From positions 6,127,836 to 6,191,835 of the forward strand of contig NZ_JXDL01000001.1 in assembly GCF_001590795.1 (NCBI RefSeq): a DNA stretch of 64,000 nt. Direction: 5' to 3'. The DNA comes from Bradyrhizobium sp. AT1. GTDB taxonomy: Bacteria > Pseudomonadota > Alphaproteobacteria > Rhizobiales > Xanthobacteraceae. The notes under the pieces were generated by a model. It did no database searches. It worked only from the letters and a program-made list of their open reading frames with translations, and had not been told where the DNA came from. The position numbers and the translations under genes were made by a program. The stretch's first letter is position 1. Each line of letters starts with the position of its first letter. Shown here piece after piece: positions 1-64,000 of this stretch.

Positions 1-47
1 GTCTCAGCGACGGGACAATCCCCCAGAGGAGAAAGCCCTCTCCCCAA

Positions 48-71
48 CCCTCTCCCGCAAGCGGGAGAGGG
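48..71. repeat. Perfect hairpin repeat (ctctcccgc type)
   Basis: An 11-bp perfect inverted repeat (CCCTCTCCCGC / GCGGGAGAGGG) with an AA loop. Related sequence recurs around 4098-4132 and 17462-17600, so it belongs to a short dispersed intergenic family. It could also work as a transcript-end hairpin for whatever lies left of the window. Confidence 0.7.
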
Positions 72-179
72 AGTTCACCGGTGAACTTGGCAAGAGCAAG
101 TGGGCGCACGCTCGCCGGGCTGGCGATTCGTCAGCATCGTTGTTACATTGCCTTCGCGAGGCTGCGACGCGCGTCAGGA

Positions 180-335
180 GCCATATATCCCCGGGGCCTT
201 ATCGATCCTTTAGGGAACTGTCCCTGGCCGGGCCCGTGGGCCCGGACATATGGTGCCCACCTACTTTCGTAGGGAACTCCGGGATCGAGTGCTTCAACGG
301 CGTCCGCGGCTTCGCACTGTTTCTTCTGGTTCGTG
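180..335 (+). ncRNA. ssrS: 6S RNA
   Basis: 6S RNA binds the sigma70 RNA polymerase holoenzyme as a promoter mimic and lowers transcription in stationary phase. I see a long interrupted rod. TCGATCC (202-208) can pair with GGATCGA (282-288). A terminal hairpin CCGGGCCC-GT-GGGCCCGG lies at 228-245. The sequence between them resembles alphaproteobacterial 6S RNAs as I remember them. The gene sits directly upstream of the 5-formyl-THF cyclo-ligase gene, the usual neighbour of ssrS in proteobacteria. Both ends are estimates; the 3' end is placed just before the hairpin at 336-365. A covariance-model search would settle it. Confidence 0.75.
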
Positions 336-365
336 CCTGTTGAATGACAGCGGCCATTCAACAGG
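336..365 (+). terminator. Hairpin after 6S RNA
   Basis: A perfect 11-bp stem, CCTGTTGAATG (336-346) with CATTCAACAGG (355-365), and an 8-nt loop. No U-tract follows, so this is either an atypical terminator or a processing/stability hairpin of the 6S precursor. Confidence 0.5.
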
Positions 366-366
366 T

Positions 367-487
367 GTCATGCCCCGGCTTGACCGGGGTATCCAGTACG
401 CCGCGGCATTTGTGTGACTCACTAACGCCTCTGGAATACTGGATCATCCGCCCCAGTGCGCAAGGGCGCACAAGGCGGGTGATGATA
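367..487. repeat. Dispersed palindromic element, copy 1
   Basis: Begins GTCATGCCCCGG and ends GGCGGGTGATGA. It contains 'atccagtacgccgcgg' and 'ctctggaatactggatc'. The same blocks in opposite orientation occur at 12922-13023. The form is MITE-like, non-coding and typical of Bradyrhizobium intergenic regions as I recall them. The start codon of ygfA follows 35 bp later, so it lies in that gene's leader. Confidence 0.6.
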
Positions 488-521
488 GCGGAGCAAGCCT
501 CCGCCTTCGGAGCAAGCGCGC

Positions 522-1118
522 ATGTCCAACACCAAAGCCGAACTCCGCGCCAAAGCCCTCGCGGCCCGTGACGCGCTGAGCGAGAAGAAGCGCGCCGCCG
601 CCGCGGTCAAACTCGCCAAGCGCGGGTTGCCGTTCGACCTGCTGCCCGGCAGCATCGTCTCCGGCTATTCGCCGATCCGCAGCGAGATCGATCCGATGCC
701 GCTGCTCGCGAAGCTCGCGGAGCAGGGTGCCAAGCTGGCGCTGCCCTGCGTCACCGCGCGTGGCCAGTCGCTGATCTTCCGCATCTTCCATCCGAACGAC
801 CGCCTGATGCTCGGCCCGCTCGGGATTCCCGAGCCGTCGCCGGCGGCTGCTGAAGTCATTCCGGACGTCATGCTGACGCCGCTCGCGGCGTTCGATCGTC
901 TCGGCCACCGCATCGGCTATGGTGCGGGGCATTACGATTTCACCTTCGCGCATTTGCGCAAGGCCAAGCACATCGTCGGCATCGGGCTCGCTTTCGCGGC
1001 GCAGGAGATCAAGGCGGTTCCGGCACTATCGCACGACGTCGCGCTGGATTATGTGCTAACCGAATCCGACGTGTTCGATTTCCGGAGTTCTGAAGTTGCG
1101 CATTCTCTTCGTGGGTGA
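522..1118 (+). CDS. ygfA: 5-formyltetrahydrofolate cyclo-ligase
   Basis: Converts 5-formyl-THF with ATP to 5,10-methenyl-THF in cytoplasmic folate one-carbon metabolism. The 198-residue length fits the family. The C-terminal half has the signature region GHRIGYGAGHYD (around residues 128-139), which binds ATP and substrate, and the earlier GYSPIRSEIDPMPL matches the family's N-terminal conserved block. It lies downstream of 6S RNA, as in many proteobacteria, and its end overlaps the next gene by 23 bp, which suggests co-transcription. The 'ygfA' label follows E. coli. Confidence 0.92.
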   Translation: MSNTKAELRAKALAARDALSEKKRAAAAVKLAKRGLPFDLLPGSIVSGYSPIRSEIDPMPLLAKLAEQGAKLALPCVTARGQSLIFRIFHPNDRLMLGPLGIPEPSPAAAEVIPDVMLTPLAAFDRLGHRIGYGAGHYDFTFAHLRKAKHIVGIGLAFAAQEIKAVPALSHDVALDYVLTESDVFDFRSSEVAHSLRG

Positions 1119-1920
1119 TGTCGTCGGCCGAGCGGGCCGCAACGCCATCGCCGAATATCTGCCCGGCATGGTCAGGGACTGGTCGCTCGATTTCGTCGTC
1201 GTCAACGGCGAGAATTCCGCCGGCGGCTTCGGCATCACGGAGGCGATCTATCAGGAATTTCTCGATGCCGGCGCCGATGCGGTGACGCTCGGCAACCATT
1301 CCTGGGACCAGCGCGAAGCCCTGGTGTTCATCGAGCGCGCCGAGCGTCTGGTGCGCCCCGCGAACTATCCGCGCGGCACGCCCGGCCGCGGCGCCGCTCT
1401 GGTCGAGACCAAGAACGGCAAGCATGCGCTCGTCGTCAACGCTTTGGGCCGCGTCTTCATGACCCCGTTCGACGATCCCTTCGCCGCGCTGGAGCGCGAG
1501 CTCGGTGCGTGTCCGCTCGGCGTCGCCGCGGACGCCATCGTCGTCGATTTCCATTGCGAGGCGTCGAGCGAGAAGCAGGGCATCGGCTTCTTCTGCGACG
1601 GGCGCGCCAGCCTCGTCGTCGGCACGCACACCCATGTCCCGACCGCCGACCATCAGATCCTCTCGGGCGGCACCGCCTACATGACCGACGCCGGCATGAC
1701 CGGCGATTACGATTCCATCATCGGCATGCAGAAGGAAGAACCGCTGCGCAGGTTCACCTCGGGCATTCCGTCAGGCCGCTTCGAGCCGGCCGCGGGCGCG
1801 GCGACGCTCAGCGGCGTCGCGGTGGAGACAGACGACGCGACGGGCCTCGCGCTGAAGATCGCGCCGGTGCGGATGGGTGGAAGGCTGGAGCCGGCGACGC
1901 CGAGATTCTGGTTGAGCTGA
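1096..1920 (+). CDS. YmdB-family metallophosphoesterase (TIGR00282 type)
   Basis: A 274-residue calcineurin-like phosphoesterase of the YmdB type. Characterised members hydrolyse 2',3'-cyclic nucleotides or cAMP and affect biofilm formation and sporulation. Metal-binding motifs visible are GDVVGR near the N-terminus, NGENSAGG, GNHSWD, DFHCEASSEK and GTHTHVPTAD. The start is a TTG inside the end of ygfA, with GGAG eight bases upstream; this is the only start that preserves the metal-binding GDVVGR motif. The overlap with ygfA implies translational coupling. The substrate here cannot be told from sequence. Confidence 0.88.
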   Translation: MRILFVGDVVGRAGRNAIAEYLPGMVRDWSLDFVVVNGENSAGGFGITEAIYQEFLDAGADAVTLGNHSWDQREALVFIERAERLVRPANYPRGTPGRGAALVETKNGKHALVVNALGRVFMTPFDDPFAALERELGACPLGVAADAIVVDFHCEASSEKQGIGFFCDGRASLVVGTHTHVPTADHQILSGGTAYMTDAGMTGDYDSIIGMQKEEPLRRFTSGIPSGRFEPAAGAATLSGVAVETDDATGLALKIAPVRMGGRLEPATPRFWLS

Positions 1921-1962
1921 AAGCCAAAGCCACTCACCCGGTGTCGTCCTCGGACGACGATA

Positions 1963-2045
1963 TCAGCTTTGCCCTCCGCAGCGGACATCGGCGGGCAACC
2001 AAGGGACGTCCGCTTTGGGCCAGAAGCGGAAAAGCGAAATGACAA
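1963..2045. repeat. Dispersed repeat ('FWPKAD' type)
   Basis: Read on the minus strand this stretch translates to FRFWPKADVPWLPADVR, a peptide string I recall from many spurious ORFs in Bradyrhizobium and Rhodopseudomonas genomes. It marks a dispersed non-coding palindromic repeat (tccgcttctggcccaaagc...). It fills the gap between ymdB and the minus-strand gene at 2072. Confidence 0.5.
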
Positions 2046-2071
2046 CCGCTGTCGCGTAGCACCGGTCCCAG

Positions 2072-2485
2072 CTAAAGACAGATTGGATGAAGTTGGCCAG
2101 TTGCCTTGGCGATCTTCCCGTCTGCTGTTCGGTCGATAATAATGGAGTACCGTTCGCTACACGGACCAGCGTGTCGGCTCCAGAGCATATAGACAGAATT
2201 CGGTGTAGATGACCCTTGGACCTGGAAACCACCGTCGGCGATGAGCTTAGTCGCGCCTTCAGCGTCGGAGCCGACTGGGAAAGCCTGAATGACGAACATA
2301 GAAAATGCCTTTCTCGTCTCTTCGTAAGAGCGAACGCCTTTCGGCGCGAATTCTTCCATGAAGGCCGGAAAGGGATCTGCTCGCGATAGTGCATAAGCAA
2401 AGAGAACTGTGCCCGCAACGGCCACAACGGTCGCGCTCCCAAACACCACACCGAAGATGAGCAGAATGCGTTTCAAAGAGTCCAT
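2072..2485 (-). CDS. Small membrane-anchored hypothetical protein
   Basis: 137 residues. Residues about 7-32 form one hydrophobic helix after a short positively charged start (MDSLKR), so the protein is probably anchored in the inner membrane with the rest in the periplasm. A motif PCSERYSIIID sits in the C-terminal half, and two cysteines (in GPCSER and HPICL) could form a disulphide. I recognise no family. It stands alone between repeat-rich intergenic stretches. Coding status is inferred from the clean start, signal-anchor pattern and lack of an alternative on the other strand. Confidence 0.6.
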   Translation of the reverse strand: MDSLKRILLIFGVVFGSATVVAVAGTVLFAYALSRADPFPAFMEEFAPKGVRSYEETRKAFSMFVIQAFPVGSDAEGATKLIADGGFQVQGSSTPNSVYMLWSRHAGPCSERYSIIIDRTADGKIAKATGQLHPICL

Positions 2486-2826
2486 CCATACGAGGCATCG
2501 AAAGCATAACCGATTGCACTTTGGCGTAGCTACAACTTAAGTCTTAAGCCTTCTAAGATTGATCAATGTCCGTTGAGGGTCATTTGCAGACGTTCCCAGT
2601 CGGGTCAGGCCAGGTCTGCTCATCCCTTGGAAACGGGCAGTCCCGAATGATGAGTGCACGCCTTGCCGCGCACTTGCCAACCGTGCCCCATAACCGCAAG
2701 GGCCAATTGTTTCGCGAAGCTGGTCGCCCCACGTCTTCGCCAAACGCTTGCTGCCGCGTATGGGTCCCGGATCTGCGCTTCGCTTGTCCGGGACGACAGC
2801 GGAGATTGACGCGCAATGCGTCAATC
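2486..2826. other. Gene-free stretch with repeat fragments
   Basis: No supported gene. It contains two repeat fragments. The first, at 2564-2600, is 'aatgtccgttgagggtcatttgcagac', which reads SANDPQRTL on the minus strand, a string I recall from dispersed repeats. The second, at 2758-2797, is half of a palindromic element (gggtcccggatctgcgc...gtccgggacgac) that is complete at 46039-46187. Confidence 0.5.
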
Positions 2827-3963
2827 TCAGGTGACCGCGCCGCGCGCCGCGATCGGCCAAAGCGCTTCCACGCGGGCGTCCGGCGTATTGAAGCCGCGCA
2901 CGCCGACATACCAGTCGTAGAGGTTGACGGTCGGGTCGCAATGACCGGGGATCAGCGTCACCTTGTCGCCGAGCGCCAGCCGCGACGAAGCGCTGTCGAA
3001 CTCGAGCACGCCGTGCTCGTCGGAGGGCCGGTGATAGCGCAGGTCGGGGCGGCCCAGCACGGCCGGAAATCCGCTGTCGTTCGACAGGGCCTTGTGGCCG
3101 GCATCGATGACCGCGCGTTCGCCGGAGGCGGTGCTCATCACGGTCGCGATCACGAACAGGGCATGCTCGAACGGGCTGGCGTTGCGCGTCCCGTCGGCGA
3201 CGTTTTTCGCGTAGTCGGCGTCCATGAAAATATAGGAGCCGGCCTGCAATTCGTTCCAGATGCCGCTCGCGCCTTCGAGCTCGAAGGTCCCGGTTCCTGC
3301 GCCTCCAATCGTCCGGCATTGAAAGCCCGCGTCCTTGAGGGCGCGCAGCGTCTCGCTGGTCGCGCTCGCGGCGCTCACGATGGCCGCGCGCCGCTCGTCC
3401 GGCGTGCGCAAATGCTGGGCGGAGCCGTGATAGGCCTGCAAACCGCCAAACGACAGGAAGCGTGACCCCGCCACCTGCCGCGCCAGGGCGGCCGCCGCCG
3501 GGCCCGGCCTGACGCCGCAGCGACCGGCGCCGACGTCGATTTCGACCAGCACTTCGATGTGCGAGCCGGCCCGCTCCGCGGCGAGCGCCAGTTGCTCGAC
3601 AGCGATGGAATCGTCGACGCAAACGCTGATGCGCGCGTGGCGCGCCAGGCCTGCGAGCCGTTCCAGCTTCCGCGGGCCCACCACCTCGTTGCTGACGAGC
3701 ACGTCGCTCACCCCGCCGGCCACCAGGATCTCGGCCTCGGCGACCTTCTGGCAGCACATGCCGACGGCGCCGCGCGCTATCTGCTTGGCCGCGATGATCG
3801 GCGACTTATGGGTCTTCGCATGCGGACGCAACCTGACGCCGAGCTTGCCGACCGCTGCCGCCATGGTGTCGAGATTGCGCTCGAAGGCGTCGAGGTCGAT
3901 GATCAGCGCCGGCGTATCGATCTCGGACAACGGCGCGCCGATTTGGGCGGGTGGAAGGGGCAT
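2827..3963 (-). CDS. D-threonine aldolase / 3-hydroxy-D-aspartate aldolase-like enzyme
   Basis: A 378-residue fold-type III PLP enzyme of the DSD1/D-threonine aldolase family, which cleaves beta-hydroxy-D-amino acids to glycine (or glyoxylate-linked products) and an aldehyde using PLP and a divalent metal. The PLP lysine is in RPHAKTHKSP (around residues 47-56). The C-terminal metal site is PGHCDPTVNLYDW, with His and Asp separated by one residue as in the family. The start ATG at 3963 precedes the conserved IDTPALIIDLDAFERN. It is transcribed alone on the minus strand, downstream of the molybdenum hydroxylase operon but with about 190 bp between. Serine racemase/D-serine dehydratase-like specificity is possible. 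Confidence 0.82.
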   Translation of the reverse strand: MPLPPAQIGAPLSEIDTPALIIDLDAFERNLDTMAAAVGKLGVRLRPHAKTHKSPIIAAKQIARGAVGMCCQKVAEAEILVAGGVSDVLVSNEVVGPRKLERLAGLARHARISVCVDDSIAVEQLALAAERAGSHIEVLVEIDVGAGRCGVRPGPAAAALARQVAGSRFLSFGGLQAYHGSAQHLRTPDERRAAIVSAASATSETLRALKDAGFQCRTIGGAGTGTFELEGASGIWNELQAGSYIFMDADYAKNVADGTRNASPFEHALFVIATVMSTASGERAVIDAGHKALSNDSGFPAVLGRPDLRYHRPSDEHGVLEFDSASSRLALGDKVTLIPGHCDPTVNLYDWYVGVRGFNTPDARVEALWPIAARGAVT

Positions 3964-4097
3964 CGAAAGCCAGTCGATTGGATTCGGGTCCGCGCCCCGA
4001 ATGTGCGGCAGCCTTTCTATGGCAACAACTGTCGCCGCACCAGTGGCGGCGCCTTCGATGCTCGGGGCAGGCGGCGGGGGTGGCCGCCCGCTCCGTT

Positions 4098-4132
4098 TCG
4101 CGCCACCTTCTCCCGCAAGGAAGAAGGTGCAG
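4098..4132. repeat. Half copy of the 'cgccaccttctcccgcaag' repeat
   Basis: The sequence 'cgccaccttctcccgcaaggaagaaggtg' matches the right half of the element at 17548-17600. It lies between the aldolase gene and the cytochrome gene. Confidence 0.5.
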
Positions 4133-4151
4133 CGTCAGACGCGGCGGAGAC

Positions 4152-5495
4152 CTATTCCGCTGTCTGCTTCCTCAACCCCGCCACATCCTTCGCCGTGAGC
4201 TTCGAGCCCTTCGCGCCGAACCGCGCCGTGACGTAATTCGCCACCGCCGCGATCTCGTCGTCGGTATACGCCTCGCCGAATGCCGGCATCGACAGCGCGT
4301 CATCCGGCGTGTGCCGCTTGGTCCCCGACAGCACGATCTGCGCGACGTTGGTGGCGGCGGGATCGTTGACCGCCCAGGTACCAGTCAGCGTCGCCATCGG
4401 CGACACTGGACTTTCGCCACTCCAGCCGTGGCAGCTGGCGCAGGCACCGGCGAACAGCATCTTGCCGCGCGCATCCGCCGTGACGCCGTCCTTGTGCGAG
4501 GCGGGCGCGACCGGCGCTGTGGTCGCCGGCAGGTCGGGCGAGGGCTGCGGCGGCACGCTGCGCAGATAAGCAACGACGGCGCGGATGTCCTCGGGCGCGA
4601 ACTGGCTGAAGCTGTGGTCGACCGCCTCGCCCATCGGACCCGAGGCCGCGCCATGGCCCGGCGCATGGCCGAGCGACAGGTACGAGATCAGGTCCGCATC
4701 GCTCCAATTGCCAAGGCCCGTGGCCTTGTCGGAGGAGATGTTGAACGCCCGCCAGCCCGTCGTGATGGCGCCGGCGAACTTCTTGCGGTTGTCCAGCGCG
4801 AAGCCGAGATTGCGCGGCGTGTGGCACTCGCCGCAATGGGCCAGCGCCTCCGCGAGATACGCACCACGATTCCATTCCGGGCTCTTCGAAGTATCGGGCG
4901 CGAAGCGCGTGTCCGGATTGAATACGGCCGACCAGGCAATCATCGCCCAGCGCTGGTTGAACGGAAACGACAGCGTATTGTCGGGCGCTTTCGCGCGCAC
5001 CGCCGGCAGGCTGAATAAGTATGCCTTCACCGCCAGCACGTCCTCGTCCGTCATGAACGTATAGGACGTGTAAGGCATCGCCGGATAGAGCCGGGCGCCG
5101 TCGCGGCGCTTGCCGTGCTGGACCGCGTTCAGGAAATCCTGGTCGCTGTAATTGCCGATGCCGGTGTCCTTGTCGGGCGTGATGTTGGTCGAATAGAGCG
5201 TGCCGAACGGCAGCTTGAAGGCGAGCCCGCCGGAATAGTCCTTCTCGCCCGGCTTGGTGTGGCAGACCATGCAGTCGGCCGCCTTGGCGAGATATTCGCC
5301 GCGTTCGACCAGGCTCGCTTTCTCGAGCTTGGCCGGCACGCCGGTCGGCTTGCCCGCGCGATAGTCTGCGAGCGCCACCTTCGTGCCGCCGGCGAAGTCG
5401 AGCGGGCCGGGCCCGCGGACGATGAAGATGCCGAGCGCCACTGCGACGATGGCGATCACGACGAGGCTCGTGAGGATACGCATCTTGCCGCTCAT
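4152..5495 (-). CDS. Triheme cytochrome c, electron acceptor of the molybdenum hydroxylase
   Basis: 447 residues with an N-terminal membrane anchor (about 6-27) and three CxxCH heme-c sites: CMVCH 75-79, CGECH 221-225 and CASCH 352-356. This matches the triheme c-type subunit of membrane-bound aldehyde/alcohol dehydrogenases, which passes electrons to the quinone pool or oxidase on the periplasmic face. Its ATG overlaps the stop of the upstream molybdopterin subunit by 4 bp, so the two are co-translated. The complex has no FAD subunit, consistent with the cytochrome taking electrons from the 2Fe-2S protein. Confidence 0.9.
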   Translation of the reverse strand: MSGKMRILTSLVVIAIVAVALGIFIVRGPGPLDFAGGTKVALADYRAGKPTGVPAKLEKASLVERGEYLAKAADCMVCHTKPGEKDYSGGLAFKLPFGTLYSTNITPDKDTGIGNYSDQDFLNAVQHGKRRDGARLYPAMPYTSYTFMTDEDVLAVKAYLFSLPAVRAKAPDNTLSFPFNQRWAMIAWSAVFNPDTRFAPDTSKSPEWNRGAYLAEALAHCGECHTPRNLGFALDNRKKFAGAITTGWRAFNISSDKATGLGNWSDADLISYLSLGHAPGHGAASGPMGEAVDHSFSQFAPEDIRAVVAYLRSVPPQPSPDLPATTAPVAPASHKDGVTADARGKMLFAGACASCHGWSGESPVSPMATLTGTWAVNDPAATNVAQIVLSGTKRHTPDDALSMPAFGEAYTDDEIAAVANYVTARFGAKGSKLTAKDVAGLRKQTAE

Positions 5496-7660
5496 GCCTT
5501 CTTCCCCGCAGCCAGCAGTTTCCGATCGAGCGGCAGGCGCCGCAGCGCCACGCCGGTCGCGGCGTAAATCGCGTTACGCAGTGCCGGTGGTCCGGCCGTG
5601 GTGCCGGTCTCGCCGATGCCGCCGGGAGCTTCGCCGCTCTTGACGACGTGAACCTCGATCTTCGGCGTCTGGTTGATCCGCAGCATCCGGTAGTCGTTGA
5701 AGTTGGATTGCTGGACGCGGCCCTTGTCGATGGTGATCTCGCCGTAGAGCGCGGCGGTCAGGCCGAAGATCAGCCCGCCCTCGACCTGAGCCACGATCGT
5801 ATCGGGATTGACGGCAATGCCGGTATCCACCACGGAGGTCGCACGGCGCAGATTGATCTCGCCCTGTTCGTCGACCTCGGCTTCCACGACGGTGGCGATA
5901 AAGCTCCCGAACGAGGGCTGCAGGCACACGCCGCGCCCGACGCGCGCCGGCAATTGCTGGCCCCAATTGGCCTTTTCCGCTGCGAGATTGAGCACAGAGA
6001 GGAAGCGCGGCTGCTGGGCCAGCATGCCACGGCGAAACTCGACCGGATCCTTGCCCGCCTTGCGCGCCAGTTCGTCGATGAAGCATTCGACCGCGAACAC
6101 GTTGTTGTTGGGCCCGACCCCGCGCCAGAACCCGGTCGGGACCGCCGGCGGCTCGGCACGCACATACTCGACGTGGACATTCGGGATGTCGTAGGGCACG
6201 TCGGTGGCGCTGTCGATCGCGTCGATATCGATGCCCTTCTGGAAGGCCGGCGGCAGCCAGCGCGCGATGATCGCAGCGCCGGCGATCCTGTATTTCCAGC
6301 CGACGATCCTGCCGTCCGACAAGGTCGCTGCGATCGTGTCGCGATAGACCGGTCGATAGACGTCGTGCTGGATGTCCTCCTCGCGCGTCCACACCACTTT
6401 AACCGGCCCGTCGACCTGCTTGGCGATGCGAACGGCCGCGACCACCATGTCGGGCTCGAGCTTGCGGCCGAAGCCGCCTCCCAGGAGATGGTTGTTGACG
6501 ATCACCTTCTCGATCGGGAGCCCGGCGGCCTTTGCGGCCTCCGACTGCACACGCGCCATGATCTGCGTGCCAGTCCAGATTTCGCAGGAGTCGGGCTTGC
6601 AATGGACCGTGGCGTTCAACGGCTCCATCGTTGCGTGGGCGAGAAACGGCAGCTCGAACGACGCTTCGAGTTTTTCACCGCTCGCGAGGCCCTTGGCGAT
6701 GTCGCCGGTGGATTTGGCGACCACGCCGTCCTTTGCGCTGGCGGCGCGCAGATCGTCCCAGATCGCTTTCGAATTGATCTTCGCGTTCGGTCCCTCGTTC
6801 CACTCGATCACGAGGGCATCGAGGCCTTTCTTCGCCGCCCACATGTGATCGCCGACGACGGCGACGAGATCGTCGAGTACGACGATCTTTCGCACGCCAG
6901 GAATCTTCTTCGCGGCGCGGTCATCGACCTTGCCGACCTTGCCGCCAAACACCGGGCACTGCGCCAGGGTCGCGAACTTCATGTCGGGCACGATGGCATC
7001 GATGCCGTAGACGGCCTTGCCATTGACCTTGTCGGGGGTGTCGAGCCGCTTGAACGGCCGGCCGATATAAACGAAATCCTTGGGGTCCTTGAGGGGGACA
7101 TCCTTGGGTGGCGTCTGGCCGCTTGCGGCAGCTGCCAGGGCACCATAGGTGAGCATGCGGCCGCTTTCCTTGTGGGTCACCACACCCTTCGATGTCGTGC
7201 AGCTCAAGGGATCGACGCCCCATTGCGTGGCTGCAGTCTGCACCAGCATGGCGCGCGCGCTTGCGCCGGCTTCACGCAGCGGCTTCCAGAATGCGCGGAC
7301 CGACGTGGAGCCGCCGGTGGCCTGGATGATGAAGATCGGATTGCCGTACAGCTTCTCGTTGGCGGGTGCGTGCAGCAACCGGACCTTCGACCAGTCCCCG
7401 TCGAGCTCTTCCGCCAGGATCATCGAGACCGCGGTGTAGATACCCTGTCCCATCTCGACCTGCGGCATCACCAGCGTGGTCATGCCGTCCGGGTCGATCC
7501 GGATGAAGGCGTTCGGCGTGAACTTGCCGTCGGTCGTATCAGGCGGCTGCACCGGCTCGTTGACGGCGGCGCGCAGCGGCAAATGGAAGGCGAGCAGGAA
7601 GCCGCCGGCAAGGCCACCGGTGAGAAGCGCGCGGCGGGAAACGCTGTTGTGTGCATTCAT
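5492..7660 (-). CDS. Molybdopterin-binding subunit of an aldehyde/isoquinoline oxidoreductase-type enzyme
   Basis: A 722-residue xanthine-oxidase-family large subunit. It starts with a twin-arginine signal (SRRALLTGG, then a hydrophobic stretch to about residue 32), so the folded Mo-cofactor enzyme is exported to the periplasm. Conserved blocks include MPQVEMGQGIYT, the glycine-rich GGGFGRKLEPD and GGIGETGTT near the C-terminus, where the active-site Glu of GETG is expected. The arrangement resembles isoquinoline 1-oxidoreductase beta subunits and membrane aldehyde dehydrogenases. It is the second gene of a three-gene minus-strand operon (2Fe-2S, Mo, cytochrome c). The substrate is probably an aldehyde or N-heterocycle; this cannot be decided here. 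Confidence 0.9.
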   Translation of the reverse strand: MNAHNSVSRRALLTGGLAGGFLLAFHLPLRAAVNEPVQPPDTTDGKFTPNAFIRIDPDGMTTLVMPQVEMGQGIYTAVSMILAEELDGDWSKVRLLHAPANEKLYGNPIFIIQATGGSTSVRAFWKPLREAGASARAMLVQTAATQWGVDPLSCTTSKGVVTHKESGRMLTYGALAAAASGQTPPKDVPLKDPKDFVYIGRPFKRLDTPDKVNGKAVYGIDAIVPDMKFATLAQCPVFGGKVGKVDDRAAKKIPGVRKIVVLDDLVAVVGDHMWAAKKGLDALVIEWNEGPNAKINSKAIWDDLRAASAKDGVVAKSTGDIAKGLASGEKLEASFELPFLAHATMEPLNATVHCKPDSCEIWTGTQIMARVQSEAAKAAGLPIEKVIVNNHLLGGGFGRKLEPDMVVAAVRIAKQVDGPVKVVWTREEDIQHDVYRPVYRDTIAATLSDGRIVGWKYRIAGAAIIARWLPPAFQKGIDIDAIDSATDVPYDIPNVHVEYVRAEPPAVPTGFWRGVGPNNNVFAVECFIDELARKAGKDPVEFRRGMLAQQPRFLSVLNLAAEKANWGQQLPARVGRGVCLQPSFGSFIATVVEAEVDEQGEINLRRATSVVDTGIAVNPDTIVAQVEGGLIFGLTAALYGEITIDKGRVQQSNFNDYRMLRINQTPKIEVHVVKSGEAPGGIGETGTTAGPPALRNAIYAATGVALRRLPLDRKLLAAGKKA

Positions 7661-7668
7661 GGCGAACC

Positions 7669-8139
7669 TCAGGACTGACGGCCGTTGGCGGCCTGCTTGA
7701 TGGCCTCGCGGATGCGCACATAGGTGCCGCAGCGGCAGATGTTGCCCGCCATCGCGGCGTCGATGTCGGAATCATCGGGATGGGGCGTGGCGGCCAGCAA
7801 TGCTGCGGCCGACATGATCTGGCCGGACTGGCAATAGCCGCACTGGATCACTTCGGCATCCAACCAGGCTTTCTGCACCTTGGCGCCCGCCGGCGTGCTG
7901 CCGACGTGCTCGATGGTGGTGACGGCGCGATTGGTGACCGCGCCGACCGGCAGCACGCAGGAGCGCACGGCCTTGCCGTCGACATGCACCGTGCAGGCGC
8001 CGCATTGCGCGATGCCGCAGCCGAACTTGGTCCCGGTCATGCCGAGGATGTCGCGCAGCACCCACAGCAGCGGCATGTCAGGGGGCGCTTCGAACGATTT
8101 CGTTTCGCCATTGATGATGAGAGTTGTCGCCATGTGCAT
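7669..8139 (-). CDS. (2Fe-2S)-binding subunit of the molybdenum hydroxylase
   Basis: 156 residues with the two [2Fe-2S] clusters typical of small subunits of xanthine-oxidase-family enzymes. The plant-ferredoxin type cluster is [15 protein letters not shown] followed by a later Cys; the helical-domain cluster is CGYCQSGQI with NICRCGTY. It transfers electrons from the Mo centre to the cytochrome c. It is the first gene of the operon, 8 bp before the Mo subunit. It has no signal peptide and is expected to travel through the Tat system with the large subunit. Confidence 0.92.
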
Positions 8140-8645
8140 CCTCTTGCGCGATGGACCGCTCGCGGTGATCCGATCGACGAATTCGCGAGACCATAATCAT
8201 ACCGCCGCGAAGCGATGAAGCTTTCAAATTCGCAGCAATGCAGATTTGCGTGGCCATCGCGGCAGACCATGACGTTCACGAATTCGTGCGACGATCACTG
8301 CAAGCGTCTTGGACTATTTGATATGATAAGCGTCATTTTTCGACGTTTTTCATCGCGAGCGCCGTCGATCGTTGCGAATGGTCGTGCGAAAACGAAAAGC
8401 CATGCGACGACAAATTCGTGCGATTGGAAAAAGCCCGAGCTGCGGGGCAGAGCAGCTCTATCCTGCCGGAGACGGCGGCAAGGAGACGATGGTCTTTCAG
8501 ATTGGGAGCATCACGCTCTCTGTTTTGCCCGACGTGTCAAAACGCCCCCATGTCCTGCCGCAGCAAGCCATTGATTTTACACACCCCGGCTACTGTGCAT
8601 GGGGTTGTTTTCGAACTTTTGGTTGGGGACGCGGAAGCGCAGCCG
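8140..8645. other. 500-bp intergenic region, regulatory
   Basis: No supported gene. The part from 8160 to 8420 is poorer in GC than its surroundings and should hold the minus-strand promoter of the molybdenum hydroxylase operon. It contains a perfect 12-bp palindrome CACGAATTCGTG (8277-8288), and the block AATTCGTGCGA occurs at 8281 and again near 8413. The right part carries the terminator at 8428-8458. Confidence 0.45.
8428..8458 (-). terminator. Intrinsic terminator of the chemoreceptor gene at 8646
   Basis: Read on the minus strand: stem GAGCTGC / GCAGCTC (8458-8452 with 8443-8437), an 8-nt loop, then GGGCTTTTT. It lies about 190 bp past the stop of the minus-strand chemoreceptor gene. 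Confidence 0.6.
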
Positions 8646-10070
8646 TCAGCTCTGCCGGAAACCCATCCGGAAGGCGCCCCAGTGCTTGCCGCGGATCACG
8701 ATCGGCGAGGACAGGTCCTTCATCAGCACGAACTGTCCGCCGCCCATGTCGCGGCGGTAGGTCTGGAGCAGGAACGGCTTGGTATTGCCCGCGACCTTCT
8801 TCACCGTGCGGTCGTTGAACAGGCGGCGGTTGCGGCAGTTGGCGTTATTCCAGACGGGGTCCTTGCCCTGCGGCTGGCGGTAGTTCGGATTGTGGGTCGG
8901 CAAATAGCCGCTCCGCGCCCAGGCAACGCAATAGACGATGCGCGGATCCGATTTCTGGATCGGGTCCTGGATCGCGGGCAGCACGCGGTCGGTGAATTCG
9001 ACGTAGTTGGTGAGGTACTGCTTCGGATCGGTGCCGGGGATCTCGCGGTAGTTCTCGTCCATCAGCCGCTCGAGCGTGATGTCGCCGCGATCGATGGCGG
9101 CCTCGAACTCGGCCGTGATCCGCTTTGCGGTGTCGACCACGACGCGGATCAGCGGTGTGTCCGACGTCTCGACGCCGCTGTCGGCGATCAGCGCGATCAG
9201 GCCTTCGGAGGTGTCGAGCAGCTTCGTCACGCGCTGGTCGGCGCTCTTGAGATCGCGAGAGGAGAGGTCGACGCCCTTGGCGAGCTCGTTGAGCTCGCTG
9301 ATGACGGTGTCGCAATGTCCGAGATTGGAGGTCGCCGCGCGCGTGACGCTGCCGATCTCCGCCTCCACGGAGGCAAAGCCCTGTTGGACCCGCGAGATGA
9401 TGCCGGAGATCTGCTGGGCGCCTTCGCCCGCGGTCTTGGCGCGCTGCGAGGCGTCGCTGCTTTCGCCGATCAGCCCTTCGATCTGGCCGTCGAGATCGCG
9501 CACTGTGTCGGAGATCTGATGCGTGGCCTGGCGGGTGGCCTCCGCGAGGTTCTTCACCTCGCTTGCGACCACCGCGAAGCCGCGGCCGGCATTGCCGGCG
9601 CGGGCGGCTTCGATCGTTGCGTTCAGCGCCAGCAGATTGGTCTGCTTCGCGATCGCCTCGATCGAGCCGGACACTTTGGCGACCTGCGCCAGCGCCGAGC
9701 CGACGGCGGACAGGCGGGCCTCGATGCGCTCCACCGCCGCGACGAGCTCGGAGATGTGGCTGACCGCGGTGTCCACGGCGTTGCGCGACTGCGCGATTTC
9801 GCCGACCGCCGCTGACGTGGTCGTTTGCACCGCCTGCGATGCATTGGCGATGTCGTGGTTGGCCGAAACCATCGTCTCGGCCGTCTTCTGGAGGTGGTGA
9901 AACCGTTCCGACTGGTTGGCGACGCGGTTTGCGACTTCCTGGACGTTGCCGGCAATATCGGCGAGTTCCACGCCGAGGCCGCCGATGCGGTCGGCGAGCT
10001 GATCGATCAGCCGCTCGGCCAGCGTGCGGTTGGAGCCGGTGTCCATGACGGCAAGTTGTGCGACGGACAT
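8646..10070 (-). CDS. Soluble methyl-accepting chemotaxis protein with C-terminal sensor-like domain
   Basis: 474 residues and no transmembrane segment, so a cytoplasmic chemoreceptor. The signalling hairpin is in the first half, with the tip [20 protein letters not shown] at about 138-157 followed by [12 protein letters not shown]. Residues about 320-474 form a separate domain with [16 protein letters not shown] and [11 protein letters not shown], reminiscent of the end of Cache-type sensors. The gene at 10178 shares this domain and layout, so the two are tandem paralogues. Signals go to CheA/CheW encoded elsewhere. Order is inverted relative to classic receptors (sensor after signalling domain). 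Confidence 0.85.
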
Positions 10071-10177
10071 GTTCGATGAGTCCTCCAGTCAGAGCCGCAA
10101 CCCGGCTCACGCGGCATTCCCATTCCAACTTCGATCTTAAGGGATGATTCGCTCCCGGCGTCTTGCCTGAGCGTGCA

Positions 10178-11926
10178 CTACAGTTTGTAGGCCGTCCTGA
10201 ATCCACCCCAGTGGCGGCCCTGCACGCGGATCGCGACGTCGATCTCCCGCATCATGACGGTGTTCCCGTTGCCCATGTCGCGCGCATAGCTTTGGACCAG
10301 GTACGATCGCAGGTTGCGCGCGGCAGCCAACCCCGCCGGATCGTTGAATATCCGCCGGTTGCGGCTGTTGGCCGTGTTCCAGGCGGCGTCGCCCGGCCGC
10401 TGCGGATGTGAATAGATCTTGTTGTGCACCGGCAGGAAGCCGTTGCGGTCGACCATGGCGCAGAACGCCATGCGCGGGTCCTTCGCCAGGAATGCCTCCT
10501 GGAACGGAGGCAGGGCGCGGTCGGCCCAGTCGAGATATTTCGTGCGGTATTGCTGGGGATTGGTTCCGGCGATCTCGACATAGTCGGTGTCGAAGAGATC
10601 GTCGATCTTGACCTCGCCGCGCGCAATCGCCTGTTCGAATATCTTCGACAGTGCGTTGCCCGCCTCCATGGCGCGGGTGACGAACTCCGTGTTCTCTTCG
10701 TGGATCGACCAGAGCTTGTCCTCGATCTTCTCGCGGAGCTCGGCACTGGGGCCGACGAATTGCGCGCGGGCGCCGGCCTTGGATTGCTCGATCACGCGCA
10801 GTCGGCAGGCGCCGACGTCTTCCAGCGTGCCTTCGATCATCGCTTGCGGTGCGAGCCGGCCCGCGTCCGCGCCGCCGATCAACACGCCGTCCATCGAGAT
10901 TTCGTAGACCGGCATCACGCCGCGCGGGCTCTCGAACTTGAGATGGCAGGGCAGCCGCTCGGTCTTGCGGCGGTCGTCGTGCTCGCTCTGGCGCAGCAGC
11001 ACGGCGCAGCGCGATTTCAGCTTCTGCGCGAAAGTGGTGACGGCCTTGCCGGCGCTGGCGACGCTCTCGCCGTGGCTCTCGGCGGCCTTGGTCGCGGCGT
11101 CGATCTCGGCCGCGCTCTCGCCGACCGAGACGATGAACTCGGAGGCGCTGGCGGCATTGCCGGAGACTTCGCTGGTGGTGGCGTTCTGTTCGGCGACCGC
11201 GCCGTTGACGGTCTCGAACACGGGGCGGATCGCTTCGATCGCCTGCGAGATGCGGTGCACGGCATCGGCGGAGCCGGCGGCGTCGCGCTGCAGCGCGTCG
11301 ATCTTCTTGGTGATCTCTTCCGTCGCGCCCTGCGTCTGCACCGCGAGGGCCTTGACCTCGGTGGCGACGACAGCAAAGCCCCTGCCGGCAGCGCCCGCGC
11401 GTGCGGCCTCGATCGTCGAGTTGAGCGCGAGCAGGGTCGTCTGCCGCGCGATCTGGGCGATCAGGTTGACGACGTTGCCGATGGCGGCGGAGGATTCGCG
11501 CAAGCGGTCGACATTGGCGCGGGCTTCCTGCGCGGCGGCGCTGGCCTCGTCGGCGAGTTTGCCGGCCTCGCGGACCTGCGCTCCGATCCCCAGGGCGGAC
11601 TGGGTGAATTTGTCGGCGGCGTGGGCGAAGGTCGAGGCGGTCGATTGCGCGGCATTGGTGCGGCCGGTCAGGGCGTCAGTGCGGTCGCGGATGGCGGCAA
11701 GCGTCGTGGCGGTCGCCTCGGCGCCGCCAGCCACCGAATGGGCGGCGCGTTCGAGCTGGCGGATCATGGCGCCGAGCTCGAGTTCCAGCAGCTCCAGGAT
11801 TTCCCGGGCTGAATCAGTTTCGGGCGCCGCCACGGGCTCGGAATGGGCCGCTGGCTGGGGAGCCGCCGGGGCGGCCGCAGACGCAGCCTGGTCCGGCAGG
11901 CGCTTCCGAAATAGTCCGAACGCCAT
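10178..11926 (-). CDS. Soluble chemoreceptor with PilZ domain
   Basis: 582 residues, no transmembrane helix. Residues about 40-315 are the MCP signalling hairpin, with the tip [17 protein letters not shown] around 162-178. Residues about 317-398 match a PilZ domain, the c-di-GMP binding fold: RRKTER (319-324) followed by EISMDGV (342-348), equivalent to RxxxR and DxSxxG. Residues about 430-582 repeat the sensor-like domain of the neighbour (NRRIFND, YARDMGNGN, GRHWGGFRTAY). The protein may link c-di-GMP level with chemotaxis. It is upstream of 8646 on the same strand, 107 bp apart. The N-terminus is Ala/Pro rich. Confidence 0.87.
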   Translation of the reverse strand: MAFGLFRKRLPDQAASAAAPAAPQPAAHSEPVAAPETDSAREILELLELELGAMIRQLERAAHSVAGGAEATATTLAAIRDRTDALTGRTNAAQSTASTFAHAADKFTQSALGIGAQVREAGKLADEASAAAQEARANVDRLRESSAAIGNVVNLIAQIARQTTLLALNSTIEAARAGAAGRGFAVVATEVKALAVQTQGATEEITKKIDALQRDAAGSADAVHRISQAIEAIRPVFETVNGAVAEQNATTSEVSGNAASASEFIVSVGESAAEIDAATKAAESHGESVASAGKAVTTFAQKLKSRCAVLLRQSEHDDRRKTERLPCHLKFESPRGVMPVYEISMDGVLIGGADAGRLAPQAMIEGTLEDVGACRLRVIEQSKAGARAQFVGPSAELREKIEDKLWSIHEENTEFVTRAMEAGNALSKIFEQAIARGEVKIDDLFDTDYVEIAGTNPQQYRTKYLDWADRALPPFQEAFLAKDPRMAFCAMVDRNGFLPVHNKIYSHPQRPGDAAWNTANSRNRRIFNDPAGLAAARNLRSYLVQSYARDMGNGNTVMMREIDVAIRVQGRHWGGFRTAYKL

Positions 11927-12148
11927 CAGCTCTCTCTTGTCGGGGAAAACGGTCGGGCGCTATTTTCGCAGCCCGGAATGAAATCAGGGTTAACAATGCC
12001 CGATCTCTAGGCACCCGGCCGTACCCGGGGGTACCTTTACGGTGCTACCTTAGGAGTAGGAGATCGCTTTGATTCCGGCGGGTTGGCGGCCTATAAGGCC
12101 GCGCTTCCCACGCTCACCTTTGGCTGACGATTCCTCGAGAGACCACGC

Positions 12149-12895
12149 ATGGCCGGACATTCCCAATTCAAGAACATCATGCACCGCAAGGGGCGGCAGG
12201 ATGCCCAGAAGTCGAAGTTGTTCGGCAAGCTGGCGCGGGAAATCACCGTGGCGGCCAAGCTGGGGACGCCCGACCCCAACATGAACCCGCGCCTGCGTGC
12301 GGCCATCATCGCGGCCCGCCAGGAGAATATGCCGAAAGACAATATCGAACGCGCCGTCAAGAAAGCGCTCGGCAATGAGGGCGAGAACTACGACGAGATC
12401 CGCTACGAGGGCTACGGTCCCGGCGGCGTCGCCGTCATCGTCGAGGCGCTGACCGACAACCGCAACCGCGCCGCCTCCGACATCCGCTCCTTCTTCACCA
12501 AGTCCGGCGGCAATCTCGGCGAAACCGGCTCGGTCTCCTTCATGTTCGACCGCACCGGCATCATCGAATACGACCGCAGCGTCGCCTCCGACGACGCCGT
12601 GCTGGATGCCGCGATCGAGGCCGGCGCCGACGACGTCGTCTCCGGCGAAGGCGGCCACGAGATCTACGCCTCGACCGAAGGCTATCGCGACGTCGCCAAG
12701 GCGCTGGAAGCCAAGTTCGGCGAGCCGCGCAAGGCCGCGCTGATCTGGAAGCCGCAAAACACGGTCGCAGTCGACGACGAGACCGGCGAGAAGCTGCTCA
12801 AGCTGATGGATCTGCTCAACGAGCACGACGACGTCCAGCAGGTCTACGCCAATTTCGAGGTGTCGGACGCGCTGATGGCGAAGATGGGCGGGTAG
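12149..12895 (+). CDS. yebC: YebC/PmpR family protein
   Basis: 248 residues matching the YebC/TACO1 family from the first residues ([18 protein letters not shown]) through the conserved [14 protein letters not shown] and [15 protein letters not shown]. Family members act as transcription regulators (PmpR) or assist ribosomes at difficult (proline-rich) sequences. In many proteobacteria yebC is directly upstream of ruvC, as here, with a dispersed repeat inserted between. A 14-bp palindrome GTACCCGGGGGTAC (12021-12034) lies in its upstream region. Confidence 0.93.
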
Positions 12896-12921
12896 GCCGC
12901 CTGTCAGCCTCATCCATCGCT

Positions 12922-13023
12922 GTCATCGCCCGCGAAGGCGGGCGATCCAGTATTCCAGAGACGCCAGCGGGATACGGATAGGCCGCGGCGTACTGGATAC
13001 CCCGCCTTCGCGGGGTATGACGA
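12922..13023. repeat. Dispersed palindromic element, copy 2
   Basis: Runs from GTCATCGCCCGCGAAGG to GGTATGACGAC and contains 'ctggatacc' and 'tccagtattccagag', the same blocks as the element at 367-487 but inverted. It separates yebC from ruvC. Confidence 0.6.
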
Positions 13024-13083
13024 CCGAAAGTGAGGTGGGCGTCGGCCGCCCCTCAATGTGCTCCCACTTCCCCTGTTACTTCT

Positions 13084-13098
13084 GTTCTGTTTCTGTTT
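13084..13098 (+). promoter_or_regulatory. Candidate LexA (SOS) box upstream of ruvC
   Basis: GTTC-N7-GTTT, one base off the alphaproteobacterial LexA consensus GTTC-N7-GTTC, 33 bp before the ruvC start. ruvCAB is a typical SOS target. The surrounding pyrimidine-rich sequence makes a chance match possible. Confidence 0.35.
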
Positions 13099-13130
13099 CG
13101 CTATCATGGGCCAACCGCTATCACTGGCCC

Positions 13131-13658
13131 ATGACCGCGCTCCCGATTCGCCAGCCAATCCGCATCATCGGCATCGACCCCGGCCTGCGCCGCACCGGCT
13201 GGGGCGTGATCGAGGCTGACGGCAACCGCCTGATCTATGTGGCCTGCGGCTCGGTGGAACCGCCGAACGACCTGCCGCTGGCGAGCCGGCTGCTCGCGAT
13301 CCATGAAGGGTTGGCGGCCGTGCTTTCGAACCACCAGCCGATGGAAGCCGCGGTCGAGCAGACCTTCGTCAACAAGGACGGCGTTGCGACGCTGAAGCTC
13401 GGCCAGGCCCGCGGCGTCGCCATGCTCGCGCCCGCAATGTTCGGCATCTCGGTCGCCGAATATGCGCCCAACCAGGTCAAGAAGACCGTGGTCGGCGCCG
13501 GTCATGCCGAGAAGGCCCAGATCGCGATGATGCTGAAAATTCTCCTGCCCAAGGCCGATCCGCCGTCGGCCGACGCTGCCGACGCGCTCGCCATCGCCAT
13601 CACCCATGCCCATCACCGCCAGAGCACCGCGCTGCGGCTGAAGGTGGCGAGCCTATGA
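13131..13658 (+). CDS. ruvC: Holliday junction resolvase RuvC
   Basis: A 175-residue endonuclease that cuts Holliday junctions symmetrically during recombinational repair. Acidic catalytic residues lie in [12 protein letters not shown] (N-terminus), VEQTFVNKD and the C-terminal [17 protein letters not shown]. The ATG at 13131 was chosen because conserved sequence begins about ten residues later; an in-frame ATG at 13017 would lie in the repeat. The stop overlaps the ruvA start by 4 bp. First gene of ruvCAB. Confidence 0.96.
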
Positions 13659-14272
13659 TCGGCAAGCTCAAGGGCCTGATCGATTCCTACGGCGAGGATT
13701 TTGTCATCCTCGACGTCGGCGGCGTCGGCTATCAGGTGCATTGCTCTACGCGTACCTTGCAACATCTGCCGTCGCCCGGCGAGGCTGCCGTGCTCTCGAT
13801 CGAGACCTATGTCCGTGAGGACGCGATCAAACTGTTCGGCTTCCGCACCGATCAGGAGCGCGAATGGTTTCGCCTGCTGCAGACCGTGCAGGGCGTCGGC
13901 GCCAAGGTCGCGCTCGCGGTGCTCGGCACGCTGGCACCCGCCGATCTCGCCAATGCCATTGCGCTGCGCGACAAGGCGGCCGTAGCGCGCACGCCCGGCG
14001 TCGGCCCCAAGGTTGCCGAGCGCATCGTCACCGAACTGAAGGACAAAGCGCCGGCCTTCGCCAATGTCGATCCGGCCGTCGTGCATCTCGCCGGCGCTGT
14101 CGACGACCAGCGCGCGCCGCGGCCCGTCGCGGATGCGATCTCCGCGCTGGTCAATCTCGGCTACGGCCAGCCGCAGGCCGCGGCCGCGATTGCGTCGGCC
14201 TCGCGCAGCGCGGGTGAGAACGCCGAGACCGCGCAGCTGATCCGGCTCGGGTTGAAGGAGCTCGCGAAGTGA
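13655..14272 (+). CDS. ruvA: Holliday junction DNA helicase subunit RuvA
   Basis: 205 residues. The N-terminal OB fold begins [23 protein letters not shown]. Helix-hairpin-helix motifs follow ([14 protein letters not shown] and [16 protein letters not shown]). The C-terminal part (about 150-205) is the RuvB-binding domain. RuvA tetramers hold the four-way junction and recruit RuvB. It overlaps both neighbours by ATGA. Confidence 0.96.
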
Positions 14273-15327
14273 GCGATCCCAAGGCCAGCCGCATGGTTTC
14301 GCCCGAGCGCCGCAGCGACGATGTCGGCGACACCGCGCTGCGTCCGCAATCGCTGTCCGATTTCGTCGGCCAGCAGCAGGCGCGCAAGAACCTCTCGATC
14401 TTCATCGAAGCGGCGCGCAAGCGCGGCGAGGCGCTGGATCACGTGCTGTTTGTCGGCCCGCCCGGCCTCGGCAAGACCACGCTGGCGCAGATCGTGGCGA
14501 AAGAACTCGGCGTCGGCTTTCGCGCTACCTCGGGCCCGGTCATCGCCAAGGCCGGCGATCTCGCGGCGCTGCTGACCAATCTCGAGGAGCGCGACGTGCT
14601 CTTCATCGACGAGATCCATCGCCTCAGCCCGGCGGTGGAAGAGGTGCTCTATCCCGCGATGGAGGACTTTCAGCTCGACCTCATCATCGGCGAGGGCCCG
14701 GCGGCGCGCTCGGTGAAGATCGAGCTGTCGAAATTCACCCTGGTCGGCGCCACGACGCGCGCAGGCCTGCTCACCAATCCCTTGCGCGATCGCTTCGGCA
14801 TTCCGGTCCGCCTGAATTTCTACACCATCGAGGAATTGGAAAGCATCGTCAGCCGCGGCGCGCGCGTGCTCAATGTCGGCATGAGCGCTGACGGCGCCAA
14901 CGAGATCGCGCGCCGGGCGCGCGGCACGCCGCGCATCGCGGGCCGTCTGCTCCGCCGCGTGCGCGATTTCGCTTCCGCGGCCGATGCCGACAAGATCGAT
15001 CGCAAGATCGCCGACCACGCGTTGAGCGCCCTCGAGGTTGACGCTGCGGGGCTCGATGCCATGGATCGCCGCTATCTCACGACCATCGCGATGAACTATG
15101 GCGGCGGACCGGTCGGCGTCGAGACCATGGCCGCGGCATTGTCCGAGCCGCGCGATGCGATCGAGGACATCATCGAGCCCTATCTGATCCAGTGCGGCTA
15201 CCTGCAGCGCACCCCGCGCGGCCGCCTGCTGACCTCGCACGCCTTCCGTCATCTCGGCATCGCCGAGCCCTCGCGCGATGCGGCGGCGCAATTCGGCCTG
15301 TTCGGCACCGACGAGAGCGACGACTGA
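14269..15327 (+). CDS. ruvB: Holliday junction branch migration ATPase RuvB
   Basis: A 352-residue AAA+ motor. Walker A is [13 protein letters not shown], Walker B is FIDEIHRL, sensor 1 is GATTRAGLL and the arginine finger region is PLRDRFGI. The C-terminal winged helix ends in [15 protein letters not shown]. It drives branch migration with RuvA. Last gene of the ruvCAB unit, followed by a strong hairpin at 15372. Confidence 0.97.
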
Positions 15328-15371
15328 TCTGCGCGCACGCGAGCGCGCTCCTTTCATGAATTTCCGTTCAT

Positions 15372-15394
15372 CTCGTGCAGACGATCTGCACGAG
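15372..15394. other. Perfect 10-bp hairpin after ruvB
   Basis: CTCGTGCAGA - CGA - TCTGCACGAG, a 10-bp stem with a 3-nt loop, 45 bp past the ruvB stop and 62 bp before the next start. There is no U-tract; it may be an operator or an RNA stability or termination element. Confidence 0.6.
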
Positions 15395-15455
15395 CGCACC
15401 CCAATTCCGCTCCAATCCGATCTCATCGAGATCCCCACAGCAGAAGCGGGTTTCC

Positions 15456-16376
15456 ATGATCACGCGCCGTCATTTCATTCGGTCCATCGGCGGCCTGTCC
15501 GCCCTCGGCATCTCGACCGCCGCCTACGGCGTCGGCGTCGAGCCGGTGCTGCGGCTTCGGGTCACCCGCTATCATCCGAAGCCACGGCAGTGGCCGACGG
15601 ATTTCCCGTTGAAGATCGCCGCCATCGCCGACATCCACGCCTGCGATCCCTGGATGTCGCTGGCGCGGATCGAAGGCATCGTCGAACGCACCAACGCCTT
15701 GAACCCCGATCTCATCGTGTTGCTCGGCGACTACGTCGCAGGCCTTCACCACGTCACGCGCTTCATTCCGTCGCGCGAATGGGCGAGGGTGCTGGCCGGC
15801 CTGAAGGCGCCGCTCGGCGTCCATGCCGTGATGGGCAATCACGATTATTGGGACGACAAGACCGTGCAGCGGGCGGGACACGGGCCGACCATCGCGCATC
15901 GGGCGCTGGAGGCGGCCGGCATCCCCGTCTACGAGAACGATGTCGTGCGCCTTTCCAAGGACGGCCGCCCGTTCTGGCTCGCCGGGCTCGGCGATCAGCT
16001 CGCCTTCCTGCCGGCGCGGCGCTTTCGCAGCACGGGGCGCTTCGGCGCCGACGATCTCGCAGGCACGCTGGCGAAGATCACCGACGATGCGCCGGTCATC
16101 CTGCTCGCGCATGAACCCAACATCGCACCGCTGGTACCTTCGCGTGTCGCGCTGCAGCTGTCCGGCCATACCCATGGCGGCCAGGTCCGCCTGCTCGGCT
16201 GGTCGCCGGCCGTGTCGCCCAAGAACGGCCTGCGGCTCGCCTACGGCCATTTCCGCCTGAAATGCGATCTCATCGTCTCCGGCGGCCTCGGTTGCAGCAT
16301 CATGCCGGTCCGCGTCGGCGTGCCGCCCGAGATTGTCGAGGTAACGCTGGGGCGTGCCATGTCGGTTGTGTCCTGA
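15456..16376 (+). CDS. Exported metallophosphoesterase (YkuE/YaeI-like)
   Basis: 306 residues. A twin-arginine-like signal (MITRRHFIRSIGGLSALG) suggests export. Phosphoesterase motifs in order are ADIHACDPW, LLGDYV, GNHDYWDD, LAHEPN and GHTHGGQV, as in calcineurin-like enzymes of the YaeI/YkuE type. Its natural substrate is unknown; related proteins act on lipid-linked phosphates. The start at ATG 15456 is set by the Tat motif. It lies between ruvB and ybgC, an extra gene compared with the compact ruv-ybgC order. Confidence 0.85.
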   Translation: MITRRHFIRSIGGLSALGISTAAYGVGVEPVLRLRVTRYHPKPRQWPTDFPLKIAAIADIHACDPWMSLARIEGIVERTNALNPDLIVLLGDYVAGLHHVTRFIPSREWARVLAGLKAPLGVHAVMGNHDYWDDKTVQRAGHGPTIAHRALEAAGIPVYENDVVRLSKDGRPFWLAGLGDQLAFLPARRFRSTGRFGADDLAGTLAKITDDAPVILLAHEPNIAPLVPSRVALQLSGHTHGGQVRLLGWSPAVSPKNGLRLAYGHFRLKCDLIVSGGLGCSIMPVRVGVPPEIVEVTLGRAMSVVS

Positions 16377-16443
16377 CCCGCTTGCGCGGGAGGCGGTTTT
16401 TGCGCAAAACGGGCTGATATCGACAAGCAAAGAGGCTCGCGAC

Positions 16444-16893
16444 GTGACTGCCCACCTCGACGGCGAGATCCGCGACGGCCGCCACCACATGCAGGTCCGC
16501 GTCTATTACGAGGACACGGATTTCTCGGGCATCGTCTACCACGCCAATTATCTGCGCTACATGGAGCGCGGACGCACCAATCATTTGCGCTTGATGGGCG
16601 CCGAGCAGCAGGCGCTGTTCGACCAGGTGGAGACCGAAGGCGCGGGCTTCGCCTTCGTGGTACGCTCGATGCACCTGGATTTCTTGAAACCTGCGCGGAT
16701 GGACGACGTGCTCGACGTCGTGACCTGGCCGGTTGCGGTCAAGGGCGCCTCGATCATGCTGGCGCAGGAGGTGCGGCGCGGTGACGACGTGCTGGTGAAG
16801 GCCGAGGTGCGTGTCGCCTTCATCAGCGGCGGCCGCGCGCAACCGATCCCCAAATCGATCCGCACGCTGATGAAGGCTGATGTGATTTCGTGA
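16444..16893 (+). CDS. ybgC: Acyl-CoA thioesterase YbgC (Tol-Pal associated)
   Basis: A 149-residue hotdog-fold thioesterase. YYEDTDFSGIVYHANYLRYMERGR is the family signature (quoted in part as DTDFSGIVYHANY), with the catalytic Asp in the DTD. I chose GTG at 16444, which starts VTAHLDGEIRDGRHH; an earlier in-frame ATG at 16354 would overlap the preceding gene. YbgC normally heads the tol-pal operon and acts on short acyl-CoA/ACP at the inner membrane. Here tolQ lies 45.6 kb away, so the operon is broken. Confidence 0.92.
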   Translation: MTAHLDGEIRDGRHHMQVRVYYEDTDFSGIVYHANYLRYMERGRTNHLRLMGAEQQALFDQVETEGAGFAFVVRSMHLDFLKPARMDDVLDVVTWPVAVKGASIMLAQEVRRGDDVLVKAEVRVAFISGGRAQPIPKSIRTLMKADVIS

Positions 16894-16971
16894 TCGGCCG
16901 ATAGGGAATCGCCACTCGACTCCGCCTTGCGCAGCGATAGATTGCGGCCCCAACCAACCGATGAGGCCATC

Positions 16972-17439
16972 ATGTCGCGCCCGCCGCTTCCGCCCTTCAC
17001 CCGTGAGACCGCCGCGCAAAAGGCGCGCATGGCCGAGGACGCCTGGAATTCGCGCGATCCGGTGCGCGTCTCGCTCGCCTATACCGAGGACAGCCGCTGG
17101 CGCAATCGTTCGGAAGTGCTTGAGGGCCGCGAGGCCATCGTCGCGTTCCTCACCCGCAAATGGGAGAAGGAGCAGGATTATCGCCTGATCAAGGATCTCT
17201 GGGCCTTCGACGAGAACCGCATCGCCGTGCGTTTCCAGTACGAATGGCACGATGGCAAAGGCCAATGGTATCGCTCCTATGGCAACGAGCAATGGGAGTT
17301 CGATGAGCACGGTTTGATGAAGCGGCGCGAGGCGTCGATCAACGACATCATGATCGCCGAGAAGGACCGCCGCTTTCATTGGCCCGCGCCGGGGCCGCGG
17401 CCGGCCGATATACCGGGATTGGGACGCGATCCGTTCTGA
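16972..17439 (+). CDS. NTF2-like protein (DUF1348)
   Basis: 155 residues with the conserved pattern of DUF1348: [60 protein letters not shown]. The family has the NTF2/SnoaL cone fold, often small-molecule binding; its function is unknown. The ATG at 16972 was chosen over an upstream TTG. It follows ybgC by 78 bp on the same strand and precedes a repeat cluster. Confidence 0.85.
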
Positions 17440-17461
17440 TATTCCGCGGGCGACGCTGCAT

Positions 17462-17600
17462 CACCCCTCTCCTTGTGGGAGAGGGTGCCGAGCGAAGCTC
17501 GGCGGGTGAGGGGTCTCTATCCTCACGAGAAGTCCAGCGAGCTGATAGAACCCCTCATCCGGCGCTTCGCGCCACCTTCTCCCACAAGGGGAGAAGGGAC
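17462..17600. repeat. Inverted pair of dispersed repeats
   Basis: Two related blocks face each other: 'cccctctccttgtgggagagggtgccgagcg...gggtgagggg' and 'cccctcatccggcgc...ccaccttctcccacaaggggagaagg'. They can form a long cruciform between two convergent genes and may serve as a bidirectional terminator. A half copy is at 4098 and a related hairpin at 48-71. Confidence 0.6.
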
Positions 17601-17617
17601 GGGGAGCGTGCCGCCAA

Positions 17618-18325
17618 CTAGGCGCGCCGCGCCAAGAACCTCGTAATCGCCCCACCGAGCTTCGCATTGTCCATCGGCTCCGCCAGCGACGCCCTTGCCG
17701 TCGCGACGACGTCGTCCGGCGCCTTGCCGTCGCGCAGGTCGCAGCACACTTGCGCGAAATCCACATCGAACTCCGGGTGCGGCTGCACGGTCAGCGTGGT
17801 GCCGTTGGCGTAGAGCAGGCCGGCATGCGGGGTGAACTCCGACGAGAGAATCGTCAGCGCGTCGTTGGGCGGCTCGATCACCTGATCCTGATGCGAGGCG
17901 GCGATTGCGACGTCCTCGCCGGCAATGACGCCGTTCTCCGGCAGCACCTGATAGACGTGCCGGCCGATGCCCCAGCCTTTGTCCGACTTGCGCACGGTGC
18001 CGCCGAGCGCCTGCGCGATCAACTGATGACCGAAACAGACGCCGACCATCGGCGTCTTGTTGGCGTAGGCCGTGCGCACGAAATCTTCCAGCGGCGCGAT
18101 CCAGTCGAGGCCGTCATAGACGCCGGCAGCGGCCCCGGTGATCAGGACGGCGTCGAGCTTGCCCGGATCGGGAAGCGCGTCGCCATTCGGGATGCTGACG
18201 ATGTCGACCGTGGCCGCCGGATCCTCGGCGCGGACCATGCGCTCGAACATGTCGGGAAACGAGCCGTGACGCTCGCGATATTCCTTGGGAACGAGGCCGG
18301 TCTCGATGATGGTGATGCGTGCCAT
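17618..18325 (-). CDS. Class I glutamine amidotransferase-like protein
   Basis: 235 residues with the catalytic triad of class I GATases: nucleophile Cys in GVCFGHQLIAQALGG, and His and Glu in QPHPEF. The closest relatives are stand-alone GMP-synthase-glutaminase-like proteins of unknown substrate, some acting on gamma-glutamyl compounds. The ATG at 18325 (MARITIIETG) was chosen because the upstream extension is arginine-rich shadow sequence. Its promoter lies in the 50 bp before the LysR gene stop, or it is co-transcribed with that gene, which is on the same strand 50 bp upstream. Confidence 0.83.
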   Translation of the reverse strand: MARITIIETGLVPKEYRERHGSFPDMFERMVRAEDPAATVDIVSIPNGDALPDPGKLDAVLITGAAAGVYDGLDWIAPLEDFVRTAYANKTPMVGVCFGHQLIAQALGGTVRKSDKGWGIGRHVYQVLPENGVIAGEDVAIAASHQDQVIEPPNDALTILSSEFTPHAGLLYANGTTLTVQPHPEFDVDFAQVCCDLRDGKAPDDVVATARASLAEPMDNAKLGGAITRFLARRA

Positions 18326-18375
18326 GTGCCCTGCTTCGGTTGCGTAGCTATAACACTGCACCAATGGCGTCCACG

Positions 18376-19314
18376 TCAACCGCCTGCAAGCTGGCTTGCC
18401 GTCTGGTCCTCGAACTCCTCGAGCGCCTTGCGCATGGTCTCGACGAGATCCAGCGCCACCGGCGACGGGCTGCGCTGCGCCGGGAAGACGGCGGAGAATT
18501 CGAAGTCGATGCGCGGCAGGAAGCGACGCGCGACCACGCCGCGGGTGGAAAATTCCCGCGCGGTGAAGGGGTCGCAGATCGCAACGCCGAGCCCTGACGA
18601 CACCATGCCGCACATGATCTCCGACAAGGTGGTCTCGACCCTGAGCACGCGGCGGACTTCATGGCGATTGAAGACCTGGTCGACGAGATGCCGGCTCGAT
18701 GATCCCGCCGACAGCGAGATGAAGGTCTCGCCTTCGAAATCGCTGGGCTCCAGGACTTCCTTCTCCGCGAGGCGATGGCCCGTCGGCAGCACCGCGACGC
18801 GCGCAGGCGCCGGCAGTCGCAGGCTTGGCAGGCCGGAATGGGCAATCGGCACCTCGGCAAAGCCGATGTCGCATTGGTTGTTCAGGACCCAGTCGACCAC
18901 GATTGGCGAGATCACGCCGAAGAACGCGAGGTTGAGGTTCGGCCGCTCCTGCAGGAAGTGCCCTGCGAGGCGCGGCAAATAGCCGTTCGCCAGCGCCGGC
19001 AGCGCGGCGATGCGCAGCGAGCCGGTGCGGCGGCCGCGAATCTCCTCGGCGGCGGCGGTGATGCGTTCGAGGCCGACGAAGGAGCGCTCGACCTCGGTAT
19101 AGAGCGCCATCGCCGCCGCGGTCGGCACCAGGCCAGTGCCGCGCCGCTCGAACAGCTCCATCTTCAGCAGGGCCTGGAGGTCGCGCAGCAACCGGCTCAC
19201 CGCCGGCTGCGTCACCACCATCAGCTTCGCAGCCTCCGTGACGCTGCCGGTCAGCATCATCGCGCGGAAGGCCTCGACCTGCCGTGAATTGATCCGCGCC
19301 ATCTCGTCATCCAA
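18376..19314 (-). CDS. LysR-family regulator (OccR/NocR-like)
   Basis: 312 residues. The N-terminal winged helix-turn-helix (INSRQVEAFRAMMLTGSVTEAAKLMVVTQPAVSRLLRDL region, about 8-45) is followed by a periplasmic-binding-protein-like effector domain. The sequence resembles regulators of opine and arginine catabolism (OccR/NocR). It is divergent from the ABC transporter/oxidase operon starting at 19575, with a shared 260-bp intergenic region, and is the likely activator of that operon. Confidence 0.88.
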   Translation of the reverse strand: MDDEMARINSRQVEAFRAMMLTGSVTEAAKLMVVTQPAVSRLLRDLQALLKMELFERRGTGLVPTAAAMALYTEVERSFVGLERITAAAEEIRGRRTGSLRIAALPALANGYLPRLAGHFLQERPNLNLAFFGVISPIVVDWVLNNQCDIGFAEVPIAHSGLPSLRLPAPARVAVLPTGHRLAEKEVLEPSDFEGETFISLSAGSSSRHLVDQVFNRHEVRRVLRVETTLSEIMCGMVSSGLGVAICDPFTAREFSTRGVVARRFLPRIDFEFSAVFPAQRSPSPVALDLVETMRKALEEFEDQTASQLAGG

Positions 19315-19326
19315 TCATAACATTTC

Positions 19327-19343
19327 GGCATGCAGAGGGTGCC
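19327..19343. promoter_or_regulatory. Candidate LysR binding site
   Basis: GGCA-N9-TGCC dyad, only 13 bp before the LysR start and inside a longer AT-flanked imperfect palindrome (about 19315-19358). The location between divergent genes is typical of LysR autoregulation. The rest of the 19344-19574 leader shows no gene. Confidence 0.35.
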
Positions 19344-19574
19344 ATTATTCATTGGACGATGGAAGTAAAGGTCTGCGATCTTTTTCATCAGAGCTGGAGC
19401 CAGCCCGCTTTTTCGGCAGATTGGAGGGGTTTTGACCTCCAAATCGCGCCAGACCCGCCGAACAGGGGCCGGAGCCCTGATCCGAGAGGGATTTGCGCGG
19501 AAGGAAATGCGGAAGGCGCCCCAGCCGGAGATTTGTCGGCACGTCACCTCATTCCGGTATGGAGATCGGTCCAC

Positions 19575-20609
19575 ATGACAACTTTTCGCCTTCTGACCGC
19601 GGTCAGCATCGCAGCGCTCATCGCGGCCCCTTCGGCCGCCTCGGCCCAGCAAAAGACTCTTTACGTCGCCGGCTATGGCGGCTCGTTCGAGAAGACGATC
19701 CGCGACGAGGTGATCCCGGCCTTCGAGAAGGAGAACGGCGTCAAGGTCGAATACGTCGCCGGCAATTCCACCGACACGCTGGCGAAACTCCAGGCGCAGA
19801 AGGGCAACCAGCAGATCGACGTCGCCATTGTCGATGACGGCCCGATGTACCAGGCGATCCAGCTCGGCTTCTGCGGCAAGCTCGAAGGCCTGCCCGCCGA
19901 TCTCTACGACACCGCGCGCTTCAAGGACGATCGTGCGGTGGCCATCGGCATCGTCGCGACCGGGTTGATGTACAACACCAAGGTGTTCAAGGAGAAGGGC
20001 TGGGCGCCGCCGACCTCCTGGAACGACCTGAAGGACACCAAATACGCCAAGCAGCTGGTGATCCCGCCGATCAACAACACCTACGGTCTCGAAGCGCTGG
20101 TGATGTTGTCGAAGATGAACGGCGGCGGGGAGACCAATGTCGATTCCGGCTTCAAGATTTTCAAGGAACAGATCAATCCGAACGTGCTCGCCTATGAGCC
20201 GTCGCCGGGCAAGATGACCGAGCTGTTCCAGTCCGGCCAGGCGGTGATCGCGGTGTGGGGAACCGGCCGCGTGCAGAGCTTTGCCAACACCGGCTTCCCC
20301 GTCGACTTCGTCTATCCCAAGGAAGGCGCCGCGACGCTGCTGACCACCGCGTGCCCGATCAGCAAGCCGAACGCCTCGCCGCTGGCCTCGAGCTTCGTCA
20401 AGATGCTGCTCGAGCCCAAGATTCAGCTCGTGATGCTGAAAGATTACGGCTACGGCCCGGTGCTGAAATCGCTGGTGATCCCGCCGGAGCTCGGCAAGAT
20501 GGCGCCGATCGGCGAGCGCGCGGCGAAGCTCTACAATCCGGATTGGACCGTGATCAACGAGAAGCGCGAGGAGTGGACCAAGCGCTGGAATCGCGAGGTC
20601 GAGCGCTGA
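19575..20609 (+). CDS. ABC transporter substrate-binding protein (PotD-like)
   Basis: 344 residues with a Sec signal peptide (about 1-25, ending AASA before QQKTLYVAGYGGSFEK). The mature part resembles family-1 extracellular binding proteins that capture polyamines, opines or small cationic amino acids (YVAGYGGSFEKTIRDEVIPAF near the start, VWGTGRVQSF in the middle). It starts an operon of nine overlapping or closely spaced genes. The ATG at 19575 was selected for its signal peptide; the in-frame upstream extension is not signal-like. Confidence 0.9.
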   Translation: MTTFRLLTAVSIAALIAAPSAASAQQKTLYVAGYGGSFEKTIRDEVIPAFEKENGVKVEYVAGNSTDTLAKLQAQKGNQQIDVAIVDDGPMYQAIQLGFCGKLEGLPADLYDTARFKDDRAVAIGIVATGLMYNTKVFKEKGWAPPTSWNDLKDTKYAKQLVIPPINNTYGLEALVMLSKMNGGGETNVDSGFKIFKEQINPNVLAYEPSPGKMTELFQSGQAVIAVWGTGRVQSFANTGFPVDFVYPKEGAATLLTTACPISKPNASPLASSFVKMLLEPKIQLVMLKDYGYGPVLKSLVIPPELGKMAPIGERAAKLYNPDWTVINEKREEWTKRWNREVER

Positions 20610-20633
20610 TCTGAGCGTTCGCGGAGACAGCGC

Positions 20634-21670
<1,037 letters not shown>

Positions 21671-21674
<4 letters not shown>

Positions 21675-22546
21675 GCATGGCCGCCGAGGAGCGCAGTGCA
21701 CGTGCACCGTGGGCGCTGACCGCGCCCGCCTTGATGCTGTTCGTCGGCGTGCTGCTGATTCCGTTGGCGATGACGGTGATGCTGTCGTTCCACGATTGGG
21801 GCCAGTACAAGGGCATCGAGCCGGTGTTCATCCTGAAGAACTGGCACGAGATTGCGACCGATCCCTATTACGCAGAAATGTTCTGGCGGACGTTTCGGAT
21901 CGCGATCCTGACCACGCTGCTCACCGCGCTGCTCGGCGCACCCGAAGCCTACATCCTCAACCGCATGGACGGCCGCTGGAAGAGCTTCTTCCTGCTGGTC
22001 ATTCTCGGGCCGCTGCTGATCTCCGTGGTGGCGCGCACGCTCGGCTGGGCGCTGCTGTTCGGCGGCAACAACGGCCTCGTCAACAAGCTCCTGATGTCGG
22101 CCGGCGTCATCCGCTCCCCCATTCCCTTCATGTTCACCGAGACCGGCATGGTGGTCGCGCTCGCGCATGTCATGATGCCGTTCATGGTGCTGTCGGTGTG
22201 GGCGGCGCTGCAGCGGCTCGATCCGCAGATCGAGAACGCCGCGATGTCGCTCGGCGCGGGGCCCGTCACCATCATCCGCCGCATCATCATGCCGCAGATC
22301 ATGCCGGGCGTGCTGTCGGGTGCCATCATCGTGTTCTCGCTCTCGGCCAGCGCCTTTGCGACGCCCGCGATCATCGGCGGCCGCCGGCTCAAGGTCGCGG
22401 CGACGCTCGCCTATGACGAATTCCTCAACACCCTCAACTGGCCGCTCGGTGCCGCGGTCGCGACGCTCCTGCTGGTCGCGCTGGTCCTGATCGTCGTCGG
22501 CAGCAACGCGCTGATCGAACGCCGCTATGCGGAGGTGTTCCGATGA
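21671..22546 (+). CDS. ABC transporter permease (PotB-like)
   Basis: 291 residues, six predicted membrane helices, starting after a charged N-terminus (ALTAPALMLFVGVLLIPLAM). The EAA-type loop that docks the ATPase is around AAMSLGAGPVTIIRRIIMPQI. It pairs with the next permease, with which it overlaps by 4 bp. Confidence 0.93.
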
Positions 22547-23352
22547 GACGGAACGGCCCGCTCGCACTGATCTTCCACACCATCTTCGTCATCGTCATGG
22601 TGGCGCCGATCCTGGTGGTCTGCCTCGTCGCTTTCACGCCCGAAGGTTTTCTGTCGTTGCCGACCAACGGGTTTTCGCTGCGCTGGTTCAGGACGATTGC
22701 GAACTACCCGGAGTTCATCCACGCCTTCTGGGTGAGCCTCGGCCTTGGCGCGCTGTCCTCGTTCGTGGCGCTGTTGTTCGCGGTGCCGGCGGCACTGGCG
22801 ATCGCGCGTTATCGCTTCCGCGGCCGTGACGCGCTGGCGGCGCTGTTCCTGTCGCCGCTGATGATCCCGCATGTCGTGCTCGGCATCGCCTTCCTGCGCT
22901 TCTTCACATCTGCCGGCCTTGGCGGCAGCTTTGCCGCGCTGATCATCGCGCATGTCATCATCGTGTTTCCGTTCGCGCTGCGGCTGACGCTGGCGGCGGC
23001 GACCGGCATGGATCGCACGGTGGAGATGGCCGCGGTCTCGCTCGGCGCCGGCGGCTGGACGCTGTTCCGCCGCGTCACGCTGCCGCTGATCCTGCCCGGC
23101 GTCATCAGCGGCTGGGCGCTCGCCTTCATCCAGTCCTTCGACGATCTCACCATGACCGTCTTCCTCGCCGCGCCCGGCACCGAAACGTTGCCGGTGCGCA
23201 TGTTCCTTTATATCCAGGACAACATCGATCCGCTGGTGACGTCGGTCTCGGCCTGCGTGATCGCGATCACCATGAGCGCCCTCATTCTGCTCGACCGCTT
23301 CTACGGGCTCGACCGCGTGCTCGCCGGCAAGGGCGGCGACACAGGGCGATAG
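22543..23352 (+). CDS. ABC transporter permease (PotC-like)
   Basis: 269 residues, six predicted helices, and the EAA loop AAVSLGAGGWTLFRRVTLPLI. It completes the importer of genes 19575-23352. The next gene, an oxidase subunit, begins 8 bp later, tying uptake directly to oxidation. Confidence 0.93.
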   Translation: MRRNGPLALIFHTIFVIVMVAPILVVCLVAFTPEGFLSLPTNGFSLRWFRTIANYPEFIHAFWVSLGLGALSSFVALLFAVPAALAIARYRFRGRDALAALFLSPLMIPHVVLGIAFLRFFTSAGLGGSFAALIIAHVIIVFPFALRLTLAAATGMDRTVEMAAVSLGAGGWTLFRRVTLPLILPGVISGWALAFIQSFDDLTMTVFLAAPGTETLPVRMFLYIQDNIDPLVTSVSACVIAITMSALILLDRFYGLDRVLAGKGGDTGR

Positions 23353-23360
23353 GAGAACCT

Positions 23361-24497
23361 ATGCGAACGGATTACGACGTCGCCGTTGTCGGCGGCGGAT
23401 TGCTCGGCTCCGCCATTGCCTGGGGCCTCGGCCGGCTCGGCAAGAAGGTGGCCGTGCTCGACGAAGGCGACATCACCAAGCGCGCCTCGCGCGCGAACTT
23501 TGCGCTGGTCTGGGTGCAGAGCAAGGGGCTCGGCATGCCCGCCTACACGGTGTGGACCGTGCAGGCCTCGCAGGCATGGGGCCGGTTGGCGTCCGAGCTG
23601 AAGCAGCAGACCGGGCTCGACGTCGCGCTTCAGCAGAACGGCGGCTTTCATCTCACGCTCGGCGACGACGAATTCGGCCAGCGTACCGAGCTGGTCAAGC
23701 GCATGCACAACCAGGTCGGCGCGGCCGACTACAAGATGGAGATGCTCTCCGCATCCGAGGTGAAGAAGTCGCTGCCGCTGATCGGGCCGGAAGTCTCCGG
23801 CGGCAGCTATTGTCCGCTCGACGGCCACGTCAATTCGCTGCGCACGTTCCGCGCCTTCCACACCGGCTTCAAGGCGTTCGGCATCGACTATCTTCCGGAA
23901 CGCCCGGTCTCCGCGATCAGCAAGAGCGGCGGCGAATTCCGCCTGACCACGCCGAAGGGCGAGCTGCGTGCCGCCAAGATCGTTCTCGCTGCCGGCAATG
24001 CCAACCAGACGCTAGCGCCGATGGTCGGCCTCTTCGCGCCGATGGGCCCGACCCGCGGCCAGATCGTGGTGACCGAGCGCACCATGCCGTTCCTGCCGCA
24101 TCCGCTGACCACGATCCGCCAGACCGACGAGGGCACGGTGATGATCGGCGACAGCAAGGAGGACGAGCTCGACGACCGCGCGCTGAAGCATTCGATCAGC
24201 GCCGTGATGACCGATCGCGCCCAGCGCATGTTCCCGCATCTGTCGCGGCTCAACGTAGTCAGGAGCTGGGCCGGCATCCGCGTCATGCCGCAGGACGGTT
24301 TTCCGATCTACGACCAGTCGGAGACGCATCCCGGCGCCTTCGTCGCCTGCTGCCATTCCGGCGTGACGCTCGCCTCCAACCATGCCTTCGAGATCGCGCG
24401 CATGGTGGCGCAGGGCGCGCTCGAGCCCGAATTGGTCGGCGCGTTCTCGGCCAGCCGTTTTGGCGCCGTCGGCGCGGCGAACAACAGCGGCTACTAG
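23361..24497 (+). CDS. FAD-dependent amine/amino-acid oxidase subunit (OoxB/HcnC-like)
   Basis: 378 residues with an N-terminal dinucleotide-binding motif (VAVVGGGLLGSAIAWGL) and a DAO fold. In opine oxidases, hydrogen cyanide synthase and D-hydroxyproline dehydrogenase, this beta-type subunit oxidises the substrate C-N bond. The following two genes encode the small [2Fe-2S] and the NAD(P)/FAD-type subunits of the same heterotrimer. The substrate is unknown; the transporter context points to an amine, opine or unusual amino acid. Confidence 0.88.
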   Translation: MRTDYDVAVVGGGLLGSAIAWGLGRLGKKVAVLDEGDITKRASRANFALVWVQSKGLGMPAYTVWTVQASQAWGRLASELKQQTGLDVALQQNGGFHLTLGDDEFGQRTELVKRMHNQVGAADYKMEMLSASEVKKSLPLIGPEVSGGSYCPLDGHVNSLRTFRAFHTGFKAFGIDYLPERPVSAISKSGGEFRLTTPKGELRAAKIVLAAGNANQTLAPMVGLFAPMGPTRGQIVVTERTMPFLPHPLTTIRQTDEGTVMIGDSKEDELDDRALKHSISAVMTDRAQRMFPHLSRLNVVRSWAGIRVMPQDGFPIYDQSETHPGAFVACCHSGVTLASNHAFEIARMVAQGALEPELVGAFSASRFGAVGAANNSGY

Positions 24498-24516
24498 AGA
24501 TATTGAGGAAGCCTAG

Positions 24517-24813
24517 ATGTTTAAGCGATCCGAACAGGACAAACGGCCACCGGTGCAAATCTTCGTCGACGGCATCGCCGTCGCGGCGCGGCAGGGCGAC
24601 ACCGTTTCCGCCGCGCTGCTGGCCTCCGGCGTGGACGCGCGTCGTTCGACGGCGGTGAGCGGCGCGCCGCGGCTGCCCTATTGCATGATGGGCGTGTGCT
24701 TCGACTGTCTCGTCACCATCGACGGCGTCGGCAACCGCCAGGGCTGTCTCGTGCCCGTCGCCGAGGGCATGCAGGTCGAAATCCAGAAGGGCAAGCGGGA
24801 GATCGGACGATGA
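24517..24813 (+). CDS. Small [2Fe-2S] subunit of the oxidase (HcnA-like)
   Basis: 98 residues. The cysteine pattern CMMGVCFDC followed by C twelve residues later (RQGC) is that of a ferredoxin-like [2Fe-2S] cluster, as in the gamma subunit of opine oxidase/hydrogen cyanide synthase. The N-terminal half (VQIFVDGIAVAARQGDTVSAALL) matches this family. The stop overlaps the next gene by 4 bp. Confidence 0.9.
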   Translation: MFKRSEQDKRPPVQIFVDGIAVAARQGDTVSAALLASGVDARRSTAVSGAPRLPYCMMGVCFDCLVTIDGVGNRQGCLVPVAEGMQVEIQKGKREIGR

Positions 24814-26228
24814 GCGTGGCTCCCAGGCGCGAAGATTACGACGTCGTGGTGATCGGCGCGGGACCTGCCGGCCTCGCCGCCGCCGCGACCGCCGCCGAAG
24901 CCGGCCTCGCGACGCTGCTGCTCGATGAGAATGCCGGTCCCGGCGGGCAGGTGTTTCGCGCCATCGCCTCGACGCCGGTCACGGATCGCAAGCAGCTCGG
25001 CGAGGACTATTGGGTCGGTGCCGATCTCGTGCAGTCGTTGCGCGCTGGCAGCACCGAGGTGATCCATCGCGCAACCGTCTGGAGCCTCGATCGCAATCTC
25101 GACATCGCTGTGTCGATCGGCGGCGCCTCCGCCTTCATCAAGGCAAGGCGCGTGATCCTCGCGACCGGTGCGCTGGAGCGGCCATTTCCGATCCCGGGCT
25201 GGACCTTGCCGGGCGTGATGACCGCCGGCGCGGCGCAGACCATGCTGAAATCCTCGGCACTCGTGCCCGACGGCCGCACGGTGATCGCGGGGCAGGGTCC
25301 GCTGCTCTGGCTGCTCGCCGCGCAGATTTTGCGGCTCGGCGGCCGCATCGACCGCATCCTCGATACCACCGAGCGCGGCAACTACTTCGCGGCACTGCCG
25401 CACGCCTTCGCCTTCCTGACCTCGCCCTATTTCGCCAAGGGCCTGTCGATGATGCGCGAGGTGAAGGCGAAGGTGCAGGTCGTCTCCGGCGTCACCGAGC
25501 TTGCGGCGGCCGGCGACGGCCAGCTCGCCAGCGTGAGCTATGTCGCGGGCGGCAAGCGCGAGACCATTGCCGCCGATCTGCTCTTGCTGCACCAGGGCGT
25601 GGTGCCCAACGTCAATCTCGCGATGTCCGCCGGCGTCGAGCACCGCTGGGATGATCTGCAGCTGTGCTGGTCGCCGGTGCTCGATGCGAGCGGCACTTCA
25701 TCGGTCGCGGGCATCGCCATTGCCGGCGATGGTGCGGGCATTGGGGGCGCCAACGCCGCCGTTGTGCGCGGCCGCATCGCCGCGCGTGCGGCGGTCGAAG
25801 CGCTGGCCCCCGCTTCTGCTGCGAAGCTTGCATCAATGGCGGCGCTTCGTTCCGATCTCGCCAAGGCCGAGCGTGGCCGTATCTTCCTCGATACGCTGTT
25901 TCGCCCGGCGGCGCAGTTCCGCATTCCCTCCGGCGACACCATCGTCTGCCGTTGCGAGGAGGTGACGGCCAAGGACGTGCTCGATTCCGTCGCGATCGGT
26001 GCGACCGGGCCGAACCAGCTCAAGGCCTATCGCCGCACCGGCATGGGCCCGTGCCAGGGCCGGCTCTGCGGTCTCACCATCACCGAGTTGATGGCGCAGG
26101 CGCGCGGCAAGACTCCGCAGGAGATCGGTTACTACCGGCTGCGCGCACCGGTGAAGCCGATCACGCTGGCCGAGCTCGCCGCCGTTCCGAAGAGCGAAGC
26201 CGACGTCAAGGCGGTGGTCCGCGGATGA
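24810..26228 (+). CDS. FAD/NAD(P)-binding oxidoreductase subunit (OoxA/HcnB-like)
   Basis: 472 residues. The N-terminal FAD motif is VVIGAGPAGLAAAATAAEAG. Near the C-terminus the sequence CRCEEVTAKDVLD and later GPCQGRLC supply four cysteines of a BFD-like [2Fe-2S] domain, diagnostic for the alpha subunit of opine oxidase/HCN synthase/D-hydroxyproline dehydrogenase. ATG at 24810 overlaps the preceding stop. It overlaps the second DAO gene by 4 bp. Confidence 0.9.
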   Translation: MSVAPRREDYDVVVIGAGPAGLAAAATAAEAGLATLLLDENAGPGGQVFRAIASTPVTDRKQLGEDYWVGADLVQSLRAGSTEVIHRATVWSLDRNLDIAVSIGGASAFIKARRVILATGALERPFPIPGWTLPGVMTAGAAQTMLKSSALVPDGRTVIAGQGPLLWLLAAQILRLGGRIDRILDTTERGNYFAALPHAFAFLTSPYFAKGLSMMREVKAKVQVVSGVTELAAAGDGQLASVSYVAGGKRETIAADLLLLHQGVVPNVNLAMSAGVEHRWDDLQLCWSPVLDASGTSSVAGIAIAGDGAGIGGANAAVVRGRIAARAAVEALAPASAAKLASMAALRSDLAKAERGRIFLDTLFRPAAQFRIPSGDTIVCRCEEVTAKDVLDSVAIGATGPNQLKAYRRTGMGPCQGRLCGLTITELMAQARGKTPQEIGYYRLRAPVKPITLAELAAVPKSEADVKAVVRG

Positions 26229-27364
26229 CTGTGAATGTGGATGCGATCGTCATTGGCGGCGGCATCCACGGGTGCTCGACCACGCTGCATCTGTGCCTTG
26301 CCGGCCTGAAGCCGGTGCTGATCGAGAAGGACTATGCCGGCCGTCACGCCTCCGGCGTCAATGCCGGCGGCGTGCGCCAGCTCGCGCGGCATATCCCCGA
26401 AATTCCGCTTTCGATCCGCTCGATGGGGATCTGGGAGAGGATTTCGGATCTCCTCGACGACGATTGCAGTTTCGAGAGCTATGGCCAGGTGCTGGTCGCG
26501 GAGAACGAGGAGGAGCTCGCGGTCTGCCGCGCGCGCGTCGCCGAGCTCAATGCGCTCGGCTTCACCCATGAGGAGCTGATCGACGCGACTGAGCTGCGCC
26601 GGCTGGTCCCTGCGGTGGCCGAGACCTGTCCCGGCGGCGTGGTCTCGCGCCGCGACGGCGCTGCCAATCCGGCGCAGACGACGACGGCGTTTCGCCGCAA
26701 GGCCGAGCAGCTGGGCGCGACCGTGCGCGAGGGCCTGGCCGCCGGCAACATCCGCTACAGCGATGGCCTCTGGCATGTCGACGTCGGCCCTGAAACCTTT
26801 GCCGCGCCGGTGCTGGTCAATGCCGCCGGCGCCTGGGCCGGCAAGATCGCGGCTGATCTCGGCGAGCCCGTGCCGGTCGAGACCGTGGCGCCGATGCTGA
26901 TGATCACCTCGCGCGTGCCGCACTTCATCGATCCCGTCGTGATCCTGCGCGGGCGAAAGCTCTCCTTCAAACAGTTCAAGAACGGCACGGTGCTGATCGG
27001 CGGCGGCCATCTGGCGAGGCCCTATCAGGACCGCAACGAGACGGTTCTGAACTGGAAGAGCCTTGCGACCAGCGCGCAGACCGTGTTCGAGCTGTTCCCG
27101 GTGATGCGCAGCGCCACCATCGTCCGCGCCTGGGCCGGCATCGAGGCCAAGATGAAGGACGACATTCCCGTGTTCGGTCCCAGCAGCCGCCACAAGGGCC
27201 TCTATCACCAGTTCGGCTTCTCGCTGCACGGTTTTCAGCTCGGTCCCGGCGCCGGCGCCGTGATGGCGGAGCTGATCGTCAATGGCGGCAGCCAGACCCG
27301 CATCAGCGATCTCGGCATCGACCGCTTTTATCCCACCACGCTCTCACCATTGAGGACATCATGA
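26225..27364 (+). CDS. Second FAD-dependent DAO-family oxidoreductase
   Basis: 379 residues with the N-terminal FAD motif AIVIGGGIHGCSTTLHL and a DAO fold (HASGVNAGGVRQLARHIPEI, FSLHGFQLGPGAG at the end). It resembles sarcosine/glycine oxidase-like enzymes. It may act on a product of the first oxidase or be an alternative catalytic subunit. It is coupled to both neighbours by ATGA overlaps. Confidence 0.87.
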   Translation: MTVNVDAIVIGGGIHGCSTTLHLCLAGLKPVLIEKDYAGRHASGVNAGGVRQLARHIPEIPLSIRSMGIWERISDLLDDDCSFESYGQVLVAENEEELAVCRARVAELNALGFTHEELIDATELRRLVPAVAETCPGGVVSRRDGAANPAQTTTAFRRKAEQLGATVREGLAAGNIRYSDGLWHVDVGPETFAAPVLVNAAGAWAGKIAADLGEPVPVETVAPMLMITSRVPHFIDPVVILRGRKLSFKQFKNGTVLIGGGHLARPYQDRNETVLNWKSLATSAQTVFELFPVMRSATIVRAWAGIEAKMKDDIPVFGPSSRHKGLYHQFGFSLHGFQLGPGAGAVMAELIVNGGSQTRISDLGIDRFYPTTLSPLRTS

Positions 27365-27708
27365 GCATCACCCGCAGCATCCGCACGCCCATCATGCATC
27401 GCGCCGTCGAGGCCAATGGCTTCGTCTTCCTCGGCGGCACCATCGCCGACGACACTTCAGTGTCGATGGGCGAGCAGACCCGCAACATCCTCGGCAAGAT
27501 CGCCGGCTATCTGAAGGAAGCCGGCACCGACAAGAGCCGAATCGTCAGCGCCTCGATCTTCGTCACGGATCTGTCCAAGAAAAAGGAGATGGACGCGGCC
27601 TGGACCGAGTTCTTCGGCGACGACCTGCCGACCCGTGCCACGGTCGGTGTCGCCGATCTCGGCGGCAGCGCGCTGATCGAAGTGGTGGTCACGGCGCTGA
27701 AAGGGTAA
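27361..27708 (+). CDS. RidA family protein
   Basis: A 115-residue RidA/YjgF/UK114 protein. These trimers hydrolyse reactive enamines/imines made by PLP- or FAD-dependent amine oxidation to the ketone and ammonia. The conserved Arg is in PTRATVGVADLGGSALIEV. As the last gene of the oxidase operon it fits as the step that clears the imine formed by the DAO enzymes. It overlaps the preceding gene by 4 bp. Confidence 0.92.
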   Translation: MSITRSIRTPIMHRAVEANGFVFLGGTIADDTSVSMGEQTRNILGKIAGYLKEAGTDKSRIVSASIFVTDLSKKKEMDAAWTEFFGDDLPTRATVGVADLGGSALIEVVVTALKG

Positions 27709-27775
27709 AGGCCCTTCGCATGGCGGAGCGGCTCGGCCGCGCCGCGCCAATTTCGGCGCGTTATTCTCAAGTGAT

Positions 27776-27812
27776 TTTCAAAAACCCGACGCCCTGCCCC
27801 CAGCGCGTCGGG
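27776..27812 (-). terminator. Intrinsic terminator of dctA
   Basis: Read on the minus strand: stem CCCGACGC / GCGTCGGG (27812-27805 with 27792-27785), a 12-nt loop, then TTTTTGAAAAT. It lies 120 bp downstream of the dctA stop and between convergent operons. Confidence 0.75.
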
Positions 27813-27929
27813 TGGAAAAAATGAGTATCAATTTCGTGATCCCAACCCGATTGTTGTGACGCCTGCCGCATCATTTTACTACTCCGGGAAACTACCGCGT
27901 CGGAACCTGGGGCTTCACTGTGCGCCAGC

Positions 27930-29264
27930 CTATGAGGCCGTGCTTCCACCCGGCTCCAGCGCCTCGCCGATCTCCAGTGGGTGGGCCATGGTCTGGTGCA
28001 GTGCCTCGCGGTCGAGCTCGCCTTCGGAGATGCTGATCACGACGCAGGCAACGCCGTTGCCGATCAGATTGGTCAGGGCGCGGCACTCGCTCATGAACTT
28101 GTCGATGCCGACCAGGATCGCGATCGACTGGATCGGGATGTCAGGCACGATCGAGAGCGTCGCGGCGAGCGTGATGAAGCCGGCCCCGGTGACGCCGGAA
28201 GCGCCTTTCGAGGTGATCATGGCGATGCCCAGGATGCCGAGCTCCTGCCAGATGGTCAGATGGGTGTTGGTCGCCTGCGCCAGGAACAGCGTCGCCAGCG
28301 TCATGTAGATGTTGGTGCCGTCGAGGTTGAAGCTGTAGCCGGTCGGGATCACGAGGCCCACCACCGAGCGCGAGGCGCCGAGATGCTCCATCTTCTGGAT
28401 CATCTGCGGCAGCACCGTCTCGGAGGACGAGGTGCCGAGCACGATCAAAAGCTCGTCCTTGATGTAGGCGATGAAGCGCAGGATCGAGAAGCCGGCAAGC
28501 CGGGCGATCGTGCCCAGCACGATCAACACGAACAGCATGCTGGTGAGATAGAACGTGCCGATCAGGGCGGCGAGGTTGAGCAGCGAGCCGAGGCCGTAGG
28601 CGCCGACGGTGAACGCCATCGCGCCGAACGCGCCGATCGGCGCGACGCGCACGATGATGCGGATGATGCCGAAGAACATCTTCGCGGCCTTGTCGATCGC
28701 GTCCGCAATGGGTTCCCCGGCCTTGCCGAGAAAGGCGATGGCGAAGCCCGACAGGATCGAGATCAGCAGCACCTGCAACAGATCACCGCGCGCGATCGCG
28801 CCCAGATAGCTGTCGGGAATGATCGCCATCAGATGGGCGACGATGCCGTCTTCATGGGCCTTGGTGACGTAGGTCGCCACCGATTTCGGATCGATCGTGG
28901 CGGGATCGATGTTGAAGCCGTGCCCGGGCTGCAGAACCTCGCCGACCAGCAGGCCGACGGCGAGCGCAATGGTCGAGACCGTCTCGAAATAGATCAGCGA
29001 TTTCAGCCCGACCCGGCCGACGCGCTTGAGGTCGCCCATCGAGGAGATGCCGTGCACCACGGTGCAGAAGATGACAGGCGCGATCATCATCTTGATCAGC
29101 GCGATGAAGCCGTCGCCGAGCGGCTTCAGCGCCTTGCCGAGATCGGGATACAGATAGCCGATGAGCACGCCGAGCGCGATCGCGATCAGGACCTGCACAT
29201 AGAGGATCTTGTACCAGGGCTGATGCCGGCGCTGGATGGCTGGCTGGATCGCGACTTGTGTCAT
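27930..29264 (-). CDS. dctA: C4-dicarboxylate transporter DctA
   Basis: A 444-residue sodium/proton:dicarboxylate symporter (glutamate transporter fold) for succinate, fumarate and malate across the inner membrane. The N-terminal [20 protein letters not shown] helix is visible, as are the conserved segments FVLGTSSSE-type (here [12 protein letters not shown]) and [16 protein letters not shown]. In rhizobia DctA feeds bacteroids. There is no dctBD pair next to it and no convincing sigma54 promoter in the upstream gap. It is divergent from the nucleobase permease. Confidence 0.93.
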
Positions 29265-29291
29265 AGACTATGCCCCGGAACGTATCGATCT

Positions 29292-29321
29292 TGCAGGATT
29301 TGGATCGTGCAGGATTTGGAT
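29292..29321. promoter_or_regulatory. Tandem 14-bp direct repeat between dctA and the nucleobase permease
   Basis: TGCAGGATTTGGAT occurs twice, at 29292-29305 and 29308-29321, with 16-bp spacing (about 1.5 helical turns). It is 28 bp from the dctA start. A short dyad GTGAC-G-GTCAC follows at 29339-29349. Likely regulator-binding sites. Confidence 0.5.
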
Positions 29322-29419
29322 TGCATGGCCTGCACCATGTGACGGTCACCGCAGAAGTGACAATCACATTTTTGTCGGATCGCACGACGATCGATCGCTG
29401 CACCGCAATTGGGGGGAAC

Positions 29420-30739
29420 ATGGCGACTGCAACCGACTCCGACCGGCAACCGCAAGGCTATTTTCCGCGCTGGAAACTCAAGACCTCGGGCGTGATCATG
29501 CCGGAGGAGCGGTTGTCCTGGGGGCAGACCGCAGTGTCCGGTCTCCAGCATTGCGTCGCGATGTCGGGATCGACCATCATCGCGCCGTTGCTGATGGGGT
29601 TCGATCCCAATGTCGCGGTCCTGTTCTCCGGCATCGGCACGCTGATCTTCTTCGTCATCGTCGCCGGACGGGTGCCGAGCTATCTCGGCTCGAGCTTCGC
29701 GTTCATCGCGGTCGTCATTGCCGCCACCGGCTATGCCGGGCAGGGGCCGAACCCGAACCTGTCGGTTGCGCTCGGCGGCATCGTCGGCGCCGGGGTGCTG
29801 TACGGCGTGATCGCGCTGATCGTGATGTGGTCGGGGGTCGGCTGGGTCGAGCGGCTGCTGCCGCCGGCCGTCACCGGCGCCGTGGTCGCCGCGATCGGCC
29901 TCAACCTCGCGCCCGTGGCGGTGAAGGCGGTGAGCGCCAATGCGTTCGACACGGCAATCGGGCTCGCGACCGTTCTGATCATCGGCGTTGTTGCCGTGGC
30001 GGCTCCAGGCCTGTGGCGCAGGCTGCCGATCATCCTCGGCGCAATCGGCGGATATTTTCTGTATCTGCTGTTCGCGAATGGTCTCGGCTTCGGCAAGCCG
30101 ATCGACTTCACCCAGCTTTCGGCCGCGCCGTGGTTCGGGCTGCCGAATTTCACAGCGCCGACGTTCCAGGCCGATGCCATCTTCCTGATTGCGCCGGTTG
30201 CGGTCATCCTCGTCGCCGAGAACCTCGGTCATATCAAGGCTGTCGGCGCCATGACCGGCCGCAGCCTCGATGCCTATCTCGGCCGCGCCTTGTTCGCCGA
30301 CAGCCTGGCGACCATCGTCGCAGCCTGCGGCGGCGGCACCGGCGTCACCACCTATGCCGAGAATATCGGTGTCATGGCCGCGACCAAGGTCTATTCGACA
30401 TTGCTGTTTGCCTTCGCCGCCACGGTATCGATCCTGCTCGGATTCTCGCCGAAATTCGGCGCGCTGATCCTGTCGATCCCGGGCCCCGTCATCGGCGGCC
30501 TCTCGATCGTACTGTTCGGCCTGATCGCGGCGATGGCGGGCCGGATCTGGGTCGAGAACAAGGTCGACTTTGCAAATCCCGCAAACCTGATCACCGCGGC
30601 CGTGGCGTTGACCGCGGGCGCGGGCGACCTCACGCTCAAATTCGGTGCGTTCACCATCGGCGGGATCGGCACGGCAACCTTCGGCGCGATCATCCTCTAT
30701 CAGATCCTGACCTCGCCACTCGCGCGCCGCGCGGAATGA
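29420..30739 (+). CDS. NCS2 nucleobase:cation symporter (uracil/xanthine permease family)
   Basis: 439 residues with about 12-14 predicted helices. Family motifs: GLQHCVAMSGSTIIAPLLMG near the start, LVAENLGHIKAVGAMTGR in the middle (the Glu of helix 8 that contacts substrate) and GGTGVTTYAENIG (helix 10). This motif set is closest to the UraA/RutG branch. The ATG at 29420 follows GGGGGGAAC. It probably imports a pyrimidine or purine base. Confidence 0.9.
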   Translation: MATATDSDRQPQGYFPRWKLKTSGVIMPEERLSWGQTAVSGLQHCVAMSGSTIIAPLLMGFDPNVAVLFSGIGTLIFFVIVAGRVPSYLGSSFAFIAVVIAATGYAGQGPNPNLSVALGGIVGAGVLYGVIALIVMWSGVGWVERLLPPAVTGAVVAAIGLNLAPVAVKAVSANAFDTAIGLATVLIIGVVAVAAPGLWRRLPIILGAIGGYFLYLLFANGLGFGKPIDFTQLSAAPWFGLPNFTAPTFQADAIFLIAPVAVILVAENLGHIKAVGAMTGRSLDAYLGRALFADSLATIVAACGGGTGVTTYAENIGVMAATKVYSTLLFAFAATVSILLGFSPKFGALILSIPGPVIGGLSIVLFGLIAAMAGRIWVENKVDFANPANLITAAVALTAGAGDLTLKFGAFTIGGIGTATFGAIILYQILTSPLARRAE

Positions 30740-30810
30740 ATCCCAGCGATGCGCTGAGGGATGGAACAAAAGGCTGGTTCCATTCATGATGATGCATCTG
30801 GAGAGAACAC

Positions 30811-31647
30811 ATGCCGCAAACCGAACGCTCACGCTCCTTTCCCTCGCGCCTCGTCGGCCAATACGCGCTGGTGACCGGCGCCTCACAAGGCATTGGTCGG
30901 GCGGTTGCCGTCCGGCTTGCTCAGGAAGGGGCAACCGTCGCCATCAATTATTTCGAGCACGAGGAGCGGGCCGAGGAGACGCGCGCGCTCGCGCGGGCCG
31001 CTTCGCGCGATCGCGGTCACGGCGAGCCCGATCATTGCATCGTCAAGGCCAATGTCGGCAACGAGCAGGACATCGCCGCGATGTTCGAGACGGTCCTGTC
31101 GCGCTTCAAGCGCCTCGACTGTCTGGTCAACAACGCCGGCTTCCAGAAGGAATCGCCGAGCGAGGCGCTCGACGTCGAAACCTATCGCCGGATCATCGAC
31201 GTCAACCTGAACGGCGCCGTGCTCTGCGCGCAGAAGGCACTCGCGCATTTCGTTGCGCGCGGCGGAGGCGGCAGCATCATCAACTGCTCCAGCGTCCACC
31301 AGATCATTCCCAAGCCCGGCTATCTCGCCTACTCGATCAGCAAGGGCGGCATGGCCAATCTGACGCGCACGCTGGCGCTGGAGTTCGCCGGCCGCGGGAT
31401 TCGCGTCAACGCCGTGGGTCCCGGCGCGATCGACACGCCGATCAACGAGGCCTGGACCGGCGACCCCGAGAAGCGCGGCGTCGTCACCTCGCACATTCCC
31501 ATGGGACGCGTCGGCGCGCCGGAGGAGATCGCCGCCGTGTTCGCCTTCCTCGCCTCCGACGATGCGAGCTACATCACCGGGCAGACCCTCTACGCCTGCG
31601 GAGGCCTGACGCTGTTCCCCGAGTTTCGGGACAATTGGGCGAGCTGA
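30811..31647 (+). CDS. Short-chain dehydrogenase/reductase
   Basis: A 278-residue classical SDR: cofactor motif GASQGIGRAVA, NNAG in VNNAGFQKE, and catalytic YSISKGG with Ser of NCSS. It resembles glucose/sugar 1-dehydrogenases (PSEALDVETYRRIIDVNLNG, then IPMGRVGAPEEIAAVFAFL). The actual substrate is unknown. It follows the permease by 71 bp on the same strand. Confidence 0.88.
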   Translation: MPQTERSRSFPSRLVGQYALVTGASQGIGRAVAVRLAQEGATVAINYFEHEERAEETRALARAASRDRGHGEPDHCIVKANVGNEQDIAAMFETVLSRFKRLDCLVNNAGFQKESPSEALDVETYRRIIDVNLNGAVLCAQKALAHFVARGGGGSIINCSSVHQIIPKPGYLAYSISKGGMANLTRTLALEFAGRGIRVNAVGPGAIDTPINEAWTGDPEKRGVVTSHIPMGRVGAPEEIAAVFAFLASDDASYITGQTLYACGGLTLFPEFRDNWAS

Positions 31648-31763
31648 AGACAAATTCGGTCCGTGGGATGGTGGTCGGGGTCGGATAGGGAGCTGCGGCG
31701 CCGTGTGCTATCGACCGTGGAGGGCGCTGCCGCTATTGGCAGGCGCCGACACGTGAAGGCCTC

Positions 31764-33563
31764 GTGACCACAAATATCAACATCAACGCCTATAGCGACG
31801 CGTTGGTGGTCCTCGGGACCGCCGGCGTCGTGGTGCCCATGGTCCGCCATTGGGGCATCAATCCCGTGCTCGGCTATCTCGGCGCCGGCGCCATTCTCGG
31901 TCCGCTCGGCCTGGGCTCGCTGGTTCGCGACATCCCGTTCCTGTACTGGTTCACGGTGACGGACGCGCAGAACGTCGAGGGCATCGCCAATCTCGGCATC
32001 GTGTTCCTGCTCTTCCTGATCGGGCTCGAATTATCATTCCGTCGGCTCGTCACGATGCGGCGCCTGGTGTTCGGGCTCGGCGGCCTGCAGGTGCTGGCGA
32101 CGTCCGCGGCGATCTCGGCCGCGGCGCTGTTCTTCGGGCAGAGCTCCGACACCGCCGTCATCCTCGGCGCCAGCCTTGCGCTGTCCTCGACGGCGATCGT
32201 GCTGGAGCTTCTGTCGAGCGAGAAGCGGCTTGCGACCACGACCGGGCGCGCCAGCTTCGCGGTGCTGCTGGCCCAGGACCTTGCCGTGGTTCCCATCCTG
32301 GTGTTCGTCGCGGTGCTCGGCGCAGGCGGTGGCGGCTCCCTGCTGACGCATATCTCCAGCGCGATCCTGAAGGCGGTCTTGGCGGTCGCTTTTCTCATTC
32401 TGGTCGGACGGCTGCTGATGCGCCCGCTCTTCCAGATGGTCGCGGGCACCCATTCGACGGAGCTGTTCGTCGCCGCGACCTTGTTCGTCATCGTCGGCGC
32501 GGGGCTTGCCGCGCACCAGGCTGGGCTGTCGATGGCGCTCGGCGCCTTCGTTGCGGGGCTGATGCTGGCGGAAACGGAGTATGGCAAGGCCATCGAAGCC
32601 ACTGTCGAGCCGTTCAAGGGCCTGCTGCTCGGCATCTTCTTTTTCACCGTCGGCATGGCCATCGATTTCAGGGTGTTCATGCGCGAGCCCGGCTGGCTGC
32701 TCGCCGCCGTGCTCGGCATTCTCGCCGGCAAGGCGATAGTGCTCATCCTGCTTGGCCGCCTCTTCAGGCTGTCGTGGCCGGCCGCGATCGAGATCGGCTT
32801 CCTGCTCGGGCCCGTCGGCGAATTCGCGTTCGTCAGCATCGGAATGGCAGCGGCCGCCGGCTTGATCGAGCCGCGCGTATCGGGGTTCGCCGTTGCCGTC
32901 ACCGCCGTGACGATGGCGTTGACACCTCTCTTGAACATGCTCGCACAGCGATTGGCCGCGAAGCTGAGGAGCGAGCGCACGCCCGATCCCGAACTCGCGG
33001 TGCGGCCGCCCGGCGACCGGGCGCAGGCGATCGTGGTCGGCTACGGCCGCGTCGGGAAAGTCGTCTGCTCTCTGTTGATCAGCCATGGGCTGAACTGCAT
33101 CGCGGTCGATCATGAAGCGGTCGCCGTCGCCCGCGACCGGCGCGATGGTCACAAGGTCTATTTTGGCGATGCGACGGAGCCGGGTTTCCTCGAAGCTTGC
33201 GGCCTGATGCAGGCCACCGGCGTGATCATCACCATTCAATCGCGGACGGCCATCGACGCCGTCGTCGAGCGCATCCGCGCGGTGCGGCCGGACATCCTGA
33301 TTGTCTCGCGTGCGCGGGACGCCGATCACGCCCGCCATCTCTATGCGATCGGCGCAACCGATGCGGTGCCGGAAACCATCGAGGCGAGCCTGCAACTGTC
33401 CGAGGCCGCGCTGGTGGGCCTCGGCGTTGCGGTCGGCCATGCGATCGCCTCGGTGCATGAGAAGCGGGACGAATTCCGGCTGACATTGCAGCAGGCCGCC
33501 CGCATCGCTGGATCCGAGAAAGTTCGCCCGCTCGATCTCACGGGACGCCGGTCCCCGCGATAG
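31764..33563 (+). CDS. CPA2-type cation:proton antiporter with TrkA-N domain (KefB/C-like)
   Basis: 599 residues. The first 400 form a Na+/H+ exchanger-like membrane domain of about 12 helices (GYLGAGAILGPLGLG, FLIGLELS, LGAFVAGLMLAETEY). Residues about 415-530 are a TrkA-N/RCK domain with nucleotide-binding IVVGYGRVGKVV. Such proteins exchange K+ or Na+ for H+ under nucleotide or glutathione control. The start is GTG at 31764. No KefF/G-type accessory protein is adjacent. Confidence 0.9.
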   Translation: MTTNININAYSDALVVLGTAGVVVPMVRHWGINPVLGYLGAGAILGPLGLGSLVRDIPFLYWFTVTDAQNVEGIANLGIVFLLFLIGLELSFRRLVTMRRLVFGLGGLQVLATSAAISAAALFFGQSSDTAVILGASLALSSTAIVLELLSSEKRLATTTGRASFAVLLAQDLAVVPILVFVAVLGAGGGGSLLTHISSAILKAVLAVAFLILVGRLLMRPLFQMVAGTHSTELFVAATLFVIVGAGLAAHQAGLSMALGAFVAGLMLAETEYGKAIEATVEPFKGLLLGIFFFTVGMAIDFRVFMREPGWLLAAVLGILAGKAIVLILLGRLFRLSWPAAIEIGFLLGPVGEFAFVSIGMAAAAGLIEPRVSGFAVAVTAVTMALTPLLNMLAQRLAAKLRSERTPDPELAVRPPGDRAQAIVVGYGRVGKVVCSLLISHGLNCIAVDHEAVAVARDRRDGHKVYFGDATEPGFLEACGLMQATGVIITIQSRTAIDAVVERIRAVRPDILIVSRARDADHARHLYAIGATDAVPETIEASLQLSEAALVGLGVAVGHAIASVHEKRDEFRLTLQQAARIAGSEKVRPLDLTGRRSPR

Positions 33564-33629
33564 CCCCCTTCGTTTACGGCGGGCTGCAATGATCTGGCAA
33601 AACCCGCCTGCGCGAACTACATCTGCGCC

Positions 33630-34451
33630 ATGACCCATGCTTCGCCGGCAGCCCCTCCGCTCCAGGATTTCGTCGAACGACACGAGCGCTTGTTCGTGCT
33701 GACCGGCGCCGGCTGCAGTACCAATTCGGGCATTCCCGATTATCGCGACAGCAACGGCAATTGGAAGCGGACCCAGCCGGTCAACTTTCAGTCCTTCATG
33801 TCGGACGACCATACGCGCCGGCGCTATTGGGCGCGCAGCCTGATCGGCTGGCGGCGGTTCGGCCAGGCGAAGCCGAACGACGCGCATCACGCGCTCGCGC
33901 GGCTCGAGGCGAGTGGGCGCTGCGAGATGCTGCTGACCCAGAACGTCGACCGGCTGCATCAATCCGCCGGCCACCGCCAGGTGATCGACCTGCACGGCCG
34001 GCTCGACCTGGTCCGCTGCATGGGCTGCGACCGCAAGATGCCGCGCGATGAATTTCAGCACGCGCTCGGCCGCGCCAATGCCGCATGGCTGACGCTCGAT
34101 GCCACCGATGCGCCCGATGGCGACGCCGATCTGGAGCACGAGGATTTTTCGTCCTTCCAGGTGCCTGCTTGCGAAGCCTGCGGCGGCATCCTCAAGCCCG
34201 ATGTCGTGTTCTTCGGCGAGAACGTCCCCCGTGACATCGTCACCACCGCTCAGGATCATCTTGCAAAGGCCGATGCGATGCTGATCGTCGGCTCCTCGCT
34301 GATGGTCTATTCCGGCTTCCGCTTCGTGCAGGCTGCCGCGCAGCGCAACATTCCGATCGCGGCGGTCAATCTCGGTCGCACCCGGGCCGACGATCTGCTG
34401 ACGCTCAAGGTCGAGGAGCGCTGCGAAGCGGCGCTTGCATTCCTGCTCTGA
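33630..34451 (+). CDS. Sir2-family NAD-dependent deacylase
   Basis: 273 residues. NAD-binding GAGCSTNSGIPDYRD, TQNVDRLHQSAGH with the catalytic His region LHGRLD, and two zinc Cys pairs (CMGC and CEACGG, widely spaced) are present. It removes acyl groups from lysines, forming O-acyl-ADP-ribose and nicotinamide. Its linker between the Cys pairs is longer than in CobB. It follows the antiporter by 66 bp; no functional link is evident. Confidence 0.93.
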   Translation: MTHASPAAPPLQDFVERHERLFVLTGAGCSTNSGIPDYRDSNGNWKRTQPVNFQSFMSDDHTRRRYWARSLIGWRRFGQAKPNDAHHALARLEASGRCEMLLTQNVDRLHQSAGHRQVIDLHGRLDLVRCMGCDRKMPRDEFQHALGRANAAWLTLDATDAPDGDADLEHEDFSSFQVPACEACGGILKPDVVFFGENVPRDIVTTAQDHLAKADAMLIVGSSLMVYSGFRFVQAAAQRNIPIAAVNLGRTRADDLLTLKVEERCEAALAFLL

Positions 34452-34589
34452 TCGCGCGGGCGGCGAACACGCCTTGCCTATTGCATAGGTGCCAAGCAGA
34501 ATGGCTGGGCGCAGCGTTCTTCGTCATCCATGGCATGGAAATTGCTGCGTTTTCGACGACAGTTTCGATGATCAGCCGGAGAATTTGGA

Positions 34590-36674
34590 ATGCTTGAGGG
34601 AGCCGAGGTGCGGCTTGCCGTTGATATCGGTGGCACGTTCACCGACATCGTGCTGGACGTGGGTGAGGTGCGCAAAACGCGCAAGCTGCTGACGACGCCG
34701 CAGCGGCCCGAGCAGGCGGTGCTGGATGGCATGCGTCTCATTCTCACGGATGCGCGTGCCCATATCAGCGACATCGACGTCTTCATTCACGGCACCACGC
34801 TCGCGACCAACGCCATCATCGAGCGTCGTGGCGCGAAAACCGCGCTGATTGCGACCGAAGGCTTTCGCGACGTGCTCGATATCGGTACCGAGAGCCGCTA
34901 CGACCAATACGATCTCGGCATCGACAAGCCGCGGCCGCTGGCGCCGCGATCCCTGCGTTTCACCGTGCCCGAGCGCGTCGACGCCCACGGTGCCGTCCGT
35001 CTCCCGCTCGACGAAGCGTCGGTGCGCGCACTCGCGCCGAAATTGCGCGAGCTGGGTGTCGAAAGTGTCGCGATCGCCTTCCTGCACTCCTATGCCAATC
35101 CCGAGCACGAGCGCCGCGCAGCCGCGATCCTGACCGAGGAGATGCCCGGCATCTCCGTGACGGTGTCGTCCGCCGTCTGTCCCGAGATTCGCGAGTATGA
35201 GCGCACATCGACGGCGGTCGCGAACGCCTATGTGCAACCCCTGATCGACGGTTATCTCGCCCGCATGGCCGACGCCTTGCAGGTCGAGCAGTTCCGCGGC
35301 GCGATCTACCTCGTCACGTCAGGCGGTGGCGTCACCTCGATCGAGACGGCGCGGCGCTTTCCGGTGCGCCTCGTCGAGTCCGGGCCTGCCGGCGGCGCGA
35401 TCTTCGCGGCGCAGATCGCGGCAAGGCTCGGCGAGAGCAAGGTGCTGTCCTTCGACATGGGCGGCACCACCGCGAAGATCTGCCTGATCGAGAAATACCA
35501 GCCCGAGACCTCGCGCGTGTTCGAGGTCGATCGCGCCGCGCGCTTCCTCAAGGGCTCCGGCCTGCCGGTGCGCATTCCCGTGATCGAGATGGTCGAGATC
35601 GGCGCCGGCGGCGGTTCGATCGCCCATGTCGACGCGATGAAGCGCGTCACCGTCGGCCCGGAGAGCGCCTCCTCGGAGCCCGGCCCCGCCTGCTACGGCC
35701 GCGGCGGGCAGCGTCCGGCGGTGACGGATGCGGACGTCGCGCTCGGCATGATCGATCCCGACGCCTTCGCCGGTGGCACGATCAAGCTCGATCCGGAGCT
35801 TTCTAAAAAGGCTTTGTTGAGCAGTGTGGGCGAACCGCTCGGCCTGTCCGCGGAAACCGCGGCCTATGCGGTGCACGAGGTCGTCTGCGAGAACATGGCG
35901 AGTGCGGCGCGCGTCCATGCGGTCGAGCGCGGCGAGATCGTCGGCCAGCACACGCTGATCGCCTTTGGCGGCGCGGCGCCGCTGCATGCGGCGCGCGTCG
36001 CCGAGAAGATCGGCGTCTCGCGCGTGATCGTGCCGTCGAATGCCGGTGTGGGCTCGGCCGTCGGCTTCCTGGCAGCGCCAATCGCTTACGAGCTGGTGCG
36101 CAGCCGTCACGTCCGGCTCGACGATTTCGACACCGAGGCGGTCTCCGACCTCCTGCAGGAGATGGTGACCGAAGCGCGGGCGCTGGTCGAACCTGGCGCG
36201 GCCGGTGCGCCGGTGCGCGAACGTCGTTCCGCCTTCATGCGTTATGTCGGCCAGGGCCATGAGATCTCGGTCGAGCTGCCGAACCGGCGGCTGACCGCAG
36301 CCGATCTCGCGGGCCTGCGCCAGAAGTTCGAGGCGGACTATTCCGCGATGTTCGAGCGGTCGATCCCGGGCGCGGCAATCGAGGTGCTGAGCTGGTCGGT
36401 GCTCGCCACCACCGATGCCCGCAATCCATCCGCCGTCGCCGCGGTCGCGCGCAAGCCGGCGGGCAAGGCGAGCGGCAGCCGCAAATTCTTCGACGGCCGA
36501 GCCGGCGAGGTGATCGAGATCCCGCTCTATCGCCGCGAGGACATGGCGCCGGGTGCGACCATCGCGGGCCCCGCCGTGATCGCGGAGGACGAAACCTCCA
36601 CCTTCGTCTCCAATAGTTTCGACGCTCACATCGACGGTGCCGGCAGCATCGTCATGGAACGAAAGGCGGCCTGA
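34590..36674 (+). CDS. hyuA: Hydantoinase/oxoprolinase subunit A
   Basis: 694 residues. N-terminal actin-like ATPase region VDIGGTFTDIVLDVG and the second phosphate-binding block FDMGGTTAKICL identify the HyuA/5-oxoprolinase alpha family, which opens hydantoins or 5-oxoproline with ATP hydrolysis. ESGPAGGAIFAA and GPACYGRGG are also typical. The B subunit begins 2 bp after its stop, and a TRAP transporter follows, so the pair and the importer form one catabolic operon. Confidence 0.92.
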   Translation: MLEGAEVRLAVDIGGTFTDIVLDVGEVRKTRKLLTTPQRPEQAVLDGMRLILTDARAHISDIDVFIHGTTLATNAIIERRGAKTALIATEGFRDVLDIGTESRYDQYDLGIDKPRPLAPRSLRFTVPERVDAHGAVRLPLDEASVRALAPKLRELGVESVAIAFLHSYANPEHERRAAAILTEEMPGISVTVSSAVCPEIREYERTSTAVANAYVQPLIDGYLARMADALQVEQFRGAIYLVTSGGGVTSIETARRFPVRLVESGPAGGAIFAAQIAARLGESKVLSFDMGGTTAKICLIEKYQPETSRVFEVDRAARFLKGSGLPVRIPVIEMVEIGAGGGSIAHVDAMKRVTVGPESASSEPGPACYGRGGQRPAVTDADVALGMIDPDAFAGGTIKLDPELSKKALLSSVGEPLGLSAETAAYAVHEVVCENMASAARVHAVERGEIVGQHTLIAFGGAAPLHAARVAEKIGVSRVIVPSNAGVGSAVGFLAAPIAYELVRSRHVRLDDFDTEAVSDLLQEMVTEARALVEPGAAGAPVRERRSAFMRYVGQGHEISVELPNRRLTAADLAGLRQKFEADYSAMFERSIPGAAIEVLSWSVLATTDARNPSAVAAVARKPAGKASGSRKFFDGRAGEVIEIPLYRREDMAPGATIAGPAVIAEDETSTFVSNSFDAHIDGAGSIVMERKAA

Positions 36675-36676
36675 TC

Positions 36677-38335
36677 ATGAGCAAGGCAAATGGCGCGAGC
36701 CTGATCGACCTTCAGATCATGTGGCACCGGCTGATCGCCGTGGTCGAAGAACAGGCGCAGGTGCTGCTCCGCACCGCCTTCAGCCCGATCGTGCGCGAAT
36801 GCGGCGATCTCTCTGCCGGCGTGTTCGACCTCAAGGGGCGGATGCTGGCGCAGGCGGTGACCGGCACGCCCGGCCACGTCAACTCGATGGCGGAATCGGT
36901 CAAGCACTTCATCGCTCACTTCCCGATCGAGACGATGAAGGAGGGCGATGCCTACATCACCAACGATCCCTGGATGGGCACCGGCCATCTCAACGACTTC
37001 GTCGTCACCACGCCCTGCTTCAAGGACGGCAAGCCGGTGGCGCTGTTCTCCTGCACCAGCCATCTCATGGACATCGGCGGCATCGGCTTCGGCCCTGATG
37101 CCACCGATGTGTTCATGGAGGGGCTCTACATCCCCATGCTGAAGCTGATCGACCAGGGCGTCGTCAACGAGACGCTGATGGCGATGATCCGCACCAACAC
37201 GCGCCTGCCGATCGACACCGAGGGCGACACCTATTCGCTGGCCGGCTGCAACGACGTCGGCTGCGAACGCCTGGTCGAGATGATGAGCGAGTTCGGCATC
37301 GACACGCTCGACGAGCTCGGCGATTACATCTGCGAGCGCTCGCGCGAGGCGGTGCTGGCCGAGATCGCCAAGCTACCGAAGGGCAGCTGGCGCAACACCA
37401 TGGTGGTCGACGGCTACGACGCGCCGGTGACGCTGGCCGCGACGCTGACGATCTCGGACACGGGCATCCATGTCGATTTCGACGGCACCTCGGCGGCCTC
37501 CAAGTTCGGCATCAACGTGCCGATGTCCTACACTACCGCTTACACGGTGTTCGGCCTCGGCTGCGTCGTCGCCTCGCAGATCCCCAACAATGCCGGCTCG
37601 CTGTCGCCCCTCACGGTGTCGGCGCCTCCAGGCGCGATCCTCAATGCGCCGAAGCCCGCACCCGTGGCGTCGCGTCACATCATCGGCCAGATGCTGCCCG
37701 ACGTCGTGTTCGGCTGCCTGCGCCAGATCATTCCCGAGCGCGTCCCCGCCGAAGGCACCTCGTGCCTGTGGAATCTCAACGTCCGCGGCCAGACGCGCAG
37801 CGGCGTCGGCGGCAATTACGGGTTCTCGATGGCGGTGACCTCCAATGGCGGCACCGGCGCGCGCTTTGGCAAGGACGGCTTGTCGGCGACTGCTTACCCA
37901 AGCGGCGTGCGCGGCACGCCGGTCGAGATCGCGGAGACGCAGACGCCTTTGATCTTCTGGCGCAAGGAGCTGCGTCCGGATTCCGGCGGGGCCGGCCGCA
38001 CCCGCGGCGGCCTCGGCCAGATCATCGAGGTCGGCAGCGGCGTCGATGCGCCGTTCGACATCCTGGCGGCGTTCGACCGCATCGACCATCCGCCGCGCGG
38101 ACGCGATGGCGGCAAGAACGGCGAGGCCGGCTATGTCGGCCTCAAATCAGGCAAGAAGCTGCGTGGCAAAGGCTTTCAGCAGGTGCCGCCGGACGATCGC
38201 CTCGTGGTGCTCACGCCCGGCGGTGCCGGCATCGGCGCGCCGACCGAGCGCGATCGCGCGGCGGTCAAGGAGGACATCGAAAGCGGACTCGTGTCCGTCG
38301 GCAATGCGGCTGCAGTCTATGGGTATGCGCGCTGA
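36677..38335 (+). CDS. hyuB: Hydantoinase/oxoprolinase subunit B
   Basis: 552 residues, the usual HyuB length, matching from the N-terminus (LQIMWHRLIAVVEEQAQVLLRTAFSPIVRE) with NDPWMGTGHLNDF and the C-terminal RDGGKNGEAG. With HyuA it forms the heteromeric ATP-dependent cyclic-amide hydrolase. It is coupled to hyuA (2-bp gap) and followed 33 bp later by a TRAP binding protein gene. Confidence 0.93.
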   Translation: MSKANGASLIDLQIMWHRLIAVVEEQAQVLLRTAFSPIVRECGDLSAGVFDLKGRMLAQAVTGTPGHVNSMAESVKHFIAHFPIETMKEGDAYITNDPWMGTGHLNDFVVTTPCFKDGKPVALFSCTSHLMDIGGIGFGPDATDVFMEGLYIPMLKLIDQGVVNETLMAMIRTNTRLPIDTEGDTYSLAGCNDVGCERLVEMMSEFGIDTLDELGDYICERSREAVLAEIAKLPKGSWRNTMVVDGYDAPVTLAATLTISDTGIHVDFDGTSAASKFGINVPMSYTTAYTVFGLGCVVASQIPNNAGSLSPLTVSAPPGAILNAPKPAPVASRHIIGQMLPDVVFGCLRQIIPERVPAEGTSCLWNLNVRGQTRSGVGGNYGFSMAVTSNGGTGARFGKDGLSATAYPSGVRGTPVEIAETQTPLIFWRKELRPDSGGAGRTRGGLGQIIEVGSGVDAPFDILAAFDRIDHPPRGRDGGKNGEAGYVGLKSGKKLRGKGFQQVPPDDRLVVLTPGGAGIGAPTERDRAAVKEDIESGLVSVGNAAAVYGYAR

Positions 38336-38368
38336 TGCCTCAGCGCGCTTGGTCAACGGAGGGGCTTA

Positions 38369-39370
38369 ATGATTACGCGTAGGAACTTCACCGCGGGCGC
38401 AGCGACGCTGCTCGCCGCCGGCCACATCTCCACCCGTGCGCGGGCGGCGACGACGAGCTGGGACATGTCGACGGTGTGGCCCGACGGCAATTTCCACACC
38501 CAGAACGCTTTTGCCTTCGCCGAAGAGGTGAAGAAGCAGACGGGCGGCGCGGTCGCGATCACCGTGAAGGCCGGCGGCCAGCTCGGCTTCAAGGGGCCGG
38601 AGCATCTGCGCGCCGTGCGCGACGGCCTGGTGCCGCTCGCCGACGTCCTCAACATCCAGCAGGTCGGCGACGAACCCTTCATGGGCGTCGAGAGCATTCC
38701 GTTCCTCTGCGGCTCCGTGGACGAGCTGAAGGTGCTGCACAAATATGTGCGGCCCGAATACGAGAAGATTGCCGCGCGCAACAACCAGAAGATCCTCTAC
38801 ATCGTGCCGTGGCCGACGCAGTATCTGCATCTCAAGGCAAAGGTCGCCGACGTCGAGGGTCTCAAGAACATCAAGATCCGCGTGCCCGACAAGAATGCGG
38901 TGGACATGCTGAATGCGATCGGCATGGCGGCGGTGATGATTCCCTGGGGCGAGACGATCCCCGCGCTCGCGTCAGGCGCGGTGGCGGGCGTCTCCACCTC
39001 GTCGGTGTCGGGAGTCGACGGCAAGTTCTGGGAATTCCTCAAATATGTCTACCCGACCAACCACGTCTGGTCGTCGCAGATGCTCACCGTCAACCTCGAT
39101 TCCTGGAAGGCGCTTCCTGCGGACCAGCAGAAGCTCGTGACGGATATCGCCGCGAAGATGGAGCCGGGCTTCTGGGCGAACTCGCTCAAGGCCGACGTCG
39201 ACAGCCTCAACCGCCTCAAGGAGGGCGGCATGGAGGTGGTGCCGGTCTCGGACGCGATGATGAAGGACATCCGCGCCAAGACCGCGCCGCAGCTCGACGC
39301 CTTCCTCAAGCGCGTGCCGGCGGCCGACAAGCCGGTGCGGGCCTATCTCGCCGACATGAAGCGTGGCTGA
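38369..39370 (+). CDS. TRAP transporter substrate-binding protein (DctP family)
   Basis: 333 residues with a twin-arginine-like signal (MITRRNFTAGAATLLAAG, cleavage near ARAA). The body is a DctP-fold binding protein with the conserved IRVPDKNAVDML loop carrying the carboxylate-binding Arg. It presumably captures the hydantoinase substrate or a related organic acid. It overlaps the small permease by 8 bp. Confidence 0.9.
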   Translation: MITRRNFTAGAATLLAAGHISTRARAATTSWDMSTVWPDGNFHTQNAFAFAEEVKKQTGGAVAITVKAGGQLGFKGPEHLRAVRDGLVPLADVLNIQQVGDEPFMGVESIPFLCGSVDELKVLHKYVRPEYEKIAARNNQKILYIVPWPTQYLHLKAKVADVEGLKNIKIRVPDKNAVDMLNAIGMAAVMIPWGETIPALASGAVAGVSTSSVSGVDGKFWEFLKYVYPTNHVWSSQMLTVNLDSWKALPADQQKLVTDIAAKMEPGFWANSLKADVDSLNRLKEGGMEVVPVSDAMMKDIRAKTAPQLDAFLKRVPAADKPVRAYLADMKRG

Positions 39371-39974
39371 GGGCGGCGGCGTGGTGAGCGTGACGGGCGA
39401 AGCACCGCAGAGCCTCAACGCAGCGGCGCCCGCGCCGCTGCGGATCCTGCTCGACGGCATTGACCGTCTCGGCCGGCTCGACGGCTGGATCGGCGGCGGC
39501 TGCCTGTTGATGCTCACGCTGCTGATGCTGTGCGAGGTCGCAACGCGCTTCCTGTCGAACTTCCTGCCGTTCTTCCCGCCGACCATCTCGATCGCCTGGG
39601 AATACTCCTCTTACCTGATGGCGGCGTCCTTCACCTTCGGTGCCGCCATGACTTTGCGCGTCGGCGGCCACATCCGTGTCGTGCTGTTGCTCAAGAACGC
39701 GCCCGCGCCGGTGCAGCGCGCACTCGAAATCCTGTCCGCCGCGGCCGGCTTCGCCTTCATGGCGTTCCTGACCTCGGCCATGGCGAAGTTCGCCTTTGCC
39801 GCCTACACGCGCGGCCAGGTCTCGACCTCCAGCGATACGCCGCTGTGGTTTCCGGAAGCCGTCGTCACCTTCGGCATGCTGCTGCTGACGCTGCAGTTCC
39901 TGGCGCGCGCGATCCAGGCCGTGCTCGGCCTGCCGCTGGAGGACCACCGCATGAAGGCTTCGCCCGTCGAATGA
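39363..39974 (+). CDS. TRAP transporter small permease (DctQ family)
   Basis: 203 residues, start GTG at 39363. Four predicted helices after a charged 40-residue N-terminus (GGGCLLMLTLLMLCEVATRF first). This is the small membrane subunit of the sodium-driven TRAP importer, lying between DctP and DctM. The 31-bp gap to the next gene and shared strand support one operon. Confidence 0.88.
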   Translation: MAEGGGVVSVTGEAPQSLNAAAPAPLRILLDGIDRLGRLDGWIGGGCLLMLTLLMLCEVATRFLSNFLPFFPPTISIAWEYSSYLMAASFTFGAAMTLRVGGHIRVVLLLKNAPAPVQRALEILSAAAGFAFMAFLTSAMAKFAFAAYTRGQVSTSSDTPLWFPEAVVTFGMLLLTLQFLARAIQAVLGLPLEDHRMKASPVE

Positions 39975-40005
39975 CCGCTTCGCTCGCTCCCGGATTCAAG
40001 CTCGC

Positions 40006-41310
40006 ATGACCATCGAAGTCGTCGCCCTGTTCGCGATCCTGTTTGCGCTGCTGGCCTGCGGCGTGTGGATCGGCCTGACGCTTGCACTCACCGCGACGCT
40101 GCTGCTTGCGATGTTCCGCTCGATCCCGCTCGACAAGCTGTTGCCGCAATACGCCTGGAACATCCTGACCACGCAGGAGCTGCTGGCGCTGCCGCTGTTC
40201 ATCCTGATGGGTGAGCTCCTGTTCCGCACGCGCCTGTCGCGCTCGCTGTTCCAGGGCCTTGCGCCGTGGGCGGGATTGCTGCCCGGCCGGCTGCTGCATG
40301 TCAACGTGATCGGCTGCACCATCTTCGCGGCGATCTCGGGCTCCTCGGCCGCGACCACGCAGGTGATCGGCCGCATGTCGCTCAACGAGCTCACGCGCCG
40401 CGGCTATTCCCGCGACATCGCGATCGGTTCGCTCGCCGGCGCCGGCACGCTCGGCTTCCTGATCCCGCCGTCCAACATCATGATCATCTATGGCGTGCTC
40501 GGCGATGTCTCGATCCTGAAACTGTTCACCGCCGGCGTGCTGCCGGGATTCCTGCTGGCCGCGACCTTCATGGCCTGGGTGATGCTGCACACCACACTCA
40601 AGCCGGCGATGGTGCCGGAGACGGAAGCCAAGCTCTCGCAGGTGCCCTGGCGCGAACGCTTCGCCGCGCTGAAGGATCTCGCGCCGGCGCTGTTCCTGAT
40701 CGCCTGCGTGCTTGGCTCGATGTATGGCGGGCTTGCAACGCCCTCGGAGGCCGCAGCCGTCGGCGTGCTCGGCGCCGCGCTGGTGGCCTGGGCGCAGGGC
40801 GCGATGTCGCAGCAGGTGATCCGCGACGTCTTGATCGGATCGGTCGTGACCTGTTCGATGATCGCGTTGATCGTGCTCGGCGCTTCGATCCTCGGCAATG
40901 CCGCGGCCTTCCTCGGCATCCCGCAAGCCGTTGCCGCCTTCGTCAAGGGGCTCGGCCTGTCGCCCTTCATGCTGATCGTAGTGCTGGTCGTCTTCTATCT
41001 CGTCCTCGGCTGCTTCCTCGACGGTTTCTCGATGATCGTGATGACGCTGCCGATCGTGCTGCCGATCGTGAAGGGCGCGGGCTTCGACGAGATCTGGTTC
41101 GGCGTCTTCCTCGTGCTCGCCGTCGAGATGGCGCAGATTACGCCGCCGGTCGGCTTCAACCTGTTCGTGATCCAGGGCCTGACTGATGACGGCCTCGGTT
41201 ACATCGCGCGCGTCACGATGCCCTATCTGATGATCATGATCGGCTTCGTGCTGCTGCTGACGCTGTGGCCGGGGATCGTCACGATTCTCCCGCGGGTGCT
41301 GTACGGGTAA
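40006..41310 (+). CDS. TRAP transporter large permease (DctM family)
   Basis: 434 residues, about 12 helices: FAILFALLACGVWIGLTLALTA at the start, GAGTLGFLIPPSNIMIIYG with the conserved PPS motif, and ITPPVGFNLFVIQG near the end. It forms the Na+-coupled translocation path. Last gene of the hyuAB-TRAP operon; no canonical terminator follows, only hairpins at 41338-41352 and 41358-41384. Confidence 0.93.
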   Translation: MTIEVVALFAILFALLACGVWIGLTLALTATLLLAMFRSIPLDKLLPQYAWNILTTQELLALPLFILMGELLFRTRLSRSLFQGLAPWAGLLPGRLLHVNVIGCTIFAAISGSSAATTQVIGRMSLNELTRRGYSRDIAIGSLAGAGTLGFLIPPSNIMIIYGVLGDVSILKLFTAGVLPGFLLAATFMAWVMLHTTLKPAMVPETEAKLSQVPWRERFAALKDLAPALFLIACVLGSMYGGLATPSEAAAVGVLGAALVAWAQGAMSQQVIRDVLIGSVVTCSMIALIVLGASILGNAAAFLGIPQAVAAFVKGLGLSPFMLIVVLVVFYLVLGCFLDGFSMIVMTLPIVLPIVKGAGFDEIWFGVFLVLAVEMAQITPPVGFNLFVIQGLTDDGLGYIARVTMPYLMIMIGFVLLLTLWPGIVTILPRVLYG

Positions 41311-42358
41311 ATCGGTTTACGCACACCATCCGTAGTGCTGCCCGACGGGCAGAACACGCCAGGGCTGGGTCGATAACCCCTGGCAAAAATATTCGTATTT
41401 ACGGAAGTTCGGTTTTGCCGTACAACCCGCGGCATCCCGCCCGCCACAAGGGGCGTTTCGCGATCGTCACGAGACGCGGGCCGGGATGCGGTGGCCGCGA
41501 CGGCGTCGGCGCGCGATGGTGGCTAGCAGGGCGGGAAACCGTGAGCAGCGGCAGGCGCGATACGACACGGCGCTGATAGCGTCTTCGCATGGTCTTTGCG
41601 GCGAGCGCACGCCAGCCGCGGAGAACCCAGCGACGACGTGCGCGGACGGAGAAGTCGTGTGGTCCTGACGCCCGGGGTTCTGGCGTCAAGTCTTGGCGGA
41701 GATGTGGCGGCCAATCGGCACGTGCATCACACATCCGCAAGGCGACGGGGGCAATAGTGCAACGCTCCCCGAGGAGAGCGCGAAGGACACCGTGAAAACC
41801 ACCGCGCAGGGAAGGCCGGGCGACCGGCGACACCTGTGATCCACCCCGTGCGCATTTTTTCGCACACGGGATTGCGGGTGCCAGCCGGCGCCCGGCCTTC
41901 CCTGCGCCCTTGCTTTCAAGAAGGGCGGAAGAAGACAGCAAAGCTCGGGCGAAACACGCCGCGAGGACGCGAAGGTGTGTCTATCGCCAGAAATCGGTCT
42001 CGTGCCCCGGACGCGATGCAGCACGAAGTGATGCGGCGCAGAGCCGGGGCCCATGCATCGCTCAGATCGCGCGCGTGCTCTACAGCCAGCTGCGAACGAG
42101 AAGCGGCTGCAACATTCATGCGATCAGGGTTGCGGCGCGCGGTTCGCGAACGCGCGTGGCACAGCGAGACAATTTCGACCATCCAGCGGTTGCTGCTGTT
42201 CTGCACTCTCCCGCATGAGATGCGTTCTTGCCGAAAACCGTGAGTCAAAGTGATTTCATTGATCGGATCGATGCACTCCATTTAGGCAAATTAAATGCTT
42301 TCGGCGCTTACCTGAAATTCACGGTTCGATTTTTGCGAATGCCACTTTGGAGGCCCCC
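41311..42358. other. 1-kb gene-poor block of dispersed repeat sequence
   Basis: No convincing gene. Reading frames here translate to strings (for example RVRKNAHGVDHRC on the minus strand) that I recall from many spurious ORFs of Bradyrhizobium, so this is probably a dispersed repeat. It contains two hairpins after dctM (41338-41352; 41358-41384), the long inverted repeat 41804-41907, and the AT-richer promoter region of the chemoreceptor gene (about 42250-42358). Confidence 0.55.
41804..41907. repeat. 19-bp perfect inverted repeat flanking a 66-bp core
   Basis: GCGCAGGGAAGGCCGGGCG at 41804-41822 is the exact reverse complement of 41889-41907. Pairing extends a few bases inward with one mismatch. 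The core holds a second dyad around CGTGCGCATTTTTTCGCACACGG (41850-41872). Confidence 0.7.
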
Positions 42359-44509
42359 ATGCGGACCAATCTTCCGGTCACGACCGCCGAATATCCGATT
42401 ACCGACGAAACGCTGATCGTCTCCCACACGGATACGAAAGGGAAGCTGACGTACTTCAACGATCAGTTCGTCGAAGCCTCCGGATTTTCCGAGTCCGAGT
42501 TGATGGGGCAGCCTCACAACATCATCCGCCATCCGGAGATGCCGCCCGCTGCTTTCGAGAATCTGTGGGCCACGCTGCAGCAGGGAAAGCCCTGGTCGGG
42601 CGCCGTGAAGAACCGGCGCAAGAACGGCGACTTCTACTGGGTGTTGGCGACCGCCTCTCCGATCCGGCAGAACGGACAGATCGTCGGATACAGCTCCATC
42701 CGCACCAAGCTGCCCGCCGACATGCGCGCCGAGGCGGAGCAGGCGTACGCGAAGATCCGCGAGAACAAGCCGCACGATTACAGGCTGGATGCCGGCATGC
42801 TGCGCCGCCGTTCGTCGCTCGATCGATTGTCCATCTTCACCGGCACGCTCAATGCGCGCCTGGTCACACTCGTCACCATCCTCTCGGTGTTCCTGCTGGC
42901 GATCGGCGTCATGGGCCTGCAGGGAACGCGCCAGAGCAATACGCGGTTGCAATCCATCTACGAAGACCGTGCGGTGCCGCTGGCGCAGCTCTTCGAGATC
43001 AACGACCGGATGAGGGACAACACGGTGCTGCTGTTCGAGGCGGCCGCCAATGGTCGGGCCGGAAAGCCGGTCGAAGGGATCACGACCAAGGTCAATGCCA
43101 ATTTGGAGAAGGTCGGGAAGGCCTGGGCCGACTACATCGCGACCTATCTGACGCCGGAAGAAAAGGCCGTTGCCGATAGCTTCACGCCCAAGCGCATGAA
43201 TTATGTCGAGCAAGGGCTGAAGCCGGCGCTGTCACTCGCTGCCGAGCGAAAGTACGAGGAGCTCGCCGTCCTGCTGGCCGGGCGGGCGCGCGAACTGTAC
43301 GAGGCGGCGAAGGTGGATCTCGACAAGCTCGTCGCGATCCAGGTCAAGGAAGCCAAGGCGGAATATGATGCGGCGGAGCACGAATATGGCTGGCTGGTCG
43401 GCGCCGCATTGGCCCTCCTGGTGACCAGCATCGCCATCGGCGGGCTGGTCAGCCGGCAAACCATCCGCGCCATCGTCCGTCCGCTTCAGCGCCTGAACGA
43501 TGCGATGCTCAGCATCAACCAGGGCAAGCTCGACAACCGCATCGTCGTCGAACGGGACGACGAACTCGGCGTGGCACTGCGAAACCTGCAAACGTTGCAG
43601 GCCATCGTTCGGTTCGACCGCGACGAGCTGAAGGCGTCGGAGAGACGGTCGGCGACCGAGCGCAAGATGGAGATGACCAAGCTCGCCGGCAATTTCGAGA
43701 GCGCGGTGGGCGAGATCATCGAAACCGTCTCGTCGGCCTCGACGGAGCTGGAGGCCTCGGCGAACACGCTGACCTCGACCGCGGAGCGCGGAGAGAAGCT
43801 TGCGACGATGGTTGCGGCGGCTTCCGAAGAGGCTTCGACCAACGTGCAATCCGTCGCGAGCGCGACAGAAGAGCTGTCGTCCTCGGTCAACGAAATCGGC
43901 CGACAGGTCCAGGAATCGGCGCGGATGGCCAATGAGGCGGTCGAGCAGGCCCGCATCACCGATCAGAAGGTCGGTGAGCTGTCCAAGGCCGCGGCGCGGA
44001 TCGGCGACGTGGTGGAGCTCATCAACACGATCGCAGGTCAGACCAACCTGCTCGCATTGAACGCAACGATCGAGGCCGCGCGGGCCGGCGAGGCCGGCCG
44101 CGGCTTTGCCGTCGTCGCCTCCGAAGTGAAGGCGCTGGCTGAGCAGACCGCCAAGGCCACCGGCGAGATTTCCCAGCAGATCTCCGGCATTCAAGGCGCG
44201 ACCCAGGATTCGGTCAACGCCATCAAGATGATCGGCAGCACGATCAAGTCCCTGTCGGAGATCTCGTCGACCATCGCGGCGGCCGTCGAGGAGCAAGGCG
44301 CAGCGACTCAGGAGATTGCGCGCAACGTCCAGCAGGCCGCTCAAGGCACGCACCAGGTTTCGTCGAACATCGCCGACGTCCAGCGTGGCGCGACCGAAAC
44401 CGGCTCGGCTTCCGCGCAGGTGCTCGATGCCGCGCAAGCGCTTTCGACCGACAGCAATCGGCTTCGCACGGAAGTCGGCCGCTTTCTCGACGGCGTCCGG
44501 GCTGCCTGA
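42359..44509 (+). CDS. Aer-like chemoreceptor (PAS, periplasmic domain, HAMP, MCP)
   Basis: 716 residues. The N-terminal PAS domain (about 1-120) is of the Aer type: [12 protein letters not shown] and the hallmark IIRHPEMP, which in Aer binds FAD and senses redox or oxygen. Two transmembrane segments (about 168-188 and 345-364) enclose a periplasmic four-helix region, followed by HAMP (about 366-415) and the MCP signalling domain with [20 protein letters not shown]. Having both a cytoplasmic PAS and a periplasmic domain suggests dual sensing. The ATG at 42359 follows GGAGG by five bases. Confidence 0.9.
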
Positions 44510-44622
44510 GCGGGCTCAGCTCTCCATGGTCGCAGAACAGACCTTGGATGCGAAAGAAGTCGTTGTCCCACCGGATGGGGACAACGACTTGATCGTCAAG
44601 GCGATGCGTCGTGCGACCCGAC

Positions 44623-45267
44623 CTAGGCCGCCGCCTTCTTGCGTGCCTGCTCGGCCTTGTACAGCTCGAACTCTTCCGCAATCGCCTTGGCCACCGAGGG
44701 CCGCTGGCGCAGACGTTCGTAATAGGCCTTCACGTTCGGCCATTTCGCCAGCTCGATCGGCGGCGTCGCCATGGTCCAGTTGATGACGGTGACGAGATAG
44801 GCATCGGCCACGCTGAAATGATCGAGCAGGAAGTCGCGACCCTTCAGGTAATTGTCGAGATAGTCGAGCCGCGACAGGTTCTTCTCCAGCGCATAGGCCT
44901 TGGTTTCCTGCGGCGCCTTGCGGTCGAGCACGGGAATGAAGAGGCCCTTGTGCAGTTCGGTGCCGATGAAGCAGAGCCATTGGTGCAGCCGCGTGCGATC
45001 GATGCCCTCGGCGGCACCGAGCCCGGATTGCGGGAAGCGGTCGGCGACGTATTGCAGGATCGCCGCGTTCTCGGTCAGGACCACGCCCTCGTCGGTGCGC
45101 AGCGTCGGCACCAGGCCGATCGGATTGACGGTGCGGAAGTCGGAGCCGTCGTTCAGCACTTTCTTGGTCGGCGGGTCGACCTCGAGAAAGTTGGCCTCGG
45201 CGCCGGCTTCATACAGTGCGACGCGGGTCGCCATCGAACAGGCGAGGGGCGAGAAATAGAGATCCAT
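44623..45267 (-). CDS. Glutathione S-transferase (beta-class-like)
   Basis: 214 residues. The thioredoxin-like N-terminal domain starts MDLYFSPLACSMATRVAL with a cysteine at position 10, the catalytic or mixed-disulphide Cys of beta-class bacterial GSTs; the glutathione gamma-Glu binding TENAAILQYVAD follows. The C-terminal all-helical domain runs about 90-214. It conjugates or reduces electrophiles. Divergent from the TetR regulator at 45374, its likely repressor. Confidence 0.9.
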   Translation of the reverse strand: MDLYFSPLACSMATRVALYEAGAEANFLEVDPPTKKVLNDGSDFRTVNPIGLVPTLRTDEGVVLTENAAILQYVADRFPQSGLGAAEGIDRTRLHQWLCFIGTELHKGLFIPVLDRKAPQETKAYALEKNLSRLDYLDNYLKGRDFLLDHFSVADAYLVTVINWTMATPPIELAKWPNVKAYYERLRQRPSVAKAIAEEFELYKAEQARKKAAA

Positions 45268-45320
45268 CTGTAGCCTCCTTGGAAAATTCTCTTTGAGGTT
45301 TCGCTCAACCTGGCCAGATT

Positions 45321-45387
45321 GATTTTTGTACTGTCTTGCATAATATGGGGGCGGTCAAGGATTAATTTGCGAAATGGTACAAAAATC
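45321..45387. promoter_or_regulatory. Exact 11-bp inverted repeats in the GST/TetR divergent promoter
   Basis: GATTTTTGTAC (45321-45331) and GTACAAAAATC (45377-45387), 45 bp apart. The right arm covers codons 2-5 of the TetR gene, the left arm lies 54 bp before the GST start. The symmetric layout suggests a pair of operator sites controlling both genes. Confidence 0.5.
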
Positions 45388-46036
45388 AAAGCCGCCAATT
45401 GCTGCCAATGAGCCCGAGCGCCGCGGGGAGCCGAAGCGCCGCGGCCGGCCGCGCGCCTACGAGCCGGATGTTGCGCTCGGCAAGGCGCTCGATCTGTTCC
45501 GCAGGCAGGGCTTTGCCGCGACATCGCTCGACGATCTCAGCGAAGCCACCGGCATGAATCGGCCGAGCCTCTATGGCGCCTTCGGCGACAAGCGCGAGCT
45601 CTACATCAAGAGCTACCAGCGCTATCGCGAGGAAGCGCGGGCATCCATGGCGGCGATCTTTCGCGAGGAGATGCCCGTGCGCCAGCGGCTGGAGCGCATC
45701 TTCGCCTCCGCGCTGAACATCTATCTGTCGGGCGAGACCGGCCCGCGCGGCTGCTTCACGGTGGTGACGGCGGCATCCGAAGCGGTCGGCGACCCCGAGA
45801 TCCGCGCCATGGTGCTCGACGGTCTCACCGAACTCGACAAGGCCTTTGCGAGCTGCTTCCGCCGCGCCAAGGAGAAGGGCGAGTTGCCGGAGAGCGCCGA
45901 TCCAGCCGTGCTGGCCCAGATCGCATCAGCCACGGTCCACACCATCGCCATCCGCTCCCGCGCCCGCGTGCCGCGCAAGGAGCTGGAGGCGATCGTGAAG
46001 GGTGCGATCGACGTGATGCTGGGGACCAAATCCTAG
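45374..46036 (+). CDS. TetR-family regulator
   Basis: 220 residues. After a basic N-terminus (EPKRRGRPRAYEPDVALGKAL) comes the TetR helix-turn-helix GFAATSLDDLSEATGMNRPSLYGAFGDK. The C-terminal part resembles the TetR_C_16/AcrR-like ligand domain. It is divergent from the GST gene, which it probably represses in absence of an electrophilic ligand. The GRPR tail may contact the minor groove. Confidence 0.9.
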   Translation: MVQKSKPPIAANEPERRGEPKRRGRPRAYEPDVALGKALDLFRRQGFAATSLDDLSEATGMNRPSLYGAFGDKRELYIKSYQRYREEARASMAAIFREEMPVRQRLERIFASALNIYLSGETGPRGCFTVVTAASEAVGDPEIRAMVLDGLTELDKAFASCFRRAKEKGELPESADPAVLAQIASATVHTIAIRSRARVPRKELEAIVKGAIDVMLGTKS

Positions 46037-46038
46037 TT

Positions 46039-46187
46039 GTCGTCCCGGACAAGCGTAAGCGCAGATCCGGGACCCATACGCCGCAGCAGTCATTTGGCGA
46101 AGACTAGGAGTTAAAGAGTCTTTGGTACTGTGACCCTGCGCTATCGATGAATCACGCGGTATGGGTCCCTGCGTTCGCAGGGACGAC
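46039..46187. repeat. Palindromic dispersed element (gtcgtccc...gggacgac)
   Basis: Outer arms GTCGTCCC (46039-46046) and GGGACGAC (46180-46187), with inner inverted blocks 'gggacccata' and 'tatgggtccc'. A half copy lies at 2758-2797. It separates the convergent TetR and chemoreceptor genes. Confidence 0.65.
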
Positions 46188-46217
46188 ACCGAGTGTGTCG
46201 CGCGATCCCGCGTCCAG

Positions 46218-48218
46218 CTACGCCGCGCGGATCTGCCCGAGGAAGCGATCCACCTCGTCGCGCAGCCGCTGGGACTGTTTCGACAGCTCGATCGCCGAAC
46301 CCAGCACTTCCTCCGCCGCCGTGCCGGTGGCGGCGATGCCGTCGGTGACGCCCGCGATGTTCTGCGAGACCTCGCCGGTGCGGGCGGCGGCCTGCTGGAC
46401 GTTCTGTGCGATCTCCTGTGTCGCCGTGCCCTGCTGGCCGACGGCAGCCGCAATCGCGGCGGAGATTTCGTCGACCTGCTGGATCGTCGCGCAGATCGAC
46501 TGGATGCCGTCCACCGCGCCTGACGTCTCGCCCTGCACGGCCGTGACCTGCGCGCCGATCTCCTCGGTCGCCTTCGCCGTCTGCGTCGCCAGCGCCTTGA
46601 CCTCGGAAGCAACCACGGCAAAGCCGCGGCCGGCTTCGCCCGCACGCGCCGCTTCGATGGTCGCGTTCAGCGCCAGCAGATTGGTCTGGCCGGCGATGCC
46701 GTTGATGAAGGAGACGACGTCGCCGATCTTCTGTGCGGCTTCCGCCAGGCTCTGCACGCGTGCATTCGACTGCCGGCCGTCGCTGGCGGCCTTGCCGACC
46801 ACCTCGGTCGCGTGGGCGAGGCGCCGGCTGATCTCGGTCATCGACGAGGACAATTCCTCCGCCGCGGCCGCGACGGTCTGCACATTCTCCGAGGCCAGCG
46901 TCGAGGCCGACGACACCGCGCGCGTCTGCTGCCGAGACTGCTCGACGATGGCCGACATCGAGCGCGCCGTATGCTCCATCTCCACCGCAGCCGAGGACAC
47001 CGTGGTGACGACGTCGCGGATGCTGGCTTCGAAATTGTCGGCAAGCGCGGCGAAGGCGCGCCGCTTCTCCGCTTCGGACTGCGCCTTGGCTTCGAGCTGC
47101 TCGGCCTGAAGCTTGCCGAAGCTGACGGCGTTGTCGCGGAACACCGCGACCGCCTTCACCATCGCACCGACCTCGTCATTGGCCTTGCTGGCGGGGATGG
47201 TGACGTCGAGCCCGCCGTCGGCGAGCTCGCGCATGACTGACGTGATGGACAGGATCGGGCGCGAGATGCTGCGGGCGATGAGATAGCCGACGATGGCGGC
47301 CAGCACGAGCCCGATCGCGGCGATCGCGATCGCGAGCATCCAGGCGCGGTCGGCGGCGGCCTCGTAATCGGCATTGTCCATCACCAGCTCGACGGCGCCG
47401 AGCGGCTTTCCGGAGAAATCCTTGATCGGCGCCAGCAGCGCCGCGACCGGAGTCGTGTCGAGCTTGGCCCGCTTCACGGTGAAGCTGCCGGCGGTGGCGC
47501 GGCCGTAATCGGCGGCGTCGAAGAAGCTCTTGCCCTTCAGCGTGCCGCCGAACAGCTTGAAGCCCGAGCCATCGGCGAGGTGGAAGGCGACGTCGACATG
47601 GCGGTTCGCCTTGAAATCGTCGAGGAAGGACTGGCCGAAGGTCAGGCCGAATTCGACTGTGCCGAGATGCTTCCCGGCTTGCGCGATCGGCACCACGCCG
47701 CGGATGCCGAGCCCGGCGACGCCGCCTTCGAGGCCGACCACGACCTTGCGATCCCCGTTGGCGACGACGACGGTCTTGCGAAACCCCGAGAGATCGTCAC
47801 CGAATTTGGCCGGCTGGTGCACGCGCAGGAACGAGGTCGCCGGCGCCACATGGAACTGGAACTGATCGACGCCGTATTCCGACTTGGTGGCGGCAAACAC
47901 CGGCCCGAACAGCCCGATCAGGGCATTGCGGTCCTGTTTGGCCATCGCATCCTGCGTCGCCGGTATCGCGGCCACGATCGCGCTCATGGCGGCGGCCCGG
48001 TGGGATTCCTCGGCGATGCGCGACTGAAGAGCATCATAATGGCTGTGCAGCTCGCGCTGGTCGGCGCGGTCGATGATCCCCGCGATGATCCACATCGCTC
48101 CGAGCACGGCAAATAGGGCCGTCGCCGCCGCCGTCACCGCCAGGGCAACCGTGATCCGCATCCTGAGGCCGAGGCTCGCGCGCATGTCCCACTCGTTCGT
48201 TGACCGTTCGTTAAGCAC
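46218..48218 (-). CDS. Transmembrane chemoreceptor with Cache-type periplasmic domain
   Basis: 666 residues. TM1 is about 21-51, the periplasmic region about 52-290 (double-Cache-like: [23 protein letters not shown]-type core, quoted here as [16 protein letters not shown]), TM2 about 294-316, HAMP about 317-370 and the MCP domain to the end with [20 protein letters not shown]. The [16 protein letters not shown] motif recalls dCache_3 receptors. The start may instead be Met12 (48185). It senses an external ligand not identifiable here. Confidence 0.88.
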
Positions 48219-48281
48219 TCATATCAAGTTCTCGCTAAGAGAGGGTGAACGGGATACCGGCGGAGCGCGGTGGTTGTAGGC

Positions 48282-49247
48282 CTAGTACCCCCGCGCCCGA
48301 TCCACCACGTTCTCCAGAGCACCGCCGGCCTCGAACCGCGCGATCTGCTCGGCGACGTAGACGGAGATCGCGTCGGCGTCGGTGTCGGCGGCGTTGTGCG
48401 GCGTCAGCACCACCTTGGGGTGGGTCCAGAACCGGCTGTCCACGGGCTGCGGCTCCTGCACGAAGACGTCGAGCGAGGCGGCGCCCAGCGTGCCGTCGTC
48501 GAGGCAGGCCAAAATGTCGGCTTCGTTCTGAAGGCCGCCGCGGCCGGCATTGATCAGCACCGGTGCGCCGAGCGGGCTGTTGCGGTTCAGCTTGGAGAAG
48601 ACGTCGCGATTGAGGATGCCGCGGGTCTCCGGCGTCAGCGGCAGCAGGCAGACCAGGATGTCGGTCTTGCGCAGGAACGCATCCATGCCCGCGGCGCCAT
48701 GGAAGCATTCGACGCCCGCGATGTCCCGGGGACTGCGGCTCCAGCCGGCGAGACGGAAGCCGAGCCGCCTCAGCACGTCGGCCGCGTCCGCGCCTAAGGT
48801 GCCAAGCCCCATGATGCCGACCGTGACCGCGCTCGCCGGCCATTGATATTTCGGCTCCCAGCGCTTGGCGCGCTGCGAGTCCCGCAAATAAAGCTCCTGG
48901 CGGTGATGCATCAGCACATGCAGCACGACATATTCGGTCATGCGGCCGGTGAGATCGGGCACGGCGACGCGGACCAGCGGCACGTCAGGCAGGCTCTTGT
49001 CGGCCATCAGCGCATCGACGCCGGCGCCGAGATTGAAGATCGCCCGCAGGTTCGGGAAGGCGGCGAGAGCGCCCGGCTCCGGCTTCCACACCGTGGCATA
49101 GTGCACCTCGGCCGGATCGAGCGAGGCATCCGGCAGCAGCACCACGCGGCGGCCGCCGCCGACCGCCTCGAACCGGGCCTTCCAGCGCTCCGGCAGCCAG
49201 TTCTGCTGCGTGCTGTTGATCAGGACGGCCAGTGTGCCCATGCTCAT
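48282..49247 (-). CDS. ghrA: D-2-hydroxyacid dehydrogenase, glyoxylate/hydroxypyruvate reductase A-like
   Basis: 321 residues. NAD(P)-binding GIMGLGTLGADAADVLRRLGF, catalytic Arg near LINAGRGG, and the Glu/His pair with His in THPKVVLTPHNAAD. The N-terminal part matches GhrA rather than SerA. It reduces glyoxylate or hydroxypyruvate with NADPH. It stands alone between a chemoreceptor and the sigma-factor cluster. Confidence 0.87.
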   Translation of the reverse strand: MSMGTLAVLINSTQQNWLPERWKARFEAVGGGRRVVLLPDASLDPAEVHYATVWKPEPGALAAFPNLRAIFNLGAGVDALMADKSLPDVPLVRVAVPDLTGRMTEYVVLHVLMHHRQELYLRDSQRAKRWEPKYQWPASAVTVGIMGLGTLGADAADVLRRLGFRLAGWSRSPRDIAGVECFHGAAGMDAFLRKTDILVCLLPLTPETRGILNRDVFSKLNRNSPLGAPVLINAGRGGLQNEADILACLDDGTLGAASLDVFVQEPQPVDSRFWTHPKVVLTPHNAADTDADAISVYVAEQIARFEAGGALENVVDRARGY

Positions 49248-49390
49248 TCGAAGTGCCTCATAAGGTTCCGCTCTAGGTGGCCCTCATTGGCACGATCTGA
49301 CGGATTCTTCTCGCAAATTATTTCCGCAGCCCTGTCGGCCCGGGGCATAGTGAGCCGTCTTCAGAACAAGCCCCGAGGAAAGTGCTGCCC

Positions 49391-49759
49391 ATGCTATATG
49401 CAATTCTTTGCTATCACGATGAGGACTTCGTCGGCTCCTGGAGCAAGGAGCAGGACGAGGCCGTGATGAAGAAGCTCGCCGTGGTGCAGGAGAATCTCAC
49501 CAAGCAGGGTCGGCTCGGGCCCGTCGCGCGGCTGCTGCCGACCACGGCGGCGGCGACCTTGCGCAAGGAAGACCCGCCGCTGGTGCTCGACGGCCCCTAT
49601 GCCGAGACCAAGGAGCAGCTGCTCGGCTTCTACATCGTCGACTGCAAGAATCTCGATGAGGCGCTCGACGTCGCCCGCGACCTCGGCGCGGCCAATCCCG
49701 GCGGCGCCTATGAGGTGCGTCCCGTCGGCGTGTTCCGGCCCGGAGGACTTTCGGCGTGA
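49391..49759 (+). CDS. YCII-related (DGPF) protein, partner of ECF42 sigma factor
   Basis: 122 residues with the DGPF-type motif VLDGPYAETKEQLLGFYIVDC. Genes of this family sit next to ECF42 sigma factors across bacteria, as here (4-bp overlap with 49756). Their biochemical role is not established. The ATG at 49391 is preferred over GTG 49382. Confidence 0.88.
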   Translation: MLYAILCYHDEDFVGSWSKEQDEAVMKKLAVVQENLTKQGRLGPVARLLPTTAAATLRKEDPPLVLDGPYAETKEQLLGFYIVDCKNLDEALDVARDLGAANPGGAYEVRPVGVFRPGGLSA

Positions 49760-51042
49760 GCGAGGCCGACACCGGCTGGATCGAGACCGCGCTGACCTCG
49801 GCGCGCCCCCAGGCGGTCGGCGCTCTGCTGCGTTATTTCCGCGATCTCGACACCGCCGAAGAGGCGTTCCAGAACGCCTCGCTGCGCGCGCTCAAGAGTT
49901 GGCCGCAGAACGGGCCGCCGCGCGATCCCGCGGCCTGGCTGATCATGGTCGGCCGCAACGCCGCCATCGACGAGGTGCGACGCACCCGCAAGCAGCAGCC
50001 GCTGCCGGAGGACGACCAGGCCATCTCCGATCTCGACGACGCCGAGGGCGCGCTGGCCGAGCGGCTCGACGGCTCGCACTACCGCGACGACATCCTGCGC
50101 CTGATGTTCATCTGCTGCCACCCGCAATTGCCGGCGACGCAGCAGATCGCGCTGGCGCTGCGCATCGTCTCGGGCCTCACGGTGAAGCAGATCGCGCGCG
50201 CCTTCCTGGTCTCGGACGCGGCGATGGAGCAGCGCATCACCCGCGCCAAGGCGAAGGTCGCGGAGGCCGGGACGCCGTTCGAAGCGCCGGGCGCAGTCGA
50301 ACGCTCCGAGCGGCTCGCCGGTGTCGCGGCGATGATCTATCTGATCTTCAACGAGGGCTATTCGGCGAGCGGCGACACCGCGGAGATCCGCAAGCCGCTC
50401 TGCGAAGAGGCGATCCGGCTGGGGCGCCTGCTGCTCAGGCTGTTTCCGAGCGAGCCGGAGATCATGGGGCTGACGGCGCTGATCCTGCTGCAGCATGCGC
50501 GCAGTGCCGCGCGCTTTGCCGCGGACGGCTCGCTGATCCTGCTGGACGACCAGGACCGCTCGCTGTGGAACGGCACCATGATCGCCGAAGGGCTGGCGCT
50601 GATCGACAAGGCGATGCGCCACCGCCGCAGCGGGCCCTATCAGATCCAGGCCGCGATTGCCGCGCTGCATGCCCGTGCATCGACGCCGGAAGAGACCGAC
50701 TGGGCGCAGATCGACCTGCTCTACGGCGCGCTCGAGCTGGTGCAGCCCTCTCCCGTGGTGACGCTCAACCGCGCGGTTGCGGTCTCCAAGGTGCGGGGGC
50801 CGCAAGCCGCGCTCGATCTGATCGAGCCGCTCGCGCCGAAGCTTGCCAACTACTTCCACTTCTACGGCGTGCGCGGCGCCTTCCTGATGCAGCTCGGCCG
50901 CAATGACGAAGCCCGCATTGCCTTCGACCGCGCCATCGCACTCGCCAACACCTCCGCCGAGGCCGCCCACATCCGCATGCATCTCGATCGCCTGATCCGG
51001 GACAGCCAGCCGAAGCCGAAGGAAACCGCGAAGGCGAAGTGA
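49756..51042 (+). CDS. ECF42-type RNA polymerase sigma factor with C-terminal extension
   Basis: 428 residues. The sigma2 region includes LRYFRDLDTAEEAFQNASL and AAWLIMVGRNAAIDEVRR; the sigma4 helix-turn-helix includes ALRIVSGLTVKQIARAFLVSD. About 220 further residues (NEGYSASGD, LNRAVAVSKVRGP) form the TPR-like extension typical of ECF42. No anti-sigma factor is adjacent; control is thought to come from the extension or the DGPF partner. Confidence 0.9.
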   Translation: MSEADTGWIETALTSARPQAVGALLRYFRDLDTAEEAFQNASLRALKSWPQNGPPRDPAAWLIMVGRNAAIDEVRRTRKQQPLPEDDQAISDLDDAEGALAERLDGSHYRDDILRLMFICCHPQLPATQQIALALRIVSGLTVKQIARAFLVSDAAMEQRITRAKAKVAEAGTPFEAPGAVERSERLAGVAAMIYLIFNEGYSASGDTAEIRKPLCEEAIRLGRLLLRLFPSEPEIMGLTALILLQHARSAARFAADGSLILLDDQDRSLWNGTMIAEGLALIDKAMRHRRSGPYQIQAAIAALHARASTPEETDWAQIDLLYGALELVQPSPVVTLNRAVAVSKVRGPQAALDLIEPLAPKLANYFHFYGVRGAFLMQLGRNDEARIAFDRAIALANTSAEAAHIRMHLDRLIRDSQPKPKETAKAK

Positions 51043-51152
51043 CGCGCGGGACCCTCTCCGCCGTCATGCCCGGCCATGACGAAAAGATTCGTCCCGCCGT
51101 GTCGGCCCCCGCCGTCCCCGTTCGTCCTTAGCCCGTATCCACGGAGCCCCTC

Positions 51153-51692
51153 ATGCTGAAAGCCATTGCCATCATCGCCGTCGTGCTCGCCGTCGGCCTC
51201 GCCGGTGTTCTCGTCTTCGCCCTGACGAAACCCGATACATTCCGCGTCGAGCGCAGTCTCGCCGTCAAAGCGCCCGCCGACGCCATCTTTCCGCATGTCG
51301 CCGATTTCCACCGCTGGACCGGCTGGTCCCCCTATGAGAACCGCGATCCCGCCATGAAGCGGACCTTCGGCGGAGCCGAGAAAGGCAAGGGCGCGACCTA
51401 TGCCTGGGACGGCAACAACAATGTCGGCGCCGGCCACATGGAGATCCTCGAGGCGAGCGGACCCTCGAAGCTCCGGATCAAGCTCGATTTCGAGCGACCC
51501 TTCGAAGGCCATAACACCGCCGAGTTCACTTTTGTGCCGCAAGGCGATGCCACACTGGTCACATGGGCGATGTATGGCCCGGCCCCGTTCCTGTCGAAAG
51601 TCATGCAGGTGTTCATCAACATGGACAGCATGATCGGCAAGGATTTCGAGACCGGCCTCGCCAGCCTGAAGAAGCTCACCGAGAAGCAATGA
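51153..51692 (+). CDS. SRPBCC family protein (START-like)
   Basis: 179 residues. One N-terminal helix (about 3-24, AIAIIAVVLAVGLAGVLVFAL) anchors it in the membrane. The rest is a SRPBCC/polyketide cyclase fold (VERSLAVKAPADAIFPHVADFHRW, WSPYENRDPAMKR). Such proteins bind hydrophobic ligands. It sits in the ECF42 cluster, 110 bp after the sigma gene, a common neighbour of DGPF genes. Confidence 0.87.
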   Translation: MLKAIAIIAVVLAVGLAGVLVFALTKPDTFRVERSLAVKAPADAIFPHVADFHRWTGWSPYENRDPAMKRTFGGAEKGKGATYAWDGNNNVGAGHMEILEASGPSKLRIKLDFERPFEGHNTAEFTFVPQGDATLVTWAMYGPAPFLSKVMQVFINMDSMIGKDFETGLASLKKLTEKQ

Positions 51693-51722
51693 GCCCTTGT
51701 GCAAACGAAGAGGAGAGAAACG

Positions 51723-52136
51723 ATGCTCAATCCCTATCTGTTCTATCAGGATAATTGCGAAGCTGCGTTCACCTATTACGCCAAGGTTCTCGGCGGCAAG
51801 ATCGACGCGATGATGCGCGCCTCGGACGCGCCGCCGGAGGTGCCCGCGACGCCAGGACGCGAAAAGATGATCATGCACGCGCGGATGTCGCTGCCCGACG
51901 GCAGCGTGCTGATGGCGTCCGATGCGCCGGGCGAGCATTTCCACAAGCCGCAGGGCTTCTCCGTCTCGCTCACGGTGAAGGATCCCGCGGATGGCGAGCG
52001 CAAGTTCAACGCGCTCGCCGACGGCGGCACCGTCACCATGCCGTACAGCAAGACCTTCTGGGCCAAGGGCTTTGGCATGTGTGTCGACAAGTTCGGCATT
52101 CCTTGGATGGTGAACTGCCCGGCGGAAGGAATGTGA
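51723..52136 (+). CDS. VOC family protein (PhnB-like)
   Basis: 137 residues with the PhnB/glyoxalase-like fold: MLNPYLFYQDNCEAAFTYY, then MIMHARMSLPDGSVLMASD and the end WAKGFGMCVDKFGIPWMVNC. The family includes bleomycin-resistance-like and 3-demethylubiquinone-related members; function here is unknown. ATG 51723 follows GAGGAGAG. It completes the ECF42-associated group. Confidence 0.88.
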   Translation: MLNPYLFYQDNCEAAFTYYAKVLGGKIDAMMRASDAPPEVPATPGREKMIMHARMSLPDGSVLMASDAPGEHFHKPQGFSVSLTVKDPADGERKFNALADGGTVTMPYSKTFWAKGFGMCVDKFGIPWMVNCPAEGM

Positions 52137-52193
52137 GGCGCGCGGCCGCGCGCATGATTGGTCGCGCCGTGCCCGGCTCGGTCGTGAGCTCGC

Positions 52194-52556
52194 TCAGCGG
52201 ATCGAGCCGGTGACGTCTTCGCCTTGCGGCGGCGGTTGAACGCAGCTCGGACAGATCACGAGCTTGGTGCCCAGCTGCTTGTCGCGCTCGGCTTCGATCG
52301 CGTCATACACCGCCCACCACGCCTCGGAGTAGGGCCGCAAGGTACCGAGCACGCGTTCCCGCTCCTGATTGGGATCGCTCGCCGCGGGTGCGGGCACCGG
52401 CGCGCGCCGCTTCGCGACCGGCGCGCGGTTCAAACTCTTGTTGGGATCTCGACCGAGGCCATCCCAGGCGATCGGACGACGCTCCTGTGCCGGCGCGACT
52501 GCACATCCAAGCAGCGCCGCGCAGAAAATGAGCAAGACGAAGACGTGTCGCATCAT
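52194..52556 (-). CDS. Small probable lipoprotein, hypothetical
   Basis: 120 residues from the ATG at 52556. The N-terminus MMRHVFVLLIFCAALLGCAVAP is a signal with a lipobox-like LLGC, so the mature protein may be lipid-anchored. Proline/alanine-rich middle (APVAKRRAPVPAPAA), then a helical part (EAWWAVYDAIEAERDKQL) and VICPSCVQPPPQGED. I recognise no domain. The upstream extension to 52769 is unlikely because it lacks a signal. Convergent with the VOC gene. Confidence 0.65.
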   Translation of the reverse strand: MMRHVFVLLIFCAALLGCAVAPAQERRPIAWDGLGRDPNKSLNRAPVAKRRAPVPAPAASDPNQERERVLGTLRPYSEAWWAVYDAIEAERDKQLGTKLVICPSCVQPPPQGEDVTGSIR

Positions 52557-53172
52557 GCCGGACCCAAAGTTCGGTGCGCGATGCGCAAGCGCAACACTGG
52601 AAACTCGCATCGCATCGGAGAAATGGAACTTAAGGCAAATAAGCTGGCCGGCATGGCCGAGACGAACGTTACGATTCGCATCATGTTGCGCAATCAGTGA
52701 GGCCGCATCATGAAGCCGTGCGGATCGCATCGCACAACAATTGGCGCAATATTGGGCTGTGATCTGCACGTCAGAATCGTTATTGGTGAGTCATAAAAGC
52801 TACAAACTGGGGTGGACGTCACTTGCAAGGGGAGCGACCGATGGCGACGGCGCTACAGATCAATTTTGCCCTTTGGGGAATGCTTATCTGTGCCAGCATG
52901 AAGCTGGTGCCGGTGATTCAGACTCTCTACTGAAGGCAGACATCACTGAAGGCAGCCATCGCATTGAAGGCATGGCGTGATGGCGGTGAGCCCCGGTGCG
53001 CATACGGCGCGAGCACCGGGAAACCTGCCTTATGGCCTCGGGCCAGCCAAGCCAAGTCGCGTTACAGGCCAAGTCGCTTTCCAAGCCAAGTCGCTTTCCA
53101 AATCAAGCGGCTCTAAAGTGACGCGGTTCACATAACCTCTTTGCGTGACATCAGCGGCGGCCGCCAAATTCG
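52557..53172. other. 600-bp region without a supported gene
   Basis: A 79-codon frame at 52741-52980 (plus) has no recognisable features. 'ctgaaggcag' occurs twice in 52931-52958. A 17-bp tandem repeat is at 53051-53101. The left end should hold the promoter of the lipoprotein gene on the minus strand. Confidence 0.45.
53051..53101. repeat. 17-bp tandem repeat, three units
   Basis: GCCAAGTCGCTTTCCAA at 53068-53084 and 53085-53101 identical, preceded by a variant unit GCCAAGTCGCGTTACAG (53051-53067). A degenerate fourth unit may follow. No coding or protein-binding role is evident. Confidence 0.75.
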
Positions 53173-53610
53173 TCAGCGGCAGCGCGGATAGATCGCGGCG
53201 AGATCGCGGCCTTTGAGCAAGAGCAATCGCGAGGTGAGGCCGCCACGGCGACTGATCCAGTCGCGAACCGGGCCGGGATAGGCTGCAAGCACCGCGACCG
53301 ATGCTTCCGGCTCGGCATAGAAGCGCCCGCGCCGGTCCACCGAACGTGCCGCATGGAAGCCGAGCACGGCGCGCTTGGTAACGCAGATTCGCTCGCCCGG
53401 CACGATGCTCAGCACCAACGTGCAGGCAGACAGGCAAGGGCCGTCGATCACCACGCGCTCCCCGCTCTCGCGCACCTTCTCGAACAAATCGAGGAACGGC
53501 CCGACCTGTCCGCCCGGAGACTGGATGATGCGGATTTCGGCGGCAGCCGGCGTGATGGCGAGCAGTGCCGATGCGAGCATCAGAGCTTTGAGGCAGGTGA
53601 TACGTAGCAT
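53173..53610 (-). CDS. Periplasmic ClpP-like (COG3904-type) protein
   Basis: 145 residues from the ATG at 53610 with a Sec signal peptide (to about residue 24, PAAAE). Core motif VVIDGPCLSACTLVLSIVP (Ser61 between two cysteines) followed by ICVTKRAVLGFHAA, a pattern of predicted periplasmic ClpP-like proteins in Rhizobiales. In that fold the Ser and the following His (GFH) would be catalytic. Whether it is a protease is not shown. It is separated from neighbours by repeats. Confidence 0.7.
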   Translation of the reverse strand: MLRITCLKALMLASALLAITPAAAEIRIIQSPGGQVGPFLDLFEKVRESGERVVIDGPCLSACTLVLSIVPGERICVTKRAVLGFHAARSVDRRGRFYAEPEASVAVLAAYPGPVRDWISRRGGLTSRLLLLKGRDLAAIYPRCR

Positions 53611-53635
53611 GAAATCTCCACCACTCGATTTGTAG

Positions 53636-53687
53636 GGTGGGTTAGCTGAGCGATCGCGCGAAGCGCAATGGCTCGGCGTAACCCACC
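53636..53687. repeat. Dispersed inverted repeat (ggtgggtta...taacccacc)
   Basis: 9-bp arms GGTGGGTTA (53636-53644) and TAACCCACC (53679-53687), with 'gggttacgcccaacggcccc' just to the right. Recurrent element type in Bradyrhizobium intergenic DNA as I recall it. Confidence 0.6.
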
Positions 53688-53767
53688 ATCTTCGGCGTCG
53701 TGTGAGAAGAGCTGGGTTACGCCCAACGGCCCCGCGCGGCCCGCATTGCTGACCCACTCGACATGTC

Positions 53768-54586
53768 CTACCCGTTGCGGCGTTGACCGCGCAGCGTGGG
53801 CAGGCCGATGCCTGCCGCATCGAAACCGCCATCGACGGCCAAAATTTGGCCGGTGATGTAGCTCGCGCTCGCGGAACACAGGAAGTAGATCGCTTCCGCA
53901 AGCTCCTCCTCCAGGCCGTAGCGGTTGAGCGGAATCGCGTCGTGGTAATCCGCGCGGATCTCCTTGGTGTGCACCTGCTTGGCCATTGCCGTGTCGACGG
54001 GGCCGGGCGCGACCGCGTTGACGCGGATGTTGAGCGAGGCGAGCTCGACCGCGAGCTGCTTGGTGAGGTGCGCGAGTCCGGCCTTGCTGGTGCCATAGGC
54101 CGAGCGCAGCGTCGAGGCGCGCACCGCCGAGATCGAGGTGATGTTGACGATGGCCCCGCCATGACCCTCGCGCATCAAGGGCACCGCCGCCTTGGTGCAG
54201 AGGAAGGGGCCGGTGAGGTTGACCTCGAGCACGCGGCGCCAGTCCGTCTCGGACGTTTCCATCAGCGGCGCGAACACCGCGATGCCGGCATTGTTGACGA
54301 GCGCATCGAGCCGGCCGAACCGGTCCTCGACCGCTGCCATGGCATCGCCGACCGCGGTTGCATCCGAGACATCGCAGGTCAGCGCCAGCGTCGCCTCGCT
54401 TTGGTCGATGTCGGCGACCGCCCGGCCGAGCAGCTCGCCCTCGATGTCGAGCAGCGCCACGCGCCAGCCCTCGGCCAAAAACTTCTTCGCGGTCGCAAGC
54501 CCGATGCCGCGCGCGGCTCCGGTGACGAGGGCGACGCGGTGCGGGGCAGGGGGCATGACGGGGTCCTTTGCTCGAACCCGCGACAT
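53768..54586 (-). CDS. Short-chain dehydrogenase/reductase
   Basis: 272 residues, classical SDR: TGAARGIGLATAKKF, NNAGIAVFAP, and the active-site YGTSKAG with ITSISA upstream. The start may be Met11 (54556), which removes ten residues before the cofactor motif. It probably oxidises a hydroxyl compound with NAD(P). Divergent from the YCII gene at 54903. Confidence 0.87.
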   Translation of the reverse strand: MSRVRAKDPVMPPAPHRVALVTGAARGIGLATAKKFLAEGWRVALLDIEGELLGRAVADIDQSEATLALTCDVSDATAVGDAMAAVEDRFGRLDALVNNAGIAVFAPLMETSETDWRRVLEVNLTGPFLCTKAAVPLMREGHGGAIVNITSISAVRASTLRSAYGTSKAGLAHLTKQLAVELASLNIRVNAVAPGPVDTAMAKQVHTKEIRADYHDAIPLNRYGLEEELAEAIYFLCSASASYITGQILAVDGGFDAAGIGLPTLRGQRRNG

Positions 54587-54902
54587 GACAGTTTAGCCGG
54601 TCCCGCGCAAGGGACCAGAATTTGGGATCGACATATCCGAGGCGGTTGATATCGGTCTGTCCCTGCTCCGGAAATTCCAGCGTCGGCGTGACATGGCGGC
54701 GGCCAGCTGGATGCCGGCTCGGCATGGCCGGGAGATTCCAGCTCGGGCGCCACCGCCGCACAGCTTCCAGAAAAATTCCCCGACCATGTCGACTTTGTCG
54801 GAGGTCGTTCGTCTTACAGGCGAACGCGGGTCTGGTGGCCCGCCGACCATTCGTCATTCCGCGGCGGGCCTGGCGTCCCCGCGCACAATCGGGAGGAACC
54901 GC
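54587..54902. other. Divergent intergenic region
   Basis: 316 bp with no gene. It contains a dyad CGTTCG-N9-CGAACG (54806-54826) about 75 bp before the YCII gene, and GGGAGGAA as the ribosome binding site of that gene. Confidence 0.4.
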
Positions 54903-55307
54903 ATGCGATTCATGATGCTGATGATCCCGCTCGGTTATGAGACTGCGCCGCCGGACGTTCAGCTTGATCCCGAGCGTGTCGCGGCGATGATGCACTACAA
55001 CGAGGCGCTGAAGGACGCAGGCGTGCTGATCACGCTCGACGGCCTGCATCCGCCGTCGACGGGTGCACGGGTCTCGTTTGCGACCGGCAAGCCCATCGTC
55101 ACCGACGGCCCATTCGCTGAGGCCAAGGAAGTCCTGGGCGGGTATTGGATGATCGAGGTCGCCTCGCGTGCCGAGGCCATTGCCTGGGCCAAGCGATGCC
55201 CGGCCTCGCCGAACGAAATCATCGAGGTCCGGCAGGTGCAGGAGATCAGCGACTTTCCGCCTGACGTGCAGGCCGCCGCCGCCGGCTTTGGCGACCTGAA
55301 GACATAG
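54903..55307 (+). CDS. YCII-related (DGPF) protein
   Basis: 134 residues, starting MRFMMLMIPLGYE after GGGAGGAACCGC. The DGPF motif is VTDGPFAEAKEVLGGYWMIEV. It is a paralogue-like relative of 49391, and another YCII gene follows. No sigma factor is next to it; the ECF42 gene is 4 kb upstream. Possibly part of its regulon. Confidence 0.87.
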   Translation: MRFMMLMIPLGYETAPPDVQLDPERVAAMMHYNEALKDAGVLITLDGLHPPSTGARVSFATGKPIVTDGPFAEAKEVLGGYWMIEVASRAEAIAWAKRCPASPNEIIEVRQVQEISDFPPDVQAAAAGFGDLKT

Positions 55308-55368
55308 CCGTGACCGCCCGCGGATCAATCCGCGGCTTTGGTTGATCCATCAACAGAGGAGAGAGCCT

Positions 55369-55731
55369 ATGAGCACCGACACCTATCTCGCCGTTTTCCT
55401 CGGCAGCAAGACCAGCCCGAAATGGGCTGCGTGGAACGCGCTGTCCGAAGCCGAGCGCAAGGCGAAGGAGCAGGAGGGCATCGCGGCCTGGAAGGGCTGG
55501 GTCGAGAAGCACCAGGGTGCGATCCAGGCCATGGGCGGTCCGCTCGGCAAGACCAAGCAGGTCGACGGCAAAGGCGTCGCCGACATCGCCAACGAGATGG
55601 GCGCTTTCACCGTGATCCGGGCCGCGTCCCATGAAGCCGCGGCAAAAATGTTCGAGAACCACCCGCACTTCGCGATCTTCCCGGGCGAGCGCGTCGAGAT
55701 CATGCCGGTGCTGCCGATCCCGGGCGGTTAG
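55369..55731 (+). CDS. YCII family protein
   Basis: 120 residues from ATG 55369 (GAGGAGAG upstream). Sequence MSTDTYLAVFLGSKTSPKW and the C-terminal HFAIFPGERVEIMPVLP fit YCII-like small proteins (dimeric ferredoxin-like fold). Function unknown. It follows the YCII gene by 61 bp on the same strand. Confidence 0.82.
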   Translation: MSTDTYLAVFLGSKTSPKWAAWNALSEAERKAKEQEGIAAWKGWVEKHQGAIQAMGGPLGKTKQVDGKGVADIANEMGAFTVIRAASHEAAAKMFENHPHFAIFPGERVEIMPVLPIPGG

Positions 55732-55804
55732 GCCTCGCCGCTCCGATTGCGGGAAATACGGGTTAACCAATCCGCCCGCCGCTAGTGACCTTCGCGCCCG
55801 GCTC

Positions 55805-55823
55805 ATGTAAAAGTCGTTCACAT
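55805..55823. promoter_or_regulatory. Operator O1 at the start of the TetR gene
   Basis: ATGTAAAAGTCGTTCACAT, overlapping the TetR start codon at 55822. It matches 15 of 19 bases with the palindrome at 56630-56648. Consistent with autoregulation. Confidence 0.6.
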
Positions 55824-56562
55824 GAGCTGGCGCAAGGAGCAGCGCCGCGCCGAGCGCGGCTATCATCACGGCAATCTGAAGGAAGCACTTCTGCAGGCCG
55901 CTCTCGGGCTGATTGCCGAGAAGGGCGCGGCCGGCTTCACCTTTGCCGACGCCGCGCGCATGGCCGGCGTCAGCGCGGCGGCGCCCTATCGGCATTTCCG
56001 TGACCGCGACGAGCTGTTGTCCTCGATCGCCCAGCGCGGCTTCGAGCAATTCGAGGCGCGCCTGACCGCGGCCTGGGACGACGGGCGGCCCGATACGGTC
56101 ACGGCGTTCGAGCGCGTCGGCAAGGCCTATCTCGCCTTCGCCCGCGAGGAGCCCGCCTTCTACAACGCGATGTTCGAATCGGGCCTGCCGGTCGATGCCA
56201 ATCCGGCGCTGCAGGCCGCCAGCGAGCGCGCTTTCAACATCATTCGCGCCGCGGCCGAGCGGCTCGCGGCGTTGGCGCCGCCCGGCACGCCGCGACCGCC
56301 GGCGATGATGATGGCGCTGCACATCTGGTCGATGGCGCACGGCGTGGCCTCGTTGTTCTCGCGCGGGGATGCCGCGCGGCGAAAGCTGCCGATGTCGCCG
56401 GACGAACTGCTCGAAGCCGAGGTGCTGATCTATCTGCGTGGCCTCGGCTTCCCGACCGATCGCCGTCCGCCAGCCAAGAGCGCCGAGCCGCCGCCGGTGC
56501 CACCGGAGGCGTCCTCCGGTTCAGGCGTGCCGCCCGGCGGTCCTTGGGGCAAGCCGAAATAA
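55822..56562 (+). CDS. TetR-family regulator (WHG type)
   Basis: 246 residues. Helix-turn-helix: AAGFTFADAARMAGVSAAAPYRHFRD (about 34-58, quoted in part as FADAARMAGVSAAAPYRHF). The C-terminal half includes HIWSMAHGVASLF, the WHG-type ligand domain. The proline-rich tail (GSGVPPGGP) is extra. Operators O1 and O2 bracket this gene, so it probably represses itself and the next gene at 56681. Confidence 0.9.
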   Translation: MSWRKEQRRAERGYHHGNLKEALLQAALGLIAEKGAAGFTFADAARMAGVSAAAPYRHFRDRDELLSSIAQRGFEQFEARLTAAWDDGRPDTVTAFERVGKAYLAFAREEPAFYNAMFESGLPVDANPALQAASERAFNIIRAAAERLAALAPPGTPRPPAMMMALHIWSMAHGVASLFSRGDAARRKLPMSPDELLEAEVLIYLRGLGFPTDRRPPAKSAEPPPVPPEASSGSGVPPGGPWGKPK

Positions 56563-56602
56563 AATTACGCCAATAATCACGCGGGCGTGTCTGGCGGCCA
56601 GC

Positions 56603-56648
56603 TTGACAAAATCGCGGGATCGTCTAGCTATGTAAATGTTATTTACAT
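56603..56648 (+). promoter_or_regulatory. Promoter with operator O2 before the DUF2852 gene
   Basis: -35 TTGACA (56603-56608) and -10 TAGCTA (56625-56630), 16-bp spacer. A perfect 19-bp palindrome ATGTAAAT-GTT-ATTTACAT (56630-56648) begins at the -10 and covers the start of transcription, a classic repressor position. Confidence 0.7.
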
Positions 56649-56680
56649 TCACAACGGCTGATGCCGTCATGGAGAAGGAA

Positions 56681-57172
56681 ATGGCCTACACCGCTGATGT
56701 CAATCGCTGGCGCGGCCCTTCGGACCAACACCAACAGTACGAGCGTCCTCACATGCTCGATACGCCATGGCATCCCGGCTGGATCGCCGTGACCATCCTC
56801 GGCTTCATCATCTGGTGGCCGATCGGACTTGCCCTTCTCTTTTTCACACTCGGGAGCAGAAGAATGTCGTGCTGGAGCCACCAGGATCGCTGGCAGAACA
56901 AGATGGAGCGGATGCAGTACAAGATGGATCGCATGCGCGGCCGCATGGAGCGCCGTGGCTTCGGCTTCGGCTTCGGCCCGCCGTCCTCGGGCAATCGCGC
57001 CTTCGACGAATACCGCTCTGAGACGCTGCGGCGCCTCGAAGAGGAGCAGGTCGAGTTCAGGAACTTCCTCGACCGTCTGCGTCACGCCAAGGACAAGGAA
57101 GAGTTCGACCAGTTCATGGCGCAGCACAAGACGCGTCCGACCCCGCCGCCGACCGACCAGCAGCAGGGCTGA
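56681..57172 (+). CDS. DUF2852 membrane protein
   Basis: 163 residues from ATG 56681, preceded by GGAGAAGGAA. One membrane helix (about 31-53: WIAVTILGFIIWWPIGLALLF), then a Met/Arg-rich linker (MERMQYKMDRMRGRMERR) and a coiled-coil-like C-terminus (SETLRRLEEEQVEFRNFLDRLR). This matches DUF2852 of Rhizobiales, function unknown. The earlier in-frame ATG at 56636 lies inside the operator and is unlikely. Probably controlled by the TetR protein upstream. Confidence 0.85.
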   Translation: MAYTADVNRWRGPSDQHQQYERPHMLDTPWHPGWIAVTILGFIIWWPIGLALLFFTLGSRRMSCWSHQDRWQNKMERMQYKMDRMRGRMERRGFGFGFGPPSSGNRAFDEYRSETLRRLEEEQVEFRNFLDRLRHAKDKEEFDQFMAQHKTRPTPPPTDQQQG

Positions 57173-57249
57173 TCTTCAAGGCTGACCTTCAAGGCTGACA
57201 CATCGCAAAGCCTTCAGGCGCATGCCCCCAAAGTCCTGATGGCCCCGAG

Positions 57250-57290
57250 CCGCCCGTCTGCGCAACCCGCAGGCGGGCGGTTTGGTTTTT
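57250..57290 (+). terminator. Strong intrinsic terminator after DUF2852 gene
   Basis: A 12-bp stem CCGCCCGTCTGC / GCAGGCGGGCGG (one G-U pair), a 7-nt loop, then TTTGGTTTTT. Just before it 'ttcaaggctgac' occurs twice at 57176-57200. Confidence 0.85.
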
Positions 57291-57499
57291 GGGGCAAGCG
57301 CATCAATGTCCCGCGCGCCGAAGAGGAGGCTTGAGCCGACTCCGGCCGCCGTCCTCAGGCGAGATCAGGCTCCGACACAACCGAAGCCGCGGTCCGGCTC
57401 GTCCAGCAATCGAATCTCCTCTTGCAACCAGAGGGTGCTCTGCGTAATCTCGAGATGTTTCACTCGATGATATTTCACTGAATATTCGGGAGTATTTTC

Positions 57500-58393
57500 G
57501 TGCGGATCGTATCGATCGTTCGGAAAGTGGCCCCTCGCTGCTATCCCAATTATCTCAAGGCCTTTGAAGACGGCGACGACATCTTCGAGCGCTTCAAGAT
57601 CAATACTCCGCTGCGCATCGCGCACTTCCTCGCTCAGGCCCTGTACGAGACGGGCCGCGGCACCGTTCTGTTCGAGAGCCTCAAATACAAGACTGCAGCG
57701 CGTCTTCTCGAGATTTTCGGTGTTGGCCGTCATAGCGCGGCGATCCGGCCCGATGAGGTCGATCAATTTCTCAACAACGATCGCGCGTTGGCCGAGCGCG
57801 TCTATGGACTGGGCAATCCGAAGAAGGCAAAGGAGCTCGGCAACACCAAGTCCGGAGACGGATACAAATATCGTGGCGGCGGCCTGCTGCAGACGACGGG
57901 CGGAGCCAACTATGCGCGCATGGGCAAACTTGCCGGCGTGGATTTCTACAACAACCCGGATATGATCGTCGCACCCGAAGCGGCCCTCCTTCCCGCGCTC
58001 AACGAATGGAATGAGGGAGGCCTGAACGCTTATGCGGATCAGAACAATATCCGTGCGATCACGCGGACGATTAACGGCGGTTACAACGGCTTGAGCGGCC
58101 GGACGGAATTGTTCGAGATCGTGTGGAGCGCGATCGGCAAGGGTGGCGCGAACCAGGTGGCCTGGAAAACCGCGACTGCTTCGGATGAAACGCGCGAGCT
58201 CCAGGAGGCCCTGAACGACCTCGGAGCCGAACCGCCGCTCGTCGTGGATGGACGATATGGTCCCGCCACCGCGCAGGCGGTCGAGTGGTTTCAAAACCAC
58301 GCCAAGATACCGGTCGATGGAAATGCAGGCTTGGTCACGCTGGCGGCGCTGAAGCTCCGCCTGGACACCCGGACCGCTTCGGAGCGCACCTGA
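57500..58393 (+). CDS. GH19-type peptidoglycan/chitin hydrolase with peptidoglycan-binding domain
   Basis: 297 residues, GTG start after GGGAG. Residues about 1-215 resemble GH19 lysozymes: ALYETGRGTVLFE (Glu50 and Glu59 as candidate catalytic residues), YKYRGGGLLQTTGGANYARMG and ITRTINGGYNG. Residues about 225-290 form a PG_binding_1 domain (LNDLGAEPPLVVDGRYGPATAQAV). No signal peptide, so export needs a holin, a secretion system or lysis. Phage endolysins and secretion-system effectors share this layout. It is followed by a second hydrolase. Confidence 0.85.
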   Translation: MRIVSIVRKVAPRCYPNYLKAFEDGDDIFERFKINTPLRIAHFLAQALYETGRGTVLFESLKYKTAARLLEIFGVGRHSAAIRPDEVDQFLNNDRALAERVYGLGNPKKAKELGNTKSGDGYKYRGGGLLQTTGGANYARMGKLAGVDFYNNPDMIVAPEAALLPALNEWNEGGLNAYADQNNIRAITRTINGGYNGLSGRTELFEIVWSAIGKGGANQVAWKTATASDETRELQEALNDLGAEPPLVVDGRYGPATAQAVEWFQNHAKIPVDGNAGLVTLAALKLRLDTRTASERT

Positions 58394-58510
58394 AGCGGTT
58401 GCCGTCTTTAGACGTGCGAACTTCGCCGGAGCTTTGCGGTCACTTCGCAGAGAAGTCTCGATATTGAGGCCGAATTTTTAGCGAGTCTGATTAGGCAAAA
58501 GGAAAATAGC

Positions 58511-59212
58511 ATGACCGACGGCGAGAAGATGCTGAGGCTGGCCGAGACCCGCATTGGTGAGAAATACGTCAACGTCTGCGTGCCGAAGAACAACAAGAAC
58601 TGGCACGGTCCGTGGGACTGCGCGGAGTTCATGTCCTGGCTGGTGTATCAGGTCGGCGGCTTTCTTTACGGCTGCGTCGACGACAACGGCAATCCCGCAA
58701 CGGTCGAGGCCTATACGGGGGCCTGGAAGAGCGATTCACAGAAGCTGGGAAAGCGCGTTCCGTGGCAGCAGGCAGCCTCAACGGTCGGAGGCATTCTCCT
58801 GCGCTATCCACCCGGACCAGGCATGATGGGACACATCGTCGTGTGTGACGGCAAAGGCGGCACCGTCGAGGCGATGGGCACGGCCTATGGCGTTCGTCGC
58901 GGCAAGGTGTCGGGCCGCAATTGGGACACGGGCGTCTTTCTCCCGAACTTCACGTATCGGGAGGCGGGTGAAGACCTCGAGCTGGCCGGGCCGAGCCAGC
59001 TATATGCGCTCGGGCAGCCGGGCATGAAGGCGTCCGTCGTTCGAGATATTCAGCGCGCCTTGAAGGATCTCGGGTTCAATCCAGGGCCCATCAACGGTGA
59101 GTACAACGATCTCACGGTGGCGGCGGTCGCGGCGTTTCAGGCGACCAAAGGCCTCATCGTCGACGGCCAGGTCGGGCCCCAGACGGCAAAGCGCTTGAAG
59201 GTCGAACTCTAG
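58511..59212 (+). CDS. NlpC/P60-like hydrolase with peptidoglycan-binding domain
   Basis: 233 residues. A candidate papain-like catalytic pair: Cys37 in PWDCAEFMSWLVYQ and His108 in GHIVVCDGKGGTVEAMG. Residues about 165-231 are a PG_binding_1 domain (IQRALKDLGFNPGPINGEYND). No signal peptide. It is likely an amidase or endopeptidase working with the preceding GH19-type enzyme, 117 bp upstream on the same strand. Whether the Cys/His pair is catalytic needs structural comparison. Confidence 0.78.
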   Translation: MTDGEKMLRLAETRIGEKYVNVCVPKNNKNWHGPWDCAEFMSWLVYQVGGFLYGCVDDNGNPATVEAYTGAWKSDSQKLGKRVPWQQAASTVGGILLRYPPGPGMMGHIVVCDGKGGTVEAMGTAYGVRRGKVSGRNWDTGVFLPNFTYREAGEDLELAGPSQLYALGQPGMKASVVRDIQRALKDLGFNPGPINGEYNDLTVAAVAAFQATKGLIVDGQVGPQTAKRLKVEL

Positions 59213-59231
59213 AATCGGCGCCGCTTTTTGC

Positions 59232-59267
59232 CTGCCGGCGGACGCGCAATCGGCGCGTCCTCGGCAG
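59232..59267. terminator. Hairpin between convergent genes
   Basis: CTGCCG + GGACGCGC - AATCG - GCGCGTCC + CGGCAG, a 14-bp interrupted stem between the hydrolase gene (plus) and the desaturase gene (minus). No T-tract on either side; possible bidirectional transcript end. Confidence 0.45.
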
Positions 59268-59305
59268 CACGAATCCTCACTTAGCCGATTCGCATGAGCG
59301 AAGAT

Positions 59306-60469
59306 TCAGCGCGCCGTCACGAGCTGCGCGCGAACCGACGTCAGAAAGTGTTCGTAAGCGTGGTCCACGATCTCGTTGAGCGATCGCGTTCGCGCGAACA
59401 TCGCCTTGGCCTCAGTGAGAAACTCCTCGCGGGACGGTATCCTCGGCAAATGCAGATGGGTCAGCGCATCGACGCTGTCCTGCGCGCGATGGAGGATCTC
59501 GTGCAGCGTCGGCAGTTGCAGCTGGGCCGGGTCGGCCCGGTGCAGCGCCGACGAGATCGCCTGTGCGAGGGCCTGCGCATCGAACCGTCCGGCAAGCTCG
59601 CGGGCCGCCCGGTTGATGACCCGGGCGCCGAGCGGCTGCTCGTTGCGCAGCACCTGTTCGGGCGGCGATTTCATGTTCCAGACGATGCCGAACCAGGACA
59701 GCACTTTGAGAACGTAATAGGTGACGTCGATCTCCCACCAGTAAAAGCCCTGCCGCACGCTGCTCTGATAGGCGTGGTGATTGTTGTGCCAGCCTTCGCC
59801 CATGGTGAGCAGCGCCAGCAGCCAATTGTTGCGGGAATCATCGCCCGTCACGTAGCGCTTGCGTCCGTGCACATGGGCGAGGGAGTTGATGCAGAAGGTC
59901 GCGTGATAGACCAGCACCGTGCTCCACAGGAAGCCGACGATCAGACCCGACCAGCCCGCCACGAGAAAGCAGAGCGCTGCAAGCACGAAGGCCGGCAGCA
60001 GCTCCAGCCGATGCAGCCACATCAGTTCGGGATAGACCGTGAGATCGCCGACCTTCACGAGATCGGTCGTGTCGTGCTCGCGGTAGAAGATCCAGCCGAC
60101 ATGGCTGTACACGAAGCCGCGCTGACGCGGCGAATGCACGTCCAGTTCGGTGTCGGAATGCAGATGATGATGCCGGTGCTTGGCCGCCCACCACAACACG
60201 CCCTTCTGCGCGGTGCTTTGCGCAAGGCAGGCCAGGATGAACTGAAACACGCGGCCGGTGGCGAACGCCCGATGCGAGAAGTAGCGGTGATAGCCCGCCC
60301 CGATGCCGAACATCCGCACGACGTACAGCGAGATGCAGATTGCGACGGCCTGCCAGGTGACGCCCGACCAGATCGCCGCAAAGCAGCCGAGATGAACCAG
60401 CACGAACGGTATGGCGGAGGGGTACATGACGTCGTCGTGGTGGTCGTCGGCGGGCGCGTTGGGCGACAT
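59306..60469 (-). CDS. Membrane fatty-acid (acyl-CoA) desaturase
   Basis: 387 residues. Three histidine boxes of membrane delta-9-type desaturases: HRYFSH (61-66), HRHHHLHSD (98-106) and HNNHHAY (228-234), binding the di-iron centre. Predicted helices flank them. A C-terminal soluble extension (about 270-387) is longer than usual and ends DHAYEHFLTSVRAQL. It introduces a cis double bond into saturated acyl chains. Its transcription unit has a terminator in the leader (60540-60569). Confidence 0.92.
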   Translation of the reverse strand: MSPNAPADDHHDDVMYPSAIPFVLVHLGCFAAIWSGVTWQAVAICISLYVVRMFGIGAGYHRYFSHRAFATGRVFQFILACLAQSTAQKGVLWWAAKHRHHHLHSDTELDVHSPRQRGFVYSHVGWIFYREHDTTDLVKVGDLTVYPELMWLHRLELLPAFVLAALCFLVAGWSGLIVGFLWSTVLVYHATFCINSLAHVHGRKRYVTGDDSRNNWLLALLTMGEGWHNNHHAYQSSVRQGFYWWEIDVTYYVLKVLSWFGIVWNMKSPPEQVLRNEQPLGARVINRAARELAGRFDAQALAQAISSALHRADPAQLQLPTLHEILHRAQDSVDALTHLHLPRIPSREEFLTEAKAMFARTRSLNEIVDHAYEHFLTSVRAQLVTAR

Positions 60470-60539
60470 GTCTTGGCGTGACCTCGAGTAACGGGAATTC
60501 GGGATTTCGTCTCCGCAGCGCTGGGGGCGGCCGGGTACG

Positions 60540-60569
60540 AAAAACCCGCGGATGGCGGACCACCGCGGG
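60540..60569 (-). terminator. Intrinsic terminator in the desaturase 5' leader (candidate attenuator)
   Basis: Read on the minus strand: stem CCCGCGG / CCGCGGG (60569-60563 with 60551-60545), an 11-nt loop, then TTTTT (60544-60540). It lies 71-100 bp upstream of the desaturase start and downstream of the likely promoter at 60634-60663. Confidence 0.6.
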
Positions 60570-60633
60570 GGGCGTGAACGAGCTGCTTTGCATGGACGTT
60601 CCGGCCAAAGCAGCGACGGCCGAAATTCGGTGG

Positions 60634-60663
60634 ACTATATGGTTGCCGCCGCCCGGCACGCAA
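60634..60663 (-). promoter_or_regulatory. Likely desaturase promoter
   Basis: Minus strand: -35-like TTGCGT (60663-60658), 18-bp spacer, -10 TATAGT (60639-60634). An 11-bp dyad CCGAA-A-TTCGG (60620-60630) sits at the expected transcription start, a possible operator. Confidence 0.45.
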
Positions 60664-60773
60664 GCTCGTAGCCTCCCGGGGGGCTGCGGCATGGTGCTCG
60701 GGGTCGCGCCTGTCGCTTGGGCGTGGCGCGCGGATGACCGAGACCTATATGAAGAAGTCTCTGGATACCGGGG

Positions 60774-61550
60774 ATGGCGATGACGGCAGCTGCAAGCGCG
60801 ACGACGGACGATCGCCTCTGGCAGGCGATCCGCGACGAGGCGCAGCGCGCGGTTGCATCCGATCCCGTCTTCGGCGCGTCGCTTGCGAAGGCCGTCCTCG
60901 CCCATGACGATCTCGCGGCAACTCTGGCAGCTCTGATCGGGCGCAGGCTGGGCGGCAACGCCGCGGAGCAGGCGCGTTTCACCGCGTTTTCGCGCGATGC
61001 CTTTCGCCACGCGCCGGAATTGGTCGCAGCGTCCGGCCGCGACTTGCAGGCCATCGTGCGCAGCGATCCCGCCATCGCCGGCCTGTTGGCGCCGCTGCTG
61101 CATTTCAAGGGCTATGTCGCGCTGCAAGCCTGGCGCGTCTCGAACTGGCTCTGGCATCATGATCATCGCGATGCCGCGCTGCTGTTCCAGAACGAAGCGT
61201 CGAACGTCTTGCAGGTCAGCATTCATCCGGCGGCCGACATCGGCTCGTCCGTCTATCTCGACCACGCCACGGGCATCGTGATCGGCGCCCATGCCGTGAT
61301 CGGCGAGGAGGTCACCATCCTTCAGAATGTCAGCATCGGCCGCGGCAGTGAGCTGCCGACGCGCTCGCCGCGCATCGGCCGCGGCGTGTTCATCGGCGCC
61401 GGAGCGACCATTTTGGGCGATATCCGCATCGGCGATTTCGCCCGGATCGGCGCCGACACGGTGGTGACTTCCGACGTTCCCGGCGGCTGCACGGCGGTCG
61501 GAAATCCCGCGCGATTGACCAATTGCCCCGAGCCGGCCTCCGCGGCCTGA
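60774..61550 (+). CDS. cysE: Serine O-acetyltransferase
   Basis: 258 residues. The N-terminal helical domain (about 10-140) precedes left-handed beta-helix hexapeptide repeats (VYLDHATGIVIGAHAVIGEEVTILQNV, ... IGDFARIGADTVV). Conserved DHATGIVIG and the catalytic His-Asp region are present. It acetylates serine with acetyl-CoA for cysteine synthesis. The start could be the ATG at 60780. Divergent from the desaturase. Confidence 0.93.
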   Translation: MAMTAAASATTDDRLWQAIRDEAQRAVASDPVFGASLAKAVLAHDDLAATLAALIGRRLGGNAAEQARFTAFSRDAFRHAPELVAASGRDLQAIVRSDPAIAGLLAPLLHFKGYVALQAWRVSNWLWHHDHRDAALLFQNEASNVLQVSIHPAADIGSSVYLDHATGIVIGAHAVIGEEVTILQNVSIGRGSELPTRSPRIGRGVFIGAGATILGDIRIGDFARIGADTVVTSDVPGGCTAVGNPARLTNCPEPASAA

Positions 61551-61674
61551 CGTGCCTCCAGAGGCGGCGTCGGGGTCCAGATTTCCCGTCAGAGAAAGCC
61601 GGCCCGTTAGAACCTGCTCGCGGTGAAGCCCGACCAAACCCCAGCGGCGCTTTCCGCCGCCGACGGGTACGACC

Positions 61675-61932
61675 ATGATCATCGCTGAATGCAAGGAGAC
61701 CAGACAGCGCGTTGCGCTGTTCGCGCGTGCCTCGGACCTGTTCGACCGGTTCGGCTGCTGGCTGCCGTTTGCAATCGCGTTCCTCAATGGCTGGCCGACC
61801 GAGGTCAAGACCTACCAGGAATTCGTGGAAACGGGCGCCTGGCACCTCTTTCTCAGCGGCGCCCTCTATTTCCTGGCTGCCTTGGCGCTCAGGCGCGCAG
61901 TGTCGTTTGCGACGGCGGGGCTGGATCCATGA
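61675..61932 (+). CDS. Small membrane protein, hypothetical
   Basis: 85 residues. Two hydrophobic stretches (about 27-41 and 60-73, HLFLSGALYFLAALAL) suggest two membrane segments; it begins MIIAECKETRQRVALFAR and ends in SFATAGLDP. Family not recognised. Its stop overlaps the next tiny frame by 4 bp. Confidence 0.6.
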   Translation: MIIAECKETRQRVALFARASDLFDRFGCWLPFAIAFLNGWPTEVKTYQEFVETGAWHLFLSGALYFLAALALRRAVSFATAGLDP

Positions 61933-62030
61933 TCCTGTTGCGCGATTTCGCACTCTTCGTTCTGCCGGTGCTGATCGCGGCGGGCGGCTGGCTCTATGCG
62001 CTCAGCCTGCGCCGGCGCAGGCGCCTGTAA
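61929..62030 (+). CDS. 33-residue single-helix membrane miniprotein
   Basis: ATG at 61929 overlaps the preceding stop (ATGA), suggesting translational coupling. The product has one hydrophobic helix (LFVLPVLIAAGGWLYAL) and a tail of arginines (LRRRRRL). By the positive-inside rule the tail is cytoplasmic. Such proteins act as regulators or small toxins in other systems; no homologue is recognised. Confidence 0.45.
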   Translation: MILLRDFALFVLPVLIAAGGWLYALSLRRRRRL

Positions 62031-62464
62031 GGCGGGCTGCGGCCCCTGGCCCGGCGGATCCAGCACCTCGCGGAAAGGAGCGCGGTTCCTCGGGCGAACT
62101 CCGTACGCGGAACTTTCGGGTTCGAGCCCGTCCGCCACCCCAACCGCCTGCGCCGCCTACCTTTTCCGCAGCCAAATTCACCCCTGGTAACCCCGCATTA
62201 ACCAACGGCGGGCTCTGGTAAGGGCGGACAGTCGCGCCCAAAGCGGAAAGCCGAGGCCCGTCAAGGCCCGGGGCCAAAGGCCCATAGTTTTGACATCTTG
62301 GCAGGGAATGCAGACGGCCGGCTTTGGACGAGCCCCTGCACCCCAAAAGACAAGGCTTTGAGCGGGCTTGCCGGCCGCGCCGGTTCTAGCGCGGCCATCG
62401 GGGAACCGGCAGCCATTTGCTGGCCGGCACATCGGGTAACGATCGCCTTGAGAGGATACTGCTT
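62031..62464. other. Intergenic region upstream of the tol genes
   Basis: 434 bp with no supported gene. The left part (62052-62136) looks superficially like a tRNA but fails the structure test. It should contain the promoter of tolQRA; no clear -35/-10 pair stood out. Confidence 0.4.
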
Positions 62465-63181
<717 letters not shown>

Positions 63182-63326
63182 TGGGCGGCATGTATGGAGC
63201 GTTTTCGAGCGAAGTGGATGCCGGTTCGCGTGAAGAAAACGCGTCGAGACAAGAATCCAGAGCCCCGTTCCGATTTCATCGGAACGGAATTGGCTCTACT
63301 GTGAAGGGCAATTTGGGCACGCGATC

Positions 63327-63779
63327 ATGGGCATGAACGTTGCGAGTTCGTCCGGCGGTGGCGGGCGCCGCGGCCGGCGCAAGCCCGTCGTGGCCGAGAT
63401 CAACGTCACCCCGATGGTCGACGTGATGCTGGTGCTGCTCATCATCTTCATGGTGTCGGCGCCGATGCTGACGGTCGGCGTGCCGCTCGACCTGCCGCAG
63501 ACCCAGGCCAAGAGCCTCGAGAACAACGACCAGAAGCCGATCCAGATGTCGGTCGACATCAAGGGCAAGGTGTTCATCAACGACACCGAGATCGCGATCA
63601 ACGAGCTGATCCCCAAGCTGAAGGCGATCACCGACGCGCGCGGCGGGCTCGAGGAGCGCATCTATCTGCGCGCCGACAAGAAGGCGGATTACGGCACGGT
63701 GGCCAAGGTGATGGGCCAGCTCTCCGGCGCCGGGTTCAAGAAGCTCGCCCTCGTCACGGAAGCGGATCAGGGGTCCTAG
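63327..63779 (+). CDS. tolR: TolR, Tol-Pal energiser
   Basis: 150 residues. A Gly/Arg-rich start, then INVTPMVDVMLVLLIIFMV with the conserved membrane Asp that carries protons, and a periplasmic domain (VPLDLPQTQAKSLE, IYLRADKKADYGTVAKVMGQL). The start may be Met3. It is 145 bp after tolQ and 4 bp before tolA. Confidence 0.94.
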   Translation: MGMNVASSSGGGGRRGRRKPVVAEINVTPMVDVMLVLLIIFMVSAPMLTVGVPLDLPQTQAKSLENNDQKPIQMSVDIKGKVFINDTEIAINELIPKLKAITDARGGLEERIYLRADKKADYGTVAKVMGQLSGAGFKKLALVTEADQGS

Positions 63780-63783
63780 GCCT

Positions 63784-64000
63784 GTGAAGGTGAACGTCGA
63801 CAAGACACTCGTTGCGTCGATTGCCCTCCACGTCCTCGTGCTGGGATGGGGGCTCGTCACCTTCAGCAGCAAGGCCTACATCGCGCCGGAAGAGTCGCTT
63901 CCGATCGACATCATCTCCACCGATCAGCTCGCCAAGATGATGGCTGGGCAGAAGACCGGCAAGAAGGAAGAGCCGAAGCCGAAGGTCGAGAAGATCGCGG
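63784..64000 (+). CDS. tolA: TolA, partial (runs off the right edge)
   Basis: Begins at GTG 63784 with VNVDKTLVASIALHVLVLGWGL (signal-anchor helix, about 7-25), then a Pro/Lys-rich region (QKTGKKEEPKPKVEKIA) typical of the TolA linker. The long helical domain and C-terminus lie outside the window. TolA links TolQR to Pal across the periplasm. Confidence 0.9.
   Translation, partial: MKVNVDKTLVASIALHVLVLGWGLVTFSSKAYIAPEESLPIDIISTDQLAKMMAGQKTGKKEEPKPKVEKIA

Follow-up and report, generated by a model that had tools for sequence, protein, structure and literature searches.

The tetR gene and the DUF2852 gene that follows it in Bradyrhizobium sp. AT1 most probably (at a probability of about 0.88) form a local circuit in which a TetR repressor controls both DUF2852 and its own gene, with binding and repression predicted from the sequence. 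The window, i.e., the whole stretch of 64,000 nucleotides analysed here, lies within the 7.53-Mb genome (G000), and both genes are found on its plus strand (Table 1). In the mechanism proposed, the TetR protein would bind the motif ATGTRAA-N5-TTYACAT, which at the DUF2852 promoter would take the form of an element over the end of the -10 box and the +1, made up of two overlapping dyads 6 bp apart, probably occupied by two dimers that would block the RNA polymerase. At the tetR promoter, a single dyad reaching from the -10 box to the start codon would provide autorepression, and a ligand, probably hydrophobic, in the C-terminal domain of TetR would bring about its release and the induction of the DUF2852 membrane protein.

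The N-terminal helix-turn-helix of the tetR product matches PF00440 (TetR_N) with an E-value of 1.7e-9 and 37.7 bits, against a Pfam cut-off of 24, while its C-terminal domain matches PF13305 (TetR_C_33; E 1.4e-16, 61.4 bits, cut-off 26.8), which, together with the fold match, identifies an all-helical C-terminal ligand and dimer domain. The predicted fold resembles TetR proteins, the top-ranked being 3on2 (Z 19.2, rmsd 3.8, 187 residues aligned), with 1zk8 tied at 18.8. The DUF2852 protein scores 163.5 bits against PF11014, above the Pfam cut-off of 22.5, and its closest matches in the named relatives are 98 percent identical; its model, which has a low overall confidence (pTM 0.26), contains three helices, at residues 32-59 (long, hydrophobic and of the membrane type), 64-91 and 106-151.

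Other genes surround the pair. Directly upstream of tetR, the window has two adjacent YCII-type genes (54885-55731), the second of which is below the Pfam cut-off, and downstream of DUF2852 (57500-59212) there are two genes with peptidoglycan-binding domains, one weakly similar to glycoside hydrolase 19 and the other weakly CHAP-like.

Table 1. Features of the tetR-DUF2852 locus, in window coordinates
Feature	Position	Strand	Description or basis
-35-like box GTGACC, tetR promoter	55785..55790	+	putative promoter role
Candidate operator site 1, ATGTAAAAGTCGTTCACAT	55805..55823	+	ends in the AT of the tetR ATG (55822)
-10-like box TAAAAG within site 1	55808..55813	+	putative, from geometry; 17-nt spacer
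tetR, TetR/AcrR-family regulator, 246 aa	55822..56562	+	TetR_N and TetR_C_33
-35 box TTGACA, DUF2852 promoter	56603..56608	+	spacing of TTGAC kept across genera
-10-like box TAGCTA, running into site 2	56625..56630	+	putative; 16-nt spacer
Candidate operator site 2, ATGTAAATGTTATTTACAT	56630..56648	+	perfect palindrome; 8-bp arms, 3-nt centre
Second, weaker dyad, ATGTTATTTACATTCACAA	56636..56654	+	shifted 6 bp from site 2
Shine-Dalgarno-like GGAG of the DUF2852 gene	56671	+	sequence
DUF2852 gene, 163 aa	56681..57172	+	PF11014, E 2.5e-48

The two 19-mers that an earlier note had placed at 55805-55823 and 56630-56648 are found there exactly, and direct comparison agrees with its count of 15 identical positions out of 19. 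As had also been proposed, site 2 is a perfect palindrome, in which the arms pair fully around the centre, and site 1 overlaps the start codon of the regulator, of which it supplies the first two bases; the arms of site 1 pair at six of eight positions. A search of the window for the shared pattern with up to three mismatches returned five matches, in comparison with a mean of 0.08 in shuffles, and these are both strands of sites 1 and 2, together with the stretch at 56636-56654 that overlaps site 2.

Throughout the 7.5-Mb genome, the exact motif ATGTRAAN5TTYACAT occurs at two places only, which are sites 1 and 2, so that the claim that no other surrounding gene has the site is true genome-wide at the exact consensus; the next-best matches are nine places with two mismatches each. 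The reversed pattern, used as a control, gave four matches per strand in the genome at up to two mismatches, against 11 for the pattern itself, and at zero mismatches it was matched in one of the 198 family genomes. A chance origin of the sites was rejected on the window shuffles, the genome-wide count and this control.

At site 2, the conservation extends beyond the palindrome to ATGTAAATGTTATTTACATTCAC, in which columns 20, 22 and 23 do not vary among the 31 genera and column 21 is C in 26 of them. Taken together, site 2 and the second dyad make up a 25-bp element, the first 23 bp of which are conserved, and the second dyad departs from the motif at three positions in the window, at two in six genera, and at up to five elsewhere; in one genus (L126), the 25-bp element is symmetric at every one of its ten outer positions. 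No second dyad was seen at site 1, which is a single dyad, and the arrangement suggests that two dimers would bind at the DUF2852 site and one dimer at the tetR site.

The geometry of the DUF2852 promoter agrees with the earlier placement of site 2 on its -10 and +1, as TTGAC begins 27-28 nt before the site in 25 of 31 genera, and the first column of the -10 box is T in 23 of the 31 and the second is A in 26; transcription of DUF2852 would start inside the site 2 palindrome. At the tetR promoter, the start of an xYGAC-type box is exactly 20 nt upstream of site 1 in 26 of 30 genera. Given that the TAAAAG box, with its spacer, would put the start at the ATG or just before it, this geometry suggests a tetR mRNA that is leaderless or nearly so. 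Such an mRNA is plausible in view of the many starts at or near start codons in B. japonicum, where the available part of PMC4842269 gives 320 mapped starts that precede start codons by 0-10 nt and 192 that coincide with them. The same part of that source reports an extended -10, TGnTA, for leaderless genes, to which the -10 region of tetR has no exact match, and no mention of the tetR gene was found in it.

The conservation of this arrangement was followed through the genus by a DUF2852 search with one genome per species, in which the best 80 of 222 relatives were kept and to which eight loci from further genus genomes were added, giving 88 loci, of which 85 are distinct (L090, L093 and L094 duplicate L084, L070 and L076). 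A TetR gene lies just upstream of DUF2852 and both sites are present in all 88, with no more than two mismatches to the asymmetric pattern, a result that is weak when taken alone, given that close relatives have much sequence in common. The TetR of L049 was matched in two frames, and three of the 80 named loci (L026, L031 and L075) have titles other than Bradyrhizobium. One of these, L031, titled Frankia sp. RB7 (JAUEPE010000010.1), holds a complete Bradyrhizobium-type locus with a DUF2852 that is 96 percent identical, which probably reflects a misnamed record or a mixed assembly.

In the family, DUF2852 was found in 180 of 198 genomes, in 38 of 41 genera, and 42 loci were drawn from 31 of these 38, the other seven being without coordinates (one of the seven, g13, was later seen in L216). 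TetR lies within 3 kb upstream of DUF2852 in 41 of the 42 loci, the exception being L109, where it is about 5.3 kb upstream with an exact site of its own. All 42 have both sites, each in front of its gene (site 1 at tetR, site 2 at DUF2852) and with up to two mismatches, so that the search of related genomes for TetR/DUF2852 pairs, as the earlier note had proposed, finds both sites in every genus and family locus.

With one locus per genus, site 2 carries 1.79 bits of information per position (31 genera), while its flanks have 0.21 upstream and 0.25 downstream; site 1 carries 1.36, against 0.28 upstream and 0.58 in the downstream flank, which is coding; given the low information of these turned-over flanks, both sites stand out. 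The distance from the start of site 1 to the tetR ATG is 17 nt in 36 of the 42 rows that have a TetR, the window among them, and in the other six (L108, L110, L118, L123, L127 and L140) site 1 is kept though tetR starts 31-34 nt after the start of the site, which indicates that it is conserved as a DNA element and not as coding sequence.

The exact motif is present in 144 of the 180 family genomes with DUF2852 and in none of the 18 without it (Fisher 6e-12), and those that were read among the remaining 36 have sites with one or two mismatches. In the 18 genomes without DUF2852, the best TetR match has an E-value of 9.4e-25, in comparison with 1.1e-106 for the ortholog of G164. The TetR alignment excluded L146 and L163, in which a stop lies inside the translated ranges.

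At the level of the class, DUF2852 was found in 40 of 241 sampled genomes and the TetR ortholog (E of 1e-45 or lower, with the 12 best candidates scored per genome) in 29, of which 28 also have DUF2852 (Fisher 5e-26). The cut-off was chosen after a genome scored as lacking TetR had reached 1.3e-43; the one genome with a TetR ortholog and without DUF2852, G291, has the weakest match of the 29, and at a stricter cut-off of 1e-70 all 27 genomes with the TetR ortholog have DUF2852.

The site itself was sought in 37 of the 40 DUF2852 genomes (G000, which holds the window, G396, and the truncated G339 were left out). When sites with up to two mismatches are counted in the roughly 220 nt that precede the DUF2852 core, all 26 loci with a TetR ortholog are positive, as are 2 of the 11 without one; the background is 3 in 482 windows. 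Both exceptions are DUF2852 genomes below the TetR ortholog cut-off that have a site with two mismatches and an adjoining diverged TetR, and the nine site-less loci, from five families, have DUF2852 without a close TetR and best matches of four to six mismatches. Counted by family, the site is present in 15 of 15 with the TetR ortholog and in one of six without it (Fisher 3e-4).

In family f17, all three genomes read have the TetR ortholog, with an identity of 46-49 percent, at least 77 kb from DUF2852 or on another contig, and a pair of exact sites some 58 bp from each other stands before DUF2852 (L149, L152 and L155). This separation supports a TetR that acts in trans and argues against conservation by linkage. 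No site was found at the f17 tetR itself within the 3.6 kb read in any of the three genomes and, judged from these sequences, the site follows the target gene and a tetR can do without autoregulation. The autoregulated TetR/DUF2852 unit of the earlier note is strongly supported by the comparison of genomes, in that orthologous pairs carry the motif, but autoregulation is not universal, as the f17 tetR shows.

A first alternative to the repressor circuit is that another regulator binds the palindromes and has been co-inherited with the pair by chance, and the rise of DUF2852 in microoxia and in bacteroids of B. diazoefficiens, given in the available part of PMC6515984, means that another regulator may also act. 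This explanation is nonetheless very unlikely, given that the site follows the TetR ortholog (26/26 against 2/11, both exceptions with a diverged TetR adjacent), that the sites are kept where TetR is unlinked and absent from nine of nine loci, in five families, without a close TetR, and that tetR itself has the same site. It is also quite unlikely that TetR is an activator or a dual regulator instead of a simple repressor: the two f17 sites, one well upstream of the other, would be in keeping with such a role, but site 2 is just behind TTGAC and over the end of the -10 and the +1, which is a repressing position, in 25 of 31 genera.

A third alternative is that the sites are RNA hairpins or reflect a coding constraint, imposed by the start codon that site 1 overlaps or by a short frame from the ATG at 56636, which in the window is in frame with DUF2852, and the arms of site 2 could indeed form an 8-bp stem. 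The hairpin was rejected on the arm-pair counts across genera, as site 2 allows all eight pairs in 19 of 31 genera and site 1 in one of 30, and no two-sided change was seen at site 2. Coding conservation was rejected for both site 1 and the in-frame ATG on start shifts, stops and variable spacing, given that site 1 persists in 6 of 42 rows although the gene begins beyond it, that the inner ATG reads ATGTAA, a stop, in 6 of 31 genera, and that the distance from site 2 to residue 1 of DUF2852, over the loci whose DUF2852 aligns from that residue, is 33-69 nt and not in steps of three, which means that the frame is not kept. Taken together, hairpins and coding constraint make an extremely improbable account of the sites, and the TetR repressor circuit remains the preferred reading.

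Sites of this kind are also found outside the pair. Among the family matches listed, additional exact copies of the motif pointed to a gene for a DUF2306 membrane protein (PF10067), and 6 of 19 genomes with DUF2306 have a site 42-70 nt before this gene, exact in five (L229, L230, L234, L241 and L247) and with one mismatch in L245, although the five exact genomes had entered the set because of the extra motif and, among the other 14, only G281 is positive. The remaining 13 of the 19 have none, with best matches of five or six mismatches, and TTGAC lies just upstream of the site in five of the six. The DUF2306 protein has no match at an E-value of 1e-12 in the genome that holds the window, and a fungal DUF2306 protein has recently been linked to an epoxidation, according to the available part of PMC12895699. 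The earlier claim of a motif specific to the TetR/DUF2852 pair thus stands for the genome of the window, where it is exact only there, but it does not hold strictly in the genomes with the DUF2306 site.

Three further exact copies were observed. On a small contig of G138 (L218:2501-2519), the 19 bp of site 2 recur exactly, some 70 nt upstream of a cytochrome c gene and with no TTGAC box, and may represent either a second target or a foreign contig; in G264 (L215:2501-2519), an exact site with an upstream TTGACA box lies just before an ankyrin-repeat gene; and the third exact motif of the Bradyrhizobium genome G227 (L219:1501-1519), which has no listed reading frame of at least 90 aa just after it, is perhaps there by chance.

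Binding by two dimers is known from other TetR-family repressors. According to the available part of PMC4150764, QacR, CgmR, SlmA and CprB bind as two dimers, and the elements of QacR, CgmR and CprB are 22-32 bp long. The present system is like the QacR/CprB type in its TetR fold and in an element that goes beyond a single 15-17-bp operator (PMC4150764, same part), with what may be overlapping dyads, the second of them imperfect, but it is unlike it in that the target is the DUF2852 membrane protein and not an exporter, that site 1 is a single dyad, and that binding by two dimers is a prediction here. The best PDB sequence match of the tetR product is also 3on2 (E 4.7e-16), a TetR-like protein from Rhodococcus sp. 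RHA1, and a YHHG N-terminus is common to both, but the identity is 26 percent and the entry title, which describes the function as unknown, names neither a target nor a ligand. The kind of system, a local TetR repressor, is a known one; here its target is uncharacterised, and how deeply it is conserved and how narrowly its motif is distributed are unusual.

DUF2852 has a weak similarity (E 0.033) to PspB (TIGR02976), a small membrane protein of envelope stress with a short membrane helix and a helical tail, a layout that DUF2852 has in common with it. An assignment of DUF2852 as PspB was rejected, as the 14.5 bits against TIGR02976 fall short of the NCBIfam cut-off of 51.7. The ligand-sensing role that the earlier note had given to DUF2852 is not borne out by its modelling as a membrane-type helix and two further helices at a low pTM. 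In TetR systems, the C-terminal domain of the regulator is the sensor, and the TetR product, rather than DUF2852, would be expected to be the sensor here; no common ligand was found for such TetR regulators.

The DUF2852 protein of B. diazoefficiens, bll7160, is up by a log2 of 2.5 in microoxia in the available part of PMC6515984, which also gives 2.1-fold for its transcript and 4.9-fold in bacteroids, and marks it as neither a NifA+RpoN nor a FixK2 target. It is presumably the ortholog of the DUF2852 of the window, given that DUF2852 is present in 97 of 98 genus genomes, in 96 of these as a single copy. Its microoxic induction neither supports nor excludes control by TetR. A mapB envelope mutant of Brucella suis has a reduced amount of BR2114, the DUF2852 protein of this species, according to the available part of PMC6377625, and a role of DUF2852 in the envelope may be guessed from this decrease and the induction of bll7160. 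Both sources name DUF2852 and, in the parts available, assign it no function, and a literature search on the regulator, the operator and bll7160/bll7161 found, among the entries listed, no study of the TetR/DUF2852 pair. One speculative and rather unlikely extension is that TetR is dedicated to sensing a membrane-derived or oxidised lipid-like signal and controls a small set of envelope genes, with DUF2852 as its core and DUF2306 added in some lineages, as an alphaproteobacterial envelope-adaptation module that is phage-shock-like though unrelated, and switched on both in microoxia and in root nodules.

Finally, an operator that is kept despite an unlinked regulator points to a narrow circuit maintained across a long evolutionary distance. 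The regulator-operator pair, which occurs in 15 further families, would provide a reporter for screening for the inducing signal, and the signal that frees the predicted repressor may in turn offer a way to the purpose of DUF2852.
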